Below, one piece after another: positions 1 to 64,000 of a stretch of DNA of 64,000 nucleotides. This DNA comes from Franzmannia pantelleriensis. GTDB lineage: Bacteria > Pseudomonadota > Gammaproteobacteria > Pseudomonadales > Halomonadaceae. Each line of letters begins with the position of its first letter. Position 1 is the first letter of the stretch. The translations under genes were made by a program, and so were the position numbers. The notes under the pieces were generated by a model. The model made no database searches, was not told where the DNA came from, and worked only from the letters and a program-made list of their open reading frames with translations. The DNA is taken from NCBI RefSeq assembly GCF_900102875.1, contig NZ_FNGH01000006.1, positions 62,001 through 126,000 of the forward strand, given 5' to 3'.

Positions 1-1
1 T

Positions 2-748
2 TCGGTAGTGGCGATTACCGGCGGGGCGCGAGGACTTGGCCTGGCCATGGCCGCGGTACTGGGGCGCAAGGGCGCACGGATCGCCTTGCTCGATCTCGAA
101 CGCGAGGCACTCGACAATGCGGCCAACGCGCTGCTTGATCAGGGCGTGCAGGCGACCGGCTTCGTGGTCGACGTGGCCGACGAAACCTCAGTGCGCCAAG
201 CCTTTGCCGATATTGCCGCACAGTTGGGCCCGGTCAGCGGGCTGGTCAATAACGCCGGTATCACCCGCGACGGCCTGCTGGTCAAGGCTCGCGACGGCAA
301 GGTGGAAAGTACCCTGTCGCTGGAGCAGTGGCGCCAGGTGATCGATGTCAACCTGACCGGGGTGTTCCTGTGTGGTCGTGAGGCGGCCAGTCAGATGGTC
401 GAGGCCGGTCAAGGCGGGGTCATCGTCAACATCTCGAGCATTTCCCGCGCCGGCAACATGGGCCAGAGCAACTACTCGGCGGCCAAGGCCGGGGTCGCCT
501 CGTTGACCGTCACCTGGGCCAAGGAGCTGGCGCGTCACGGTATTCGCGTCGGTGCCGTGGCGCCGGGGTTCATCGAGACCGAGATGACCTCAGCCATCCG
601 GCCTGACGTGCTGGAGAAGATCACCAAGGGGGTTCCGCTAGGGAGCCTGGGGCAGCCGGAAGATATCGCCGAGAGCGTCGCGTTCATCTTCGATAACGCT
701 TACTTCACAGGGCGGGTGATCGAGTGCGATGGCGGCTTGCGGATCTAG
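2..748 (+). CDS. SDR-family 3-oxoacyl-ACP reductase-like protein (5' partial)
   Basis: NAD(P)H-dependent short-chain dehydrogenase/reductase, probably a FabG-type 3-oxoacyl-ACP or acetoacetyl-CoA reductase. Counting from the GTG codon at position 8 as residue 1, the Rossmann nucleotide-binding motif TGGARGLG lies at residues 4-11, NNAG at 81-84, the catalytic serine at 143/144, and Tyr156-x3-Lys160 in SNYSAAK. The frame stays open to the window edge and the motif sits only four residues from the GTG, whereas family members carry about 5-10 residues before it. The true start is therefore almost certainly upstream of the window, with only a few residues missing. The C-terminus IECDGGLRI is typical of FabG. 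The exact substrate cannot be read from sequence; FabG, PhaB and other SDRs share these motifs. Confidence 0.85.
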
Positions 749-770
749 CCTGATGTTTGCCATCAAGAAG

Positions 771-797
771 CCGGGCGCCCCAGATAGGGCCGCCCGG
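771..797. terminator. Hairpin between convergent genes
   Basis: A 7-bp G+C stem (ccgggcg / cgcccgg), extended by three pairs after one mismatch, lies between the SDR stop and the convergent helix-hairpin-helix gene. Neither side has a strong T-run, so it is a weak, possibly bidirectional terminator. Confidence 0.4.
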
Positions 798-871
798 TGA
801 GCTCAGCAGGGTGGGAGGGAGAAAGTCGAGCTCCAAGGCCGGACACACCGGTTAGGTCTTCGCGGTACCTG

Positions 872-1138
872 TCAGAAGCTGACCTGGTCGCGGAAACCGT
901 CTATCGTAGTGGCGCCGATGCCGCTGACTCGGGTCATGTCATCAGCGCTCTCGAAGGGGCCGTTGGCTTCACGCTCTTCCACGATCGCCTGGGCGCGGGT
1001 TTCCCCGATGCCCGGCAACTCTTGCAGCAATTCCGCGTCGGCGGTGTTGACGTCGATGGGGGCCATGTCCTGAGCCAGGGCGGGTAGGGCAAACGTCAGC
1101 AGCAGGCTGAACGCGAGTGCCTTGAAGAGTCCTTGCAT
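872..1138 (-). CDS. Secreted ComEA-type helix-hairpin-helix DNA-binding protein
   Basis: An 88-residue protein with an N-terminal signal peptide (hydrophobic FKALAFSLLLTFALPALA, cleavage likely after ALA near residue 22). It is followed by a tandem helix-hairpin-helix domain with ELPGIGETRAQAIV at about 40-53 and RVSGIGATTIDGF at about 69-81. This is the compact form of the ComEA family, which binds double-stranded DNA non-specifically; full ComEA proteins draw DNA into the periplasm during transformation. Length and layout match the small 'ComEA family DNA-binding protein' found in many gammaproteobacteria, usually as a single gene as here. A role in DNA uptake is inferred from the family only; no other competence genes are in the window. 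Confidence 0.85.
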   Translation of the reverse strand: MQGLFKALAFSLLLTFALPALAQDMAPIDVNTADAELLQELPGIGETRAQAIVEEREANGPFESADDMTRVSGIGATTIDGFRDQVSF

Positions 1139-1329
1139 GTCGTACTCCTTCTACAGGTATCGAGTGGGTCGTCGCCGCCGGGCGATGATTCTGCCTGGGC
1201 CCTGCGTGCTCCTTAACCATAGGCGGGGGTGAGGACGTTGTGGTGTGAGTCATTTCGCCATTTCCTGTAAGACTTATATAACACGTGATGACAGCCATGG
1301 CTTACCCGCGATAGCTCCCATTGGGCTGA

Positions 1330-1335
1330 TATACT
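1330..1335 (+). promoter_or_regulatory. Putative -10 element for pyrF
   Basis: TATACT sits 41 bases upstream of the pyrF ATG. No good -35 box is seen at the expected 17-bp spacing, so only the -10 is supported. Confidence 0.35.
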
Positions 1336-1375
1336 GAGGCCATATTCATCAGCCCGGCCGGAGCCCTACTCGAGC

Positions 1376-2077
1376 ATGTCGACTTCCTCTCCTTTGATCA
1401 TCGCCCTGGACTACGCCTCCCTCGACGCTGCCCTGTGCATGGCCGATCGCCTCGATCCACGTCGCTGCCGGGTCAAGGTGGGCAAGGAGCTGTTTACCCG
1501 CAGCGGCCCCGATGTTCTGGATGCCTTGCACGGCCGTGGTTTCGAGGTGTTCCTGGATCTCAAGTTCCACGACATTCCCAACACCGTGGCCGGCGCCGTC
1601 GAGGCTGCCGCCCAGCAAGGCGTGTGGATGGTCAATGTCCACGCCGGCGGTGGGCGGCGGATGATGGAGGCCGCGCGTGAGCGGCTCGAGGCGGGGCGGC
1701 TGGAAACGCACTTGATCGCGGTGACGGTGTTGACCAGCATGGCCGCCGCCGACCTGTTGGAGGTAGGTATCACGGCCAGTCCTGCCGAGCATGTCGAGCG
1801 GCTGGCGCAGTTGACCCACGCTAGCGGCTTGCACGGCGTGGTGTGCTCTGCCCAGGAGGCCGAGCGGCTACGTACGCTGTGCGGCGAGGACTTTCTCAAG
1901 GTCACCCCAGGCATTCGCCCGGCCAGCGCCGAGGCTGGCGATCAGCGCCGTGTCATGACCCCGCGAGCGGCGATGACAGCGGGTAGTACGCACCTGGTGG
2001 TGGGGCGTCCGGTGACCCAGGCCGAAGACCCGATGGCGGCGCTAGCGGCCATCGAGGCGGAATTGGCGGCCAACTGA
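1376..2077 (+). CDS. pyrF: Orotidine-5'-phosphate decarboxylase
   Basis: Catalyses the last step of UMP synthesis, decarboxylating OMP to UMP in the cytoplasm. At 233 residues it has the bacterial type I length. The active-site signature [10 protein letters not shown] is at 61-70, with the Asp61/Lys63/Asp66 charged network; the substrate-binding Asp12 lies in IIALDYAS, and the phosphate-binding end is TPGIRP near 180. The ATG at 1376 begins [12 protein letters not shown], close to the usual start. It is convergent with lapB, with 9 bases between the stops. In Escherichia coli pyrF follows lapB in the same direction, so the gene is inverted relative to that arrangement. Confidence 0.97.
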
Positions 2078-2086
2078 CGACAGTGG

Positions 2087-3262
2087 CTACTCGCCGCGCA
2101 GGCCGGTAATCGGCCGGGTGGTGCCCCAACTGCGGCAGCTGGGGCACTGCCAGTGCAGTTGGCGGCCATCGAAACCGCAGCGTTGGCAGCGGTAGTGGGG
2201 GCTGACGTCGAGCAGCGACTGGGTGTGCTGCTTGAGCAGCGCCATCGGCTCGCTCTCGGCGAGTCCGGGCTGGTGGCGGTAGAGATCGACCAGGTAGTCG
2301 ATACCGCGCAGGTTGGGCGTCTGCTGCAGCTGCTGGCTGACGAAGTCGGCGGCAGCCTGGCTGCCTTCGCGCTGCTGCAGGCACTCGGCGAGCATGATGA
2401 TGGTGCTGGTCGACCGGGTGGTCTCGACCAGCACCTGCAGCGCTTGCTCGAGGCCAGCGGGGTCGTCTCGCCGCAGATAGGCATCGCGCAGGGGGGGCAG
2501 TATCAGGGCGGTGAAGTCGGGGTCCTGGTCGGGAATCCGCTTGAGCAGCTTGATTTCGGTCTTGTAGTGGCCGGTGTCATGCTCCATGCGTGACAGCATC
2601 CACGTGGCGCGCACACAGGTCGGGTCGGTTTTCAGCGCCTGCTTGAGTCGCTTGCGCGCGCGTGACGGGCTCGCCGAGTCCAGTTCCTGCTGGGCCAGTT
2701 CGCACCACCAGTGCGCAGCGGCCCGTCGCAGGCCTTGATCTTCGCGAATCAGCGGCTGGGCTACGTCGAGGGCCGCCTGCCACTCCTTTTCACGCTCCAA
2801 CAGGTCGGCCAGCAGGCGCTTGGCGTGGCGCCGGGTCTCGTCGAGATGGGCGTCGTGAATCAGGCCCTGCAGTAATTTTTCGGCGCGATCGAGCAGGCCG
2901 AGGTGAAAGAAATCGCGGGCTAGCTCGAGCTGTACGCTGTCGCCCTGATGGGCACTGAGGGTCGGGCGGGCCAGCAGGTTCTGGTGGATCTTGACAGCAC
3001 GATCGGCCTCGCCGCGGGAGCGGAACAGGTTGCCCAGGGCGATGTGGGTTTCGATGGTATCGCTATTGACTTCAAGGGCCGCAACGAAGGTCTCGATGGC
3101 GCGGTCGGGCTGCTCATTGAGCAAGTAGTTGAGGCCCAGGAAATAGTCACGCGTCAGTGACGGCTGCGGCGAGGCGTCGTTGGGAGGGCGCTGGCGGCGG
3201 CCCAGCCACCAGCCGATGGCGACCGCTGCCAACACCAGTGCCAGCAGCATCGGGTCGAGCAT
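2087..3262 (-). CDS. lapB: Lipopolysaccharide assembly protein B
   Basis: LapB (YciM) adapts LpxC to FtsH proteolysis and so sets lipopolysaccharide synthesis. The 391-residue protein matches the family: one N-terminal membrane anchor (about residues 3-20, LLALVLAAVAIGWWLG), a long run of TPR helices, and a C-terminal rubredoxin-like metal knuckle with two CxxC pairs (CQRC and CPSC, about 357-375). It abuts lapA, whose stop is immediately upstream of this start, so the two are translated from one message. The conserved lapA-lapB pairing supports the call strongly. Confidence 0.95.
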   Translation of the reverse strand: MLDPMLLALVLAAVAIGWWLGRRQRPPNDASPQPSLTRDYFLGLNYLLNEQPDRAIETFVAALEVNSDTIETHIALGNLFRSRGEADRAVKIHQNLLARPTLSAHQGDSVQLELARDFFHLGLLDRAEKLLQGLIHDAHLDETRRHAKRLLADLLEREKEWQAALDVAQPLIREDQGLRRAAAHWWCELAQQELDSASPSRARKRLKQALKTDPTCVRATWMLSRMEHDTGHYKTEIKLLKRIPDQDPDFTALILPPLRDAYLRRDDPAGLEQALQVLVETTRSTSTIIMLAECLQQREGSQAAADFVSQQLQQTPNLRGIDYLVDLYRHQPGLAESEPMALLKQHTQSLLDVSPHYRCQRCGFDGRQLHWQCPSCRSWGTTRPITGLRGE

Positions 3263-3568
3263 TTAGGGCAGTTCCTTAAGCTCCTGAACGCGCAGGCGGT
3301 CGAGTTCCTTGCGCTGCTGCTGATTGTGGCGTTGGGCGCGCGTCAGCAGGGCGCGCAGACGCAGGTAGACGCCGCTCATCGCCAGCATGCCGAGCAGTAC
3401 CCCGCAGGCCAGTGCGCCGAGTAGCCATACGGAGAGCGACGCGGCGGGAAGCTCGAGCCAGATCAGGTTGAGCGGCATGGCCTGCTGGTTGTTGACGGCA
3501 AACAGGATGCCGACCAGCAGCACGGCCAGCAGGATTATTGCCAGGATCACGCCTTTTAGCCAACGCAT
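3263..3568 (-). CDS. lapA: Lipopolysaccharide assembly protein A (LapA domain)
   Basis: A small inner-membrane protein of 101 residues with two hydrophobic segments (about 5-27 and 43-67) and a charged C-terminal tail rich in Arg and Gln that would form a cytoplasmic coil. This is the DUF1049/LapA layout. LapA works with LapB in lipopolysaccharide assembly control. It lies between ihfB and lapB with tight spacing, and the start ATG is preceded by AGGAA about 8 bases away. A second, shorter LapA-domain protein lies at 52446-52664. Confidence 0.9.
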   Translation of the reverse strand: MRWLKGVILAIILLAVLLVGILFAVNNQQAMPLNLIWLELPAASLSVWLLGALACGVLLGMLAMSGVYLRLRALLTRAQRHNQQQRKELDRLRVQELKELP

Positions 3569-3612
3569 GGTGATGGATTCCTTCAGTCGTTCAATAAAGC
3601 CGGAGCGAGGCG

Positions 3613-3909
3613 TCAGTAACCGAGGGCACGGCTGGCGTTGACCTGCTCACGAAGTTCCTTGCCAGGTTTGAAGTGTGGCACGAACTTGCCGTCCAGTTCG
3701 ACCGGATCGCCGGTCTTGGGATTACGCCCTACCCGCGGTTCGCGGTAGTGCAGGGAGAAGCTGCCGAAACCGCGAATCTCGACGCGCCCGCCGTCAGCTA
3801 GGGCGTCGGTGATATCGTCGAGAATCAGGCGCACGGCCGCTTCGACTTCCTTGATCGACAGCTCGGGCTGCCGCATTGCAATCTGCTCGATGAGTTCGGA
3901 CTTGGTCAT
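3613..3909 (-). CDS. ihfB: Integration host factor beta subunit
   Basis: A DNA-bending nucleoid protein that heterodimerises with IhfA. The 98 residues begin [11 protein letters not shown] and contain the HU/IHF signature [20 protein letters not shown] with the DNA-intercalating Pro in the beta-arm. IHF-beta features (KSELIE, RPELS-like helix, [12 protein letters not shown]) separate it from HU. It heads the ihfB-lapA-lapB run. In many gammaproteobacteria rpsA lies directly upstream; here the neighbour is the divergent sdhE, about 180 bases away. Confidence 0.96.
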
Positions 3910-4051
3910 TGCTCGTCTCCAATGCGGTCTACGCCATATCCGGCTTGTTGTTTGTCTTCAGCATACTGCGCAAACCGTGATAAAACAACGCACTAGACTG
4001 CGACCATTCGCTACCTGTCGGCACTATCGTGTGCCGCAGGTGGCGCTCGGG

Positions 4052-4057
4052 TATACT
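4052..4057 (+). promoter_or_regulatory. Putative -10 element for sdhE-ygfX
   Basis: TATACT about 34 bases upstream of the sdhE TTG start. A matching -35 is not obvious. Confidence 0.35.
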
Positions 4058-4090
4058 GCGTCTACATCCACACAGAGTTTCGAGGTTCCC

Positions 4091-4384
4091 TTGAGCGAAC
4101 AAGCGTCTGCCGAAGAGATCACCCGCAAGCGCCTATATTGGCACTCCCGGCGTGGCATGTGGGAGCTCGATCTGCTGTTGATCCCGTTTCTCGAGCATCG
4201 CTACGACGGCCTCGATGTCGCCGACCAGGCGGCTTATCAGGCGCTGATCACCGAAGAGGATCAGGACCTGTTCGTATGGTTGATGCGCCGCGAGTGGCCC
4301 ACTGAGCCGTCGAAACGGCGTATCGTGCAGATGATCGTCGAGTATGCCGAAACCACCGGTAACGATCAGTATCGCACCCTCTAG
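4091..4384 (+). CDS. sdhE: FAD assembly factor SdhE
   Basis: A small protein of 97 residues that promotes covalent flavinylation of succinate dehydrogenase (SdhA) and fumarate reductase. The family signature is clear: RLYWHSRRGMWELDLLL (the RGxxE motif, about 15-30) and later EDQDLFVWLM. I place the start at the TTG at 4091 because the family begins only a few residues before the conserved arginines. GAGG-like sequence precedes it by about 5 bases, and the longer open frame upstream has no family similarity. The partner gene ygfX overlaps its 3' end. Confidence 0.9.
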   Translation: MSEQASAEEITRKRLYWHSRRGMWELDLLLIPFLEHRYDGLDVADQAAYQALITEEDQDLFVWLMRREWPTEPSKRRIVQMIVEYAETTGNDQYRTL

Positions 4385-4739
4385 ACTGGCATTGGCTGCT
4401 CAGACAGGCCTGGCACTGGCAGTCAGTGGCGTGTTGGGCTGGGTTGCAGCGCCGTGGCTAGCCGCCGCGGCGCTGCTGTGTATGGCGATGGTGATCGGTC
4501 ACTGGTGGACGATGCAGCGGACCTGGTCGCTGCGCCACGCAAGCGGCGAGGGCGGCTGGCAAATCGCCGGGGCTGGTGGTGAGTGGCGCGGGACAAGGGT
4601 TGCCGTGGTCTATCTCGGGCCGTGGCTGATCGGGCTCAGGCTTGATCAGCGGCCGGTGTGGCTGTGGCCCGATAGTGCCACGCCCGCAGCGCGGCGCGAG
4701 CTGCGCCGCTGCCTGTTGGCCGGCCAGCGCGCCGTCTAG
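4344..4739 (+). CDS. ygfX: YgfX (CptA)-like inner membrane protein
   Basis: A 131-residue protein with two adjacent membrane helices (about 17-37 and 39-58) and a C-terminal cytoplasmic domain containing the RPVWLWPDS segment typical of YgfX. YgfX is always found after sdhE. In E. coli it has been described as a membrane toxin acting on MreB/FtsZ, but its general role is unsettled. The ATG at 4344 overlaps sdhE by 41 bases. Its stop shares the palindrome CTAG with the stop of the convergent nadB. Confidence 0.8.
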   Translation: MPKPPVTISIAPSRLALAAQTGLALAVSGVLGWVAAPWLAAAALLCMAMVIGHWWTMQRTWSLRHASGEGGWQIAGAGGEWRGTRVAVVYLGPWLIGLRLDQRPVWLWPDSATPAARRELRRCLLAGQRAV

Positions 4740-6322
4740 CGCGTGCTGAGATCGTCGAGCGTCAACCGCGAAGCAAGCGCCAGTGGCGCCTGGAAGGGGC
4801 AGTCGCGGTTGAAGTTCAGGCCACGTGACTCGCGCCGCTGGCGGGCCGCCATGACGCTGAGGCGAGCCAGTCTCAGGGCGTGCTGAAGACGCGCCAGGGG
4901 CACGCTGACAGAGTGCTGGCGGGCATCGTGGCGCACTTCGTGTTCGAGCGCGGCGAGCGCCTGCTCGGCATTGGCGAGCCCGGCGTCGCTGCGCACGATA
5001 CCCACTTGGCGGCTCATGACCCGGCGTAGCGTCGCAAAGCGCTCGGCGACCCATTCGGGGCTATCAGTCGTCGCGGCTTGCTGTTCCCACGCGCCTTGTA
5101 TCGCGGTTGTTGTCGGCTGGCTGCCTTCGGATGAGGCGCCGTCGAGCAGGTGCTGTGCGGCAGCACGGGCGAACACCAGGCACTCGAGCAGTGAGTTGCT
5201 GGCCATGCGGTTGGCGCCGTGCAGACCGGTGCAGGCACTTTCGCCGATGGCGTAGAGGTGCGGTACGCTGCTGGCGCCATGCAGGTCGGTGGCGATGCCG
5301 CCGCAGCTGTAGTGGGCGGCCGGCACCACGGGGATTGGCGCCTGGGTAATGTCGATGCCCCGCGACAGGCAGTGGGCATGGATGGTGGGGAACTGGCGGC
5401 GAATGTCGTCGGCGGGCAAGTGACTGATGTCCAGCCAAAGGTGCTGGCCTCCTTCGCGCTGCATCTCGGCATCGATGGCACGCGCCACGATATCTCGTGG
5501 CGCCAGTTCGCCGCGCGGGTCGAGCGACGGCATGAAACGCTCACCGGCGAGATTTTTCAACACGCCCCCTTCGCCACGCAGCGCCTCGCTAATCAGAAAC
5601 GGGGCGCCCCCCGGGTCGTACAGGCAGGTGGGGTGGAACTGCTGGAACTCCAGGTTCATCAGCTCGGCGCCCAGTTCGGCGGCCATCAGCATGCCCTCGC
5701 CGCAAGCGGGTTGAGGGCTGGTGGTATGCTGGTAGAGCCCGCTGGCACCACCGCTGGCGAGTACGGTGTCACGGGCCGGCAGCGTCAGCGGCTTGCCGCT
5801 GGCGGTCAGGCAGTGGGCGCCGCAACAGCGACCGTGGCTGTCGCTGGCCAGGCGTACCGCGGTCAGGTCGTCGCGCAGGGTAATGGCGGGATGGCGGGCC
5901 GCTTGGGCCAGCAGAGTGTCGATCAGGGCGCGGCCAGTGGCGTCGTCGGCGTGGATGACGCGACGTACCCCATGGCCGCCTTCGCGGGTCAGGTGATAGG
6001 GGTAAGGCGCGTCGGGGCTGGTGTCCGGCGTGAAGGGCATGCCCAGTTCGAGCAGCCAGTCGATGGCGGCAGGGCCGTGAGTGACGGTGAAGCGCACCGC
6101 TGCAGCATCACATAGACCATCACCGGCGGTCAGGGTGTCGGCGATGTGGGCCTCGATATCGTCCTGGGGCGATAGCACTGCCGCGATTCCGCCCTGGGCC
6201 CACTGGCTGGCACCCTGATGGTCATGTAGCGGGCGCAGCAGGGTAACCTGGCGATGCTCGGCCACGCTGAGGGCCAGGGTGAGGCCGGCCACGCCGCCGC
6301 CAATGATCAGTACGTCACGCAT
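4736..6322 (-). CDS. nadB: L-aspartate oxidase
   Basis: FAD enzyme oxidising L-aspartate to iminoaspartate, the first step of de novo NAD synthesis. The 528 residues match the family. The dinucleotide-binding motif GGGVAGL is at 8-14, followed by SQWAQGGIAAVL, the active-site region HLTREGGHGVRRVIHADDATG (about 114-135), EFQQFHPTCLY, and CGGIATDLHGASSVPHLYAIGE near 345-365. The C-terminal helical domain ends RGLNFNRDCPF. The usual succinate dehydrogenase/fumarate reductase fold fits, and the EFQQFHPT segment favours NadB over SdhA. It is convergent with ygfX and transcribed alone from near the tRNA cluster. Confidence 0.96.
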   Translation of the reverse strand: MRDVLIIGGGVAGLTLALSVAEHRQVTLLRPLHDHQGASQWAQGGIAAVLSPQDDIEAHIADTLTAGDGLCDAAAVRFTVTHGPAAIDWLLELGMPFTPDTSPDAPYPYHLTREGGHGVRRVIHADDATGRALIDTLLAQAARHPAITLRDDLTAVRLASDSHGRCCGAHCLTASGKPLTLPARDTVLASGGASGLYQHTTSPQPACGEGMLMAAELGAELMNLEFQQFHPTCLYDPGGAPFLISEALRGEGGVLKNLAGERFMPSLDPRGELAPRDIVARAIDAEMQREGGQHLWLDISHLPADDIRRQFPTIHAHCLSRGIDITQAPIPVVPAAHYSCGGIATDLHGASSVPHLYAIGESACTGLHGANRMASNSLLECLVFARAAAQHLLDGASSEGSQPTTTAIQGAWEQQAATTDSPEWVAERFATLRRVMSRQVGIVRSDAGLANAEQALAALEHEVRHDARQHSVSVPLARLQHALRLARLSVMAARQRRESRGLNFNRDCPFQAPLALASRLTLDDLSTR

Positions 6323-6439
6323 AGGGGCTTCCTTGTCGGACGCGTGGCCGTGCGCCAGACATCAGGCAGCGGCACTCGCATATGTCGAAGCAGCATAAGG
6401 CGTTGGGTGAGCGGGGCAAAGCAGAGGTTGGCTAGGCAA

Positions 6440-6526
6440 TGGTGCCCGGAGCCGGGCTCGAACCGGCACGGTGTTGCCACCGAGAGATTTTAAGTCTCTT
6501 GCGTCTACCAATTTCGCCATCCGGGC
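6440..6526 (-). tRNA. tRNA-Leu (UAA)
   Basis: Read on the minus strand, GCCCGGATGGCGAA... folds into an 87-nt class II tRNA with a long variable arm (CTCGGTGGCAACACCGT region), the anticodon TAA in the loop ACTTAAAAT, a TTCGAGC T-loop and an encoded CCA end. It is the last of three tRNAs downstream of pgsA. Confidence 0.96.
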
Positions 6527-6562
6527 GGGGTTCGAGCGGGGAGATAGTGAGTCACTCAAAGA

Positions 6563-6636
6563 TGGAGGCTGGAGTCGGAATCGAACCGGCGTACACGGAG
6601 TTGCAGTCCGCTGCATAACCACTCTGCCATCCAGCC
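6563..6636 (-). tRNA. tRNA-Cys (GCA)
   Basis: A 74-nt tRNA on the minus strand starting GGCTGGATGGCAGAG. The anticodon loop CTGCAAC gives GCA, the acceptor stem GGCTGGA/TCCAGCC pairs perfectly, and the discriminator T plus CCA are encoded. A U discriminator is the cysteine identity base. Confidence 0.96.
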
Positions 6637-6660
6637 TCACACGTCAGGACCAGAAAAATC

Positions 6661-6709
6661 TGGAGCGGGAAACGAGATCCGATCGGACCGGCGCACCGGG
6701 TCGCGACCT
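6661..6709 (-). pseudogene. Decayed tRNA-Gly 3' fragment
   Basis: Positions 6661-6678 are identical over 18 bases to the 3' end (with CCA) of the intact tRNA-Gly at 6742. The next ~30 bases match only in patches (cga, cgcgacc). No 5' half, D-arm or anticodon stem can be folded. It looks like the remnant of a second tRNA-Gly copy, or an attachment-site scar. Just beyond the CCA is a short hairpin, CCAGA-TTTT-TCTGG. Confidence 0.65.
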
Positions 6710-6741
6710 TGTTCGCTTCTGACTTGTCCCATGTTGAATCA

Positions 6742-6816
6742 TGGAGCGGGAAACGAGATTCGAACTCGCGACCCCAACCTTGGCAAGGTTGTGCTCTACC
6801 ACTGAGCTATTCCCGC
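6742..6816 (-). tRNA. tRNA-Gly (GCC)
   Basis: A 75-nt tRNA on the minus strand starting GCGGGAATAGCTCAG. The anticodon loop CTTGCCAAG gives GCC, with TTCGAAT in the T-loop, an acceptor stem GCGGGAA/TTCCCGC and encoded CCA. It is the first of the three tRNAs, about 84 bases after the pgsA stop. Confidence 0.96.
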
Positions 6817-6899
6817 CTGACTCGAGTGCGTATTCTACGGATAACACGCTACTTGTCAATCGTTTATTGCTTGCTGCGGGGCGGCACGGCCCCGCCGGA

Positions 6900-7448
6900 T
6901 TACATCGCGCGGCTCAGGTGTGGCCAGGCGGCACGCAGGTACTGGATCATCGACCAAAGCGTCAGGCTGGCGGCGACAAACAGCGTGAACACGCCGAGAT
7001 TGGCGACCAGCGAGCCGGGTGAGAAGCCCAGTAGCAGGAAGATCGACACCATCTGCAGGGTCGTCTTGTACTTGCCGATCCAGGAGACCGCCACCGTGCC
7101 GCGCTTGCCCATCTCCGCCATCCACTCGCGCAGCGCCGAGATCACGATCTCGCGACCAATGATGACCAGGGCCGGCAGGGTCAGCCACACCACGTCGTAG
7201 CGCTCGATCAGCAGCGCCAGGGCCACCGCGACCATCAGCTTGTCGGCGACCGGGTCGAGGAAAGCGCCGAACGGGGTGCTCTGATCCCAGCGTCGTGCCA
7301 GGTAGCCATCCAGCCAGTCGGTGATTGACGCAACCGCGAAAAGTCCTGCGGCCAGCGGCATGCTCCAACTGAAGGGCAGGTAGAACACCACCACCAGCAG
7401 CGGAATGAAGGCGATACGCGCTAGTGTCAGGATATTGGGTATATTCAT
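6900..7448 (-). CDS. pgsA: CDP-diacylglycerol-glycerol-3-phosphate 3-phosphatidyltransferase
   Basis: An integral membrane enzyme making phosphatidylglycerol phosphate from CDP-diacylglycerol and glycerol-3-phosphate, the committed step to phosphatidylglycerol and cardiolipin. The 182 residues contain the full CDP-alcohol phosphotransferase signature [28 protein letters not shown] (about 43-70), whose aspartates bind the metal, and several membrane helices. It is third in gacA-uvrC-pgsA, 73 bases after uvrC, and is followed by the tRNA cluster, a conserved gammaproteobacterial arrangement. Confidence 0.96.
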
Positions 7449-7521
7449 TGGGGCGTCGCAGGTCCTGGCGGGTGGACGGAAGGCCCTATCTTAGCGGTCT
7501 TGGCATGATTCATCCATGCGC

Positions 7522-9336
7522 TCAGCCATGTAACGCCTGATGAATAGCGCCAGCCAGGCTGTCGCTGATCCCGGGCACCTTGGCGAGATCCTGGCGGCTG
7601 GCCTTGCGTACCCCATGCAGGCCGCCGAAATAGCGCAGCAGCTCACGGCGGCGTTTGGGACCCACGCCGGGAATGTCCTGCAGGGTCGAGGTGCGGCGTG
7701 CCTTGTCGCGTCGCGTGCGGTGGCCGGTGATGGCAAAGCGGTGCGACTCGTCGCGTATATGCTGAATCAGATGCAGTGCCGGGGAGGCGCCGTCCAGCGC
7801 CAGGCTGCGCTCCACGGTTTCGATGAACAGTGTTTCGAGGCCCGCCTTGCGGGTGGTGCCCTTGGCGACCCCGAGCAGTCGAACGTCGGTGACGCCGAGT
7901 TCCTCGAAGACCTCGCGGGCCATGTTCAGCTGGCCCTTGCCACCATCCACGACCAGCACGTCGGGGCGTTTGCCCTCGCCGTCCTGCAGGCGTTTGAAGC
8001 GTCGCGTCAGCGCCTGGCGCATCGCGGCATAGTCGTCGCCGGCTGCCACTCCCTCGATATTGAAGCGTCGGTAGTCCGACTTGACTGGGCCCTGGTGGTC
8101 GAACACCACGCAGGAGGCCACCGTGGCCTCGCCGTGGCTGTGGCTGATATCGAAACACTCCAGGCGCTGTGGGGTGTCGGGCATCTCCAGCGCGTCGCGC
8201 AGCGCCGCGAAGCGCTTGGCCAGTTGCTGCTGGTTGGCGAGCTGGCTGGCCAGCTGCTGCTCGGCGTTGGTGCGGGCCAGCTGGAGCCACTGGGCGCGAT
8301 GGCCACGCACCTGATGGGTCAGGCGAACGCGCTTGCCAGCGTGGGTGGACAGGGCGTCCTGCAGCAGGTCGCTGTCGGGCAGCGGATGGGTGGTGATGAC
8401 CTCGCTGGGCACCTCGCGGCTCTGTCCCAGGTAGAGCTGGCTGACGAAGTCGCCGAGCAGTGCCTCGCTGCTCAGGTCGAGGCCATTGCTGGGCGCGTGG
8501 TGGTTGGCGCCTAGCATGCGGCCCTGGCGGACGCTGAGCACCGACACGCATAGCGCGCCGGGGCGCTCGGCGAGCGCGATGATATCGGCGTCGCCGCCTT
8601 CAGTGTCGACGAACTGGCGAGCCTGGAGTTGGCGAAGATGCTGGATCTGGTCGCGCAGGCGGGCAGCTTCCTCGAAGGCCAGCGCCTGGCTGGCATGTTC
8701 CATGGCGGCGGTCAGCTCATCGGTCACTTGCTCGCTCTTGCCCTCCAGGCACATCACCGCGTGCTCGAGATCGCGGCGGTAGTCGTCCTCGCTGATGTAA
8801 TCGACGCAGGGCGCGCTGCAGCGCTGGATCTGGTACTGCAGGCAGGGGCGGGTGCGATGGGCGAAGACGCTGTCCTCGCAGTTGCGGATGCGGAATATCT
8901 TCTGCATCAGCGACAGGCTCTCACGCACTGCGCCGCTGCTGGGATAGGGGCCCAGGTAGCGGCCGTCATCGCGGCGTGCCCGTGCTCGCTTGTACTCCAG
9001 CGCCGGGTAGGGGTGACGGTCGCTGACGAACACGAAGGGATAGGACTTGTCGTCGCGCAGCAGGATGTTGTAGGGCGGGCGCAGCTCCTTGATCAGGGTC
9101 TGCTCGAGCAGCAGCGCCTCGGTTTCGGTACGCGTAATGGTGACCTGGACGTCGGCGATCCGGCTCACCAGTGCCTGGGTCTTGGCATTCAGGGTGCCGC
9201 GGAAATAGCTGGCCAGGCGCGACTTTAGGCGCTTGGCCTTGCCGACATAGAGGGTCTCGCCCTGAGCGTCGAGCATGCGATAGACGCCGGGGGCGGCGCT
9301 GACCGAGGCGAGAAAGTGCTTGGAATCAAAACTCAT
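7522..9336 (-). CDS. uvrC: Excinuclease ABC subunit C
   Basis: The dual-incision nuclease of nucleotide excision repair, acting with UvrA and UvrB. The 604 residues show the N-terminal GIY-YIG nuclease (GVYRMLDAQGETLYVGKAKRLKSR, about 17-40), a cysteine-bearing middle region (RTRPCLQYQIQRCSAPC, about 153-168), the UVR/UvrB-binding helices, the RNase H-like C-terminal nuclease (ECFDISHSHGEATVASCVVF, DVLVVDGGKGQL) and a terminal pair of helix-hairpin-helices (DIPGVGPKRRRELL, KVPGISDSLAGAI). It follows gacA by 52 bases. The uvrY/gacA-uvrC linkage is widely conserved. Confidence 0.97.
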   Translation of the reverse strand: MSFDSKHFLASVSAAPGVYRMLDAQGETLYVGKAKRLKSRLASYFRGTLNAKTQALVSRIADVQVTITRTETEALLLEQTLIKELRPPYNILLRDDKSYPFVFVSDRHPYPALEYKRARARRDDGRYLGPYPSSGAVRESLSLMQKIFRIRNCEDSVFAHRTRPCLQYQIQRCSAPCVDYISEDDYRRDLEHAVMCLEGKSEQVTDELTAAMEHASQALAFEEAARLRDQIQHLRQLQARQFVDTEGGDADIIALAERPGALCVSVLSVRQGRMLGANHHAPSNGLDLSSEALLGDFVSQLYLGQSREVPSEVITTHPLPDSDLLQDALSTHAGKRVRLTHQVRGHRAQWLQLARTNAEQQLASQLANQQQLAKRFAALRDALEMPDTPQRLECFDISHSHGEATVASCVVFDHQGPVKSDYRRFNIEGVAAGDDYAAMRQALTRRFKRLQDGEGKRPDVLVVDGGKGQLNMAREVFEELGVTDVRLLGVAKGTTRKAGLETLFIETVERSLALDGASPALHLIQHIRDESHRFAITGHRTRRDKARRTSTLQDIPGVGPKRRRELLRYFGGLHGVRKASRQDLAKVPGISDSLAGAIHQALHG

Positions 9337-9388
9337 GGGGAATCACTGGCCGTCACTGCGGCCAGCATAACAGATCGCTGTACTTCGC

Positions 9389-10042
9389 TCAGGCCTCTTC
9401 GCTGCTGCGGTAGCCGTCGACCAGGCCGTGTCGCAGGCCCAGGTGGGTCAGCTCGACATCGGAGTGCACGCCGAGTTTCTCGAAGATCCGGTAGCGGTAG
9501 GTGTTGACCGTCTTGGGGCTCAGGTAGAGCCGGTCTGAGATCTCGCTGACCTTTTGACAGTTGACGATCATCATCGCCACCTGCAGCTCGCGGTGAGAGA
9601 GATTGTCGAAGGGGTTGTCGCTGGCCTCCATCTTGGTGAGCACCAGGCGCTGGGCGATATCGGGGCTGATGTAGCGCTGGCCGGAGAAAACATTGCGGAT
9701 TGCCAGCACCATGTCATCGAGCTCGGCCCCCTTGCTGATGAAGCCGCTGGCACCGGCGTCAAGCAGGCGCTGGGCAAAGGTCTCCTCGAGAAAGGCGGTC
9801 AATACCAGTACGTGGATATCGGCCATGCCCTTGGCAATCTTGCGCGTGGCCTCGAGGCCACCGATCCCTGGCATGCGTATATCCATGAGCACGATGTCGG
9901 GGCGAAGCTGGCGCGCCATGCTGATGGCCTCTTCGCCGTCGATGGCTTCGCCAATCACGGCAATACCGTCTTCGCCGTCGAGTAACCGGGCTATGCTGGT
10001 GCGCACCAAGTGGTGATCGTCTGCGACGAGGACCTTGATCAA
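9389..10042 (-). CDS. gacA: GacA/UvrY-type response regulator
   Basis: A NarL/FixJ-class response regulator, orthologous by context to GacA/UvrY, which is phosphorylated by GacS/BarA and activates small RNAs that titrate CsrA/RsmA. The receiver domain has Asp8/Asp9, the phosphoacceptor Asp54 in IVLMDIRMPG, and the switch Thr/Lys (LTAF...SKG). The LuxR-type helix-turn-helix is LSHRELQV...LSPKTVNTYRYRIFEKLGV. I take the TTG at 10042 as start (217 residues) because it gives the family-standard opening IKVLVADDHHLVR and follows GGGAG by 7 bases. A longer frame to 10099 adds residues unlike the family. The upstream region carries a pair of operator-like repeats. Confidence 0.92.
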   Translation of the reverse strand: MIKVLVADDHHLVRTSIARLLDGEDGIAVIGEAIDGEEAISMARQLRPDIVLMDIRMPGIGGLEATRKIAKGMADIHVLVLTAFLEETFAQRLLDAGASGFISKGAELDDMVLAIRNVFSGQRYISPDIAQRLVLTKMEASDNPFDNLSHRELQVAMMIVNCQKVSEISDRLYLSPKTVNTYRYRIFEKLGVHSDVELTHLGLRHGLVDGYRSSEEA

Positions 10043-10133
10043 GTCAGCTCCCGTATCTATCCGAGTGGTCGGCGGCGTGCGAGCGATTCGCCCGGCCAAG
10101 CTTAGCTTTAATTAGCATGCCGATCCATAGCGT

Positions 10134-10172
10134 TATCGTTACTGGCGATGGTGCTATCGTAACTCGCGATGG
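10134..10172. promoter_or_regulatory. Tandem operator-like repeats, 21-bp period
   Basis: TATCGTTACTGGCGATGG (10134-10151) and TATCGTAACTCGCGATGG (10155-10172) agree at 16 of 18 positions and repeat every 21 bp, exactly two helical turns. Each contains the inverted repeat ATCG-N7-CGAT. They lie between divergent gacA and tRNA-Ala and look like paired protein-binding sites. Confidence 0.45.
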
Positions 10173-10193
10173 CAAGCCGCCGTGAGGTGTCGC

Positions 10194-10220
10194 TTGACGC
10201 CATCCAACCCGTTGTATAAT
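10194..10220 (+). promoter_or_regulatory. Sigma-70 promoter of tRNA-Ala
   Basis: TTGACG at 10194-10199 and a perfect TATAAT at 10215-10220 with a 15-bp gap (16 if the box is read as CTTGAC). It lies about 65 bases upstream of the mature tRNA-Ala. Confidence 0.75.
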
Positions 10221-10285
10221 ATGCGCTTCGTCTTGTCAGGAGAGATCCATTACAAGGCTTGAAGGCGCATATTGATTGCCTATGT

Positions 10286-10361
10286 GGGGCCTTAGCTCAG
10301 CTGGGAGAGCGCAACACTGGCAGTGTTGAGGTCAGCGGTTCGATCCCGCTAGGCTCCACCA
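10286..10361 (+). tRNA. tRNA-Ala (GGC)
   Basis: A 76-nt tRNA, GGGGCCTTAGCTCAGCTGGG at the 5' end. The anticodon loop ACTGGCAGT gives GGC (reads GCC/GCU codons), with GGTTCGATCCC in the T-arm and an encoded CCA end. It has its own strong promoter and terminator, so it is a stand-alone transcript. Confidence 0.96.
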
Positions 10362-10376
10362 CATAATTCCCGAATC

Positions 10377-10409
10377 AGCCGCTTGTCGTACTGCGATAAG
10401 CGGCTTTTT
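10377..10409 (+). terminator. Rho-independent terminator of tRNA-Ala
   Basis: Perfect 8-bp stem AGCCGCTT/AAGCGGCT (10377-10384 with 10398-10405) followed by TTTT. Confidence 0.85.
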
Positions 10410-10454
10410 CGTGTTTTGAATAATTGTCGCGGCAGGCAGCGTGGTGGTTGCCGC

Positions 10455-10475
10455 GCCCCCGCTTGCAGCGGGGGC
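10455..10475 (-). terminator. Stable hairpin after argF
   Basis: A 9-bp stem (gcccccgct / agcgggggc) with a 3-base loop just beyond the argF stop. There is no T-run on the minus strand, so it may stabilise the 3' end rather than terminate. Confidence 0.45.
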
Positions 10476-10483
10476 GGCGCCGC

Positions 10484-11404
10484 TCAGTGTTCTACACGGC
10501 CCAGCAGCAAGAACTCCAGCAGGGCCTTCTGGGCGTGCAGGCGGTTACCGGCCTCCTGCCAGACCACGGCGCGCGGGTCGTCGAGCAGCGTCGCGCTGAT
10601 CTCTTCGCCGCGATGCGCCGGCAGGCAGTGCAGGAACAGTACGTCCTTGGCGGCGCGGTCGAGCATCGCCTCGCTGACCTGAAAGCCTGAGAAATCGGCC
10701 TCGCGCTTGGCCTGTTCCTCTTCCTGCCCCATAGAGGCCCACACGTCGGTGGTGATCAGGTCGGCGTCCTGAGCCGCCTGCTGCGGGTCACGCAGAATGC
10801 TGACTCGCTCACCGGCCGCGTCGAGAATGTCCTGGCGGGGCTCGTAGCCCTCGGGGCAGCACACCCGCAGTTGGAAGTCGAACTGGCGTGCGGCATTGAT
10901 CCACGAGTGGCACATGTTGTTGCCGTCACCGATCCACACCGCGGTCTTGCCGCGAACCTGGCCGCGCAGTTCGGTCCAGGTCATGACGTCGGCGAGCAGC
11001 TGGCAGGGGTGGTAGTCGTCGGTAAGGGCGTTGATCACCGGCACTTCGCTGGCGGCCGCAAAGGCTTCCAGTCCCTGATGGGAAAAGGTACGGATCATGA
11101 CCGCATCAACCATCTCCGAGAGTACCCGTGCGGTGTCCTCTATCGGTTCGCCGCGTCCGAGTTGGGTATCCCGCGAGGAGAGAAACAGCGCATGACCGCC
11201 GAATTGGGCCATGGCGGTTTCGAAGGAGACGCGAGTGCGGGTCGAGGACTTCTCGAAGATCATCGCCAGGGTGCGGTTGGAGAATGGCGTATAGGTCGGG
11301 CCGTGGGTCTTGAGGCCGTTCTTGATGGTGATCGCACGGCGAATCAGGTAGCTCAGTTCGTCGCTCGAGAAATCCAGCAGGGTCAGGAAATGGCGAGTCG
11401 CCAT
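10484..11404 (-). CDS. argF: Ornithine carbamoyltransferase, anabolic
   Basis: Makes citrulline from ornithine and carbamoyl phosphate in arginine synthesis. The 306 residues carry the carbamoyl-phosphate motif SSTRTR (53-58), the ornithine-side [10 protein letters not shown] (about 128-137) with the conserved His and Cys, and [10 protein letters not shown] (about 261-270) with the catalytic Cys. The length is the compact anabolic form; catabolic ArcB enzymes are longer. argG lies 1.5 kb away on the opposite strand, separated by grxD and rnt, so the two arginine genes are clustered but not co-transcribed. Confidence 0.93.
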
Positions 11405-11513
11405 GATGTCGCTCCGCGAGAAAAAACAATCATCCTAGCCATCCCTCCGCTGCGGCGCAATGCGCGCTCCCCAGCATCCAGCGGCAGGGGTGTTTTCGAT
11501 GCGCACTGATCAG

Positions 11514-11519
11514 TAGAAT
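11514..11519 (+). promoter_or_regulatory. Putative -10 element for grxD
   Basis: TAGAAT 35 bases ahead of the grxD ATG, in the divergent argF-grxD gap. The -35 region is poor. Confidence 0.3.
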
Positions 11520-11554
11520 GGTCGGAACGCCAAGCCAACCGAACAGGATTGCTC

Positions 11555-11890
11555 ATGAGCACTACCGTAGAGAACATTCAGCAGCAGATCAGTGAAAATC
11601 CGATTCTCATCTACATGAAGGGCACCCCGCAGCTGCCGCAGTGTGGCTTCTCCGCCCAGACCGTGCAGGCGCTGATGGCCTGCGGCGAGCGTTTCGCCTT
11701 CGTCAACGTGCTCGACAATCCCGATATTCGCGCCGAGCTGCCCAAAGTGGCCAACTGGCCGACCTTCCCGCAGCTGTGGCTGAACGGTGAGTTGGTGGGC
11801 GGCTGCGATATCGTGGTCGAGATGTACCAGAACGGCGAGCTCGAGAAGTTGGTCAAGGATGCCGCCGCCAAGCAGCAGGACGACGCGTAA
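11555..11890 (+). CDS. grxD: Monothiol glutaredoxin (Grx4 type)
   Basis: A 111-residue class II glutaredoxin that carries and delivers [2Fe-2S] clusters, usually with BolA partners. The monothiol active site CGFS is at residues 30-33, preceded by MKGTPQLPQ and followed by the glutathione-binding WPTFPQLW and GGCDIV segments. I choose the ATG at 11555, which has CAGGA six bases upstream; a TTG two codons earlier is in frame but less likely. A good terminator follows. Confidence 0.95.
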   Translation: MSTTVENIQQQISENPILIYMKGTPQLPQCGFSAQTVQALMACGERFAFVNVLDNPDIRAELPKVANWPTFPQLWLNGELVGGCDIVVEMYQNGELEKLVKDAAAKQQDDA

Positions 11891-11963
11891 CCCGCACCGA
11901 GCTGCAAGCGCCCAGCGCCAAGCTGCTGGGTGACGGGCAACTGGTGCAGTGAGAGCAAACATC

Positions 11964-11995
11964 AGCCCCGCTGGAATGATTCCAGCGGGGCTTTT
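11964..11995 (+). terminator. Rho-independent terminator after grxD
   Basis: A perfect stem AGCCCCGCTGGA/TCCAGCGGGGCT (11964-11975 with 11980-11991) followed by TTTT. It may also serve the convergent rnt gene. Confidence 0.85.
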
Positions 11996-12042
11996 GGCTT
12001 GGTGCCAGCTTTCACGGTGGTGTTATCATGTGGCGTTCGGCG

Positions 12043-12708
12043 CTAGTCCTCCTCCATCCCCTGTTCGCGCTGAGCAAGATGCCAGCCGCCAAGGTCCTTG
12101 TAGCGGTTGACCATGGCGCAGAACAGCTCGGCGGTGCGCTCGGTGTCGTAGCGTGCCGAGTGCGCCGATGAGTTGTCGAACTCGATGCCGGCGGCACGGC
12201 AGGCGCGGGCCAGTACCGTCTGGCCGTAGACGAGGCCTGCCAGTGAGGCGGTGTCGAAGCTCGAGAAGGGGTGGAAGGGGTTGCGCTTGATACCGCAGCG
12301 GGCCACGGCAGCGTTGAGGAAGCCGTGGTCGAAGGCGGCATTATGGCCGACCAGCACCGCACGGGTGCAGCCGTTGGCCTTGATGGCCTTGCGCACCGGG
12401 CGAAAGATCTCACCCAGTGCTTCCGCTTCGCTTAGGGCCACCTTCTGGCGCAGCGGATCGTCTAGCTTGATGCCGGTAAAATCCAGCGCCGACTGCTCGA
12501 CGTTGGCGCCCTCGAAAGGGGCGATATGAAAGGCATAGGTGGCGTCGGGCGCGAGTACGCCATCCGCATCCATGGACAGTGTGACCGCGGCAATCTCGAG
12601 GATTGCATCTCCCTGGGCGTTGAAGCCGCCGGTTTCGAGGTCCACCACTACAGGCAGGAAACTGCGAAAACGCTTAGCCATCAGATCGCAGGCGATTGCC
12701 TCGCTCAT
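12043..12708 (-). CDS. rnt: Ribonuclease T
   Basis: A 3'-5' exoribonuclease that matures tRNA and other stable RNA 3' ends and can trim DNA. The DEDDh exonuclease fold is visible: motif I VVVDLETGG with Asp23 and Glu25, motif II VGHNAAFDHGFL, and motif III HSARYDTERT with the catalytic His and Asp. I use the ATG at 12708 (221 residues), which has GGAGAGG four to ten bases upstream. The in-frame GTG at 12720 overlaps that ribosome-binding site. The close match to RNase T (GAxFDxxFL-like motif, RNPFHPFSSFDT) separates it from oligoribonuclease and DnaQ. Confidence 0.94.
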   Translation of the reverse strand: MSEAIACDLMAKRFRSFLPVVVDLETGGFNAQGDAILEIAAVTLSMDADGVLAPDATYAFHIAPFEGANVEQSALDFTGIKLDDPLRQKVALSEAEALGEIFRPVRKAIKANGCTRAVLVGHNAAFDHGFLNAAVARCGIKRNPFHPFSSFDTASLAGLVYGQTVLARACRAAGIEFDNSSAHSARYDTERTAELFCAMVNRYKDLGGWHLAQREQGMEED

Positions 12709-12830
12709 GCACCTCTCCACTACCGATTAACAAATTCCCTGGCGGTCACCCGCATTGGCTGAATGAGAGTTTATCAGCTTTGCCAGCCCTTTGCCGCGGT
12801 GCGGCGGTATTCGTGGCTGCCCATCGGCGC

Positions 12831-12836
12831 TATAAT
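12831..12836 (+). promoter_or_regulatory. Putative -10 element for argG
   Basis: A perfect TATAAT 35 bases before the argG ATG. The -35 is weak at 17-bp spacing. The upstream TGAATGAGAGTTTATCA resembles an ArgR half-box but not a full palindrome. Confidence 0.55.
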
Positions 12837-12871
12837 CGTGCGGTTTCGATGTTCATCAAAAGGAGCCCAGA

Positions 12872-14092
<1,221 letters not shown>

Positions 14093-14117
14093 GCGCTCGC
14101 TGGGCGAGGAGGCTTAG

Positions 14118-14408
14118 ATGCTCAAGAAGTTGTTTTCCGGGCTGCTCGGCGGAGGTGGCGACAAGGCCGCTGCCGAGGCCGAGCCGGTCGAGTACAAGGG
14201 TTACCTGATCGTGCCTGATCCGCAGGATCGTGACGGCCAGTATCGCGTCAGCGGATGGATCCGTAAGCCGGTGACGGAGGGTGAGACCCTCGAGCACCGC
14301 TTCGAGCGCTCCGACGTGGTGTCCGGTCGCGAGGCCTGCGAGACGCTGATGATCAGCAAGGCGCAGCGCTTCATTGATGATCTGGGCGATGCCATCTTCG
14401 AGAAGTAG
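14118..14408 (+). CDS. HlyU-family protein
   Basis: A 96-residue protein of the HlyU-like family (Pfam HlyU, not the ArsR-type HlyU of Vibrio). It has a Gly-rich linker after a short hydrophobic start (KKLFSGLLGGGG), then a compact domain with VEYKGYLIVPDPQDRDGQYRVSG and the tail SKAQRFIDDLGDAIF. The family is widespread and poorly characterised. GAGGAGG lies 8 bases before the ATG, and the 25-base gap to argG suggests co-transcription. No firm function can be given. Confidence 0.75.
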   Translation: MLKKLFSGLLGGGGDKAAAEAEPVEYKGYLIVPDPQDRDGQYRVSGWIRKPVTEGETLEHRFERSDVVSGREACETLMISKAQRFIDDLGDAIFEK

Positions 14409-14427
14409 CCTGCCATCGCTCCCAACG

Positions 14428-14453
14428 GCGCGGCGCCCCCAGGGGCGCCGCGC
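14428..14453 (+). terminator. Strong GC hairpin after the argG operon
   Basis: A perfect 12-bp inverted repeat (gcgcggcgcccc / ggggcgccgcgc) with a 2-base centre. No T-run follows. Confidence 0.45.
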
Positions 14454-14545
14454 GCGTATTCAGCGTCAGGTACCATGCGCCCTTTGGCCAAGCGCGCCAC
14501 CGCCGGACAGGGCGCTACACTGGGGGCACCACCAAGGAGCCTGCC

Positions 14546-15679
14546 ATGCGTCTGCTGCATCGAGCCTCGCCTTGGCGCACGCTGTTCGCCAGCGACGCGC
14601 CTCCCGATTCCAGTGACTGGCCGCCGCTGCTGGCTCCGCTGGCCGATGCCATCGCCGCCCTGGGACCGGCGCCGAGCCTCGCCGCTGCCAAGGCCTGGCA
14701 GCCGCAGCTGGTCGAGGCGCTGCAGCGTCTCGATCTGCCTGCCTGGCGGATCAGCCAGCTGCTCAGTGATCACAACGACTGGCTCTACCGCCAGGCCATA
14801 GAGCGGAGCCTGAATGCCATGCGCGCAGCGGGCTGGGGCGAGCCGCCGGCGCGGTGTTGCGTATTGACGCTGGGTTCTGGCGCCCGCCATGAGAGCCTGT
14901 TGGGGCCGGATCAGGACAACGCCATGATTCTCGAGGATTACCCGGACAGTGCGCATACCGAGATCGATGGCTACTTTCAGGCGCTTGGCGAGCGCATGAC
15001 CGATGCGCTGGATGACGCCGGTATTCCACTCTGCAACGGCCACGTAATGGCGCGTTGGCCAATGTGGCGTAAACGACTTGGCGAGTGGGGGCGACAGCTG
15101 GATATCTGGACCGCTGAACGCCGCGTCAAGCGCGTGCAGCAGGCCAATATCCTGCTCGATTTTTACCCCGTATACGGCGACTCTGCGCTGGCAGAGTCGC
15201 TGCATGACGTGGTCGCGGCACTGGTCCCTCGCTCGGCGCTGTTCCTCGACGAGATGGCCAGCCTGCTGGACGAGACGCCGGTGGCGCTCGACCGTCTTGG
15301 TCGCCTGGCAGGCGACGACGATGGCGCCCCGCACGAGCGCGCCATCAATCTCAAACGTCAGGGGCTGCTGCCGCTCAGCGGGGCCGTGCGTCTACTGGCG
15401 ATGCGCCAGGGCTGCAGGGTGCCGGATACCCGCGGCCGGCTGAGCGAGCTGGTGATGGCGGGGGTGCTGGATGTGCCGCGTGCCGCTGCGCTTGGCGACG
15501 CACTGGGCCGCCTACAGGGCCTGGTGCTGGATGCCCAGCTGACCAGCCTGTCCGCCGGCCGCAGTGCCGATGGTTGGGTCGATACGGCGCGTCTCGATGC
15601 GGCGCAGCAGTTACTGCTGCGCCACGATCTTCAGGAGATTCGGCGCCTGATCAAGACGGCGAAAAGCATGAATAGATAA
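14546..15679 (+). CDS. DUF294-type putative nucleotidyltransferase
   Basis: A 377-residue protein with a GlnD/DUF294-like nucleotidyltransferase core: GSGARHESLLGPDQDNAMI at 110-128 is the GSxxRxE...DxD catalytic signature. It is followed by the DUF294 substrate-binding helical region (ALFLDEMASLLDETPVAL, later GPHERAINLK-like). The CBS and cyclic-nucleotide domains that often precede this core are absent; the first ~100 residues are a short helical region instead. In several gammaproteobacteria this family sits beside a DnaQ-like exonuclease and an acetate-type symporter. Here the exonuclease is about 4.3 kb away on the other strand. The substrate is unknown. An AAGGAG site precedes the ATG. 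Confidence 0.75.
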   Translation: MRLLHRASPWRTLFASDAPPDSSDWPPLLAPLADAIAALGPAPSLAAAKAWQPQLVEALQRLDLPAWRISQLLSDHNDWLYRQAIERSLNAMRAAGWGEPPARCCVLTLGSGARHESLLGPDQDNAMILEDYPDSAHTEIDGYFQALGERMTDALDDAGIPLCNGHVMARWPMWRKRLGEWGRQLDIWTAERRVKRVQQANILLDFYPVYGDSALAESLHDVVAALVPRSALFLDEMASLLDETPVALDRLGRLAGDDDGAPHERAINLKRQGLLPLSGAVRLLAMRQGCRVPDTRGRLSELVMAGVLDVPRAAALGDALGRLQGLVLDAQLTSLSAGRSADGWVDTARLDAAQQLLLRHDLQEIRRLIKTAKSMNR

Positions 15680-15686
15680 CGCTGCC

Positions 15687-16910
15687 TTATTGCGATGTAG
15701 ATAGTGTCGTCAACAGCGCGAGTGCATCTTGATGTGCCTGCTGGTAGATATTGAAGAGCCGCAAGTCTTCACTCTCCGACGACCACTCCCGCATGGCCAG
15801 GCATTTCTCGGTGATTTCGATACGCTGCAAGACCTTGCCGTAGGGACCTTCGCGACCTAGCGTGGCGGCCATGGTAGATGAATCGAGTCCAAGGCTGGTT
15901 AAAAATTCTTCGCCGGGAATGCCAAGGAGTAACTCGGCCGAGGAGAGCAGCCCGATAAAGTAGGCGTCCTGGCCGTTCAAGCCATCCCGCTTGGCCAACA
16001 GCTCGCAGGCTTTGGCCCGGGTCAATGCCAGTTCGCTATGCGCTGAGCTGGCACTACCCAGCAGGCCAAACAGGGCGGCCCAGCTGGAGAGCTGCTGGAA
16101 GCCGATCCTGGCCACCACATCGCGCAGCGAACTAATGGGGGCGTGTTGATTGAAGTAGGCGCTGTTGGCAATGCGAGTTAACTTGATGGCGAGCTCAGGA
16201 TCGGCCTGTATCAATGCGATGATGGCATCAATGCTTGGTTCGCTATGACGGAGAGTCTTGAGCAGCTGCGTGGCGTATAGGGTGGTGGCGGGAAGTTTCT
16301 TGCCATACACGGGTTGCGGCCGTGCATAGTAGTAGCCTTGGAAGAGCTCAAACCCCATTTGGCGGTACGCGTCGCGCTCCTCTCGGGTCTCCACGCGTTC
16401 AGCGATCCACTTGAGATCCAAGTGCGATAATCGTTGTTTGTGTCGTGCCACTTTTGACGCCTCGACCGAGGAAATATCGACCTTGAGGTAGGATGACAGC
16501 TCGAGCAGAGGCGCCCATTCGGGGGTGAAGTTGAAATCGTCTAAGGCGAAGCGGTAGCCCTGATTGTGTAGGCATCTAACTGCATCGATCAAGGCCTGGT
16601 CCGGTGTGGTGCGTTCGACGAGTTCGATCACCACCTGATCAGGGGAAACGGGCAGGAAGTGTGGTGACAGCAATAGTGCTGCAGAGACATTGATAAAGGT
16701 CGGCACCTTGGAAAAACTGATGCGCTGCATGATTGCAGTATTAAGATGGTAAACGACTTCGGCCGTGGCCACTTCATCACCAACGTCAAGCGCTCCTAGT
16801 CCGGTGTCGCTTCGGTAGAGAAGTTCCACCCCATGAATCGCATCATGGCCATCAAAGATTGGCTGCGACGCCAGTAGCAGAGAATTAACGCCAGTCGTTG
16901 ATTTGGACAT
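15687..16910 (-). CDS. EAL-HDOD signalling protein (YuxH type), EAL motif degenerate
   Basis: A 407-residue two-domain protein with an N-terminal EAL-like domain (about 10-200) and a C-terminal HDOD domain (about 205-400). The catalytic EAL motif reads ELL in GVELLYRS (28-34), and the DDF-like segment FALDDFNF is retained but other metal ligands are not obvious, so c-di-GMP hydrolysis is doubtful. The family often acts as a binding scaffold in motility and biofilm control. Base composition is visibly less GC-rich than its neighbours (16201-16260 is half G+C), which suggests separate ancestry. It is convergent with the DUF294 gene, with 7 bases between the stops. Confidence 0.85.
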   Translation of the reverse strand: MSKSTTGVNSLLLASQPIFDGHDAIHGVELLYRSDTGLGALDVGDEVATAEVVYHLNTAIMQRISFSKVPTFINVSAALLLSPHFLPVSPDQVVIELVERTTPDQALIDAVRCLHNQGYRFALDDFNFTPEWAPLLELSSYLKVDISSVEASKVARHKQRLSHLDLKWIAERVETREERDAYRQMGFELFQGYYYARPQPVYGKKLPATTLYATQLLKTLRHSEPSIDAIIALIQADPELAIKLTRIANSAYFNQHAPISSLRDVVARIGFQQLSSWAALFGLLGSASSAHSELALTRAKACELLAKRDGLNGQDAYFIGLLSSAELLLGIPGEEFLTSLGLDSSTMAATLGREGPYGKVLQRIEITEKCLAMREWSSESEDLRLFNIYQQAHQDALALLTTLSTSQ

Positions 16911-17006
16911 TCCGTTGGCCTCAAGTTAGGACGCAGAATGATATATCGACGCTGCCAGCATCTTCTTTAACCTGAGCTAGCCAATTGCCTGGTTCTGGAG
17001 AGGCAG

Positions 17007-19742
17007 TTAGCGCTCTTCTGGGTGTGCCTCCGGTAGCTCCATCACCAGGCAGGCGCCGCCCAGAGTGGGGGCCTCCTCGACCCATAGCCGGCCGCCGAGG
17101 TGGGCGACGATGCCGCGGCTGATAGGCAGGCCCAGGCCGCTGCCGCGTGGACGGCCGCGGGCCTTGCCACTGTCGTGCTGCTGCTTGATCTGATGGAATT
17201 TCTCGAACACCCGCTCGCGCTCTTCGGCGCTGATACCGGGACCGTTGTCCTCCACGGCCAGGCACCACTGTTGCTTGTGACGCCACAGGTGCAAGCGCAC
17301 GCGCGGTGCCTGCTCGTCGGCGAACTTACTGGCGTTATCGAGCAGGTTGATGATCACCTGTTCGAGGCGATCCGGATCGCCGACCACCCAGGCCTCCTCT
17401 GCCTCGAGGTCGACGCTCAGGGACACGCCGCGCTGCTCCTGGACGCGCTGCACCGCGGCCACGCTCTGGTGGGCCAGTGCGGCGAGGTCCAGCGGCTGGG
17501 GATTGAGGGTCAGGCGCCCGCTCTCGAGGCGCGCCAGGTCGAGGATTTCCTCGATCAGCCGTGAAAGACGCTGACTCTCCAATACCATCACGTCGAGGAA
17601 GTGCGCGCGCTTGTCGTCGGGCAGCGACTGGCCGTCGCGGAGTATCTCGGCAAAGGCGCGAATCGAGGTCAGCGGCGTTCGCAGCTCGTGGCTGACCATG
17701 GCCACGAACTCATCCTTGAGCCGGTCGAGCTCGCGCAGCCGCTCGTTGGCGGCACGCAGCTCCTCGCCGATGCGTGCCAGCTCGGCGGACTTCTGCTCCA
17801 GGCGGCGGTTGTACTCGAGGGTCTGCGAGGTGGTGTCGAGAATGCTCAGCACTGCCTCCAGATCGAGCGCCTCGCCGCGCACCACCGAGTTGATCAGCAC
17901 CCGCGCCGAGGCGCTGCCCAATGCCCCGGTCAGCGCCTGCTCGGCGCTGGCAATCACCTCCGGGGGCACCGCCTGCTGGTCGCCGTCGTCACGCTGGCCG
18001 GCAAACACTCGAGTCGCGGCGCCGGCGCCCAGGTAGCGCGCCAGCAGCGCTTCGAGTTCGCCGCGGGTGGTCTGACCCTGCCACAGGCTGGCATAGCTAA
18101 CAGCAGAATCCAACGCACCGGCGAACAAGGCTGCCTGAGTCTGCTCGAGACGGCTCTGGCGGGTGAACAGTGACACGCCCACCAGCACCCCGACGTTGGC
18201 CAGCAGGCTCCACATCAGCGAGTGGCTGTAGATGTCGGCATTCTCGAGGCCGAACAGGGCGTAGGGGCGCAGCCAGGCGATGCCCAGCGGGCCGGACTCG
18301 ACGAAGCTCGGATCCAGCCAGCCGGACTGGGCGAAGCCCGGCAGCAACAGGGTGTAGACCCACACCAGGAAGCCGGCGATCAGGCCGCCGGTAGCGCCGA
18401 GCCGGGTGGCGCCGCGCCAGTAGAGACCGATCAGCAGCGCCGGGGCGAACTGGCAGGCGGCGGCGAAGGAGACCAGCCCGATGGTCACCAGGCTGTAGGA
18501 GTCGCCGACCAGCGCGTGGTAGAGATAGCCGAGCAGCAGGATCAGCACGATCGCCACGCGACGGATGCCCAGCAGCCAGCCGGTGAGCTCGCCTCGAGAG
18601 CCCAGGTGCAAGCGCGACGAGCGCAGCAGCAGCGGCATCACCAGATGGTTGCTGACCATGGTCGAGAGGGCGATGGTCTCGACGATGACCATGCCGGTAG
18701 CCGCCGAGAGCCCGCCGATGAAGACCAGCAGCGGCAGTCCCTCGAGCCCCGCCGAGAGGGGCAGGGTGAGCACGAAGCTATCCGGGTCGCTGGCACCGTT
18801 GCCGAGCAGCATACCGGCCATGGCGATGGGGATCACGAACAGGTTGATGGCCAGCAGGTAGAGGGGGAACAGCCAGCTGGCACGCTTGAGGTGGCGTTCG
18901 TCGACGTTCTCCACCACCAGTACCTGAAACTGGCGGGGCAGGGTCAGAAACGCCAGAAACGCCAGTGCCAGGGTGCCGACCCAGCCCAGCGCGCCGCCGG
19001 GCACGGCGTCGAGGCTCAGCGCATCGACCAGCGCCGGATGTTCGGCGGTGCGCGCGAACAGGTCGGCGGGCCCGTGGAACAGTACGAACACGGTGAAGAT
19101 GCCCACCGCCAGGAACGCCACCAGCTTGACCAGCGACTCGAAGGCGATGGCCGCGACCATGCCCTCGTGGCGCTCGCTGGCGTCCAGATGGCGAGTGCCG
19201 AACAGGATAATGAACACCGCCAGCACCAATGCTACCCAGAACGACTTGTCGACCCAGAAACTCTCCTCGGCCAGCCTCAGTTCCGGTGCTGCCGGGTAGT
19301 TGACCAACACCGCATGACTCAAGGTAATGGCCTTGAGCTGCAGGGCAATATAGGGGGTGATGCCGATCAGGGCGATCAGCGCGACCAGCGCCCCGAGGCT
19401 GCCACTCTTGCCGTAGCGGGCGCTGATGAAGTCGGCAATGGAGGTGATGCGCTGGGCACGGGCGATGCGCACCATCTTGCGGATCAGAAACGGTGCGCCG
19501 AGCATCGCCAGGGTCGGCCCCAGGTAGATCAGCAGGAAACTGGGGCCGTACTCTGTGGCGCGGCCGACGCTGCCGTAGAAGGTCCAGGCGGTGCAGTAGA
19601 CGGCAATCGACAGTGCGTAGATGGTGGGTGAGCCGATCAGCGATCGTCCCTGCTCGGCGCGGCGGTCGCCCCAGGCAGCGATCACGAACAGCAGCGCCAG
19701 GTAGCCGAAGGCCACCGTCAACACCACCGGATCGGTTCTCAC
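17007..19742 (-). CDS. SLC5-type transporter/sensor histidine kinase (CbrA/CrbS-like)
   Basis: A 911-residue membrane sensor kinase. Residues 1 to about 490 form a sodium:solute symporter-like domain with about 13 helices (for example SVGRATEYGPSFLLIYLGPTL). A linker of about 100 residues containing LLARYLGAGAATR resembles the STAC region, then comes a coiled coil. The HisKA box MVSHELRTPLTSIRAF has its phospho-His near 685, the N box is INLLDNASKF, and the G boxes are DNGPGI and GSGLGLPIS. It resembles CbrA (amino-acid/carbon control in Pseudomonas) and CrbS (acetate switch), but shows no PAS and no receiver. The GTG start overlaps the upstream small gene by GTGA, so translation is coupled. 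The cognate regulator may be the receiver at 22101; the ligand is unknown. Confidence 0.88.
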   Translation of the reverse strand: MRTDPVVLTVAFGYLALLFVIAAWGDRRAEQGRSLIGSPTIYALSIAVYCTAWTFYGSVGRATEYGPSFLLIYLGPTLAMLGAPFLIRKMVRIARAQRITSIADFISARYGKSGSLGALVALIALIGITPYIALQLKAITLSHAVLVNYPAAPELRLAEESFWVDKSFWVALVLAVFIILFGTRHLDASERHEGMVAAIAFESLVKLVAFLAVGIFTVFVLFHGPADLFARTAEHPALVDALSLDAVPGGALGWVGTLALAFLAFLTLPRQFQVLVVENVDERHLKRASWLFPLYLLAINLFVIPIAMAGMLLGNGASDPDSFVLTLPLSAGLEGLPLLVFIGGLSAATGMVIVETIALSTMVSNHLVMPLLLRSSRLHLGSRGELTGWLLGIRRVAIVLILLLGYLYHALVGDSYSLVTIGLVSFAAACQFAPALLIGLYWRGATRLGATGGLIAGFLVWVYTLLLPGFAQSGWLDPSFVESGPLGIAWLRPYALFGLENADIYSHSLMWSLLANVGVLVGVSLFTRQSRLEQTQAALFAGALDSAVSYASLWQGQTTRGELEALLARYLGAGAATRVFAGQRDDGDQQAVPPEVIASAEQALTGALGSASARVLINSVVRGEALDLEAVLSILDTTSQTLEYNRRLEQKSAELARIGEELRAANERLRELDRLKDEFVAMVSHELRTPLTSIRAFAEILRDGQSLPDDKRAHFLDVMVLESQRLSRLIEEILDLARLESGRLTLNPQPLDLAALAHQSVAAVQRVQEQRGVSLSVDLEAEEAWVVGDPDRLEQVIINLLDNASKFADEQAPRVRLHLWRHKQQWCLAVEDNGPGISAEERERVFEKFHQIKQQHDSGKARGRPRGSGLGLPISRGIVAHLGGRLWVEEAPTLGGACLVMELPEAHPEER

Positions 19743-20017
19743 TGCGAGCCTCGCGACGGCGGCTCGGACATCTCGTCAGCGCGGGTGGCGGGCCGCCGAG
19801 ACGTGTCGTCGTGGCCTCCTGCGGGGTCGTGGCGATACTCGAGCAGCCAGGCTGCCAGCGCGATCACCAGCGCCCAAGCGACGAACAGATAGAGTGCCAG
19901 CCACGACAGGCCGTTGGCGGCGGGACGATCGGCGATCAGGATCAGCGGCGGGCTGAACAGCACCAGTGCTACGCCGATCAGGGCGACCAGTCGTTCACCG
20001 AGACGCGGTGTCTTCAT
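19739..20017 (-). CDS. Small two-helix membrane protein upstream of the SLC5 kinase (CbrX-like position)
   Basis: A 92-residue protein with two hydrophobic helices (about 8-29 and 37-60) and a polar tail rich in Asp, Arg and Ser. It overlaps the exonuclease gene upstream (20014-20017) and the kinase gene downstream (GTGA at 19739-19742), so it is sandwiched in one coupled message. A small frame called cbrX occupies the equivalent place ahead of cbrA in Pseudomonas, where it couples translation. The resemblance is one of position and size; I cannot show homology from sequence alone. Confidence 0.7.
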   Translation of the reverse strand: MKTPRLGERLVALIGVALVLFSPPLILIADRPAANGLSWLALYLFVAWALVIALAAWLLEYRHDPAGGHDDTSRRPATRADEMSEPPSRGSQ

Positions 20018-22101
20018 GCGCTGGCATCCTCACGGTCGAAGGCGCCGGCCTGCAGGGTCAGCGCTTCCTGTAGCGTGACCACGCCTCGTGCCTCCAGGCG
20101 CGGCAGCAGTGCCAGCCACAGCTCGGCGGTCAGGCGGGCATCACCCAGCGCGGTATGCCGGGCGCCCTCGGGTATGTTGAGGTCGAAGCGACTGGCCAGG
20201 CTGTCGAGGTCGTGACCGTCGAGGCTGGGGTCCAGTGCCCGGGACAGCAGCAGGGTGTCGAGTACCGGCAGCTGGAAGTCGACGCCGGCGCCGGGGGGCT
20301 GGATCGCCAACAGGTCGAAGGCGGCGTTGTGGGCCAGCAACACCGCTTCGCCGACATAGCGGCGAAAGCGCGGCAGCACCAGATGCAGCGGTGGGGCGCC
20401 GGCCACATCGGCATCGCGCAGGCCGTGGATCACCGTGCTGGCCGGGGGAATCGGGCGGCCCGGATCGACCCGCATGTCGAAGGTGTCGTCGGCCAGCAGG
20501 CGGGCGTTGACCACCCGGCAGGCCCCGAGGCTGATGACGGTATCGCCGCGGCGAAGCTCGAGCCCGGTGGTCTCGGTATCGAAGGCGACGATCTCCAAGG
20601 CACGCAGCGAGCAGGCAGCCAACTCGGCATCCGGTGGTGGCAGATCGGCGATGCCGAAGTCATGGAACTCCGGACGTGGGGTCTTGTGGGCGGCGGGGGC
20701 GCCGACCCGCTCGACGGCGGGGAGCGGCAGGCGCAGGCGGGCGTGCTCGCCGTCGGCATCGGCCAGACTCCAGGCGTCACTGCCGTGCTGCAGGAGCAGC
20801 TCGCCGATGCTGGGCGCCAGCGGGAGGCTCTCGAGGTGCTCGGCGTGCCATTCGGCAAGGGTGCGTTGGGGCAGTGGCCTCCCGCGCCAGATCAGGTCGA
20901 GGTAGACACGGCGGTTGCCCAGGCACAGCTCGCCTTCGAGGGCGTGACGACCGGTGGTCTGATGCAGCCGCTCGAGCAGTGCCTCGAGCAGCGCCAGCAG
21001 CGCCGGGGCATCGCCCTTGAACCAGGCCGGCATGCCGATCGGCGTGACACGGGGCAGTTCGGGCAGGTGGTCGAGGCGTTCATTGAGCGACTGCCAGAGA
21101 TCGTTGGACCACAGCGGCACCAGGCGCTCCCCCTGCTGCTGCAGGTCGTCGATACGCTGGCTGAGTCGCTCGATTTCGGTAGTCAGCGCGCGACTCTCTT
21201 CGTCGATGGCGGCGGTAATGCGCGTGCGCAGCGGATGACTGTCGCTGGCTGCCTGGTCAGCAGCGAGTCGTGACAGGGTCTCGGCGGCGCTGGCCAGGCC
21301 GGCGCCGTGACGCCGCAGCGAGGGCAGCAGCTCGCCGAGCGCGGCGCGAGTATGACTCTCGTCGGTGAGGCTGGCAGTGGTGTCGGTCAGCGTGATCAGG
21401 GTCTCGCCCTGGCTCTGGGGAACCCGCTTGAGCAGACAACGCAGCCAGCGCTCGTCGCTGGGTACCAGCAGCTCGCGGGGGGCGCCGTCGTCGGGCAGCC
21501 GTGCCAGGGCATCCTGCAGGCTGGCCACGCCGATGAGCCCCTCCAGTCGCTTGCCCAGGCCCAGCCCGGGGTGGCCGTCGAACAGCGTCTCGGCGGCGTG
21601 ATTGAAGAGCAGAATGCGGCGGTGCTGGTCACACAGCAGCAGCGGCGTCTCCAGCACCTGTAGCAGCGACTCCAGCTCGAGGCGAATGCGTGCCGCGCTG
21701 CGTGCGCCCTCGGTATGGGCGGTGGCCAGCTGCTGGCGGTCCTGGCGCCAGCCGTCGCGTAGGCGTGCCAGGTCGGGGCCGAGGCCCTTGAGCCAGCCTT
21801 CGGGGGGGTAGTCGTCGCGGGCGTCGGGGTTGGCCGCCAGGCGTGCCATCTGTACTTGCAGATGGCGCAGCGGGGTGAACAGGCGACGTTCTAGCACCAA
21901 CCCCAGCAGCAGGATCAGCACGCCGCCGCCGAGGCTACCGGCCCACAGCGCGATCCGCTGGATACCACTGGGCGCCAGCTCGGCATCCAGCCACAGCGCC
22001 AGCAGGGCGCCGCTGAAGAAGGCCAACCCACTGACCAGCAGCCAGGCGCCGACCAGCCGCTGGCGGCGGGGCAGGTGACCACGGGCGGGACGCGGCGCCA
22101 T
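20014..22101 (-). CDS. Membrane-anchored PAS / DnaQ-like 3'-5' exonuclease fusion
   Basis: A 695-residue protein with an unusual order. Two membrane helices (about 16-38 and 50-72) flank a short loop, followed by a HAMP-like linker, a PAS-like domain (about 145-240, LLQVLETPLLLCDQHRRILLFNHAAETLF) and a kinase-like helical region without a recognisable HisKA box. A complete DEDDh exonuclease ends it. Exo I is FDTETTGLE (Asp508, Glu510), Exo II LLAHNAAFDLL (Asp596), and Exo III HTALGDARLT (His649, Asp654). The PolC/DnaQ epsilon-type hallmark VIHGLRDADV is present. It starts one base into the receiver stop (TGATG) and overlaps the next gene by 4 bases. A sensor-like chassis on a nuclease suggests signal-gated nucleic-acid processing at the membrane, but no substrate is known. 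Confidence 0.85.
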   Translation of the reverse strand: MAPRPARGHLPRRQRLVGAWLLVSGLAFFSGALLALWLDAELAPSGIQRIALWAGSLGGGVLILLLGLVLERRLFTPLRHLQVQMARLAANPDARDDYPPEGWLKGLGPDLARLRDGWRQDRQQLATAHTEGARSAARIRLELESLLQVLETPLLLCDQHRRILLFNHAAETLFDGHPGLGLGKRLEGLIGVASLQDALARLPDDGAPRELLVPSDERWLRCLLKRVPQSQGETLITLTDTTASLTDESHTRAALGELLPSLRRHGAGLASAAETLSRLAADQAASDSHPLRTRITAAIDEESRALTTEIERLSQRIDDLQQQGERLVPLWSNDLWQSLNERLDHLPELPRVTPIGMPAWFKGDAPALLALLEALLERLHQTTGRHALEGELCLGNRRVYLDLIWRGRPLPQRTLAEWHAEHLESLPLAPSIGELLLQHGSDAWSLADADGEHARLRLPLPAVERVGAPAAHKTPRPEFHDFGIADLPPPDAELAACSLRALEIVAFDTETTGLELRRGDTVISLGACRVVNARLLADDTFDMRVDPGRPIPPASTVIHGLRDADVAGAPPLHLVLPRFRRYVGEAVLLAHNAAFDLLAIQPPGAGVDFQLPVLDTLLLSRALDPSLDGHDLDSLASRFDLNIPEGARHTALGDARLTAELWLALLPRLEARGVVTLQEALTLQAGAFDREDASA

Positions 22102-22472
22102 CAGCCTGCCTCGCCGAGCAGGCCCTGTACCTTGTCGACCAGCGCCTGGGTAGAGAACGGCTTGGTAATGTAGTCGTCGGCGCCCAGCGCCAGGCCCTTC
22201 TCGCGCTCCACTTCACGTCCGTGGGCGGTCAGCATGATGATCGGCAAGTCGGTATGGGCGGGGTCGGCGCGCAGCTGCTCGAGCACGTCGAAGCCGCTGA
22301 TGCCGGGCAGGCTGATATCCAGCAGGACCAGGTCGGGAGCGCCTTCGGCCACACTGGCCAGGGCGCTTTCGCCATCCTCGGCGGTGACCACATCGAAACC
22401 CGCCTGCTGCATCAGAAACTCCAGTGACAGGACGATGTTGGGCTCATCGTCCACCACCAGTACCTTGGCCAT
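22101..22472 (-). CDS. CheY-like single-domain response regulator
   Basis: A 123-residue stand-alone receiver. The acidic pocket is VDDE (8-11), the phosphoacceptor Asp is in [10 protein letters not shown] (about 52), and the switch residues are MLTAHG and TKPF. There is no output domain, so it must act through a partner. It is first in the four-gene operon with the exonuclease, the small membrane protein and the SLC5 kinase, and is the obvious candidate phosphate acceptor for that kinase. The palindrome GACTGCAGTC lies about 35 bases upstream, at 22506-22515. Confidence 0.92.
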
Positions 22473-22602
22473 GGCGGCTCTCCCTTCTGCGATGGCGTGT
22501 CTGTTGACTGCAGTCTAGTGGGGCAGGCAAGGGAGGGGAAAGACGACCTTGGCAGGAGGTGGTAGGGTTTACGTTCCTCTTTCCATCGACATGGAGCGCT
22601 CG

Positions 22603-23283
22603 ATGATCAAGGTTCACCATCTGGAAAACTCCCGTTCACAGCGGGTGGTCTGGCTGCTCGAGGAGCTGGGCGCCGAGTATGAGATCGTCACCTACCGCCG
22701 CGATCCCAAGACCATGTTGGCGCCGCCATCGCTCAAGCAGGTGCATCCGCTGGGCAAGTCGCCGGTGATCACCGATGAGGCGCATGAGGGCCGGGCAGTC
22801 GCAGAATCCGGCGCGATCATCGAGTACCTGCTGGAGCGCTTCGACGATGGGCGCCTGGTGCCAGCAGTGGGCAGCGACGAGCACCTGCGCTATCGTTTCT
22901 GGCTACATCATGCCGAGGGCTCGGCGATGCCGCCGCTGGTGATGAGTCTGGTCTTCTCAATGCTCGGCAAGCCGCCGGTGCCGGCCCTGATTCGGCCGAT
23001 CGGCAAGCTGCTGGGGCAGGGCGTGCAGCAGAAATTCCTCGATCCGCAGATCAAGGATTTGCTGGCGTTGTGGGAGGCCGAACTCGAGCGCTCGACGTGG
23101 TTTGCCGGCGACGCCTTCAGTGCGGCGGATATCCAGATGAGCTTTCCGCTGCTGGCGGCCGAGAGGCGTCGCGGGCTCGAGGGGTACCCGTCGCTGCGGG
23201 GCGCACTGGCGCGTATTCGTGAACGGCCCGCCTACCAGCGTACGGTGGCGCAGATAGGTGAGTTTTCGTCGCCGGGGCGCTGA
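22603..23283 (+). CDS. Glutathione S-transferase family protein
   Basis: A 226-residue GST. The N-terminal thioredoxin-like domain begins MIKVHHLENSRSQRVVWLLEELG, with the Ser-Arg-Ser-Gln active-site region near 9-12 and the cis-Pro turn HPLGKSPVI near 50; the ESGAIIEYLLERF glutathione-binding segment follows. The C-terminal helical domain ends near RPAYQRTV. I place the start at 22603, with GGAG six bases upstream, because the longer frame adds an unrelated leader. The substrate is unknown. It lies alone between divergent and convergent neighbours. Confidence 0.88.
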   Translation: MIKVHHLENSRSQRVVWLLEELGAEYEIVTYRRDPKTMLAPPSLKQVHPLGKSPVITDEAHEGRAVAESGAIIEYLLERFDDGRLVPAVGSDEHLRYRFWLHHAEGSAMPPLVMSLVFSMLGKPPVPALIRPIGKLLGQGVQQKFLDPQIKDLLALWEAELERSTWFAGDAFSAADIQMSFPLLAAERRRGLEGYPSLRGALARIRERPAYQRTVAQIGEFSSPGR

Positions 23284-23307
23284 CGCTTCGACGCCTGGTG
23301 CGCCATT

Positions 23308-24366
23308 TCATCGACTCCCTTCATGGCCTGACTGCAGGAGGCCGATCTCCTGTGCTTGAACCCTGGGAAGCCCAAAGCAGCTCAACCGAAAAACACCGCG
23401 CATCAGTACATTGCTGCCGATTGAGACGTTATTCGTAGCGACGATCATGCGCAGGCGTCGCCGCGAGATCTTGACCTGTTCACCGGCCGTATAGCCGGGG
23501 TTGTCGGCAATGTTGCGCAGCGTTGCGAGCGCCATGCCGATCGACCAGCTGCAGAACCGTCGAATACCGACCTCGGCAGCCGGAATACGTAGCGTGTAGT
23601 CTTGTGCCAAGCGCAGATGATGGTGGGCAACGGCGACCAGAAAGCGGATGCCGTCGCGATAGCCTGGATGATCCTGCCAGTCATGCGCCTGCATCAGGTC
23701 AACGCCTCGCGCCATGAAGACGTCACGCGGGAGCCAGCAGATGCTGCGCTGGCGATCCTCCCAGACGTCTTTCAGAATATTGGTCAACTGCAGCCCCTGA
23801 CCGAAGGCCAACGACAGCCGCTGAAGCTCGTCGCGCTGGTCGTGGATGTGTGGATTGATGTCGGCGAACAGACGGGTCAGCATTTCGCCAACGCAGCCAG
23901 CCGCCACGTAACAGTAATCGCGCAGGCAGCCGCTGTCCTCAAGGCCATGCGGGTTCTTCAGGCGCTCGAACTCAGCCATGCCGAGGCACATGGTGGAGAC
24001 GCACTCGCGCAACGCTCCCTGCTGCGCGTCCGGCAGTTCGCGGAAAGCGCGCAGCACGCCGGGTGTCTGGACTATGAGGTCTCGTTCCAGAGGGTCTTGT
24101 AACAATCCGGTACCGAGCAGTGCCTCAGAGAACTCTCGGGCGGCGCTGGCATCACTCAGACCTGCCAGCAGGCGCCGGTAGTGAGCGTCTTTGTCGTCGG
24201 GCGCTATGGCGGTGCTATCTTCCACCGTGTCGGCAATGCGACATAGGAGATAGGCATTGGTGATCGCTGGGCGCAGGCGGGACGGTAACTGAGGGATGGT
24301 CAGGGCAAACGTCCGCGAGACACCGGGCAATAGCTGGTTCTGCAGGGCGAGCGAGGCAGGCCTCAT
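23308..24366 (-). CDS. Squalene synthase-like (squalene/phytoene synthase family)
   Basis: A 352-residue trans-isoprenyl diphosphate synthase head-to-head condensing enzyme. The two aspartate-rich motifs are intact: DTVED at 46-50 and DVWED at 200-204. SRTFALTIPQLP (17-28), YCYVAAGCVGEMLTRLF (151-167) and GLQLTNILKDVWED resemble the eukaryotic-type squalene synthase more than CrtB or HpnD. The predicted reaction is two farnesyl diphosphates to squalene. The long C-terminal region lacks a clear membrane anchor. No hopene cyclase, HpnC/E or carotenoid genes are nearby, so the end product is uncertain. Confidence 0.8.
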   Translation of the reverse strand: MRPASLALQNQLLPGVSRTFALTIPQLPSRLRPAITNAYLLCRIADTVEDSTAIAPDDKDAHYRRLLAGLSDASAAREFSEALLGTGLLQDPLERDLIVQTPGVLRAFRELPDAQQGALRECVSTMCLGMAEFERLKNPHGLEDSGCLRDYCYVAAGCVGEMLTRLFADINPHIHDQRDELQRLSLAFGQGLQLTNILKDVWEDRQRSICWLPRDVFMARGVDLMQAHDWQDHPGYRDGIRFLVAVAHHHLRLAQDYTLRIPAAEVGIRRFCSWSIGMALATLRNIADNPGYTAGEQVKISRRRLRMIVATNNVSIGSNVLMRGVFRLSCFGLPRVQAQEIGLLQSGHEGSR

Positions 24367-24600
24367 GGCAGCATCATCTCCGGTGTCGGGAGCAGGTGAG
24401 TGTCCTGCTCAAGCCAGATCATGTCGAATGTGTCAGATCTCTCGGGATTGACGGGATTAGGACCATGGGCGATTTGCAAGGTGAATTCTTTTTACGAATA
24501 TGCGGACGGGTTTTCCGCATCACCTAGTGTGGCCAGTCATGCGCTGATGAAAGGGTACCGGCCTGACTGCCGGGCCGCAACGGCTTGTCGGGACGCTCGG

Positions 24601-24879
24601 CTATTTGCTGTCGCCGTTGGCCTGGGTGAAGCGCGGTGCCAGCGGCCCCAGCCATAGCCACACCTGCAGTACCACCAGCAACGGCATCAGCCAGACCGGT
24701 GCCCCGGTCACCGCAAGCAGGATACGGTAGATGAAGAAGGCCGTTATGCCGGCCAGCAAGCCGACCAGCGGGAACAGGAAGGGACGCCGGTAGCCGGGAC
24801 GGCGGCTAAGCCGGAATAGCGAGCCGGTGAAGGCGCCGAAGGCGGCGGACATGGCCAGGGGCGTCCAGAATGTCTCCAT
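24601..24879 (-). CDS. Small membrane protein of unknown function
   Basis: A 92-residue protein with about three hydrophobic segments (7-24, 32-55 and 59-80) separated by an Arg-rich loop (SRRPGYRRP). I use the ATG at 24879, which has AGAGG 8 bases upstream, rather than the in-frame start 33 bases earlier. No family is recognised. It is divergent from the cstA-like gene across a 240-base gap. Confidence 0.55.
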   Translation of the reverse strand: METFWTPLAMSAAFGAFTGSLFRLSRRPGYRRPFLFPLVGLLAGITAFFIYRILLAVTGAPVWLMPLLVVLQVWLWLGPLAPRFTQANGDSK

Positions 24880-25075
24880 GGGGCAAGCCTCTTCGCGGTG
24901 ATGGCGGGCCATCGCCGACGGCGGTGGCCATGCTGGCAGCCTATCGCCGACCAGCCCCGGCTGCCTTTCGACCTTCGATGTAATTTGCCCAGAAACGCCT
25001 TGTGTGCAATGGATTTATCGTCATTCACACGCCATCATTAGCCGGCGTACCACTGCCCGATAAAAATGAGACGAC

Positions 25076-25100
25076 GGAAAATGACCGCGTGGCATTTTCC
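25076..25100. promoter_or_regulatory. Perfect inverted repeat ahead of cstA
   Basis: GGAAAATG (25076-25083) and CATTTTCC (25093-25100) form a perfect 8-bp inverted repeat with a 9-base centre, ending 20 bases before the cstA ATG. It could be an operator or a leader hairpin close to the ribosome-binding site. Confidence 0.45.
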
Positions 25101-25120
25101 CTGTGCTAGGAGCCTGCCTC

Positions 25121-26800
25121 ATGAGTGCTATCGTTCTGCTGGTGCTAGGTCTTGCCGGGATGGCCGGGGGGTACTTCGTGTACTCCAAGTTCATCGCCGA
25201 GAAGATTTATCGCCTCGATCCCGACTTCAAGACGCCTGCCCATGAGTACGAGGACGGCGTCGACTTCGTGCCCACCAACCGCTTCATTCTCTGGGGCCAC
25301 CACTTCACCTCGGTGGCCGGTGCCGCGCCTATTGTCGGGCCGGCCATTGCGGTGATCTGGGGCTGGCTGCCGGCCTTCCTGTGGGTGGTGTTCGGCACCA
25401 TCTTTTTTGCCGGGGTGCACGACTTCGGCGCCATCTGGGCCAGCGTGCGCAACAAGGCCAAGTCGGTGGGGGCCCTTACCGGCGATGTGGTAGGTAGCCG
25501 TGCGCGTAGCATCTTCATGATCGTGATCTTCCTGGTGCTATTGATGGTCAACGCGGTGTTCGCGGTGGTCATCGCCGGGCTGATGATGAATTTCTCCAGC
25601 GCCGTGGTCCCGGTGTGGGGTGCGATCCTGGTGGCATTGATCATCGGTCAGTTGATCTATCGCCGCATGCTGAGCCTGCCGGCGGTCTCGGTGATCGGGG
25701 TGATCGCGCTTTACGCGCTGATTGGCCTCGGGCCGTCGGTGCCGCTGCAGATGCCCGCTGAGGTGGCTGGCCTCTCTGGCAATGCGGTATGGATCCTGAT
25801 TCTGTTTGGCTATGCCGCCATCGCTTCGCTGCTGCCGGTTTGGGTGCTGCTGCAGCCGCGCGATTACATCAACGGCCTGCAGCTGTTTATTGGCCTAATC
25901 GTGCTCTATGGCGCCATTCTGCTGCTCAATCCGAGCGTTGTCGCGCCGATGGTCAACAGCGACGTACCGGCAGGAACGCCGTCGATGTTGCCATTGCTGT
26001 TCGTGACCATCGCCTGCGGCGCGATCTCCGGCTTTCACGGGCTGGTCTCGTCGGGTACCACGTCCAAGCAGCTCAACAAGGAAACCGATGCCCGCTTCGT
26101 CGGCTACTTTGGTGCCGTGGGTGAAGGCATGCTGGCGCTGGCCGCGATCCTCGCCGCCACCGCTGGCTTTGCGAGCCTGGCCGACTGGCAAGCCATGTAC
26201 ACTGCCTTCGGTGCGGGCGGCGTGAATGCCTTCGTCGAGGGCGGCGCCTTCATGATCCACAATGGCCTGGGGCTGCCGGAAGCCACCGCCGCGACCCTGC
26301 TGACGGTAATGGCGGCGCTGTTCGCCGGTACTACCATGGATACTGGCCTGCGCCTGCAGCGCTATATCTTCCAGGAGTGGGGCGAGATCTATCAGCAGCC
26401 ATGGATGAAGAAGTCGGCCCCGGCGACGCTGCTGGCGGTGGGTAGCTGCCTGCTGCTGGCCTTCGGTGCCGGCGGTGCCGATGGCACCGGTGGCATGATC
26501 ATCTGGCCGCTGTTTGGTACCACTAACCAGCTGCTGGCGGGTCTGACCCTGCTGGTGATCACGGTGATGCTGGTGCGCCTGCGTCGGCCGATGTGGTACA
26601 CCCTGGTGCCGCTGTGCTTCCTGCTGGTGATGACCATTGCCGCGCTGCTGATGCAGCTGCGCACCTTCTTCAACGACGGTAACTACTTCCTGCTGTTCCT
26701 GGATATCGTGGTGCTGATTGCTGCGATAATGGTGGCCATGGAGTGTGCGGCGGCGCTCAAGCGCGCCCGCACGGAAATGGCCGAACAGGGTGAGGGGTGA
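25121..26800 (+). CDS. CstA/BtsT-family carbon starvation transporter
   Basis: A 559-residue multi-helix membrane protein of the CstA family, whose characterised members take up pyruvate or peptides. Family landmarks are the opening AIVLLVLGLAGMAGGYFVYSKFIAEKIY, HEYEDGVDFVPTNRFILWGHHFTSVAGAAPIVGPA (about 42-78), FHGLVSSGTTSKQL, and GTTMDTGLRLQRYIFQE. It is shorter than E. coli CstA (about 700). I use the ATG at 25121 with AGGAG 8 bases upstream. The usual YbdD/DUF466 partner is absent; a CC-ending small protein follows instead, 22 bases downstream. Confidence 0.9.
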   Translation: MSAIVLLVLGLAGMAGGYFVYSKFIAEKIYRLDPDFKTPAHEYEDGVDFVPTNRFILWGHHFTSVAGAAPIVGPAIAVIWGWLPAFLWVVFGTIFFAGVHDFGAIWASVRNKAKSVGALTGDVVGSRARSIFMIVIFLVLLMVNAVFAVVIAGLMMNFSSAVVPVWGAILVALIIGQLIYRRMLSLPAVSVIGVIALYALIGLGPSVPLQMPAEVAGLSGNAVWILILFGYAAIASLLPVWVLLQPRDYINGLQLFIGLIVLYGAILLLNPSVVAPMVNSDVPAGTPSMLPLLFVTIACGAISGFHGLVSSGTTSKQLNKETDARFVGYFGAVGEGMLALAAILAATAGFASLADWQAMYTAFGAGGVNAFVEGGAFMIHNGLGLPEATAATLLTVMAALFAGTTMDTGLRLQRYIFQEWGEIYQQPWMKKSAPATLLAVGSCLLLAFGAGGADGTGGMIIWPLFGTTNQLLAGLTLLVITVMLVRLRRPMWYTLVPLCFLLVMTIAALLMQLRTFFNDGNYFLLFLDIVVLIAAIMVAMECAAALKRARTEMAEQGEG

Positions 26801-26822
26801 CTGACGCCCCAAGGAGCGACTG

Positions 26823-27125
26823 ATGCACGACGATCATGACACCGGGCATGATCCTCGTCGCGAAAAAATCCGGGCCTGGCTTAGCCAGGCCCGTTTCTTC
26901 GCCGAGGAGGTCTACTCCTCGCGCTATCGCGGGGCGATCGCTCGCGCCCGTCGCGATGAGGACGATCTGTTCATGCTGCTGGTGTTTTCGGAGATGATGG
27001 GCGTGCCCAATCCGGCCGCCTATTACACCCTGGAACTGCAACCGCTGCTGCTCGAACGCTTCCACGACTGGCATAAACGGATGGGGATGGAGCGCTCGCC
27101 GCTGGATCACTTCAGGTGCTGTTAG
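26823..27125 (+). CDS. Small CstA-linked protein ending in Cys-Cys (cory-CC-star-like)
   Basis: A 100-residue, probably soluble protein with charged N-terminal third, helices ARFFAEEVYSSRYRGAIARARRDEDDLFMLLVFSEMMGVPNP and a C-terminus DHFRCC immediately before the stop. The terminal Cys pair and the position after a CstA-type transporter match a small family that I recall being annotated as 'cory-CC-star'. Its function is unknown. An AAGGAG site is 7 bases before the ATG. The two terminal cysteines would suit metal or thiol chemistry, but that is inference. Confidence 0.7.
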   Translation: MHDDHDTGHDPRREKIRAWLSQARFFAEEVYSSRYRGAIARARRDEDDLFMLLVFSEMMGVPNPAAYYTLELQPLLLERFHDWHKRMGMERSPLDHFRCC

Positions 27126-27196
27126 CGGCAGCTGCTTCGACGCACGAGCGTACCCATTAGCATTGCTTGAGTGGTAGTGCTCGGGGCTGATCCGTC

Positions 27197-27290
27197 GACA
27201 AGCCTATGAGGGGGCGCCATGAACCCCTCCCTGGGGGCTACCTGGACCATCCCTGGTCCAGAACCCCCTCTTCGGCTTGTCCCCGGCGCC
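27197..27290. repeat. Intergenic palindromic repeat (REP-like), copy 1
   Basis: A nested structure. The inner palindrome CTGGACCA-TCCC-TGGTCCAG lies within outer arms GACAAGCC..GAGGGGG (27197-27214) and CCCCCTC..GGCTTGTC (27264-27282). It occupies the gap between the CC-protein and the ArsA-like gene. A partial relative is at 40141-40187, with 30 of 40 aligned bases the same. Confidence 0.6.
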
Positions 27291-27337
27291 CCTCGCGGCA
27301 GGCCCTTGCGATAGCCCCGTGACATTGGGATTAGTGC

Positions 27338-28348
27338 ATGATGAAAGATTTACTGCAGAAACGCCTGCTATGGGTCGGCGGCAAGGGTGGGGTGGGCAAG
27401 ACCACCGTGGCCGCCTCGCTGGCGGTGTTGGCCGCGCGTCGCGAGCGGCGCGTGCTGGTGGTCTCCACCGACCCGGCGCACAGCCTGGGCGATGTCTTCG
27501 ACCGCGAGCTGAACGATACCCCGCGGCGCCTGTTACCCAACCTCGATGCCATGGAGATCGACCCCGACATCGAGGTCGAGGCGCACCTGACGAGGGTCAC
27601 CGAGCAGATGCGCCGCTACGCAGCACCGGAGATGATGAAGGAGCTCGAGCGCCAGATGCGCCTCACCCGGCAGTCGCCCGGGACCCAGGAGGCGGCGCTG
27701 CTCGAGCGTCTGGCACGGCTGATGACCGATGACCAGCTGCCCTATGATTTGATTATTTTCGACACCGCACCCACCGGCCACACCCTGCGTCTGCTGACAC
27801 TGCCAGAGGCGATGGCGGCGTGGACCGATGGACTGCTGGCACACAATCGCAAGTCCGAGGAGCTGGGCAAGGTGCTCCAGCACCTGACCCCGAAGCGCGG
27901 TCGCGACGTTGCCACGCCGTTCGATGATCCCCAGGAAGACGCCTTCAGTGATCTCGACGAGCGGACCCGCGACGTGGCCCAGACGCTGCTCAATCGACGT
28001 CGCCTGTTTCATCAGGCCCGGCGGCGCATCGAGAATCCCGATGAGAGCAATTTCCTGTTCGTGATGACCCCGGAGCGGCTGCCGATTCTCGAGACCGCCC
28101 GCGCCGTCGAGGCACTGGAGGCGGCCAAGGTCCCGGTGGCCGGCACCCTGGTCAATCGGGTGATTCCGGCGGACGCCGGCGGCGACTTCCTGCGCGCGCG
28201 GCGCGATCAGGAGTCGGTCTATCTGGCCAGCATCGACCAGACCTTCAGCCACTTGCCCAGGCCACATTTGCCGTGGTTGCCCACCGATGTACAGGGCATC
28301 GAGATTCTCGATGACCTGGCCGACCGCCTCGATGCCTTAGGGTTCTAG
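27338..28348 (+). CDS. ArsA/Get3-family ATPase
   Basis: A 336-residue single-domain ATPase. The deviant P-loop GGKGGVGKTT is at about 14-23, the switch-I-like STDPAHSLGD at 43-52 and switch-II FDTAPTGHTLRLL near 143-155. One ATPase unit, as in Get3 and cyanobacterial or archaeal ArsA, not the duplicated E. coli plasmid ArsA; homodimerisation is expected. No arsenite pump or ArsR is nearby, so arsenic resistance is unlikely. Its position after cstA and the CC-protein suggests a chaperone-like or assembly role for that membrane module. The start may be the ATG at 27338 or the adjacent one at 27341. Confidence 0.85.
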   Translation: MMKDLLQKRLLWVGGKGGVGKTTVAASLAVLAARRERRVLVVSTDPAHSLGDVFDRELNDTPRRLLPNLDAMEIDPDIEVEAHLTRVTEQMRRYAAPEMMKELERQMRLTRQSPGTQEAALLERLARLMTDDQLPYDLIIFDTAPTGHTLRLLTLPEAMAAWTDGLLAHNRKSEELGKVLQHLTPKRGRDVATPFDDPQEDAFSDLDERTRDVAQTLLNRRRLFHQARRRIENPDESNFLFVMTPERLPILETARAVEALEAAKVPVAGTLVNRVIPADAGGDFLRARRDQESVYLASIDQTFSHLPRPHLPWLPTDVQGIEILDDLADRLDALGF

Positions 28349-29418
28349 CTCGAGGCGGCGTGGGTGTCGAGCAGGTCGAGACGCCGCGTCGGCCAGTGCA
28401 CGACGGCGGTGTGCCGCACCATGCGCTCGGCAAGCGCCGGGTGCTCGCGGCTGATCACCTGGCTGGCAAAGTCCGACAGGAAGCGTGCTTTGAGCTCGGC
28501 ACGGGCGCGATCGACACCGATGTCCTGATAGGGCGTTGACGCTAGCAGCATGAAACCGTCGTCGGGAATCCGTCCGGCGCGCATATTGGCGTCGATGATG
28601 CTCGCCGCGGTGCCCACCGGTTCCGAGAGGTTGGGGCTGTAGGGACCGACGATAAGCGCGGTATTGGGCACATGCAGGAAGTCGAAGCCGCGGCCGACGC
28701 AGATCACCCATTCGCGATGCTCGATATCCAGCGCCCGGGATACCCCGCGCAGCGACTCGACGTGTGCCAGGTTGCCCTCCAGCAGTGGCAACAGGTCGCG
28801 CAGCGTGGCCGCTGGCATATCGGGGCACAGCGCGGTTATACGCTGGGTCAGGCCATTGGCTTGATGGGCATCCAGCGTGCTGATGTCGAGCACGCTGCCG
28901 TCGTCGCCGTGAACGATCAGGGCATCGTTGTCGGTTTCGAAACCGCACACCAGCGGGTAGACGTGACGGTGGTCAGCGCCGAACAGCTGCTCGGCCTGGG
29001 CGCGGATCTGGTAGGCATGGGCCAGCGCCGCCTGAGTGTCGCAGTCGAACCCGGCGCAGCCGCGGGAGCGCTCTCCGCGGGAGAAGTGGTAGGTGATCAG
29101 CATCAGTACGCCATGACCGGCGCGGGCGGCTTCGCTGACGCTCTCGGCAAGCATCTCGCCCAGGTAGGGCCAGCCGAGGTGGAAGATGCCGCCAAGGTTG
29201 CGAAATGGACGAATGATGCCCAGCGGCGTGCGCGTGGCGTGGGGCAGATGAATGCGTCCGTCCATGCACTTCATCGCCACGATACGCGTAGGGTGCGCGG
29301 CCAGATAGCGCTCCCGGGCCAGCCACGCCGAGGGGCTACCGAACGTCTCGGCGTGATCACGGGACAGGGTCAGCAGCCACTCGATGCGCTGTGTCAGGGG
29401 GCGGTCGTGAATCTCCAT
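28345..29418 (-). CDS. CsoSCA-like (beta-type) carbonic anhydrase domain protein
   Basis: A 357-residue protein with a beta-carbonic-anhydrase-like zinc site spaced as in the carboxysomal shell enzyme. Cys51-x-Asp53-x-Arg55 lies in MKCMDGRIH, His111 in ITYHFSRG and Cys121 in RGCAGFD. A second related half (VICVGRGFDFLHVPNTALIVGPY...) follows, as in the internally duplicated CsoSCA. No RuBisCO or shell protein genes are in the window, so it is probably a free-standing hydratase or a relative with another role. The stop overlaps the convergent ArsA-like gene by 4 bases. Catalytic activity is inferred from the ligand pattern only. Confidence 0.65.
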   Translation of the reverse strand: MEIHDRPLTQRIEWLLTLSRDHAETFGSPSAWLARERYLAAHPTRIVAMKCMDGRIHLPHATRTPLGIIRPFRNLGGIFHLGWPYLGEMLAESVSEAARAGHGVLMLITYHFSRGERSRGCAGFDCDTQAALAHAYQIRAQAEQLFGADHRHVYPLVCGFETDNDALIVHGDDGSVLDISTLDAHQANGLTQRITALCPDMPAATLRDLLPLLEGNLAHVESLRGVSRALDIEHREWVICVGRGFDFLHVPNTALIVGPYSPNLSEPVGTAASIIDANMRAGRIPDDGFMLLASTPYQDIGVDRARAELKARFLSDFASQVISREHPALAERMVRHTAVVHWPTRRLDLLDTHAASS

Positions 29419-29438
29419 GGGCGGCTCGTTCGGCGTTG

Positions 29439-30074
29439 TTAGAGGTCGACCTTGTCCTTGAACTCACACAGGTCCTCGATCACGCAGCTGCCGCAGCGCG
29501 GCTTGCGTGCTAGGCAAGTATAGCGGCCGTGGAGTATCAGCCAGTGGTGGGCATCCTGGCGAAACTCCCTGGGCACATGGCGCATCAGCTTCTTCTCGAC
29601 CTCGACCACGTCCTTGCCCGTGGCGATGCGGGTGCGGTTGGAGACCCGGAAGATATGGGTGTCCACAGCGATAGTCGGCTGCCCGAAGGCGGTATTGAGG
29701 ATCACATTGGCCGTCTTGCGGCCCACGCCTGGCAGCGCCTCCAGGGCCGCGCGTGTCTGCGGCACCTCGCCGGCATGCTTGTCGACCAGGATGTGACAGG
29801 TCTTCATCAGGTTCTCGGCCTTGGTGTTGTAGAGCCCGATGGTCTTGATGTGCTGTTTTAGGCCGTCGATGCCGAGTTCGATGATCGCTTGGGGGGTGTT
29901 GGCCACCGGGAACAGCCGTGCAGTGGCCTTGTTGACGCCAACGTCGGTGGCCTGCGCCGAGAGCAGCACGGCCGCCAGCAGTTCAAAGGGCGTGGTCCAG
30001 TTCAGCTCGGTGGTGGGCTCGGGCATATGCTCGCGTAGCCGGGTAAATATCTCATGGCGTTTGTGGGCATTCAT
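29439..30074 (-). CDS. nth: Endonuclease III
   Basis: A DNA glycosylase/AP lyase removing oxidised pyrimidines. The 211 residues contain the helix-hairpin-helix [13 protein letters not shown] (about 114-126) with the catalytic Lys, [13 protein letters not shown] with the catalytic Asp, and a C-terminal [4Fe-4S] loop C-x6-C-x2-C-x5-C ([17 protein letters not shown]). It starts inside the end of rsxB (4-base overlap), preserving the rnf/rsx-nth link seen in E. coli. Confidence 0.97.
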
Positions 30075-31066
30075 GAGGGTTGGCCCCGTGACGGTGATTG
30101 AGAGGCGAGGGCGGCGCGGGCCTGTTCGAGCATCGCGCTGGCCCGGTCGATCTGCTGCTGGGCACTGGCCTTGGCGGCCGGGTCATGCTGACGCTCGGCG
30201 TGAGCCAGCTGTTGGTGCGCCTTGCGCAGCGACTGCTCGGCGGCATTGACCGCCATGCGCTTCTGATGCGGCCCCGGGTCGCGAGGCGCTGTGGCCTGGG
30301 ATGCGTGCTGGCCCAACTGCCGATCGAGGGCATCTAGCTGAGCCTGGTGCTCGGCGATACGTGCCGCCAGGGCCTGACGTTGCGCGACGTCACTGGCGTT
30401 CTGCTGCTGGCGGGTAAGGCGCTTTAGGGCGGCCGCAAGGCGTACACGATTGGCACGCAGGGCGCTGGGTGACAGCGCTGGCGTTTGCGCGGCGCTTGCC
30501 GGTTGGTGCTCGGTCCGGGCCAGCCGCTGGGCGCGGCGCTGGCGCTTGGCCTCGGCCTGGGCAGCCAGACGTCGCTGGCGCGCTTCGAAACGCTTGCGGC
30601 CCTGGTCTGCACGATAGGCCAGATAGCGCTGCTGCTGTGGTTCGCTGGTGGCGGCCTGCCACTGCGGATGCGGTAGCAGATCGATACAGTCGACCGGGCA
30701 GGGGGCAACACATAGCTCACAGCCGGTGCACTGGTCGACGATGACGGTATGCATCAGCTTGGCGGCACCGAGGATGGCGTCCACCGGACAGGCCTGGATG
30801 CACTTGGTGCAGCCGATGCACTCATCTTCGCGAATATAGGCGGTCAGCGGTGGCTGGGCCGGCTGCTCGAGTGCGATCTCGGGCCGCCCAGTGATCGCTG
30901 CCAGCCGCGCCACGGTGCGCTCGCCGCCTGGTGGGCAGCGATTGATGGCCTCACCTTGGGCGATCGCCTCGGCGTAGGGGCGGCAACCCGGCTGGCCGCA
31001 CTTGCCGCACTGGGTCTGGGGAAGCTCGGCGTCGATGGCGTCGATCAAGTCGTGCTGGCCCGTCAC
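30071..31066 (-). CDS. rsxB: RnfB/RsxB-type ferredoxin subunit, no anchor and with long C-terminal tail
   Basis: The iron-sulfur subunit of the Rnf/Rsx electron-transport complex. The N-terminal [4Fe-4S] domain has Cys20, Cys23, Cys28 and Cys44 ([16 protein letters not shown]). Two ferredoxin clusters follow (Cys83/86/89/93 and Cys113/116/119/123). Two features are odd. The usual N-terminal membrane helix is missing: the protein starts [12 protein letters not shown]. The protein also runs to 331 residues, with a charged, Gln/Ala-rich coiled tail from about 145 on. No other rnf genes lie beside it. It may be a soluble electron donor, or may join a complex encoded elsewhere. Confidence 0.85.
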
Positions 31067-31144
31067 AGTGGCTCCTCTTTGGGCGTCTCGGCAGGCAGAT
31101 ATTGTACGTGCTTAGCGCGAGAGCGGGTACCGCCTGCCATTGGG

Positions 31145-32743
31145 CTACTGTGAAGGGGCCGTGGTAGTCGCGTGGCGATGGCCAGGGATGGTTGCGACCC
31201 GATTTCTGCCACTCTCCTTGGCGCGGTAGAGCGCCTGATCGGCGGCCTGCATCAGCGATACGGCGTCGTCCAGCCCAGTGGGGTGACAGCTGGCGACGCC
31301 GATGCTGACCGTCAAGTGGGGGGCGGTGGGAGACGTGGCGTGAGGAAGCGCACGCGCTTCGATGGCCAAGCGCAGCGACTCTGCCTGGAGCATGGCCGCT
31401 TGGAGAGAGGTGTCCGGCATCAGTACGCTGAATTCTTCGCCGCCAGTGCGGGCCGCCAGGATACGCTTGCCGCCTAGGTGCTGCTGCATGCATTCGGCGA
31501 GTGCAATCAGGCAATCATCGCCGGCAAGATGACCGTAGTAATCGTTGTATAGCTTGAAATGGTCGATATCGATCATCAATGCCGAGACCTGATGGCCCGA
31601 GGCCTGGGCGCTGTGTAACGCCTGTTCGAGGCGTTGATCGAACAGTCGACGGTTGGCAAGGCCGGTCAACGAATCGTGCTGTGACAATTCGAGTAGCAGC
31701 GACGACTGCTGGTAGTGGTGGTCGACCAGGTCGCGAAATTCCTGGGCCAGCGTGCCGATTTCATCGCGACGCGCCAGCAGGTGCGCAGGCATTGGGGGCG
31801 GTGCTGCCTCGAGGTGTACGCGCTGAGTGAATCGCGAGAGCTGGCGAATCGGTGCCAGCACGATGCTCTCGAGCAGCCACAGGACGATCAGCAGGGTCAC
31901 GATCAGCACACCGCTGGTCCAGTAAAGGGCGAACCGAAAGGTCTCCAGGCTGGCCTGATAACGCTGGCGGGGGAGCAGTGCGTCGACGCGAATCAGGTGA
32001 TCGTCGGGCATGGCGTCGAGGGTGCGGCTGGCGGCCATGCGGGTCGATGATACCCGTCTCAGATTATCGTTGGCGTCGGCGTTGCTGTTCGAAACGCTGT
32101 TCACGTCCAGTTCAATGCCGGTAGTGTCGCGCAGCTGCTCGATCCACGACGTCGAGAGCGGGCGTACCATCAGCAGCGAGCCGGCCGAGGGGGATGTCTC
32201 GTGACTGCGGTAGATGCCTGACATGGACGCCATGGCCATGTCAGGACTGGCCAGCAGCCAGGTCTGAGTCTCGTCGCTCTGGCGCTCAAGCTTGGATTGC
32301 ATGGCGTCGATATAGGAAACGACCCAGTGGCAGGGCGTTTTCGACCCATTACATGAGGTGAACTCGCCGTCCTCGTCGAAGCCCGCTACCCAGACGGGGC
32401 GGTGCTGAGCATCGAAAAAGATCATCATCTTGAGGTCGAGGGTTTCCAATGTGCTCTGATACAGATTGGAGTCGACATACTCGGGCCGTTCTCCGAGCAC
32501 GAACTGGTAGGTGTCGTCCCACCAGGCCCAGTCCTCGACCACGCGTCTCATGTGGCCAAGCTCGCTGCCGATGGCGCGCTCGGCCCTGTCGAGTTCGCTA
32601 CCGGCGAACTGCTCTTCGTCCTCGAGCAGGATCGGCATGATCTGATAACGGGCGACCAGCACCAACGCCAGCAGCGCAAGGCACAGTACACCGCCCAGCG
32701 CGAGCAGGAAACGAAGGCGTAACGAGGCGAAGGTGCGTGGCAT
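31145..32743 (-). CDS. CHASE4-HAMP-GGDEF diguanylate cyclase
   Basis: A 532-residue membrane enzyme predicted to make c-di-GMP. It has a first helix at about 8-28 and a periplasmic CHASE4 sensor (VVEDWAWWDDTYQFV near 62-76, with DAQHRPVWVAGFDEDG). A second helix at about 272-294 leads into a HAMP segment (LAPIRQLSRFTQRV) and a GGDEF domain with DSLTGLANRRLFDQRL and the active-site GGEEF loop. No inhibitory RxxD is obvious before the GGEEF. The sensor would read an extracytoplasmic signal; the ligand is unknown. It is transcribed alone. Confidence 0.92.
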   Translation of the reverse strand: MPRTFASLRLRFLLALGGVLCLALLALVLVARYQIMPILLEDEEQFAGSELDRAERAIGSELGHMRRVVEDWAWWDDTYQFVLGERPEYVDSNLYQSTLETLDLKMMIFFDAQHRPVWVAGFDEDGEFTSCNGSKTPCHWVVSYIDAMQSKLERQSDETQTWLLASPDMAMASMSGIYRSHETSPSAGSLLMVRPLSTSWIEQLRDTTGIELDVNSVSNSNADANDNLRRVSSTRMAASRTLDAMPDDHLIRVDALLPRQRYQASLETFRFALYWTSGVLIVTLLIVLWLLESIVLAPIRQLSRFTQRVHLEAAPPPMPAHLLARRDEIGTLAQEFRDLVDHHYQQSSLLLELSQHDSLTGLANRRLFDQRLEQALHSAQASGHQVSALMIDIDHFKLYNDYYGHLAGDDCLIALAECMQQHLGGKRILAARTGGEEFSVLMPDTSLQAAMLQAESLRLAIEARALPHATSPTAPHLTVSIGVASCHPTGLDDAVSLMQAADQALYRAKESGRNRVATIPGHRHATTTAPSQ

Positions 32744-32835
32744 CAGGCTCCCCGGCGCTAAGTGGCCTGGTTATGTACGAAATATCCTACAAAGCCTATC
32801 GGCGAGCACTAACGATTCTTTAGTTCAGGACGCAT

Positions 32836-32869
32836 AAAAAGCGGGCGCCTGGATATGCCAGGCGCCCGC
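32836..32869 (-). terminator. Rho-independent terminator of metG
   Basis: A perfect stem GCGGGCGCCTGG/CCAGGCGCCCGC followed on the minus strand by TTTTT, 22 bases after the metG stop. Confidence 0.85.
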
Positions 32870-32890
32870 TGTGCGATCCCCGCTGAGGTA

Positions 32891-34936
32891 TTAAACCACG
32901 CGCTGGCCCGGTTCGGCGCCGGAGTCAGGCGAAAGCAGGTAGATACCGTCGTCGTTGCCGGCGGCCAGCACCATGCCCTCGGAGACCCCGAAGCGCATCT
33001 TGCGCGGTGCCAGGTTGGCGACCATCACCGTCAAGCGTCCCTCGAGTGCCTCCGGCGCGTAGGCGGAGCGGATGCCGGAGAAGACCGTGCGGGTCTCGCC
33101 GCCGAGGTCGAGGGTCAACTGCAGCAGCTTGTCGGCGCCCTCAACGTAGTCGGCCTTGGCGATGCGGGCGATGCGCAGGTCGACCTTCATAAAGTCGTCG
33201 AAGGCGATCTCGGCGGCGATGGGGTCATCGCTCAGCGGCCCCTTGGGGGCGTCCTTGAGTTTTTGCTCTTCCACCAGGTCCTCCTTGGATGCCTCGATCA
33301 TGGCATCGATCTTGTCGCGCTCGACGCGAGTCATCAGCGGCTTGAACTTGGCGACCTCGTGATCCAGCAGCACCTCGTGGCGGCTATGCCAGGCGAGGCT
33401 GTCGAGTTTGAGGAATTCACGCGCGCCCTCGGCCATGGCCGGCACAACCGGGGCCAGATAAACCATCAGTTGGCGGAACAGGTTGACGCCCACCGAGCAG
33501 ATATCCAGCACTTCCTGCTCGCGGCCGGGCTCCTTGGCCAGCACCCACGGCGCCGTGTCGGCGATATAGGCGTTGGCCTCGTCGGCGAGCTCCATCACCT
33601 TGCGCATGGCACGGCCAAACTCACGTGCCTCAAAATCGGCGGCAATGTTGTCGCCGGCAGCAATAAAGCGGGCCACCAGCTCCGGCTCGGCGCAGTGGGC
33701 CGACAGCTTGCCGTCACCAAGCTTTTTGACGAAACCGGCACAGCGGCTGGCGATATTGACCACCTTGCCGACCAGGTCCGAGTTGACGCGCTGAGCGAAG
33801 TCCTCGAGGTTGAGGTCCAGGTCGTCAACCCCAGACGTCAGCTTGGCCGCGAAGTAGTAACGCAGGTACTCGGGATTGAGATGCTCAGCGTAGGTTGCGG
33901 CCTTGATGAAGGTGCCACGCGACTTGGACATCTTGGCGCCGTTGACGGTGACGAAGCCGTGGCAGTTGACCCCGGTTGGGGTGCGGAAGTCGGCACCCTC
34001 GAGCATCGCTGGCCAGAACAGCGCGTGGAAGTAGACGATATCCTTGCCGATGAAGTGATAGACCTCGGCGTCGCTGTCGCGTTTCCAGTAGTCGTCGAAG
34101 TCGATGCCCTCGCGGTCGCAGAGGTGCTTGAAGCTGGCCAGGTAGCCGATCGGCGCATCGAGCCAGACATAGAAGTACTTGCCCGGTGCGTCGGGGATTT
34201 CGAAGCCGAAGTAGGGCGCATCACGGGAGATATCCCACTCGTTGAGCCCCGACTCGAACCACTCCTGCAGCTTGTTGCTGATCTGGCTCTGGACGTGGTC
34301 GCCGCGGGTCCAGCGCTTGAGGAAGTCGGCGAACTCCGGCAGCTTGAAAAAGTAGTGAGTAGAGCTGCGCACCTCCGGGGTGGCACCGGAGATCGCCGAG
34401 ACCGGATCGATCAGCTCGGCCGGCGTATAGGTGGCACCGCACGCCTCGCAGTTGTCGCCGTACTGGTCCTCGGCCTTGCACTTGGGACAGGTGCCCTTGA
34501 TGAAGCGGTCGGCGAGAAACAGGCCCTTGACCGGATCGTACATCTGTTCGATATCGCGGGTGGCGATATGGCCGGCATCGCGCAGGCGGGTGTAGATCAG
34601 CTCGCTGAAGGTGCGGTTCTCGTCGGAGTGGGTCGAGTGGTAGTTGTCGAAGGCCACGCCGAAGCGCGCAAAATCCGCCTGGTGCTCGCGGGACACTCGC
34701 TCGATCAGTGCCTCGGAGGTAATGCCCTCCTGCTCGGCACGCAGCATGATGGCGGTGCCGTGGGCGTCGTCGGCGCAGACATAGTGGCACTCGTTGCCGC
34801 GGCTCTTCTGAAAGCGTACCCAGATATCGGTCTGGATATATTCCAGCAGGTGGCCCAGATGAATGGCGCCGTTGGCATAGGGCAGGGCGCTGGTAACGAG
34901 AATCTTGCGCGCGTGGTGGCGTGGCGAGTTGGACAT
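32891..34936 (-). CDS. metG: Methionyl-tRNA synthetase
   Basis: Class I aminoacyl-tRNA synthetase charging initiator and elongator tRNA-Met. At 681 residues it is the long E. coli-like form. HLGH signature in [18 protein letters not shown] (about 16-33), a zinc knuckle (CPKC...CEAC, about 146-165), KMSKSRG near 335, and a C-terminal EMAP/tRNA-binding domain ([33 protein letters not shown]) used for dimerisation. I prefer the ATG at 34936; the frame extends to a TTG seven codons earlier, which lacks support. A clear terminator follows. Confidence 0.96.
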
Positions 34937-35089
34937 AGTGGCGATGACGTTCCCCAAAAAATCAGACCCCCGATTGTAGCCATCTTCGCGCGCCGCTGCA
35001 TCCGTGCCCTACCTCAACTGGTGGCTTGACGACAGCAGCGCCCCTAGCGCGTAACATCCCAGCTTGAAACCAACTGGCGGAACATCACG

Positions 35090-37465
35090 GTGGCGCAGCA
35101 GGGCTTTCTACTCACCCGGCACTGGCGAGATACGCCGGAAGGCTGCGAGGTGTCATTCTGGGTGGCGAGCGACGCCGGCCCGCGGCATCTGGTGCTAGCG
35201 GCGCGGCCCGCGGTGGCATTCGTCCCTGCCGACGCGCGGGCGCGGGTCGAGCGGCTGCTCGAAGGCGCCCCCAGCGTGACGCTGCGAGAGCTGGCTCTGT
35301 GTGATTTTCAGCAGCGCCCGGTGCTGGGGCTCTACTGCACCTATCAGCGGCAGTTGATGCAACTGGAAAAGCGCCTGCGCGACGCCGGCATCGCGCTGCT
35401 CGAGGCGGATATTCGCCCCCCGGAGCGCTACCTGATGGAGCGCTTCATCACCGCGGGCGTGCGCTTCAACGGCACTGCACTGGATGATGGGCGGTTACCC
35501 GAAGTCGAGCTCACGCCGGACGATGACTACCGTCCCACGCTCAGGCTCTGTTCGCTGGATATCGAGACCAGCGAGCGCGGCGCGCTCTATTCGATCGCGC
35601 TGCAGGGCTGCGGCCAGCGTCAGGTCTATATGCTCGACGAGCAGGGGAGCGCGGCGCCAACGCTCGAAGATGTCTGTCTGCGCTACTGCGCCACCCGCGC
35701 CGAGCTACTGGAGCGCCTCAACGACTGGATCGCCCGCCACGACCCGGACGCCATCATCGGCTGGAACCTGGTGCAGTTCGATCTGCGCATTCTGCAGCGG
35801 CATGCCGAATCCCTTGGCGTGCCGCTGCGGCTCGGTCGTGGCGGCGAGGCGATGAGCTGGCGTGCCCATGGCAGCCAGTCCAACCACTACTTCGCCTCGG
35901 CACCGGGGCGGTTGATCATCGACGGTATCGAAGCGCTGCGCCAGGCGACCTGGCAGTTTCCCTCCTTCAGCCTCGAGCACGTGGCCCAGACGCTGCTCGG
36001 CGAGGGTAAGGCCATCGACAATCCCTACCAGCGAATGGACGACATCAACCGCATGTTCGCCGAGGATAAGCCGGCGCTGGCACGTTACAACCTCAAGGAC
36101 TGCGAGCTGGTCACTAGGATTTTCGCCAAGACCGAGCTGATGGACTTCCTGCTCGAGCGGGCTGCGGTGACCGGCCTGCCCGTCGACCGCATGGGCGGCT
36201 CGGTGGCGGCCTTCTCCCACCTGTACCTGCCGCGCATGCATCGCCTCGGCTATGTGGCGCCCAATCTCGGCGAGCTGCAGGGCGACAACAGCCCCGGCGG
36301 TTTCGTGATGGACTCGCGCCCGGGGCTATACGATTCGGTGCTGGTGCTCGATTTCAAGAGCCTCTACCCATCGATCATCCGTACCTTCCTGATCGATCCG
36401 GTCGGCCTGGTGGCGGGCCTGGCCGAGGAGCAGGCTCACCCCGGCACCGGTCTGACAGTACCCGGCTTTCGCGGTGCCCAGTTCTCGCGTACCCGGCACG
36501 CGCTACCGCAGATCGTGGCACGGGTATGGCAGGGCCGAGAGGCCGCCAAGCGAGACGGCAATGCGCCGCTTTCCCAGGCGCTGAAGATCATCATGAACGC
36601 CTTCTACGGCGTCCTCGGTTCCAAGGGCTGCCGTTTTTTCGATCCACGGCTGGCCTCATCGATTACCCTGCGCGGCCACCAGATCATGCAGCGCACTCGC
36701 GAACTGATCGAGGCCGAAGGCTATACGGTGATCTACGGCGATACCGATTCCACCTTCGTGTGGCTCCAGGGCGCCCACGATGGCGCTACGGCCGAGGCCA
36801 TCGGCCGCCGTTTGGCGGCCGGGGTCAACGCCTGGTGGCGCGATCATCTACACGCGACCTATGGCCTGGAGAGTGCCCTGGAGCTGCAGTTCGAGACCCA
36901 CTACCGGCGCTTCTTGATGCCCACCATTCGCGGCGCCGAGGAGGGTAGCAAGAAACGCTATGCGGGGGTGATCGACGATGCCGAGGGGCAGCCGCAGCTG
37001 GTATTCAAGGGGCTCGAGGCGGTGCGTGCCGACTGGACGGGGCTGGCCAAGACCTTCCAGCAGCGCCTCTACCGGCGGATATTTCTCGCTGAGCCCTACC
37101 GCGACTTTGTACGCGACTACGTGCGCCGCACCCTGGCAGGGGAGTACGACGACCAACTGGTGTACCGCAAGCGGCTGCGCCGCAAGCTTGGCGACTACCA
37201 GCGCAACGTGCCGCCCCACGTTCGCGCTGCCCGCATGGCCGATGAGCTGAACGAGCGTCTTGGGCGTCCGCGTCAGTACCAGCATGGCGGCTGGATCCAT
37301 TACGTGATCACCGTAGCCGGTCCCGAGCCGCTGGAGCTGCGCCGCTCGGCTATCGACTATCAGCATTATATCGAGCGACAGCTGCAGCCGGTGGCGGATG
37401 CCATTCTGCCGTTCGTCGGCGATGATTTCAGCGCCTTGATCGACCAGCAGCTGGGCCTGTTCTAG
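35090..37465 (+). CDS. polB: DNA polymerase II
   Basis: Family B polymerase used in damage bypass and restart. The 791 residues (E. coli 783) show the proofreading motifs [12 protein letters not shown] (Exo I) and [18 protein letters not shown] (Exo II), and polymerase motif [14 protein letters not shown]. Motif B is [19 protein letters not shown] and motif [11 protein letters not shown], with both catalytic aspartates. The GTG start at 35090 follows GGCGGA. In E. coli polB is SOS-induced; I found no clear LexA box in the 130 bases upstream. It is divergent from metG. Confidence 0.96.
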
Positions 37466-37471
37466 GCATGC

Positions 37472-38602
37472 CTAGGCGTGGGACAGTGCTTCTCCGTTCA
37501 TCACGGCACGGCGCAGGCGGTCCAATCGGGCCGTGGCGAAAGGCTCCCCGCAGTTACGGTATACCTCCTCGAGGAATGCCTTGCGGCGCCCGCGCAATGG
37601 GCCGACCAGCACCGCTGCCAGGCCGAGGATATCCAGTAGCCAGCGCCGTTCGGCCTCGCTCAGCCGGTCAAGGGAGCGCGCCTGGCGAGGCCAGTCGATA
37701 TCGAGCCTGTGGCTTTCCCAGGCGAAGGCGTCGAGCAGCCGCGACAGCAGATAGACGTGGTTGGCGTGGGCGTCCTGGTGGCGCATGAGCATTTCGCCAA
37801 CGCTGTGCAGGATCGCCTCGCGGGCGCTATCGCCAAGGCGCTCTAGGTGCTGCTCGAGGTCGGCTATCAGGCTGTCGATGGCGAAGGGGCCGAGCGCATT
37901 CTCGCGCGCCTGCTGCATGATCCAGTAGCTGATCAGGCCGTTCCATACGGCATACAGCGGGCCGGTGATCAGTGGCAGTAGGCCGCGCAGCGCCATGCGG
38001 CCGAAGATCCGCCGCATCAGGATGCGCAGCACGAAGCTGGTGACGCCGACCTTCATGCGATACAGCAGGGCGCGGGCGGTGAGTTTCCAGCGCTGCATCT
38101 GGGCGTAGGGATCGATACCGTAGACGCGGTCGCGGGGGCTGGGAAACTCCAGCGCCACCCGCGCCAGGCCACGCTTGATCAGCAGCCCATGAGGGCCATG
38201 CTGCAGCGGCACCTCGGCGATGCGGCTCACTGCCAGCACCCCGCGCAGCGCATTCCAGTACAGGAACAGGATCTCGATGGCACTCACGACCCCGGCCACG
38301 GCAAGAAAGCCGGCCCAGTAGGGCAACTGCTCGGTGAGTGACATGTCCTGCAGGCCGCCGGCAACGGCCTGACGCATGTACCACTCCATGCCGCCGATCA
38401 CGGCGCCGGAGAGGATGCCGGCCAGGGCGGCGTAGAGCACGGTACGTCGGCAACTGCGGGACAGCGCCCGACGTTCGGCATCGCTGCGTGCCCGCGATGG
38501 CAATGCCCGGCGGGGATGGCGCTGTGCCAGGTAGTCGCCGGCCCAGCGCTCGAGCATGCTGGGTGTTGTCACATACTCTCTGTCCGGTGACGGCGGGCTC
38601 AC
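37472..38602 (-). CDS. Membrane protein of unknown function (LBF_2804-like)
   Basis: A 376-residue protein with hydrophobic helices at about 54-76 and 93-118, and further weak helices at about 188-235. The C-terminal half is soluble and helical with VYLLSRLLDAFAWESHRLD and LGLAAVLVGPLRGRRKAFLEEVYRNC. It resembles a family I recall as 'LBF_2804', whose function is unknown. The GTG start overlaps the thiI stop by GTGA, so its translation is coupled to thiI. It converges on polB with 6 bases between the stops. Confidence 0.65.
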   Translation of the reverse strand: MSPPSPDREYVTTPSMLERWAGDYLAQRHPRRALPSRARSDAERRALSRSCRRTVLYAALAGILSGAVIGGMEWYMRQAVAGGLQDMSLTEQLPYWAGFLAVAGVVSAIEILFLYWNALRGVLAVSRIAEVPLQHGPHGLLIKRGLARVALEFPSPRDRVYGIDPYAQMQRWKLTARALLYRMKVGVTSFVLRILMRRIFGRMALRGLLPLITGPLYAVWNGLISYWIMQQARENALGPFAIDSLIADLEQHLERLGDSAREAILHSVGEMLMRHQDAHANHVYLLSRLLDAFAWESHRLDIDWPRQARSLDRLSEAERRWLLDILGLAAVLVGPLRGRRKAFLEEVYRNCGEPFATARLDRLRRAVMNGEALSHA

Positions 38603-40092
38603 ACCCTGCCTCGGTCATCGCCCCGGTAGACGCCGAAGTGGGCAAGGCCGCGGTCGGCGAGATGCAGTGCCTGCATGCGGCTCATCACGCCCTGCTCGCA
38701 GTAGAGCAGGTAGCGCCGGCGTGGCAAGGAGGGCGCGCGTTGGGCAAGCTCGAAGAACGGAATCGCCAGCGGTTCGCCCCGAGGTAGCGTGAGCGGCGCA
38801 GCCTCGCGTTCATCGGGGTGGCGGATGTCGATCACGGTGGCGTCAGGTGCATCGAGCAACGCACCGGGGGTGGCGATCTCGTCGATCTCGGCAAGCGTCG
38901 GGGCGCTCTCCAGCAGGCGGTCGCTGCGGGTCATGCTCGCTGCCGCGATGGCCGCCTCGAGTATGGCATCATCGAAGCCTGCTTCGGCGGCCTCGATCTG
39001 AGCCGGGCTGGGGCGCACGTGGGGGCGATGCGACATCACGCCGCAATACTCCGGCAGTGCCTCGGCAAAGCGGGCGGTACCGATGTGCCGGGCGTCGGCG
39101 ATGATCGTCTGCTTGTCGCTGGCGACCAGTGGCCGCAGGATCGGCCGCTCGCTGACCGCATCGATCAGCCCCAGGTTGGCCAGGCTCTGGCTCGAGACCT
39201 GCGCCAGGGCGTCGCCGGTGACCAGCGCCGGGAGCCGGGCGCGGGCAGCGACGCGGTTGGCAGCGCGCAACATCATGCGCTTGAGCACCACCCCGGCCAG
39301 GCCGGCAGGTACCTGACGCTGAATCTCGTCGACCACGCCGTCGAAGGGCACGCTGATGAAATTGACACGATGCGAGGCGCTATACTGCTGCCAGAGATGG
39401 TGGGTGACCTCGCGAACGCCCTGTTCATGGGCCGGCCCACCGAGATTGAAGAACACAAAGTGGGTCTTGAGACCGCGACGCATCAGGCGCCAGGCGGCCA
39501 CCGGAGAATCGAAGCCGCCAGAGATCAGCGCCAATGCCTGGCCCTGGGTCCCCAGCGGATAGCCGCCGAGTCCCGGCAGCCGTCGGCTGACCAGGAGTAG
39601 CCGACGATCCTTGAGTTCCAGGCCAACGTCGATCTCGGGATGGCGTAGGTCGACGCGTGCACTGGGCACGGCATCGAGCAGGGCGCTGCCCAGGTAGCGT
39701 TCGAGGTCTTCCGAGCTGAAGTCGTGCTGGCCGCGGCGTTTGACACTGACCCGGAAGCGTCGGCCCGGGAGGGCTTCGCGCCATAGCGGTACCAGCCGCT
39801 CGGCCGCGGTGGCAAAATCGGTAAAGGGATGCGCCTCTACCACCTGCACTTCATGAATGCCGGGGATGCGGGTCAGGCTGGCCTCGATGGTGGCATGTGC
39901 CGCGTCATCGAGCGGCGCCGAGGGGCGAATCTCCAGCGCGTCCCAGTGATCGGCGACCCGCACCGTCGGGTCGATATCACGCAGCGTATTACGGATATTG
40001 GTGCGCAGGCAGCGCACCATCTCCTTGCGCACCGAGCGCGACTTGATGGTAATTTCGCCAAACAGCTTGATCCGATAGCGCATGCGTTTCAC
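38599..40092 (-). CDS. thiI: tRNA 4-thiouridine synthase (ThiI)
   Basis: Sulfurtransferase making 4-thiouridine at tRNA position 8 and supplying sulfur for thiazole synthesis. The 497 residues show an N-terminal ferredoxin-like and THUMP region, the PP-loop LALISGGFDSPVAAW (about 187-201) and the adenylation domain. The C-terminal rhodanese domain has the persulfide Cys in YLLYCEQGVMSRMQALHL. The rhodanese extension marks the gammaproteobacterial type that can serve both pathways. A membrane-protein gene is translationally coupled downstream. Confidence 0.95.
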   Translation of the reverse strand: MKRMRYRIKLFGEITIKSRSVRKEMVRCLRTNIRNTLRDIDPTVRVADHWDALEIRPSAPLDDAAHATIEASLTRIPGIHEVQVVEAHPFTDFATAAERLVPLWREALPGRRFRVSVKRRGQHDFSSEDLERYLGSALLDAVPSARVDLRHPEIDVGLELKDRRLLLVSRRLPGLGGYPLGTQGQALALISGGFDSPVAAWRLMRRGLKTHFVFFNLGGPAHEQGVREVTHHLWQQYSASHRVNFISVPFDGVVDEIQRQVPAGLAGVVLKRMMLRAANRVAARARLPALVTGDALAQVSSQSLANLGLIDAVSERPILRPLVASDKQTIIADARHIGTARFAEALPEYCGVMSHRPHVRPSPAQIEAAEAGFDDAILEAAIAAASMTRSDRLLESAPTLAEIDEIATPGALLDAPDATVIDIRHPDEREAAPLTLPRGEPLAIPFFELAQRAPSLPRRRYLLYCEQGVMSRMQALHLADRGLAHFGVYRGDDRGRV

Positions 40093-40140
40093 TTCGACAG
40101 GTCACGAACGGCTATGGTAGCAATCCTCCCCCATGGCGTA

Positions 40141-40187
40141 GAACCTCCTCTTCGACCTACCGCCGGCGCTCCTCGCTACGGCGGCAG
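40141..40187. repeat. Intergenic repeat (REP-like), partial copy 2
   Basis: Bases 40141-40180 match 27261-27300 at 30 of 40 positions (shared GAACC.CCTCTTCG and CCGGCGC.CCTCGC). It contains its own short hairpin CCGCC...GGCGG. It lies between the second GST gene and thiI. Confidence 0.5.
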
Positions 40188-40198
40188 AAACGCGTGAT

Positions 40199-40828
40199 TC
40201 AGGGCAGTGGAATCTCGTTGACCTTGTGCGGGCTGTGGTAGCCGCGCTGTACCGCCGCGCGGGCGGCGATCTCGAGGTACCAGCGTTTGACGGCGGGATA
40301 GGCGTCGAGGTCGATGCGCTGCCACTCGAAGCGCGAGACCCAGGGCCACACCGCCATGTCGGCGATGGAGTAGTCGCCGGCTAGATAGGCTCGCTCGTCG
40401 AGGCGGGTATCCAGCACTCGATAGAGGCGCTGGGTCTCGTCGAAGAAGCGCGTCTCGGCATAGGCCGCCTTGCCGGGATTGAAGTGCAGGAAGTGATGCG
40501 TCTGGCCGAGGATCGGCCCCAGGCCACCCATTTGCCACATCAGCCACTCCATCACTCGGTAGCGTGGCTCGCCTTCGGCAGGCAGGAAGCGCCCATGGCG
40601 TTCGGCCAGGTAGTACATGATCGCTCCCGACTCCATCAGCGTGACCCCGGTTTCCTCATCGCGTAGCGCGGGAATCTTGTTGTTGGGGCTAACGGCGAGA
40701 AATCCTGGCGTATGCTGCTCGCCCTGGGTGAGGTCGACCGCATGGGTGCGGTAATCGAGCCCCAGTTCCTCGAGCAGAATCGAGACCTTGCGGCCGTTGG
40801 GGGTGGTCCAGGTCCAGAAATCGATCAT
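40199..40828 (-). CDS. Glutathione S-transferase, YfcG/Nu-class-like
   Basis: A 209-residue GST opening MIDFWTWTTPNGRKVSILLEELG. The Thr-Thr-Pro-Asn segment (8-11) is characteristic of the YfcG/YghU (Nu-class) group, which has disulfide-bond reductase activity rather than classic conjugation. SPNNKIPAL supplies the cis-Pro and MESGAIMYYLAERH the glutathione contact. The helical domain is PYLAGDYSIADMAVWPW-like. I use the ATG at 40828 (GAGG 8 bases upstream); the longer frame adds a non-family leader. The class is inferred from the N-terminal motif. Confidence 0.88.
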   Translation of the reverse strand: MIDFWTWTTPNGRKVSILLEELGLDYRTHAVDLTQGEQHTPGFLAVSPNNKIPALRDEETGVTLMESGAIMYYLAERHGRFLPAEGEPRYRVMEWLMWQMGGLGPILGQTHHFLHFNPGKAAYAETRFFDETQRLYRVLDTRLDERAYLAGDYSIADMAVWPWVSRFEWQRIDLDAYPAVKRWYLEIAARAAVQRGYHSPHKVNEIPLP

Positions 40829-41007
40829 GCGCGCAGCCTCGTGGCGAAGGGGATCGATTAGCCAGCGTCGCATAGATGCGGTGAGCTGTCATGGTGATGA
40901 TGTCAAACGCTGTTCGAAAAGTGTTGACGCGGATCTGAAAGCGGTGATATCTAGCGCTACCGGCAATCTGTGCCGGGCCTATCAACGCTCTTCGAGGGTT
41001 CGTGAAC

Positions 41008-41277
41008 ATGCCTCTGCGCCGCTGTTTACCCATTCTGCTGGTGGCTGCCTTCGCCACCGGCTGTGCCAGCAATACCATTGCGCCACGCTATACCACCGAC
41101 AATCCCGATGTCCTGAGGATTGGCGGTGAGCGTCCGGCCAACCCGGATCGGCGTACCGAAAATGCCGGCTCCTTCTGTCTCGAGATTACCGAGCGCTGGA
41201 GTGAGCATGGCAAGACGCCCGATGGCCAGACGCTCTGGGCCAAGGACACCATGCGCAAGGTGGTGCCCTGCCGCTGA
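41008..41277 (+). CDS. Small lipoprotein of unknown function
   Basis: An 89-residue predicted lipoprotein. Arg-rich start, hydrophobic core LPILLVAAFATGC with the lipidated Cys at about 18, then a short polar domain with two more Cys (SFCLEITERW and a terminal VPCR) that could form a disulfide. The GTG two codons earlier (41002) is an alternative start with GAGG closer to it. No family is recognised. TTGACG at 40924 may be part of its promoter. Confidence 0.65.
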   Translation: MPLRRCLPILLVAAFATGCASNTIAPRYTTDNPDVLRIGGERPANPDRRTENAGSFCLEITERWSEHGKTPDGQTLWAKDTMRKVVPCR

Positions 41278-41299
41278 TCCCCGCGGCTGGCCCCATCAC

Positions 41300-41340
41300 A
41301 GCGACCCCGGTGTGTCTCTCACACCGGGGTCGCTGCGTTT
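41300..41340 (+). terminator. Rho-independent terminator
   Basis: A perfect 15-bp stem AGCGACCCCGGTGTG/CACACCGGGGTCGCT with a 5-base loop, followed by a short GCGTTT tail. Confidence 0.75.
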
Positions 41341-41381
41341 AGTATGCTATTACTCCCTCGATCTCGGCAGGAGCAACGTCC

Positions 41382-41786
41382 ATGTCCAAGACGCACTTCG
41401 GGAACCAAGCGATGTGGCATCAGATCCTGCCTTCGTCGCGGATGTGGCTGCGACTGGTGGCGTCGCTAATGCTAATAGTGGCGATGACAATCAACTTGAG
41501 CGGCTGTGGCGGCGGGGACGACCGTGAGGTGCCGCTGTACGTGCTGGCCGGAGAGGGCAGCGCCTATGATGGCCAGCGCGTGGTCACCCAGGGCGTGGTG
41601 CGGCGCTTCGATGACCCGCTGCACTACTGGATCGAGGATCAGGATCTCAACCGCGTCGAGCTGTTTCCCCATGACGCTGTGGTCGAGCAGCTTGGGCAGC
41701 GGGTGCAAGTGAGCGGCACCTTCCGCCTCAGCGAGCGCGGCGGCCGCCGTTTGACGGTGTCGAGCCTGGTCGTGTTGGAAGAGTAG
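41382..41786 (+). CDS. Predicted lipoprotein with OB-like domain
   Basis: A 134-residue protein with an unusually long N-terminal leader. The hydrophobic LRLVASLMLIVAMTINLSGC ends in a lipobox LSGC with the Cys near 42. The mature part (about 90 residues) has alternating strands such as RVVTQGVVRRFDDPLHYWIEDQDLNRVEL and RVQVSGTFRL, the pattern of a small OB-fold. If the true start is the internal Met at about 11 or 21, the leader becomes normal in length. Function unknown. Confidence 0.6.
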   Translation: MSKTHFGNQAMWHQILPSSRMWLRLVASLMLIVAMTINLSGCGGGDDREVPLYVLAGEGSAYDGQRVVTQGVVRRFDDPLHYWIEDQDLNRVELFPHDAVVEQLGQRVQVSGTFRLSERGGRRLTVSSLVVLEE

Positions 41787-41794
41787 CCGATTGG

Positions 41795-44700
41795 CTAGTC
41801 GTCCGACGCGCGTGCGCTGGCCGATCCTGGGGCGACACGATGCTCGGCGACCAGCAGCTCCTGACCGCTGCCCGGCAGGCAGCCGTCGCCTTCCTGGGCC
41901 AACAGCGGTCGCAGGATCTCCTGCATGCCCTTGAGTACCTGCACCGGCAGCGCCGAGGTGAAACGGAAGTTATCCGCGGTGCTGCCCGGGACGAAGGCGG
42001 TTAAGGTGCCGAAGTGGTCGTCGCCCAGGTAGAAGACGAAGGTGGCGGTGCGGTTGCGCGCCTGAGAGCTGAGCACCTGGCCGCCACGCCCCACGGTTTC
42101 GAAGCGGTTATTACCGGTGCCGGTCTTGCCACCCATCACCAGCGGTGTCTCCTCGTCGAGGCTGAAGCTGCCTTGCAGGCGGCGGGCGGTGCCGCCTTCG
42201 ACCACCTCGGAGAGCGTCTCGCGCAGTACCGCGGCCACCTCGGCTTCCATGACCCGCTGACCGCGGGTGCCGGCTGGCACGAAGCGGGTCTCATAGGGGG
42301 TGTCAGCGGCGAAGTGCAGGTCATCGATGCGCAGCGTCGGCAGGCGCACGCCGTCGTTGAGAATGATCCCCATCAACTCGGCCAGCGCCGCCGGACGGTC
42401 CCCCGAGCTGCCCACGGCGGTGGCCAGCGATGGGACCAGGTGCTCAAACGGATAGCCGAGTCGCGCCCAGCGCTGATGGATGTCGAGAAATGCCTCGACC
42501 TCGAGCATGGTGCGGATGCGCACGTCTCGCGCATTACGGTGGCGGGTCTTGAACAGCCAGCCGTAGACTTCCTGGCGCTCACTGCGGCTGGCGTGAGCGG
42601 CTTCGCCGAAAGTGGCCTCGGGATGATCGAGCAGGTAGCCCAGCAGCCACAGCTCAAGCGGATGTACCCGCGCGATATAGCCCTGATCGGAGAGATCGTA
42701 GCTGCCCGGTGCATAGTTGCGATAGAGCGACGCGATGCGCTGCTCGCTAAGCACCTCGTTGGGCAACCGTTCGCGGATGAAGGCACCAAAACTGGCCTCG
42801 TCCGCCTCCGGGAACAGGTAGCGATGCACCGCCGACAGGCGTGGGGCCGTGGTGCGCAGCCCGTCGAGGAACAGCGCCAGTCGCTCGTCGCTCTCCTTGT
42901 CGCGGTACTTTCTCCAGAAGCGCTGCAGGAAGACCCGGCCTTCGCGATCGGCGAAGCGCTGCAGGTAGTCCTGGCGGCGCGGGTCCTGATCATCCTCGAG
43001 CAGCTGGCTGCGGCGCTCGTTCTGGTGAATGCTGTAGCGCACCAGGTCGCGTAGCAGGCGTACGAAGGGCAGGTTGAGAGACTCTTGCATCGACTCGCTG
43101 AGGGTCGGGTTGCGGCCGTTGTCCTCGCGCCGGAAGTTGCTGAAGGTGTGACGTCCGCCACCGGTGAAGAAGGCTTCGTGGGGGCTAGCCGAATAGCGGC
43201 GCTGCATGGCCGCGTCGAGCAGCTCGCGCAGTGCCAGCTCGGGGTGGGTGGTCAGCTGGTCGATGACCCAGCGGCTCAGCGCATCCTGACGGTCGACCTC
43301 GATGGCGCGCAGTGCGTCGATCGGTTTCCCTGCATGACGCTGGTGGAGCTCGGCGATGACTTCCAGGTAGGTGGCGAGCACGCGCAGCTTGGCGGTGGAG
43401 CCGAGCTCCAGCTTGCTGCCCTCGTTGATGTCGAAGGGCTGGCCGGTGTTGTCGGTCTGAATGCGTACGCGATAGCCGTCTTCGCCGCGCTCGAACAGCG
43501 TGAAGCTATAGTTGACCTCGGCAGTCTTCTCAGGTGACAGCAAGCGCTCGCCGATCAGGCCGATCTCGTCGGCGAATTCGGGGTCGGCAAGGCGATAAAG
43601 GTAGTCGGTGACCTGACGCTGCAGGCCGCCGTGCAGCGTGGTGCGTGCCGAGAGATCGAGGCGGTCGAGGTCATAGAAGGAGCTGCCGAGCAAGCCGCCG
43701 AGCTGACCACGGGCAACCTGCAGCCCCTTGTCACGCTCGACCTGAAGGCGCACCGGATCGCGAGCGAAGTCGCGGAAACTCAGCTGCTGGGCCAGCGCCG
43801 CGTCGCGCAGCAGCGGGTCGATGACGTCGGCCTCGGCGAGGATTCGCAGGTAGCTGTCGGTGAGTCGTTCTAGACTCTGGCGGCCGGTGGTGAGGTACCA
43901 GGAGGGGCGGCGTTGGGCGATCATCAGCGCCACCACCTGGCGCAGCGCGAGCCCCTGCTGCTGCAGGTTGGCGGGTCCGTTGAAGCTGGGGACCAACAGC
44001 CGATTGAGGGCATCGAAGTCGGTATCGAACCACACCCACAGGCCGTCGCCGATGCCGTGCACTTCACCGTAGCCCGGTGCGGCCGAAAGCGGCACGCTGT
44101 TGAGGTAGTCGAGTGCCACGTCCTGACGAGCGGCCAGGGTCTGTGGCCCCTGGCGGTAGCCGCGTACGCTGGCAGAGATCATCTGGCGCAGCTTCTCGCG
44201 GGCCGAGCCGGTCATGCCCTGCGGGGAATGGCGATACTTCTCTACCTGGGTGGCCAGGGTACTGCCACCGGATGATTGCCCCGAGATATCCAGGGCGCGC
44301 CCCACCTGCGACATCGCCGCCTTGGCGAAGCGCGGCCAGTCCACTGCCGGGTTGGCGTAGGGCGAGCGGGCGTCGAGCAGTTCGCGGTTCTCGATGAACA
44401 GCAGTACCTGCAGCACCAGCGGTGGGACGGCATCGAAATGCGGATAGTGGCGTTGTGGGTGGCGGAAGGTGTATAGCGTCTCGCCGCGGCACTCCTGCAG
44501 CGTCAGCCCGGCGCGGGTCTTTTCGGCGTAGGGTGGGAAAAACCCCCGTTGGGTGTAGTCGAGCAGTGCCGGTGAGAAGCGTGCCTGGCGCTCGACCACG
44601 AAGTCGCGGGCGCGCAGGCGTGCCTCGAACTGCGGCAGGCGGGTATAGCCGAGGCGGATGTCAAAGGGACCGTACTGCGGAAACACGATGCGTTCACTGG

Positions 44701-44938
44701 GCCCCGGCGATAAGGTATAGGTGAGGGTGCCGGCATAGCGTGATAGTTCTTGAGCCTGGAAGTGCGAGGTGCGCGCTTCAGCGACCAATAGCGTGACCAG
44801 GCTGATCGACATCAGCGCCAGTAAGATCAGCAGGGTATTGCGCAGCCAGTGGCGGCGCTTGACCGGCTGCGGCAGTGGCACCAGCTCACTGTGGCCCGCT
44901 GACGTCTGCCCTGCATGAGACGAGACGGTTGCGCTCAT
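41795..44938 (-). CDS. Very large class A PBP-like transglycosylase/transpeptidase
   Basis: A 1047-residue envelope protein with one N-terminal helix (about 35-55). The glycosyltransferase 51 domain has the catalytic-Glu-like ENRELL at about 183-188 and GGSTLATQ at 224-231. The penicillin-binding motifs are all present: Ser514-x-x-Lys517 (GSTAKL), Ser-Leu-Asn at 620-622 and Lys-Thr-Gly at 938-940. The spacing between SxN and KTG is about 300 residues, far above the usual, because of a large helical insert (HQNERRSQLLEDDQDPRRQ... region). It resembles PBP1-type enzymes of unknown division of labour in Halomonas relatives. I use the ATG at 44938 after GGGGGTGG. Expected to act in peptidoglycan synthesis. 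Confidence 0.85.
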   Translation of the reverse strand: MSATVSSHAGQTSAGHSELVPLPQPVKRRHWLRNTLLILLALMSISLVTLLVAEARTSHFQAQELSRYAGTLTYTLSPGPSERIVFPQYGPFDIRLGYTRLPQFEARLRARDFVVERQARFSPALLDYTQRGFFPPYAEKTRAGLTLQECRGETLYTFRHPQRHYPHFDAVPPLVLQVLLFIENRELLDARSPYANPAVDWPRFAKAAMSQVGRALDISGQSSGGSTLATQVEKYRHSPQGMTGSAREKLRQMISASVRGYRQGPQTLAARQDVALDYLNSVPLSAAPGYGEVHGIGDGLWVWFDTDFDALNRLLVPSFNGPANLQQQGLALRQVVALMIAQRRPSWYLTTGRQSLERLTDSYLRILAEADVIDPLLRDAALAQQLSFRDFARDPVRLQVERDKGLQVARGQLGGLLGSSFYDLDRLDLSARTTLHGGLQRQVTDYLYRLADPEFADEIGLIGERLLSPEKTAEVNYSFTLFERGEDGYRVRIQTDNTGQPFDINEGSKLELGSTAKLRVLATYLEVIAELHQRHAGKPIDALRAIEVDRQDALSRWVIDQLTTHPELALRELLDAAMQRRYSASPHEAFFTGGGRHTFSNFRREDNGRNPTLSESMQESLNLPFVRLLRDLVRYSIHQNERRSQLLEDDQDPRRQDYLQRFADREGRVFLQRFWRKYRDKESDERLALFLDGLRTTAPRLSAVHRYLFPEADEASFGAFIRERLPNEVLSEQRIASLYRNYAPGSYDLSDQGYIARVHPLELWLLGYLLDHPEATFGEAAHASRSERQEVYGWLFKTRHRNARDVRIRTMLEVEAFLDIHQRWARLGYPFEHLVPSLATAVGSSGDRPAALAELMGIILNDGVRLPTLRIDDLHFAADTPYETRFVPAGTRGQRVMEAEVAAVLRETLSEVVEGGTARRLQGSFSLDEETPLVMGGKTGTGNNRFETVGRGGQVLSSQARNRTATFVFYLGDDHFGTLTAFVPGSTADNFRFTSALPVQVLKGMQEILRPLLAQEGDGCLPGSGQELLVAEHRVAPGSASARASDD

Positions 44939-45075
44939 GTGCCACCCCCAGCGCATACGTAGCCCGATAAGGTGATTTCGGCATAAGCTTCGCCTTACTT
45001 TGTAGCGTAGTCTGCGTACGCAAAAGTGGATGCCTTTATTTATTCTTTCTCATGGTCGACACAGGGACGAGTTCC

Positions 45076-46230
45076 ATGACCCACACTACCGCCGAGTTGC
45101 CGCGCGCTAGCGCGGGTGTGCGTTGGCATCTCCTGCGCGAAGCGCCGCGGCTGCCGCGTGCCGAGGGCCGTATCGCGGCCATCGACCTGGCACGTGGCGT
45201 GGCGATCGCGCTGATGATCGTCAGTCACGCCGTGAGTGGACTACTGGGCCTGCGCCTGGTCCCGGATTGGGGCATGGTGCCGGTGCATCTGCTCACCAAG
45301 TTCTCTTCATCGCTGTTCATTCTGGTGTTCGGCATTGCGCTGGCGGTGGCTTTCCTACCCCATGCGCGTGGCGCAGACTGGCCGCGACGTCGCCTCAAAC
45401 TGTGGCTGCGCGGGGTGGAGGTGCTGTTCTGGTACAAGGCGCTGACCGTCGTCGAGATGCTGCCGCTGTATGCGCCTGAGGACATACTCGACACCCTGCT
45501 GTGGCATAACTTTGCAATCTGGGTCGAGATCCTCGGTTTCTATGCGCTTGCCTTGGTGTGGGTGCCGCTGGTGCTGCCGCTGTGGGCGCGGGCCCCGCTA
45601 TGGGGGCGTCTGGCAGCGATGTTTCTGGTTACGGCGCTGGCTGCCTGGCTGCAGGGCATCGATTTTGGCGACCTGGAGATTCTCCAGGCCTTGCTGGTCG
45701 ACCACGAGGATCACTATGCCTGGGGGCAGCTGTCCCGTGCGCCATTGATCATGGCCGGGCTGTTGATCGGCGAAGCGCTATTGCGCTGCTACTTTGACCC
45801 GATATGGCGGCGTCGGCTGTTGGTGACGCTGATGGGGCTGGGCGTTGCCATGTTGGCAGGGTTCTTTGTGATCGCTACCCTCGGCGGCGATATTTACGCT
45901 GCCTTGGTGGCAGTGGCGCGCAATGTCGGCAAGCATCCACCGGGGCTGGCCTTCATGCTGTTCAGCATTGGCGGTGCGCTGGTCATCCTGGCGGCGGCGC
46001 TGGCCGGCGGCGAGCGGCTGTCACGACTGCTGTTGCCGATCACGTTGGTCGGTTCCGATGCCCTCAAGGCGTTCATCTTTCATATCGTGGCGATCTTCCT
46101 GGTGCTGCGTTTCCTGCTCGACAGCTGGCAGGTCTACAGCTACCCCCAGGTACTGGGCATCGGCGTTGCCCTGGTGCTGGGTGCGGCAGGCTGGATCGCC
46201 CTGACCCGCTGGATAGGAGCCAACAAGTGA
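45076..46230 (+). CDS. Multi-helix acyltransferase-like membrane protein
   Basis: A 384-residue protein with about ten membrane helices. The opening after a polar leader, RIAAIDLARGVAIALMIVSHAVSGL, is the hallmark of the DUF418/DUF1624/acyltransferase-3 group (heparan-alpha-glucosaminide N-acetyltransferase-like), in which the Asp, Arg and His near the first helix are conserved. It probably moves an acyl group onto an envelope carbohydrate or lipid. I use the ATG at 45076, preceded by AGGGA. The stop overlaps the start of the beta-lactamase-like gene by GTGA, so the two are coupled. Confidence 0.7.
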   Translation: MTHTTAELPRASAGVRWHLLREAPRLPRAEGRIAAIDLARGVAIALMIVSHAVSGLLGLRLVPDWGMVPVHLLTKFSSSLFILVFGIALAVAFLPHARGADWPRRRLKLWLRGVEVLFWYKALTVVEMLPLYAPEDILDTLLWHNFAIWVEILGFYALALVWVPLVLPLWARAPLWGRLAAMFLVTALAAWLQGIDFGDLEILQALLVDHEDHYAWGQLSRAPLIMAGLLIGEALLRCYFDPIWRRRLLVTLMGLGVAMLAGFFVIATLGGDIYAALVAVARNVGKHPPGLAFMLFSIGGALVILAAALAGGERLSRLLLPITLVGSDALKAFIFHIVAIFLVLRFLLDSWQVYSYPQVLGIGVALVLGAAGWIALTRWIGANK

Positions 46231-47345
46231 TATACCGCGCTTTGTGCTGTATGACGCTGCTGCTGGCGAGCGTCGCTGTCTACGCCGACGAGATGCACGG
46301 CGACTGGTACTACCAGGTCGACAAGCGTAGCGCCTGGCAGACCCCGCTCGAGGGGCGTCTGGCCGAGCTGGAGCGTGATTTCGCCGGTGAGCTCGGTGTC
46401 TACGTCCAGGACCTGCACAGTGGCGAGGCACTGTCGTGGCAGGGAGAGCGGCAGTGGTACCTGGCCTCGTTGATCAAGGTGCCGGTGGCGGTGGAGGTCT
46501 TCGCGCGACGCGATGAGGGTACGCTGAGCCTCGACGAGCGCATGACCCTGACCCGCAGCGACTACGTCGACGGCGCCGGCCAGACCAACTGGCAGGAGCC
46601 CGGCAGTCGGCTGACGTTGGGCTTTCTGCTCGACGAGATGTTGACCGTCAGCGACAACACCGCAAGCGACATGCTGATTCGCCGAGTGGGGCTTGCCGCC
46701 AGCAACCGTCGTGCTCGTGAGATGGTGGCCGCCGCGGGGGGCGACCCCGACCAGCTGGGTGAGATCACCAGCCTGCTCGAGGTGCGGCGGGCGCTGTTCG
46801 GTGAACTTCATCCCGACGCCCGCGAACTCGGTGGCATGGACTATATCGCGCTGCGCCACAATGATGATCTGGGTACGCGGGTGGCCGCCTTCGCCGAGCG
46901 CCTCGGGCTGGCGCCTGGCGAACTGGCGCTGGATGGTTACGATGCCGCCTTCGACGCCTACGAGGCCGGCCGTCTCAATACCGGCACGCTGGCGGCCTTC
47001 GGCGATTTGCTTGCCACCCTGGTCCGCGGTGGTCCGGCACAGGCCGGGCTGAGCGATGCCAGCCGCGAGGCGCTGCTAACGATCATGCAGCGCACGAGCT
47101 CCGGTGAGGCGCGACTCAAAGCGGGCTTTGGCGACGACGTTCGCTTCGCTCACAAGACCGGCACCCAGCATCGCCGTACCTGCGATGCCGGCATCGCCCA
47201 CCGCGGCGAGGCCCGTGAGGTGGCGGTGGTGGCCTGTACCCGTGGCCCGATTGACGTAGTGCCCCATGAACGGCTGCTGGCCGAGGTAGGGGCGGCCATC
47301 GAGGCCAGTGGCGTGCTAAGCTTGCCAGTCCCATCCGTAGACTGA
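46227..47345 (+). CDS. Class A beta-lactamase-like serine hydrolase
   Basis: A 372-residue exported protein with a signal peptide (about 1-20). All three main serine beta-lactamase motifs are present: Ser81-x-x-Lys84 (SLIK), Ser142-Asp-Asn144 and Lys310-Thr-Gly312. The typical omega-loop Glu166 motif (ExxLN) is not evident, and an acidic segment of about 60 residues lies between SDN and KTG, so beta-lactam hydrolysis is doubtful; the protein may act on cell-wall peptides. It starts at a GTG inside the stop of the upstream acyltransferase-like gene, with AGGAG 8 bases before. Confidence 0.8.
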   Translation: MIYRALCCMTLLLASVAVYADEMHGDWYYQVDKRSAWQTPLEGRLAELERDFAGELGVYVQDLHSGEALSWQGERQWYLASLIKVPVAVEVFARRDEGTLSLDERMTLTRSDYVDGAGQTNWQEPGSRLTLGFLLDEMLTVSDNTASDMLIRRVGLAASNRRAREMVAAAGGDPDQLGEITSLLEVRRALFGELHPDARELGGMDYIALRHNDDLGTRVAAFAERLGLAPGELALDGYDAAFDAYEAGRLNTGTLAAFGDLLATLVRGGPAQAGLSDASREALLTIMQRTSSGEARLKAGFGDDVRFAHKTGTQHRRTCDAGIAHRGEAREVAVVACTRGPIDVVPHERLLAEVGAAIEASGVLSLPVPSVD

Positions 47346-47363
47346 TGTCAGGAGTACCGAACC

Positions 47364-47642
47364 ATGGCAAGCGCCAGCGCACGTCACATTCTGGTCGACA
47401 CTGAAGAGAAGTGTCTCGCCCTCAAGCAGGAGATCGAAGACGGCAAGGATTTTGCCGAGGTCGCCAAAGCCCACTCGTCCTGTCCCTCGGGCCGTCAGGG
47501 CGGCGATCTGGGTCGCTTTGGCCCGGGCCAGATGGTGCCCGAGTTCGACAAGGTGGTATTCAGTGCCGAGCTGAATCAGGTCCAGGGCCCGGTCAAGACC
47601 CAGTTCGGCTATCATCTGCTGGAAGTCACCGAGCGCACTTGA
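47364..47642 (+). CDS. ppiC: Parvulin-type peptidyl-prolyl isomerase
   Basis: A 92-residue stand-alone parvulin. The fold is evident from ARHILVDTEEKCLALKQEIEDG, SSCPSGRQGGDLGRFGPGQMVPEFD and KTQFGYHLLEV. There is no signal peptide, so it is cytoplasmic like E. coli PpiC. AGGAG lies 9 bases before the ATG, and the gene follows the beta-lactamase-like gene by 18 bases. Confidence 0.95.
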   Translation: MASASARHILVDTEEKCLALKQEIEDGKDFAEVAKAHSSCPSGRQGGDLGRFGPGQMVPEFDKVVFSAELNQVQGPVKTQFGYHLLEVTERT

Positions 47643-47703
47643 ACTACTGACAGGGAGTCCATCGGTGCGCGTCGGTGGGCCTCCTTTGTCCTAGGAGTCT
47701 GTC

Positions 47704-47910
47704 ATGAACGAAGAAGCCTTCAACCTGAGCCTGCGCAAGTTTCTCAAGACCGTGGGTGTCAGTTCGCAGCGTGAAATCGAGCAGGCCGTCGACAAGGCCC
47801 GCGCCGAAGGGCGTCTCAGCGGTAACGAGTCGCTGCCGGCGACCATGACGCTCAACGTCGAGGGCCTCGATCTCACCGTCACCTTCGATGGATCCATCGA
47901 GCTTGAATGA
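47704..47910 (+). CDS. DUF6494-type small protein
   Basis: A 68-residue cytoplasmic protein. The helical first half ([27 protein letters not shown]) is followed by a strand-rich end ([22 protein letters not shown]). It matches a small proteobacterial family that I recall as DUF6494. Its last 23 bases overlap the start of the ABC ATPase gene. Function unknown. Confidence 0.75.
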
Positions 47911-48895
47911 CCTGCATCAGGCGTCGCGGCTCAACGACCCGGACGCGAGCCGTTCAGTCGCCGAGCCGGTGATCAGCATAAGCGGTCTCGACAAGGTTTA
48001 TGCCGGCGGTTTCCATGCCCTCAAGGCGGTCGACCTCAGCATTCGTCGCGGCGAGATATTCGCCTTGCTTGGCCCCAACGGTGCCGGCAAGACCACGCTG
48101 ATCAGCGTGGTCTGCGGGCTGGTCAATCCCTCCGGCGGCGAGGTGCGCGTCGACGGCTTCGACAACGTGCGCGACTACCGCCAGGCGCGCGCGCTGATCG
48201 GTCTGGTGCCGCAGGAGCTGACCAACGAGGCCTTCGAGACGGTGTGGAACACGGTCAGCTTCAGCCGTGGGCTATTCGGCAAGTCGCCGGACCCGGCTCA
48301 CATCGAACGGGTGCTCAAGTCGCTGGCGCTCTGGGACAAGCGCAACAACCGCCTGATCACCCTGTCCGGCGGCATGAAGCGCCGGGTGCTGATTGCCAAG
48401 GCGCTGTCCCACGAACCGCGCATCCTGTTTCTTGATGAGCCCACCGCGGGGGTCGACGTCGAGCTGCGCCGTGATATGTGGGACGTGGTAAGACAGCTGC
48501 GTGACAGCGGCGTGACCATCATTCTGACGACTCACTATATCGAGGAAGCCGAAGAGATGGCCGATCGCATCGGCGTGATCAACGGCGGCCAGATCGTACT
48601 GGTGGAAGAGAAGGCGGCGCTGATGCGCAAGCTCGGCAGCAAGCAGCTGACCTTGCACCTGCATGCACCGTTGGCCGAGGTGCCGGTGGCCCTGGCGGAC
48701 TACGATCTGCAGTTGGCCGCCGACGGCAGCGAGCTGATCTATACCTACGACGGCACTCGCGATGGTGATGAAGGAAGCAGTATCACTGCGCTTCTGGGTG
48801 ATCTCGACGCTGCCGGCATTGCCTTCAAGGATCTGCATACTCGTCAGAGTTCGCTGGAGGATATCTTCGTCGATCTAGTCAAGGAGCGGACATGA
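47888..48895 (+). CDS. ABC-2 type exporter ATP-binding protein (YadG-like)
   Basis: A 335-residue ATPase subunit. Walker A is GPNGAGKTT (about 69-77), the Q-loop LVPQEL, the ABC signature LSGGMKRR, Walker [13 protein letters not shown] and the switch His in [15 protein letters not shown]. The C-terminal ~85 residues ([16 protein letters not shown]...[11 protein letters not shown]) form the regulatory extension seen in ABC-2 exporters. The permease follows with an ATGA overlap. The pair resembles E. coli YadG/YadH; the substrate is unknown. The first ~28 residues before [11 protein letters not shown] are longer than usual, so a later GTG start is possible. Confidence 0.9.
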
Positions 48896-49653
48896 ACCTG
48901 TTCCCGGTACGCGCCATCTATGCCGCCGAGATGGCGCGTACGCGTCGCACGCTGCTGCAGAGCATCGTCTCGCCGGTGATCTCCACCTCGCTCTACTTCG
49001 TGGTATTCGGTGCTGCCATCGGCTCGCGCATCAGCGAGATCGAAGGGGTCAGCTACGGTGCCTTTATCGTGCCGGGGTTGATCATGCTGATGCTGCTGAC
49101 CCAGAGCGTCTCCAATGCCTCGTTCGGGATCTTCTTTCCCAAGTTCTCGGGGAGTATCTATGAACTCCTCTCGGCGCCGATCTCGCATGTCGAGATCGTC
49201 ATCGGCTATGTTGGTGCCGCGGCCACCAAGTCGATCGTGCTGGGGCTGATCATCCTGGCCACGGCAGGCTTCTTCGTGCCCCTGGAGATTGCTCATCCGC
49301 TGTGGATGCTAACCTTCCTGGTGTTGACCGCAGTGACCTTCAGCTTGCTGGGTTTCATCATCGGCATTTGGGCTGACGGCTTCGACAAGCTGCAGCTGGT
49401 ACCGCTGCTGGTGATTACCCCGCTGACCTTTCTCGGCGGTAGCTTCTACTCCATCGACATGCTGCCACCGATATGGCAGACCCTGACCCTGTTCAATCCG
49501 GTGCTCTATCTGGTCAGCGGGTTTCGCTGGAGCTTCTACGGCATCAGCGATGTCAGCCTGATGGCCAGCGTCACCATGATTTTGGTCTTCCTGGCCCTGT
49601 GCCTGGCGGTGATCGCCTGGATGTTCCGCACCGGCTACCGCCTCAAGCCGTGA
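48892..49653 (+). CDS. ABC-2 type permease (YadH-like)
   Basis: A 253-residue membrane subunit with six helices and the ABC-2 signature [77 protein letters not shown] matches the YadH-like group. The ATG overlaps the ATPase stop (ATGA), indicating a coupled exporter. A terminator overlaps the stop codon, ending the operon. Confidence 0.92.
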
Positions 49654-49678
49654 GCGCTGGCGCTCACGGCTGCCTTTT
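49647..49678 (+). terminator. Rho-independent terminator of the ABC exporter
   Basis: A perfect 10-bp stem GCCGTGAGCG/CGCTCACGGC with a CTGG loop, followed by TGCCTTTT. The stem includes the permease TGA stop. Confidence 0.85.
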
Positions 49679-49700
49679 CCCACTTGCTCAAACGTGACCT

Positions 49701-50708
49701 ATGCCCGTACTGCAAAGTATCGTCCATCGTCTCGAACCCAGTAGTGACAACGACCGCCTGGTGGTCAAGGCGGCTGCGACCGCGCACCCTGACAGTGCGG
49801 TCATGAGTGAGCTGGTGGCCGCCATCAGCGATGCCTACAACCCCAAGCCCAAGGGCTGGGGCCAGTTCGCCGAGGGTGAGGGGGCAAGTCCGCTGGCCGG
49901 CTGGCTGGCAGCTTACCTCGACGGCGAACGCGACTTCGCCGATATCACCCAGGCGATTGCCGAGCGACTGGCCGGCCTACTCGAGGACCGTCTGTCGGTA
50001 GGCGGCTACCTCATCTTCGACCACAGCCGCCGCGGTGAGGCGGAGAGCCTTAGCCTGGCGCTGGTGCAGCAGCGCCAGGGTATTGGGATCGACGACAATC
50101 ATCAGGCGGTGCCAGCCGCTCAGCTCAACCTCGGCCAGCTGACGCTGGCAGCACGCATCAATCTCAGCCAGTGGCGCAGCGAGTCGCCTGGCACTCAGTA
50201 TGTCTCCTTCCTCAAGGATCGCGGTGGCAAGAAACTCGCGGAAAGCATGCTCGAGCTGCTCGGCGTCGCGGAGAGTATCGATGCGCCCAGCGAGACGCGC
50301 ACCCTGCTCAAGGCGTTCAGCGACTACGTCGAACAGAGTGACTTCGACGAGGACACCAGTCGCGAGAAGACCGATACTCTGGTCGACTATGCCAGCGAAC
50401 AGCTTAACCGCGGCGAGCCCATCACCCTCGACGAGCTCTCGGCGCTGGTCGATGAACAGCAGCCCAAGGCGTTCTATGAGCATATCCGGCACGCCGATTA
50501 CGGGTTGGCGCCGGAAATACCTCCGGACAAGCGCACTCTCAACCAGTTTCGTCGTTTCACCGGGCGCGCCGCAGGTGTCTCGATCAGTTTCGATTCGCAC
50601 CTGCTGGGATCGAGCGTCGAGTACGATGAGACCCGCGAACGGCTGATCATCAAGACCCTGCCCAGCCAACTCCGCGAACAGCTCAAACAGCGTCAGAAGG
50701 GAACGTAA
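49701..50708 (+). CDS. yejK: Nucleoid-associated protein YejK/NdpA
   Basis: A 335-residue protein of the NdpA family, found on the nucleoid and thought to influence DNA topology. Family marks include ALVQQRQGIGI, LNLGQLTLAARINLSQW, YVSFLKDRGGKKLAESMLELLG and the C-terminal VEYDETRERLIIKTLPSQLREQL. Length matches E. coli YejK (335). It follows the ABC terminator and stands alone. Confidence 0.93.
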   Translation: MPVLQSIVHRLEPSSDNDRLVVKAAATAHPDSAVMSELVAAISDAYNPKPKGWGQFAEGEGASPLAGWLAAYLDGERDFADITQAIAERLAGLLEDRLSVGGYLIFDHSRRGEAESLSLALVQQRQGIGIDDNHQAVPAAQLNLGQLTLAARINLSQWRSESPGTQYVSFLKDRGGKKLAESMLELLGVAESIDAPSETRTLLKAFSDYVEQSDFDEDTSREKTDTLVDYASEQLNRGEPITLDELSALVDEQQPKAFYEHIRHADYGLAPEIPPDKRTLNQFRRFTGRAAGVSISFDSHLLGSSVEYDETRERLIIKTLPSQLREQLKQRQKGT

Positions 50709-50715
50709 TCTCGAC

Positions 50716-50721
50716 TATACT
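50716..50721 (+). promoter_or_regulatory. Putative -10 element for the DUF1269 gene
   Basis: TATACT 80 bases upstream of the ATG at 50802. No convincing -35. Confidence 0.3.
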
Positions 50722-50801
50722 TGTCGCTAGTAAGAGACACATGGGGTTGAACGCCGAGGCGGACGCCTCGGGGATCGCTAACAAGGAAGGGGAGTATCAT
50801 C

Positions 50802-51323
50802 ATGCAACGCCTGTATTTTCTGACACCCAATGCCAATATCACCTCGGATATCGCCGACGAGCTGAGTCAGATGGGCTTGACCAAAGACGACCTCCACGTG
50901 GTGGGGCGCAACTGGAAGCCGCTCGAGCGTGAGGGTGTGCCGGTGGCCACCGTGCGTGAGACCACTGATGTGATGAATGCTCCCAAGCGTGGGGTGCCGG
51001 TTGGCGCCGGGCTGGGCGCGGTGCTGGGTGTCATCATTCACCTCGTACTGGGGCCGAGTCTGATCATAATCGTGCCGGCGATGGCCGTGTTTGGCGGTCT
51101 GTTCGGTCTGTGGACCAGCACCATGGTGGGTATATCCGTCAAGGACGTGAAGGTCGACAAGTACAAGAAGGCGCTTAATCGCGGAGCGCTGATGATGATC
51201 GCCGATGTGCCTAGCGACCGAGAGGAAACGGTGAAAGAGATGGTGCGCCGTCATCACCCTGAGGTGGTCATTGATCAGATCACACCTCGCGACGAGTCCA
51301 AGCCGGTCGGCCAGGGCCACTGA
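50802..51323 (+). CDS. DUF1269-like membrane protein
   Basis: A 173-residue protein. A cytoplasmic N-terminal domain (about 1-62, YFLTPNANITSDIADELSQMG) resembles the ferredoxin-like part of the DUF1269/general-stress family. Two adjacent Gly-rich helices follow (about 65-85 and 88-112, VGAGLGAVLGVIIHLVLG), then a polar tail with ALMMIADVPSDREETVKEMVRRHHPEVVID. The family is linked to stress and envelope functions but is not biochemically defined. AAGGGGAG precedes the ATG. TerB and ExoD-like genes follow closely. Confidence 0.7.
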   Translation: MQRLYFLTPNANITSDIADELSQMGLTKDDLHVVGRNWKPLEREGVPVATVRETTDVMNAPKRGVPVGAGLGAVLGVIIHLVLGPSLIIIVPAMAVFGGLFGLWTSTMVGISVKDVKVDKYKKALNRGALMMIADVPSDREETVKEMVRRHHPEVVIDQITPRDESKPVGQGH

Positions 51324-51338
51324 AGGAGTCGTTAACGC

Positions 51339-51812
51339 ATGCTCGATGCGATACAGCAGTTCTTTCAGCGCACCCTGGCCGAACCCGAGGCCAGGGAAGA
51401 TCGTGGCCTGACGCTGGAGCTGGCGACGGCAGCACTACTCTGCGAGGTGATGCGCGCTGACTACGACACCAGTGACGCGGAGCTCGATACTCTGCGTCGC
51501 ATGCTGGTTGAGCGCTACCACCTCACAGATGTCGCCGTCGACGAGCTGATGACGCTTGCCCGGCGCGAGGTCGAGGAAGCCGTCGACCATTATCAGTTCG
51601 TCAGCCTGATCAAGGAGCACTATGGCTACCCGCAGCGCTGCGAGCTGGTGCAGCTGATGTGGCAGCTAGCCTGGGCCGATGGCAGCATCGACCCACTCGA
51701 GGAGCACCGAATCCGGCGTTTGGCGGATCTGCTCCACGTCGGGCACAGCGACTTCATACTCGCTAAGCTTGCGGTGCAGGACGCGCGAGGATCCGACGAG
51801 GAACCTGCATGA
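51339..51812 (+). CDS. TerB-family protein
   Basis: A 157-residue all-helical protein of the TerB/DjlA N-terminal family: AAALLCEVMRADYDTSDAEL with its acidic DxxxxxxE metal-like site (about 31-50), and the repeat MWQLAWADGSIDPLEEHRIRRLADLL (about 108-133). Such domains bind metal and are associated with tellurite resistance and stress, but most family members, like this one, occur without other ter genes. Its 3' end overlaps the ExoD-like gene (ATGA). Confidence 0.88.
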   Translation: MLDAIQQFFQRTLAEPEAREDRGLTLELATAALLCEVMRADYDTSDAELDTLRRMLVERYHLTDVAVDELMTLARREVEEAVDHYQFVSLIKEHYGYPQRCELVQLMWQLAWADGSIDPLEEHRIRRLADLLHVGHSDFILAKLAVQDARGSDEEPA

Positions 51813-52405
51813 GCGGGAGCGACTCGCCGCCGCAGACACTCGGCGAGATGCTCGAACGCCTTGAGCACATTGATAGGCCTGATGGGCGCGTCAGTCTCGA
51901 GGATGTCATGGAAACCCTGGGGCGGCGGGCCTTCGGTCCGCTGTTGTTGCTTGCCGGTATCGTCACCGTGGTGCCGGTGATCGGCGGCATTCCCGGCGTG
52001 CCCACCCTGATGGCTGGCCTGGTGCTGCTGGTCGCCGTGCAGCTGCTGCTGCAGCGGCGCGCTATTTGGCTGCCACGCTGGCTACTGACGCGCAGTGTGG
52101 CCCTCACGTCGCTGCACAAGGCGAGCCGCTGGTTGGCCCCGGTGGCAAGACCGCTCGACGCGCTGCTGCGGCGGCGCTGGCAGGCGTTGGTCGGCGATCA
52201 CGCCGTCACGGCCATGGCGATCTGCTGCATTGGGGTGGCGTTGATGATGCCGCCCATGGAGTTGGTGCCGTTCTCGGCTAACGGCGCCGGGCTTGCGCTG
52301 AGCGGTTTCGGCCTGGCACTGATGTCCGAAGATGGCGTGGCGGCGCTGTTCGCCTTTACGGTCAGCGTTGCTACGCTGGTCGCTATCGTTGCAGGGCTCG
52401 GCTGA
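51809..52405 (+). CDS. ExoD-family membrane protein
   Basis: A 198-residue integral membrane protein of the ExoD family. LGEMLERLEHIDRPDGRVSLEDVMETLGRRAFGPLLLLAGIVTVVPVIGGIPGVPTL is the family signature, with later helices around 140-195. ExoD was named for an exopolysaccharide defect in Rhizobium; later work ties the family to alkaline sensitivity. Its ATG overlaps TerB by 4 bases, and a LapA-domain gene follows after 40 bases. Confidence 0.9.
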   Translation: MSGSDSPPQTLGEMLERLEHIDRPDGRVSLEDVMETLGRRAFGPLLLLAGIVTVVPVIGGIPGVPTLMAGLVLLVAVQLLLQRRAIWLPRWLLTRSVALTSLHKASRWLAPVARPLDALLRRRWQALVGDHAVTAMAICCIGVALMMPPMELVPFSANGAGLALSGFGLALMSEDGVAALFAFTVSVATLVAIVAGLG

Positions 52406-52445
52406 GTCGAGCCCTGGCCTGGCCTCTCTCGAAAGGACGCTTGCC

Positions 52446-52664
52446 ATGGACAAGGTATACCTGATTCTCAAGATCCTGATCACGCTGATCATCGTGGTGC
52501 TGTTCGTGCAGAACATCCGCGTGGTCGAGGTCACGTTCCTGACCTGGAGTCTGTCGCTGCCGTTGGCGCTGTTGCTGGTGGTGATCTATGTGCTGGGCAT
52601 GGTCAGCGGCAAGAGCCTGATGGCATTGATCAGGCGCCTGCGCTCGCGGGAGCATCGGCGCTGA
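52446..52664 (+). CDS. LapA-domain small membrane protein
   Basis: A 72-residue protein with two hydrophobic helices (about 4-22 and 36-55) joined by QNIRVVEVTFLTWSLSLP and an Arg-rich tail; this is the DUF1049/LapA pattern. It is the second LapA-type protein in the window and has no LapB partner here. I use the ATG at 52446 with AAAGGA upstream; the longer frame overlaps the exoD gene and has no support. Confidence 0.82.
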   Translation: MDKVYLILKILITLIIVVLFVQNIRVVEVTFLTWSLSLPLALLLVVIYVLGMVSGKSLMALIRRLRSREHRR

Positions 52665-52672
52665 GCCGCTGG

Positions 52673-53587
52673 CTACTCCACGGTGGTGATCACCGCGTGG
52701 CGCGGGTCGACATGCCAGGCAACACCGACCCGGTCACTGTGCTCGAGTTCGGCGATGACCTGCCCGCCCAGCAGTAGAATGATGGCGCCGATTTCGAGGC
52801 TCAGCAGTACCACGATCAGGGTGGCAAGTGAGCCGTAGACCACGTTGACGAATGAAATCTGCGCGAAGTAGACCACCAGCAGCAGCCTGACCCCCTCCCA
52901 TAGCAGGGCGGCGACGAAGCCGCCGACCAGCGCCCGGCGCAGCGCAATACGCACCACTGGCAGTACCTTGTAGACGGCGCTGAACAGTGCGAATACGCCC
53001 ACGAAACTCAACAGGTTTAGCGCCGCCCAGGAGAGGCCCGCCAGCGGCAGTTCACGGCCGAGTATCGCCAGCCACAGATCGTTGATGGCGCTGGCCGTCG
53101 ATACCAGTAGTGTCAGGCCCAGTATGCCGCCGCCGAGCACTAGCATGAACGCATAGGGCAACAGTGCCGAGACCCAGGCGCTGCGGCGGCTGGGGTTGTC
53201 GGGCTGATGGAAGATGATCGCCATGGCGTCCTCGAGCATGCGAAAGGCGAACGAGCTGAACAGCAGCAGCACCAGCAGTCCAAGGGTGCCGATGGCATCA
53301 CGCGAGTCGATCAGCGCGCGCACTGCGTCGAGCAGGATATCGGCATGTGCCGGTGCCAGGTGTTGAGTCTGCACTGCCATCACCCCGAGCAATTGCTGCT
53401 CGTCGACGACGCTTGCCAGCAGCACCCCAAGCAGGGCCAGCAATGGCACCACCGACAGCATCACGTTATAGCCTACCCCGCCTGCCAGCAGGATGCCGCG
53501 GTTGCGCATGAAGGCCGTCACCACCCGCCAGGCGAAGTGGGCCAGGCGAGGCAGCAGCGTGGCGTAGCGGTGGCGCCTGAGTTGCAT
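52673..53587 (-). CDS. YihY/BrkB-family membrane protein
   Basis: A 304-residue protein with six helices. The opening AFMRNRGILLAGGVGYNVMLSVVPLLALL, the EDAMAIIFHQPDNPSRRSAWVS segment and LLWEGVRLLLVVYFAQISFVNVVYGSLATLIVVLLSLE are typical of the YihY/BrkB family, sometimes mis-labelled ribonuclease BN. The function is not established. It is convergent with the LapA-domain gene and divergent from the sensor-kinase operon. Confidence 0.92.
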   Translation of the reverse strand: MQLRRHRYATLLPRLAHFAWRVVTAFMRNRGILLAGGVGYNVMLSVVPLLALLGVLLASVVDEQQLLGVMAVQTQHLAPAHADILLDAVRALIDSRDAIGTLGLLVLLLFSSFAFRMLEDAMAIIFHQPDNPSRRSAWVSALLPYAFMLVLGGGILGLTLLVSTASAINDLWLAILGRELPLAGLSWAALNLLSFVGVFALFSAVYKVLPVVRIALRRALVGGFVAALLWEGVRLLLVVYFAQISFVNVVYGSLATLIVVLLSLEIGAIILLLGGQVIAELEHSDRVGVAWHVDPRHAVITTVE

Positions 53588-53715
53588 CCATGTCTCCTGA
53601 TGAATATAGCGGCTATGCTATCCGTAGCCTCGCGGTTGTCGTAACCTGCGTTCCAGCCTGAGACTCAGGGTACGCTTCGCCGCACTGGCCATCCATTCTG
53701 CAGGGAGCTCGACGA

Positions 53716-55779
53716 TTGCACGACGCAGGACACATCCCCGGTACCTGGCGCCACACCCTTGCCTTTATTCTCACTTTCACGCTCCTGCTCGGCCTCGGCT
53801 GGCAGGGCATGCGCGTCCAGCAGGCGCTGCTGGATGCCAATGCCGAGGTCAATCACAGCCTCGAATTGATCACCGTCATTCAGGATCTGCAGCTGACCCT
53901 GCAGGATGTCGAAACCGGCGAACGCGGCTATGTTATCACCGGCCAGGCGGCCTACCTTCAGCCTTATCATCAGGCCCTTGAGCGGGTCTCCGCCGAGCGC
54001 GAATCGCTCCAGCAGCTTCTGGAGCAGCGCAGCGTCGTCGATCAGGCGGCGCTTGCCGAGCTGGATGCCCTGATCGCGCGTCGCCTCGAGATCAGCGAAG
54101 CCAACATTGCCGTGCGTGACAGCGACGGCATGGAAGCCGCCGCACTGAGGCTGCTGGCGGCCGGTGGGCGCCAGACCATGGATCGCCTGCGTGGCAGCCT
54201 CGAACAGCTGGAAGATGATGAACGTCGTCGCCTGGGCGCGGATACGCAGCGTGCCGCCGATCAAGCCGAGCGGGCCCGCTGGCTAGGCCTGGGCGGCGCT
54301 TTGTTGGCCGGCGGGCTGCTGTTGGCGGCGTTTCTATCGGTCAATCGTAACCTGCGCTTGCGGCGTCGGCTGGCGCTCGAGGCGCTGCACCGTGAGGCGC
54401 GCATGGAGGCGCTGCTCGAAGCGGTGCCCGATGAGCTCTACCGCATCGTGCCGGGGCAGGGGGTGAGCCGTCTGCTGCATAGCCAGCAACCTCCATCACC
54501 CGTCGACGCAGCCTTTGCCGAGGAGCTGGCAGGGCGCCTGGGCGACGAGCAAGATCTGCAACACAGCTTCATGTGGCACGCCGACAGCGGTGATGAGTTT
54601 GAAGTGCGCATGCTGCCGACCCGCGATGGCGAGTACCTGGCGGTGTGTCGCGATGTCACCGACCGGCTGCGCAGCCGTCGGCGGCTGCGTGACCAGCAGA
54701 CCTTTCTGCGTAGTATCGTCGATGCCGATGAAAACCTGATTTTCGCTCGTGACGTCAGCGGCCGTTTCCGCATGTGTAACCAGGCCTTCGCGGCTTTCCT
54801 GGGCGTCACTCCCAATGAATTGGAGGGGCGCAGCGCCGCCGAGTTGCACCACGGACAGCGCCTGCTGCCCATGATGGCCGGTGACAGCGAGCTGCTGGCA
54901 GGCAAGCCCGAGCAGCGCGCCATGGCGCTCGAGGTGCAGGACGCCGATGGACGGACCCGCTGGCTGCAGCTGCTAAAGCGTCCGCTGACGCTGTCCGACG
55001 GCAGCCGCTACTTGCTGGCCGTGGCGGTGGATATTACCGAACGGCGCGCCATGGAGCGCATGAAGGCCGAGTTCATCGCTACGGTCAGTCACGAACTGCG
55101 CACGCCCTTGACCGCTATCCGTGGCGCCGTGAGCATGCTCAATAGCGGGATGGCGGGTAGGCTGCCCGAGGATGCCGCACCGCTGTTGGAGATCGCCGAC
55201 CATAACAGCGAGCGGCTGGTGCACCTGATCAACGACATCCTGGATATCGAGAAGCTGGAGTCCGGCCGCCTGTCGTTTCAGTGGGAAACGCTGCCGTTGG
55301 CGACACTGGTCGAGGCGGCACTACGCGACAATACGCCGGTGGCCACGAGTTTCGAGATCACCCTAGTGGCCGAGGGGCAGCCGGTCGAGGGGCTGGTAGA
55401 GGTCGATCGCCACCGTTTCGCCCAGGTCATGGCCAACCTGATCTCCAACGCCTGCAAGCACTCGCCGTCGGGTGAGCGGGTTATCGTCACTCAGGCCGCC
55501 GATGGGGCAGAGTGGCTCGAGGTGGCGGTGACCGATCATGGTGCCGGCATCCCCTTGGCATTTCAGCCGCGGGTCTTCGAGCGCTTTGCCCAGGCCGATG
55601 CTTCCGACCGGCGGCGCACCGGCGGTACCGGGCTGGGCCTGGCCATCACCCGCGCGCTGGTCGAGGAGATGGGCGGCGAGATCGATTTCACCTCGACGCC
55701 GGGTGAGGGCACGTGTTTTCGGATACGGCTGCCGCGTCGAGATTTATCGTCAGTCACTCAAGGTAAGGGGACCCTATGA
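53716..55779 (+). CDS. CHASE3-PAS sensor histidine kinase
   Basis: A 687-residue membrane kinase with a first helix at about 13-30 and a periplasmic CHASE3 domain (LELITVIQDLQLTLQDVETGERGYVITGQAAYLQPYHQAL, about 48-87). A second helix at about 193-212 leads to PAS regions around 230-320 and 330-445. The HisKA box FIATVSHELRTPLTAIRG has its phospho-His at 459, followed by N box ANLISNACKHS, DHGAGI and GGTGLGLAITRALVEEMGG. The TTG start follows AGGGAG by 8 bases. It overlaps the receiver gene by ATGA and opens a five-gene operon. Confidence 0.9.
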   Translation: MHDAGHIPGTWRHTLAFILTFTLLLGLGWQGMRVQQALLDANAEVNHSLELITVIQDLQLTLQDVETGERGYVITGQAAYLQPYHQALERVSAERESLQQLLEQRSVVDQAALAELDALIARRLEISEANIAVRDSDGMEAAALRLLAAGGRQTMDRLRGSLEQLEDDERRRLGADTQRAADQAERARWLGLGGALLAGGLLLAAFLSVNRNLRLRRRLALEALHREARMEALLEAVPDELYRIVPGQGVSRLLHSQQPPSPVDAAFAEELAGRLGDEQDLQHSFMWHADSGDEFEVRMLPTRDGEYLAVCRDVTDRLRSRRRLRDQQTFLRSIVDADENLIFARDVSGRFRMCNQAFAAFLGVTPNELEGRSAAELHHGQRLLPMMAGDSELLAGKPEQRAMALEVQDADGRTRWLQLLKRPLTLSDGSRYLLAVAVDITERRAMERMKAEFIATVSHELRTPLTAIRGAVSMLNSGMAGRLPEDAAPLLEIADHNSERLVHLINDILDIEKLESGRLSFQWETLPLATLVEAALRDNTPVATSFEITLVAEGQPVEGLVEVDRHRFAQVMANLISNACKHSPSGERVIVTQAADGAEWLEVAVTDHGAGIPLAFQPRVFERFAQADASDRRRTGGTGLGLAITRALVEEMGGEIDFTSTPGEGTCFRIRLPRRDLSSVTQGKGTL

Positions 55780-56186
55780 GCGAAGCCGCCGCTGGCGCCA
55801 AGGCGCCGCGAATCCTGATGGTCGAAGATGAGGAGGACATTGCCTTCCTGATCCGCTTTCTGCTCGAGCGCAATGGCTATGCGGTGGAGCATGCCGCGGA
55901 CGGGCGCCAAGCGCTGGAGCGCCTTGGCCTGTCCGCCGCCGGTAGTGATATTCCTGATCTGGTACTGCTGGACATCATGCTGCCCTATCACGACGGCCTT
56001 GAAATCCTCGAGCGGCTGCGTGACCAGCCGGCCTGGCAGGCGGTGCCGGTGCTGATGTTGACCGCCAAAGCACGCGAAGCCGATATCGTGCGGGCGCTGG
56101 AGCTTGGCGCCGACGACTACGTGACCAAACCCTTTCAACCCGACGAACTGCTGGCGCGGTTGCGTCGCTTCATGAGGAGACGTTGA
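55776..56186 (+). CDS. Single-domain response regulator
   Basis: A 136-residue receiver without output domain. The acidic pocket is VEDEED (16-21), the phosphoacceptor is Asp66 in LVLLDIMLPYHDG, and the switch residues are MLTAKAR and DDYVTKPFQPDEL. It overlaps the kinase upstream and the barrel gene downstream, so it is the likely partner of the CHASE3 kinase. With no DNA-binding domain, it may act directly on the synthase or HEAT protein; that is inference. Confidence 0.92.
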   Translation: MSEAAAGAKAPRILMVEDEEDIAFLIRFLLERNGYAVEHAADGRQALERLGLSAAGSDIPDLVLLDIMLPYHDGLEILERLRDQPAWQAVPVLMLTAKAREADIVRALELGADDYVTKPFQPDELLARLRRFMRRR

Positions 56187-56950
56187 TGCGTGGGGCAAGA
56201 CTGGGCCGTCCGCTGGCGCTGGCGTTGTTGCTGATCGGTGCCGAGGCCGTGGCCGAGGAGCGGCGCCTGGAAGGGGAGATCTCCTACCGCTATGACAGCC
56301 TCGACAGCGGCTTCGATGATTGGCAGACCCAGCGACTCGATCTGCAGTCGACCCGCCCTGGCGACACGACCTGGTACGGCGCGGCGCTGCGCGAGCGGCG
56401 CTTCGGCACCTGGGACGAAGGCCTTGAGCTGGGGGCGGCCGTGCCGCTGGATGACAACTGGGTACTGCAGCCCGAAGTAGGCCGCACCTTCGGGGCCGAC
56501 TTCTTGCCCGAGTGGTATGCCGATCTGCGCCTGCAGCGACGCCTGCCACAGGGATTCGTCGGCAGCGCGAGCCTGCGCCGCACTCGGTACGATGCCTCGC
56601 GGGTGGATCGCCTGGCGCTCGGCGCCGAGCGCTACTGGGGTAACTGGCGCGCGGCTTACACGCTCAATGTCAGTGATGTACAGGGGGCCGGCAACCCGGT
56701 GGGGCATGCCGTGGCGCTGGATCGCTACTACCAAGAGCGCAGCGTGATCGGCGTGCGTGCCAGTGTAGGGCGCGAGGAGGAGGGCTTGCCCGGTGGTCGG
56801 GTGGTCACCAGTGACGTCACCGCGTTGGCGGTGCGCGGGCGTCACTGGCTGGATGACGACTGGGCAGTGTCATGGGAGCTGGGCAGCCTCAGCCAGGGCG
56901 ATCTCTATGATCGACACGGCATTCAACTGGGCGTGCGACATGCCTTCTGA
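56186..56950 (+). CDS. YaiO-like outer-membrane beta-barrel protein
   Basis: A 254-residue exported protein with a signal peptide ending near AEAVA (about 23). The rest is an amphipathic beta-strand pattern: EISYRYDSLDSGFDDWQTQRLDL, LELGAAVPLDDNWVLQPEVGRTFGADFLPEWYADLRLQRRLPQGFVGSASLRRTRYD, and a C-terminal Phe (VRHAF) as required for barrel insertion. This is the YaiO family of outer-membrane proteins, often beside polysaccharide genes. AGGAGA is six bases before the ATG. The next gene starts within its 3' end. Confidence 0.82.
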   Translation: MRGARLGRPLALALLLIGAEAVAEERRLEGEISYRYDSLDSGFDDWQTQRLDLQSTRPGDTTWYGAALRERRFGTWDEGLELGAAVPLDDNWVLQPEVGRTFGADFLPEWYADLRLQRRLPQGFVGSASLRRTRYDASRVDRLALGAERYWGNWRAAYTLNVSDVQGAGNPVGHAVALDRYYQERSVIGVRASVGREEEGLPGGRVVTSDVTALAVRGRHWLDDDWAVSWELGSLSQGDLYDRHGIQLGVRHAF

Positions 56951-58082
56951 GGTGGCAAGCCTGGTGGCACTGCTCATGTCGGGATTGGCGCAGCTGACGA
57001 TCCTGCCGGACGATCGGGTGCTGCGCCTGGCGGTGTATAGCGCCTTGGCCCTGGCGCTGTTGACCCTGGTGGTGATGTCGCAGGTGGTAGTGCTCTCCGA
57101 GCTGGCGTCGCGCCGGGAAGCCCGACGCCGGGGGTTTATCGCCGCCTGGCGACCACACCTGGCAGCCTGGAGCCTGGAGGCCGAGGACAAGGCGTTGCCC
57201 GCCCCGCCACGAAGCCGTCAAGAGCGGATATGGTTCCTGCTGCTGTGGAGCCGCGTGCAGCGCCAGCTGCGCGGCACCGCCCAACAGCGGCTCAACGTCT
57301 TGCTCGAGCGGCTCGGCATGATCGCCCCGGTGCTCGGCCTGCTCGAGAGTCGCGCCGTGCATCGCCGCTTGGTGGCCTTGGCCTGTCTTCGCCACCTGGC
57401 GGATGTCGCCCACTGGTCGGCGGTATCGCCACTGCTCGACTCACGCAACGTTACGATCTCCCTGGCCGCCGCCCAGACCCTGGTGGCAATGGACCCGGAG
57501 CGCGCTATGCAGCGCATCATGTCGAAGCTGGAGGAGCGCCGCGACTGGGCGATGCCACGCCTCGAGGCGCTGTGTCAGCAGGCCGGACGCCAGGCGGTGA
57601 CAGCGCCACTACTGGACCGGTTGAGCGCACCGAGGGGCGGCACAACAAGAGCAGTGGCGCTGCTGTGGTGGGCCGAGCCCGGCCAGGCGGCGCCCTGGGC
57701 TCGCCGCTTGCTGGCCGATCAGTCGGCGAGCCATGAGGTGCAGGAGCTGCACGACGAGTCTCGCTGCGCGGCACTGCGCAGCCTCGGTGAGCTGCGTGAT
57801 CCGCGCGACCGCGACCTGCTGGTCGCCCACCTTGATGATGAGGCACCGGCGGTGAGGCTGGCGGCACTGGCGGCGCTGCGTCGTCAGGCCAGTGTTGCCG
57901 ACCAGGCGCTGATTGCCTCGCTGCTCGCCGACCCCAACTGGTGGGTGCGTCAGGCTGCAGCGGATGCGTTGGTGGCGCTGCCGGACATGGATGATGCCGC
58001 CTTGACGACGCTGCTTGCGTCGTTGACCGATCGATATGGCCAGGATGCCCTGCGCCGAGCCATGGCCGAGGGGAGGCGCTGA
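56940..58082 (+). CDS. Membrane-anchored HEAT-repeat protein
   Basis: A 380-residue protein with one or two N-terminal helices (about 3-45, LTILPDDRVLRLAVYSALALALLTLVVMSQVVVL) and then an all-alpha solenoid. HEAT-like repeats are visible as [65 protein letters not shown] and LADPNWWVRQAAADALVAL. Such solenoids are protein-binding scaffolds. The start overlaps the barrel gene; an ATG at 56907 (AGGG upstream) is an alternative. It ends TGATG into the glycosyltransferase gene. It could bridge the receiver, the synthase and the barrel. Confidence 0.78.
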   Translation: MPSEVASLVALLMSGLAQLTILPDDRVLRLAVYSALALALLTLVVMSQVVVLSELASRREARRRGFIAAWRPHLAAWSLEAEDKALPAPPRSRQERIWFLLLWSRVQRQLRGTAQQRLNVLLERLGMIAPVLGLLESRAVHRRLVALACLRHLADVAHWSAVSPLLDSRNVTISLAAAQTLVAMDPERAMQRIMSKLEERRDWAMPRLEALCQQAGRQAVTAPLLDRLSAPRGGTTRAVALLWWAEPGQAAPWARRLLADQSASHEVQELHDESRCAALRSLGELRDPRDRDLLVAHLDDEAPAVRLAALAALRRQASVADQALIASLLADPNWWVRQAAADALVALPDMDDAALTTLLASLTDRYGQDALRRAMAEGRR

Positions 58083-59506
58083 TGGATATCCTGGCTGCGA
58101 CTGCGGCGATCGACTGGGTGTGGTGGGGGCAGGTCGGCTTCATCGGTTACTTTGTGCTGCTCAACGGCGGTTATCTGGCGCTCAATCTGCTGTCGATGAT
58201 CAGCCTGCGGCGCTATATGCGCCAGCGTGCCGAGCTCGGCGAAGATGCCCCTTATCTCGGCGTCGAGCCAGCCGTTTCGGTGCTGGTGCCGGCGTACAAC
58301 GAGGCGGCGACCATTCGCACCTCGGTGCTGTCGCTGCTCCAGCTGCAGTATCCGGAGTTCGAGGTGGTGGTGGTCAACGATGGCTCCAGGGACGAGACCC
58401 TGGCGGTGCTGATCGAGGCCTTCGAGCTCGTACCCTATCCCGAGCCGCTGCGACGCACGGTGCCGCATCAGGAGGTACGGGGGGGCTACCGCTCGCGTCG
58501 CTATGCCAATCTCAAGGTGCTCGACAAGGCTAACGGTGGCAAGGCCGATGCCCTCAATGCAGGGATCAATGCGGCGCGGCACGGCCTGTTCTGCGCGGTA
58601 GATGCCGACTCCATCCTGCAGCGCGACAGCCTGCTGCGTGTGGTGCAGCCGTTTCTCGAGGACGAGCGTACCGTGGCGGCCGGTGGCACCGTGCGCATCG
58701 CCAATGGTTCCAAGGTGCGCGGTGGCTTCCTGCTCGAGGCGGGGCTGCCTACCAGCCTGCTGGCACGCTTCCAGATCGTCGAGTACCTGCGGGCTTTTCT
58801 GTTCGGACGGCTCGGCTGGTCACCGATGAACGCGGTGCTGATCATCTCCGGTGCCTTCGGGCTGTTCGACCGCGAACGCGTCATGGCCGTGGGCGGCTAC
58901 AGCACCTCGACGGTCGGCGAGGACATGGAGCTGGTGGTGCGGCTGCACCGCTATCATCGCGAACGACGCTTACCCTATCGCATCCGCTATCTGCCCGATC
59001 CGATCTGCTGGACCGAAGCCCCTGAGGACCTTGGCACCCTGGGGCGTCAGCGCAGTCGCTGGCAGCGTGGGCTGGCCGAGAGCCTGAGTCGCCATGCCAG
59101 GCTTGCCACCGGCCCACGCGGTGGCGCGCCGGGGCACCTGGCCTGGCCGTTCATGACGCTGTTCGAGTGGTTGGGGCCGCTGGTCGAGGTGAGCGGCTAC
59201 CTGTTCATGATTGTCGGATTCAGCCTGGGCATCATCTCGCCGCTGGCACTGACGGTGTTCCTGCTGGTGGCCATCGGCATGGGCATCCTGTTGTCGGTCA
59301 ACGGCCTGCTGCTGGAGACGCTATCGTTTCGTGTCTATCAGCGCCGACGCGACATGCTGCGGCTGTTTCTGGTCGCGATCCTCGAGAACGTTGGCTACCG
59401 CCAGCTCAATACCCTATGGCGCTGCCGCGGACTGTGGCAGTGGTTTGCCCGCCGCAAGCACCAGTGGGGCGCGATGAAGCGCAGCGGACAGTGGGGCAAT
59501 GAGTGA
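58082..59506 (+). CDS. Family 2 glycosyltransferase, processive polysaccharide synthase-like
   Basis: A 474-residue membrane glycosyltransferase. It has one N-terminal helix (about 14-36), then the GT-A catalytic core (SVLVPAYNEAATIRTSVLSLLQLQYPEFEVVVVNDGSRDET), the Asp motif CAVDADS and acceptor-side GEDMELVVRLH. QRSRWQRG is the QxxRW motif of processive synthases such as cellulose synthase and PgaC. A cluster of C-terminal helices follows (about 350-430). The polymer is unknown. It starts with TGATG coupling to the HEAT gene and closes the five-gene operon. Confidence 0.9.
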   Translation: MDILAATAAIDWVWWGQVGFIGYFVLLNGGYLALNLLSMISLRRYMRQRAELGEDAPYLGVEPAVSVLVPAYNEAATIRTSVLSLLQLQYPEFEVVVVNDGSRDETLAVLIEAFELVPYPEPLRRTVPHQEVRGGYRSRRYANLKVLDKANGGKADALNAGINAARHGLFCAVDADSILQRDSLLRVVQPFLEDERTVAAGGTVRIANGSKVRGGFLLEAGLPTSLLARFQIVEYLRAFLFGRLGWSPMNAVLIISGAFGLFDRERVMAVGGYSTSTVGEDMELVVRLHRYHRERRLPYRIRYLPDPICWTEAPEDLGTLGRQRSRWQRGLAESLSRHARLATGPRGGAPGHLAWPFMTLFEWLGPLVEVSGYLFMIVGFSLGIISPLALTVFLLVAIGMGILLSVNGLLLETLSFRVYQRRRDMLRLFLVAILENVGYRQLNTLWRCRGLWQWFARRKHQWGAMKRSGQWGNE

Positions 59507-59509
59507 GCG

Positions 59510-60535
59510 TTACTCGGCGGCGAGGAGAGTCTCCACCAGCGCATTGAGGCGCTGCTGGAACTGACCGCCGGGGGAGGGCGGATTGGGGTTCGAGGTGATC
59601 GCAATCGTCAGTTCGCGCTCAGGAATCACGTACAGCGCCTGACCGCCAAAGCCGCGCCCATAGTAGGCCGCCTCGCCCGCCAGGGTGGTGACGAACCAAC
59701 CGTAGCCATAGCCGTCGTTGGTCCAGGGTGAGCTGCCGCGGGCACGCCAAGAGCGCTCCACCCAGTCGGCCGGCAGGATGCGCTGGCCGTTGAGCTGACC
59801 GTCGTGACGATACAGCTCGCCAATCTGTATCAGCGCCAGCGGTGACAGCAGCATGTCGTTACCACCGAAGTAGATGCCCTGGGGGTCGCGAGCCCAGGCC
59901 GGAATGCTGATCGACAGCGGTTCGCCGAGCAGCCGCCGGGCGAGTGCCAGGGTCGACTCACCGCTGGCCCGAGTCAGCGCCGCCGACAGCAGGTGGCTGG
60001 AGCCAGTTGAGTAGAGCATGCGTCCGCCCGGCTCGTCGACGAACGGCCGGCGCAGGGCGTCGGCGACCCAGTCGGCGCTGGCGACCCAAGCGCCGTAGTT
60101 ACCGCCGGAGGTGCGCTCGAGTCCGGCCTGAAGTGCCAGCAGGTGGCCGACGGTGATGTCATCGACGCGCGGGTCGGCATCGGCCGGCACGCGGTCACCG
60201 AGCAGCTCGGCCAGCGTCTGATCGTCGCTTTCGATCACGCCAGCATGAATCGCGGCCCCGGTGAGGGCGGCCAGCACCGTTTTCGATAGTGACTTGACGT
60301 TGGTCGGCTCGGCGGTACCCGGGCCGCCCTGATGGTGATCGAGCACGATCTCGCCGTCGTGGGCGACCACTACCGCATGCACTCTGTCGAGCCGCTCGGC
60401 GGCTTCCTGCATGGCGGCGAGCGCCTGTGCGGAAGGCGTGTCGGCGGCCGCGCTGGCAGCCACCAGCCCACTCAGTGCCAGGCTTGCCAGCGCGATGACC
60501 AGCGTTCGCGTCCATCCCTGAGCCGAGACGGGCAT
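59510..60535 (-). CDS. Exported serine hydrolase (beta-lactamase class C/CubicO-like)
   Basis: A 341-residue protein with a signal peptide (about 10-31, ending AAADT). The catalytic Ser82-x-x-Lys85 lies in NVKSLSKTVLAAL, and LYSTGSSHLLSAALTRASGE supplies the second (Tyr-x-Ser/Asn-like) motif. The fold resembles class C beta-lactamases and D,D-peptidases; most such singletons are esterases or peptidases, not lactamases. It is convergent with the glycosyltransferase, with 3 bases between the stops. Confidence 0.85.
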   Translation of the reverse strand: MPVSAQGWTRTLVIALASLALSGLVAASAAADTPSAQALAAMQEAAERLDRVHAVVVAHDGEIVLDHHQGGPGTAEPTNVKSLSKTVLAALTGAAIHAGVIESDDQTLAELLGDRVPADADPRVDDITVGHLLALQAGLERTSGGNYGAWVASADWVADALRRPFVDEPGGRMLYSTGSSHLLSAALTRASGESTLALARRLLGEPLSISIPAWARDPQGIYFGGNDMLLSPLALIQIGELYRHDGQLNGQRILPADWVERSWRARGSSPWTNDGYGYGWFVTTLAGEAAYYGRGFGGQALYVIPERELTIAITSNPNPPSPGGQFQQRLNALVETLLAAE

Positions 60536-60749
60536 AGGCGGATCTCCTTGTGGGGTTGGCCAGGCTTCGAGCCCTGCCGGTCGCGGTTGGTTCCCATGGT
60601 TAGGGCGTGATGCGCCAGGTGGGCAAGGTCACGGCAGACTGCTAGGCTGGAAGCGTCAGCGTGGCAAACGCTGATCGATCAGGGCAATGGCGTGCCGTCA
60701 GGAAGACGCCGCATTGTCCTTTACCTACCCAGCTGCAAGGAGTGCTGCA

Positions 60750-60824
60750 ATGCGAAGCATCATCTATATCATCGGCCTGATCGTCGTGGTCATGTTCGTG
60801 CTGTCGCTGCTCGGCATACGCTGA
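60750..60824 (+). CDS. 24-residue single-helix membrane peptide
   Basis: A tiny open frame, MRSIIYIIGLIVVVMFVL then SLLGIR and TGA, with AAGGAG seven bases before the ATG. It is one hydrophobic helix with Arg at each end, resembling the small hydrophobic proteins common in proteobacteria. It precedes the DUF2459-like gene by 20 bases and is likely to share its message. Coding status rests on the strong ribosome-binding site and the clean helix. Confidence 0.6.
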   Translation: MRSIIYIIGLIVVVMFVLSLLGIR

Positions 60825-60844
60825 GACAGCGGCAGGGGGTGGCC

Positions 60845-61450
60845 ATGTTCGGTACGTTCCGCTATCGGCTGCTGCTGGCGATAGGCGTGATGCTCGTCGC
60901 AACGCTGCTCAGCGGATGCGCCGCACGCGTCACCCCACAGGCCCAACTCGAGGCGCCCCAGCCGGTCTATCTGGTCGACCACAGCCGCCATGCCAGTCTG
61001 GTGATTCCCCACGAGGATGGCCTGACGCGCTACTCTTACGGGGAGTGGGGCTGGTACGTGGAGGGCCAGCGCGGAACCCTGGCGGGGCTATCGGCGCTGC
61101 TGTGGCCGACGCCGGGCGGGCTTGGGCGCAAGGAGCATGCTGCACTCGAGGTGCCGCCGCTACCGGCTCGGGTCACCCCCGAGGGGCGCCAGCGGGTACA
61201 TGCCCTCGAGGCGGAGGCCGAGCGGGTCGAGATGCTGCGTCAGCGACTCGATGCCTACCACGCCGAGGCCGCATCGCCAGCGGTGTACAGCGAGACGTAT
61301 GGTCTCTATTTCGTCCCGTATTCGCGTGACTACTGGGCCGCCCATCAGTCCAATCTCAAGGTCGTCGAGTGGCTCCAGGAGTTGGGCATGGAGGTACGAG
61401 GCTCGGCCTGGCTATCGCGCTGGCGAATCACGACGAGCTCGCGAGATTGA
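60845..61450 (+). CDS. DUF2459-like lipoprotein
   Basis: A 201-residue predicted lipoprotein with hydrophobic LLLAIGVMLVATLLSGC and the lipidated Cys at about 25. The mature domain starts QPVYLVDHSRHASLVIPHEDGLTRYSYGEWGWYVEG, close to the DUF2459 pattern (V-H-G/S-x-H-x-x-L... GEWxWY). It ends abruptly at SSRD. The ATG at 60845 follows a GGGGG run; the frame is open further upstream but lacks a signal peptide there. Function unknown. Confidence 0.7.
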   Translation: MFGTFRYRLLLAIGVMLVATLLSGCAARVTPQAQLEAPQPVYLVDHSRHASLVIPHEDGLTRYSYGEWGWYVEGQRGTLAGLSALLWPTPGGLGRKEHAALEVPPLPARVTPEGRQRVHALEAEAERVEMLRQRLDAYHAEAASPAVYSETYGLYFVPYSRDYWAAHQSNLKVVEWLQELGMEVRGSAWLSRWRITTSSRD

Positions 61451-61613
61451 GTTTCTATCACCTGGGTAATGGCAGAGCGTCATGCCTGGGTATGACAATT
61501 TGTGGCAGTGGCTTTTCTGGTTGCCGCGAGTGTGTATGCTGAATGGTGAGCCTTACCCTAACGCCGTAGCGGCGATGGCGGCGTAAACGCAGTTGACCAA
61601 GGGGAACTGATAA

Positions 61614-62600
61614 ATGGCACAACAATCGATGAGTGAACTCTCCCGAGATAACCGGGTACGCATCCTGGCCGGGGTGGCGGTAATCGCGCTGGTCTATGCG
61701 TTGATTGCCAGCTCGGGCGCCAGCTCGGCGCGTGAGGAGCGTGATAGCCTCGAGGAGCGCGTGGCGGTGCTGGAGAGCGAGAACGATGCGCTGCGCAGCG
61801 AAGTCGATACCTTCGCCGAGGCCCAGGGCAGCGTCGAAGACGCCCAGCAGGAGCTGGCCGCTCTGGAAGCCGAGACCGAAGATGCCCGTGAGCGTCTGGC
61901 GGAGGTCGAGAACGAGCTGGCCGATAGCGAGGCGCGACTGGCCGAGCAGGAGGCCGCCTTCGAGGCGCGCCAGGCCGAGCAGGAAGAGGAGCTCGAAGCA
62001 CGTCGCCAGGAGCAGGAAGACGAGCTTGCCACGCGTCGCGATGAACTCGAGGGGCAGATCGACGAACTCGAGCAGCAGGCCCAGTCCCTGGATGAGCAGG
62101 TTGCCCAGCATGAAGCCGAGCTCGAGACGCTGGAGACCCAAGCCAGCGAGGCACGTGATGCGCGCGACGCTGCCCGCCAGGAGTTCGAAGGTCTCGAGGA
62201 GCAGATCGCCGAGGCCGAAGGCCGCCAGGCCGAGCTTACTAGCCAGATCGATGCCGATCAGGACCGCATCGCCGCCCTGCAGGAGGAGATCGACACCCTC
62301 GACGGGCATGTCGAGGAGCGCGAGGCAACGCTTGATGAGCTGGACGCCCAGATCGCGGCATCCCAGCGCAGCTTCGACCATGTCGAAGAGGGCCTTGAAG
62401 CAGCGCTCACCGAGTATGAGGAAACCCAGGCACAGGTCGACGAGGCAGAAGCACGCCTCAACGAGCTCTCCGAGCAGACCAGCGCGCGGACTCAGCAGCT
62501 TGAGCGGCTCGAGGCTCAGCTGGTCAGTTGGCGCGATGAGCTCAGCGAGCTCGAAGCCGGTCTTGAAGCAGCCGCTGCCGATCAGGAAGAGGATGAATGA
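61614..62600 (+). CDS. Membrane-anchored long coiled-coil protein
   Basis: A 328-residue protein with one helix near the N-terminus (about 16-33, RILAGVAVIALVYALIAS). About 280 residues of almost unbroken Glu/Gln/Ala/Leu heptads follow (for example REERDSLEERVAVLESENDALRSEV and DARDAARQEFEGLEEQIAEAEG), strongly acidic at the end (DQEEDE). It resembles envelope spacer or tether proteins. The pseudo-repetitive coding makes family assignment unsafe. AAGGGGA precedes the ATG, and a strong terminator follows. Confidence 0.75.
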   Translation: MAQQSMSELSRDNRVRILAGVAVIALVYALIASSGASSAREERDSLEERVAVLESENDALRSEVDTFAEAQGSVEDAQQELAALEAETEDARERLAEVENELADSEARLAEQEAAFEARQAEQEEELEARRQEQEDELATRRDELEGQIDELEQQAQSLDEQVAQHEAELETLETQASEARDARDAARQEFEGLEEQIAEAEGRQAELTSQIDADQDRIAALQEEIDTLDGHVEEREATLDELDAQIAASQRSFDHVEEGLEAALTEYEETQAQVDEAEARLNELSEQTSARTQQLERLEAQLVSWRDELSELEAGLEAAAADQEEDE

Positions 62601-62630
62601 CCTGACGCCTGGCGTGTAGATGCCCTGATG

Positions 62631-62663
62631 CGGCGGCGAGGCTCCTGGCTCGCCGCCGTTTTT
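62631..62663 (+). terminator. Rho-independent terminator
   Basis: A perfect 10-bp stem CGGCGGCGAG/CTCGCCGCCG with an 8-base loop, followed by TTTTT. Confidence 0.92.
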
Positions 62664-62693
62664 CATGGGCAACGCTAAAGTTGAGTGCAGTGC

Positions 62694-62724
62694 TTGGTTA
62701 TACCGCCCGCTGCCGGGTTATACT
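62694..62724 (+). promoter_or_regulatory. Putative promoter of mrp
   Basis: TTGGTT (62694-62699) and TATACT (62719-62724) with a 19-bp gap, 58 bases before the GTG start. Confidence 0.4.
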
Positions 62725-62781
62725 CGCCGCTACACCGACCGGCCATGACCGGTCACCATGATTGACCAGCAGGAGTGAACC

Positions 62782-63585
62782 GTGATTGAAGGGGTAAAGC
62801 ATATCGTTGCCGTGGCCTCGGGCAAGGGGGGCGTTGGCAAGTCTACCGTGACCGTCAATCTGGCGCTGGCGATGGCCGCTGAAGGCTACCGCGTGGGACT
62901 GCTCGACGCTGATATTTATGGCCCCAGCCAGGCTCAGATGCTGGGGATCGGCGAGGGCGTGCGGCCGCAGCAGGCCGGTGAGAACCAATTCCAACCGCTC
63001 GAGGCTCACGGCATCCAGGCGATGTCGATGGCGTTCATGGTCGACATCAATGAGCCCATGGTGTGGCGTGGTCCGATGGTCGCCGGGGCCTTCCAGCAGA
63101 TGCTCAATCAGACTGCCTGGAACGATCTCGACTACCTGTTCATCGATATGCCGCCGGGTACCGGCGATATCCAGCTGACCCTGGCGCAGAAGGTGCCGGT
63201 GTCGGGGGCGGTGATCGTCACCACCCCACAGGACATTGCGCTGCTCGACGCGCGCAAGGGCATCGAGATGTTCCGCAAGGTCAATGTGCCGGTGCTCGGT
63301 GTGGTCGAGAACATGAGCCTGCACGTCTGCTCGGAGTGCGGGCACAGCGAGCCGATCTTTGGCGCCGGCGGCGGTGAGCGTATCGCCGAACAGTATCAGA
63401 CCAAGCTGCTCGGTCAGCTGCCGCTCACGCTGTCGATTCGCGAACAGTCAGACGGTGGCCGGCCGACGGTGATCAGCGATCCTGACAGCGAGGCGGCAGC
63501 GACATTCCGCGGCGTGGCGCGCGCAGTGGCCGAGGGCGTTCAGGGCCAGCAGAGCGAAGGCCCAGCCATCAGCTTCGGCGACTGA
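62782..63585 (+). CDS. apbC: Iron-sulfur cluster carrier ApbC (Mrp/NBP35 family)
   Basis: A 267-residue P-loop ATPase that carries and transfers Fe-S clusters. The deviant Walker A GKGGVGKST is at 14-22, the switch region is LLDADIYGPSQAQMLG, and the Walker B-like segment is IDMPPGTGDIQLTLAQKVP. The CxxC pair is in NMSLHVCSECGH. The DUF59 domain found at the N-terminus of many Mrp proteins is absent, so this is the short form. The GTG start follows AGGAG by six bases. A terminator separates it from dcd. Confidence 0.93.
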   Translation: MIEGVKHIVAVASGKGGVGKSTVTVNLALAMAAEGYRVGLLDADIYGPSQAQMLGIGEGVRPQQAGENQFQPLEAHGIQAMSMAFMVDINEPMVWRGPMVAGAFQQMLNQTAWNDLDYLFIDMPPGTGDIQLTLAQKVPVSGAVIVTTPQDIALLDARKGIEMFRKVNVPVLGVVENMSLHVCSECGHSEPIFGAGGGERIAEQYQTKLLGQLPLTLSIREQSDGGRPTVISDPDSEAAATFRGVARAVAEGVQGQQSEGPAISFGD

Positions 63586-63616
63586 GCGCGATAGCAGCAG
63601 CTTTGTATTCCTCTAG

Positions 63617-63647
63617 CGGGCCGTTATCATAACGGCCCGATTTCTTT
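63617..63647 (+). terminator. Rho-independent terminator of apbC
   Basis: A perfect 9-bp stem CGGGCCGTT/AACGGCCCG with a 5-base loop, followed by ATTTCTTT. Confidence 0.85.
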
Positions 63648-63694
63648 GTGCTGGCGCGACGGCGCGGCAGCTTTGCCCTATCAAGGACGCCCCG

Positions 63695-64000
63695 ATGAGC
63701 ATCAAATCCGATAAGTGGATCCGCCGCATGGCCGAGCGGGAAGGCATGATCGAACCGTTCGAGTCTGAGCAGGTGCGCTACGTCGACGAGCGCCGGGTGA
63801 TCTCCTACGGCACCTCGAGCTACGGTTACGATGTGCGCTGCGCCGATGACTTCAAGGTGTTCACCAACATCCACTCGGCGGTGGTCGATCCCAAGGCGTT
63901 CGATGAGAAGAGCTTCGTCGACATCAAGGGTGACGTCTGCGTGATTCCGCCCAACTCCTTTGCGCTGGCGCGCACGGTGGAGTATTTCCGCATTCCGCGC
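63695..64000 (+). CDS. dcd: dCTP deaminase (3' partial)
   Basis: Deaminates dCTP to dUTP, the precursor for dTMP. The first 102 codons are present, beginning [22 protein letters not shown]. The family signature [23 protein letters not shown] (about 36-58) and [20 protein letters not shown] follow, with the last including part of the active-site region. The window ends before the catalytic Glu and the C-terminal half. AAGGA lies 10 bases before the ATG. Confidence 0.95.

Follow-up and report, generated by a model that had tools for sequence, protein, structure and literature searches.

A membrane-anchored pseudokinase fused to a DEDDh exonuclease, and its possible gating by a co-encoded receiver

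What gates an exonuclease that is built onto a membrane-anchored, sensor-like front end, and in which pathway does it work? The question is raised by one gene in the window, that is, the whole 64,000-nucleotide stretch of Franzmannia pantelleriensis DNA analysed in this study; the host is a salt-loving bacterium. The original prediction had read this gene as a DnaQ-type exonuclease fused to a sensor-like front end, and the open reading frame, an RNase_T match (Pfam, residues 505–661, E 2e-21) and five catalytic residues bore this out. The frame opens with ATG on the minus strand, the strand having been left unnamed before, and the plus-strand reading of 20014–22101 contains stops. Residues 1–469 were matched in 81 of 151 Halomonadaceae genomes at E 1e-3, of which 78 were left after removal of weak partial matches in G038, G068 and G125, indicating that the frame is not a product of chance. 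The fusion joins known parts, and among the matches listed in full-text searches of open-access papers, judged by title and abstract, none dealt with the fusion itself.

Table 1. Features of the fusion gene and its neighbours in the window
Feature	Position	Strand	Remarks
DUF294 nucleotidyltransferase with DUF294_C	14546..15679	plus	divergent partner gene; Pfam 2.8e-33 and 2.9e-25
Transporter-histidine kinase (SLC5/STAC type)	17007..19742	minus	intact HisKA/HATPase; 4-base overlap with small gene
Small membrane protein, 92 aa	19739..20017	minus	downstream of main gene, 4-base overlap with it
Main gene: membrane-anchored PAS / dead histidine kinase / DEDDh exonuclease	20014..22101	minus	695 aa
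DEDDh (DnaQ/RNase_T) exonuclease domain, residues about 503-675	20077..20595	minus	catalytic residues intact
Linker motif RPEF[HY]DF, residues 476-482	20656..20676	minus	conserved
Degenerate CA (HATPase-like) domain, residues about 333-464	20710..21105	minus	G1 motif lost
DHp-like helical hairpin, residues about 244-325	21127..21372	minus	acceptor His lost; putative receiver docking site
PAS domain, residues about 137-242	21376..21693	minus	VIA matches to solved PAS domains; PAS models in homologues
Transmembrane helix 2, residues about 49-71	21889..21957	minus	hydropathy and model; HAMP-like stretch (by eye) after it
Transmembrane helix 1, residues about 16-38	21988..22056	minus	hydropathy and helix in model
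Stand-alone receiver, response regulator without output domain, 123 aa	22101..22472	minus	Pfam Response_reg 4.3e-32

Domain anatomy of the fusion protein

The residues earlier proposed as catalytic, Asp508, Glu510, Asp596, His649 and Asp654, were each found, and together with the RNase_T profile match this D-E-D-H-D set places the protein in the DEDDh exonuclease class. All five were retained by each of the 36 diverse homologues, by all 47 rows of a further set with partial overlap, and by all 78 rows of a Halomonadaceae alignment, which omits L078 (no start codon found), L119 (match ending at residue 651) and L132 (cut). Among solved structures, the exonucleases of PolC and of DnaQ epsilon came closest (E 2e-16 to 4e-15). 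AlphaFold, run on the 78-row alignment of near relatives only, modelled this domain at low confidence. The linker motif was partly replaced in several alphaproteobacterial homologues.

In fold family and in its five catalytic residues, the protein resembles the DnaQ and PolC exonucleases, whereas its membrane anchor, kinase-derived front end and gene context set it apart from them. The matches to DnaQ epsilon models and structures would suit an ordinary DNA proofreading or repair exonuclease held on the membrane, or a scaffold with a disused nuclease. However, the catalytic residues are intact in all rows checked, the gene neighbourhood is one of carbon metabolism, and the genome encodes a better-matching stand-alone PF00929 protein of 257 aa (C18) that could be epsilon. 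Such an explanation is therefore highly improbable, and a proofreading role was dropped on gene context.

At the N-terminus, hydropathy picked out two stretches (19-residue windows that begin near residues 16 and 49) and the structure model two long helices (12–42 and 47–90), in keeping with two membrane passes. Structure prediction, which had been put forward as one check on the original reading, yielded both the long N-terminal helices and a PAS fold. Of the HAMP-like linker also proposed there, a stretch could be recognized by eye, whereas no HAMP was among the six families listed for the protein. The PAS domain fell below the Pfam cut-off in the protein itself (PAS_4, E 0.0024); model residues about 137–242 fit solved PAS domains at VIA Z 9–10, and PAS models matched 28–29 of 36 homologues at E up to 1 (best 2.5e-9).

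The kinase had previously been described as removed, and this wording was dropped, as a degenerate DHp–CA body stands between the PAS domain and the exonuclease. Residues 242–325 are modelled as a DHp-like hairpin (helices 242–281 and 290–322) and residues 333–464 as a CA (HATPase) fold, so that a histidine kinase DHp–CA fold is predicted, its CA part more firmly than its hairpin. The CA domain matched those of PrrB, VanSA and AdeS at VIA Z 9.4–9.7. The hairpin model also matched unrelated coiled coils (BBSome 6vbu, Z 9.8; a YfmS–CheW model, Z 9.4), and the DHp assignment therefore rests on position and on HisKA matches, obtained for 9 of 36 homologues at E up to 1 (best 7.9e-5). Whole-model TM-scores were low (0.13–0.21).

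This body is kept without the kinase motifs, which makes the protein a pseudokinase. At the acceptor position, placed by eye three residues before Arg263, histidine was found in 0 of 36 diverse homologues and 0 of 78 Halomonadaceae rows, and the DxGxG (G1) motif of the CA part in 1 of 36 and 0 of 78, respectively; two N-box columns, chosen by eye, held mostly L, F, V, I and A among the commonest letters listed. At least 10 of the 36 homologues and 5 of the 78 rows have a histidine three residues ahead of that position, so phosphorylation could occur at another site. The Caulobacter pseudokinase DivL (4q20), which was among the Foldseek matches, likewise combines PAS with a DHp–CA body devoid of kinase function; DivL has Tyr at the acceptor place and no exonuclease, whereas the fusion protein has other residues there and the exonuclease attached. 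DivL senses the phosphorylated receiver DivK (PMC4211667). Natural forms of about 480 aa without DHp–CA also exist, indicating that a PAS–nuclease unit can exist independently of the kinase body.

The receiver and the conserved gene set

The receiver lies upstream of the main gene and its stop codon overlaps the main gene start by 1 base; in the series receiver, main gene, small gene, transporter-kinase, the stop of each gene overlaps the start of the next, which fits one operon. Across 14000–23400 of the window, no sigma-70 promoter match was obtained, and terminator-like matches numbered 2 vs. 4.0 expected by shuffling. The transporter-kinase keeps the H, N, G1 and G2 motifs, and its residues 8–576 matched the solved chain 10ed_A ('histidine kinase', E 7.5e-80) with the transporter part covered, while in the Pfam scan of the window the transporter model gave no match for 17007–19742. 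With an intact histidine kinase attached to its transporter domain, it belongs with the SLC5/STAC kinases CrbS, CbrA and RpuS; unlike these, it has no C-terminal receiver, the receiver being a separate gene beside the exonuclease.

Each of the 69 Halomonadaceae loci with complete flanks carried the receiver, fusion, transporter-kinase and DUF294 genes, and 68 of them the small membrane gene as well; these loci come from the best 80 of 343 and are therefore near relatives, 11 of the 80 having been excluded for short flanks. Among 151 genomes, the long fusion and a transporter-kinase orthologue occurred together in 71, the fusion only in 2, the kinase only in 1 and neither in 77, five genomes with shortened fusions being counted among the last. 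Both long-fusion genomes without a kinase orthologue have an altered receiver, with the acceptor Asp52 changed to Glu in G014 and Asp9 to Gly in G101.

An EAL-HDOD gene (15687–16910) also adjoins the operon in the window, and the Orn-type DEDDh enzyme CpsORN acts on short RNA (PMC6390093); both would accord with a membrane-tethered, oligoribonuclease-like enzyme that clears pGpG or other short RNAs beside a c-di-GMP module. However, EAL-HDOD was found in 16 of the 69 fully flanked loci (best 80 of 343) vs. 69 for DUF294, and DnaQ and PolC were nearest among solved structures. This explanation is improbable in our view, and the c-di-GMP/pGpG module was dropped as the core of the locus on the 16/69 count.

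The acceptor Asp was kept in 111 of 112 receivers adjoining the fusion gene, and the two genes remain neighbours where the transporter-kinase is missing from the stretch (L039, L042, L043 and L158–160). The tie between receiver and hairpin was followed in 46 loci hand-picked for diversity, with short forms included on purpose, which give no frequencies. The hairpin was present in 33 of 33 loci having the receiver; the 8 hairpin-less loci were all without it, three of them still having the CA domain, and in five loci (L041, L167 and L170–172) the hairpin was kept but the vicinity showed no receiver. With a 50-residue limit for calling the hairpin that was set after the counts were seen, the association gave Fisher p 5e-6 ignoring kinship, and on the tree 3–4 agreeing and 0 opposing pairs, which was not significant (sign test p 0.125–0.25). 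Covariation between receiver and DHp showed no enrichment at the expected docking positions in 101 receiver–exonuclease–kinase sets (effective number 23).

The anatomy supports the membrane-tethered, PAS-linked and probably gated exonuclease of the original prediction; that reading made no mention of the receiver, the transporter-kinase and the DUF294 nucleotidyltransferase around the main gene, a context that points to the receiver as a putative gate, not only a PAS ligand. Alternatively, the protein's own PAS ligand or the membrane state could gate the exonuclease toward decay of selected mRNAs, with the receiver serving the transporter-kinase or another partner only and DUF294 being a separate regulator. 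The PAS domain is kept in all 46 hand-picked loci, those without DHp–CA included, which agrees with PAS or membrane gating; against it, the receiver overlaps the fusion gene and stays beside it where the transporter-kinase is missing, and every hairpin loss comes with receiver absence. On these grounds PAS or membrane gating is conceivable, though rather unlikely.

The DUF294 partner and the proposed mechanism

DUF294 was examined in 60 hand-picked genomes, 54 of which had given some match beforehand, in many cases a weak one, and the other 6 no match. The search yielded 84 DUF294 matches, of which 45 at E 8e-8 or worse were excluded; PF00929 was sought only in the 28 strong-match genomes, where 35 of 39 DUF294 genes had a PF00929 exonuclease at a distance of at most 7 kb and 4 had none in that range. 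The F. pantelleriensis genome has three DUF294 genes, all near a PF00929 exonuclease, and in two genomes exonuclease, CBS, CBS and DUF294 are fused in a single protein. A loosened expression for the DUF294 motif matched 110 of 111 sequences, all except L190, the first expression having missed 38 of 114.

A similar pair exists in Pseudomonas putida, where pp_0354 presumably carries DUF294, as its described P. fluorescens relative Pflu5625 suggests. pp_0354, a CBS-domain protein, and the neighbouring RNase_T exonuclease pp_0353 are encoded in one operon of the MxtR/ErdR (CrbS/CrbR) regulon (PMC9927547), and ErdR is described as binding the pp_0354 promoter (PMC8402216). In these accounts and that of PMC5715377, the P. 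putida locus resembles that of the window in its neighbouring regulator and DEDDh-type exonuclease, its SLC5/STAC transporter-kinase and its link to acetate/pyruvate use; pp_0353 is a separate protein for which those accounts mention no PAS or kinase body, whereas in the window the exonuclease forms one chain with a membrane pseudokinase that has a receiver of its own.

Deleting pp_0353, the nuclease gene, weakened growth on pyruvate, while P. putida without its DUF294 gene showed no defect in growth on either acetate or pyruvate (PMC9927547). A DUF294 mutant of P. fluorescens is likewise described as without phenotype (PMC5715377). These results do not speak for a simple writer/eraser pair. 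That only the nuclease gene of the P. putida pair gave a phenotype, and that its authors suggested mRNA decay for pp_0353 (PMC9927547), speaks for gating by PAS ligand or membrane state; the DUF294–exonuclease association and the single-protein fusions speak against it.

On balance, we lean towards a DivL-like membrane pseudokinase as sensor of the receiver and gate of a DEDDh 3′–5′ exonuclease, which would be paired with the DUF294 nucleotidyltransferase in carboxylate control. In this mechanism, the co-encoded transporter-kinase would sense a small carboxylate of the acetate or pyruvate type and phosphorylate the stand-alone receiver, which may then dock on the DHp hairpin of the dead kinase by analogy with DivK~P on DivL. 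Docking would shift the position or the activity of the exonuclease, in either direction, and the PAS domain would supply a second input. DUF294 would add a nucleotide that the exonuclease removes, the presumed substrate being the end of an RNA or a nucleotidylated protein, and the pair may thereby tune carboxylate uptake or use.

A more specific form of receiver gating is put forward tentatively and is doubtful: a cycle in which DUF294 would nucleotidylate an acetate/pyruvate-uptake protein or an RNA end, and the pseudokinase-exonuclease would strip the label when the transporter-kinase reports substrate. DEDDh enzymes can hydrolyse the aryl ester of a 5′-nucleotide, pNP-TMP, as described for CpsORN (PMC6390093), and since this bond type is that of nucleotidylated tyrosine, a nucleotide eraser is chemically possible.

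If receiver gating holds, the locus would represent a two-component output whose effector is borne by a dead kinase instead of being a DNA-binding protein, that effector being a nuclease. The fusion would also offer a concrete entry to the DUF294–exonuclease pair, the P. putida nuclease being tied to pyruvate use with its mechanism left open (PMC9927547). Many relatives in other Proteobacteria have acs and acetate-type symporter genes beside them.

Fold and motifs of the fusion protein

The frame proved to be a real gene encoding 695 residues, and the five DEDDh residues named in the original prediction were confirmed in its product. Residues 505–661 matched RNase_T (E 2e-21), the nuclease came closest, among solved structures, to the exonucleases of PolC and DnaQ (E between 2e-16 and 4e-15), and among 25 of the 27 NCBIfam matches only TIGR00573, a general epsilon-family model, passed its curated cut-off (73.9 vs. 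71.5 bits). The DEDDh set was complete in every row of three partly overlapping alignments: 36/36 diverse homologues, 78/78 Halomonadaceae, and 47/47 rows of the third.

An AlphaFold model from the 78 rows (mean pLDDT 63.6 overall, with the exonuclease part poorly modelled) gave helices 12–42 and 47–90, a PAS-like fold, a hairpin (242–281/290–322) and an alpha/beta domain (335–461), with block pLDDT of 69–91. Its top Foldseek matches were histidine kinases (a WalK model, 4e-12; DivL 4q20, 1e-6), with low whole-model TM-scores. By VIA-align 2, residues ~137–242 matched PAS domains (Z 9–10), residues 244–469 the kinase DHp-CA chain 6lgq_C (Z 10.5, rmsd 10.1, 197 aligned), and residues 333–464 the CA domains of PrrB, VanSA and AdeS (Z 9.4–9.7, rmsd ~3); the isolated hairpin also matched unrelated coiled coils (Z 9.4–9.8). 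HisKA was found in 9/36 homologues (Pfam, E up to 1; best 7.9e-5), and HATPase_c was not seen among 25 of the 45 Pfam families listed for them. No histidine occupied the acceptor position in either alignment (0/36, 0/78), a histidine stood three residues before it in at least 10/36 and in 5/78 rows, DxGxG was present in 1/36 and 0/78 rows, and Trp405 was invariant across both. Because the DHp-CA fold was matched and the motifs for catalysis were gone, the kinase body is present but, judged by its motifs, appears dead. The original prediction of a sensor kinase with the kinase removed was thus wrong: the body was retained and its catalytic motifs lost.

Five loci (L173, L174, L175, L191, L192) carry natural short forms of ~480 aa that have the membrane helices, the PAS domain and the exonuclease but lack the kinase body, and no receiver was found near them. 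In a quick tree of 84 exonuclease domains, such kinase-body-less forms had at least two independent origins and the fusions split into two parts; one single fusion clade was not rejected (p-AU 0.365).

The receiver and the kinase body

DivL is described as neither adding nor removing phosphate and as sensing DivK~P via a docking surface (PMC4211667), so such receiver-to-dead-kinase wiring exists. Among 46 hand-picked loci, all 33 with an adjacent receiver had a DHp hairpin of ≥55 residues, and eight of the 13 without one had lost most of it (≤43 residues), three of these (L190, L193, L243) keeping the CA domain; the hairpin persists in the other five, near which no receiver was found. On a tree from other columns, the hairpin changed four times and the receiver seven; three to four independent pairs agreed and none disagreed, short of significance. 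A receiver/kinase covariation test gave no informative signal.

Of the 151 family genomes, 71 had both the long fusion (E <1e-100) and an orthologue of the transporter-kinase (E <1e-200), two had the fusion only, one the kinase only (G075, whose contig begins inside the kinase gene), and 77 neither, including five with shortened or diverged fusions. Both fusion-only genomes have altered receivers, Asp52→Glu in G014 and Asp9→Gly in G101; the Glu receiver of G014 may be locked on.

Gene neighbourhood and spread

The receiver stop and fusion start overlap by one base, and the fusion, the 92-aa membrane gene and the transporter-kinase are joined by four-base overlaps. Receiver, fusion, transporter-kinase and DUF294 genes were all present in 69/69 sufficiently flanked Halomonadaceae loci, drawn from the best 80 of 343 relatives, and the small membrane gene in 68/69. 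The transporter-kinase matched a solved chain over residues 8–576, which covers its transporter part, and its kinase motifs were intact in 99/102 compared genes, the remaining three not being aligned at all positions.

Features in the window and at related loci
Feature	Location	Strand	Remarks
Receiver with Glu for acceptor Asp	L184 8506–8883	+	G014; adjoins fusion; no transporter-kinase orthologue
Exonuclease-CBS-CBS-DUF294 frame	L197 7296–9764	+	DEDDh exonuclease
Exonuclease-CBS-CBS-DUF294 frame	L198 8037–10148	-	DEDDh exonuclease
Second, separate PF00929 exonuclease	12043–12720	-	in window; presumably RNase T-like
DUF294 gene	14546–15679		divergent to operon
EAL-HDOD protein	15687–16910	-	adjoins operon; in 16/69 related loci
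92-aa membrane protein	19739–20017	-	between fusion and transporter-kinase
Fusion	20014–22101	-	695 residues
Carbon-starvation transporter, CstA-like	25103–26800	+	near operon; in 23/69 related loci

The position of the 92-aa gene recalls that of CbrX ahead of CbrA in Pseudomonas, as described in PMC6591292.

The N-terminal 469 residues matched 81/151 family genomes at E 1e-3, or 78 after removal of three weak partial matches. A profile of them matched 205/398 phylum genomes at E ≤1e-6 and, counted from the listing, reached E 1e-40 in 44 of the 398; the many weaker, partial matches are probably mostly other PAS/kinase proteins. In a pattern scan of named genomes, which gave the 343 relatives, the best 80 were all Halomonadaceae, and Halomonas salipaludis was the nearest (94 percent). 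Homologues with ~30–35 percent identity and the parts in the same order occur in Paracoccus, Cupriavidus and Ciceribacter, where annotated ones are labelled "3'-5' exonuclease" or "exonuclease domain-containing protein". Beyond Halomonadaceae, the gene set is partial or whole, alongside acs, DUF485/ActP or DUF4212/SSF genes: one locus (L168) holds acs, DUF485, ActP, DUF294, receiver, fusion and transporter-kinase, and that of Paracoccus denitrificans acs, DUF4212, SSF, DUF294, receiver and exonuclease, the transporter-kinase not being among the genes listed.

Proposed mechanism and DUF294 pairing

Beside the observed fusion anatomy and gene associations, we propose that a receiver-sensing pseudokinase would gate the exonuclease, which would work with the nucleotidyltransferase in controlling small-carboxylate use; receiver docking, the direction of gating and the substrate are what we infer. 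CpsORN, a DEDDh enzyme, is reported to split the nucleotide aryl ester pNP-TMP (PMC6390093), so an eraser of protein-bound nucleotides may be chemically possible. The individual parts are already known; a DivL-like dead kinase combined with an exonuclease output, its own receiver and a DUF294 tie was not found in the open-access literature searched.

Of 60 hand-picked genomes, 28 had strong DUF294 matches, and in these a PF00929 exonuclease lay within 7 kb of 35/39 DUF294 genes, the domains being ≤750 bases apart in 27 of these pairs; none was found within that distance of four (G010, G245, G409, G417). The Franzmannia pantelleriensis genome has three DUF294 genes, each with an exonuclease gene near it. 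Two genomes encode exonuclease-CBS-CBS-DUF294-DUF294_C in a single frame, every domain above its Pfam cut-off, and both DUF294-fused exonucleases branch near the fusions, in a weakly supported region of the 84-domain tree. A loose DUF294 active-site pattern was present in 110/111 genes examined.

Pflu5625 of P. fluorescens, a CrbS/R regulon member with cNMP-binding, CBS and nucleotidyltransferase domains, was noted by its authors for a predicted role in protein nucleotidylation, and its mutant is described as having no phenotype (PMC5715377). In P. putida, the CBS protein gene pp_0354, whose promoter is reported to be bound by ErdR (PMC8402216), forms one operon with pp_0353 (RNase_T); growth on pyruvate was reportedly impaired by loss of pp_0353, mxtR or erdR but not of pp_0354, and on acetate neither pp_0353 nor pp_0354 mattered (PMC9927547).
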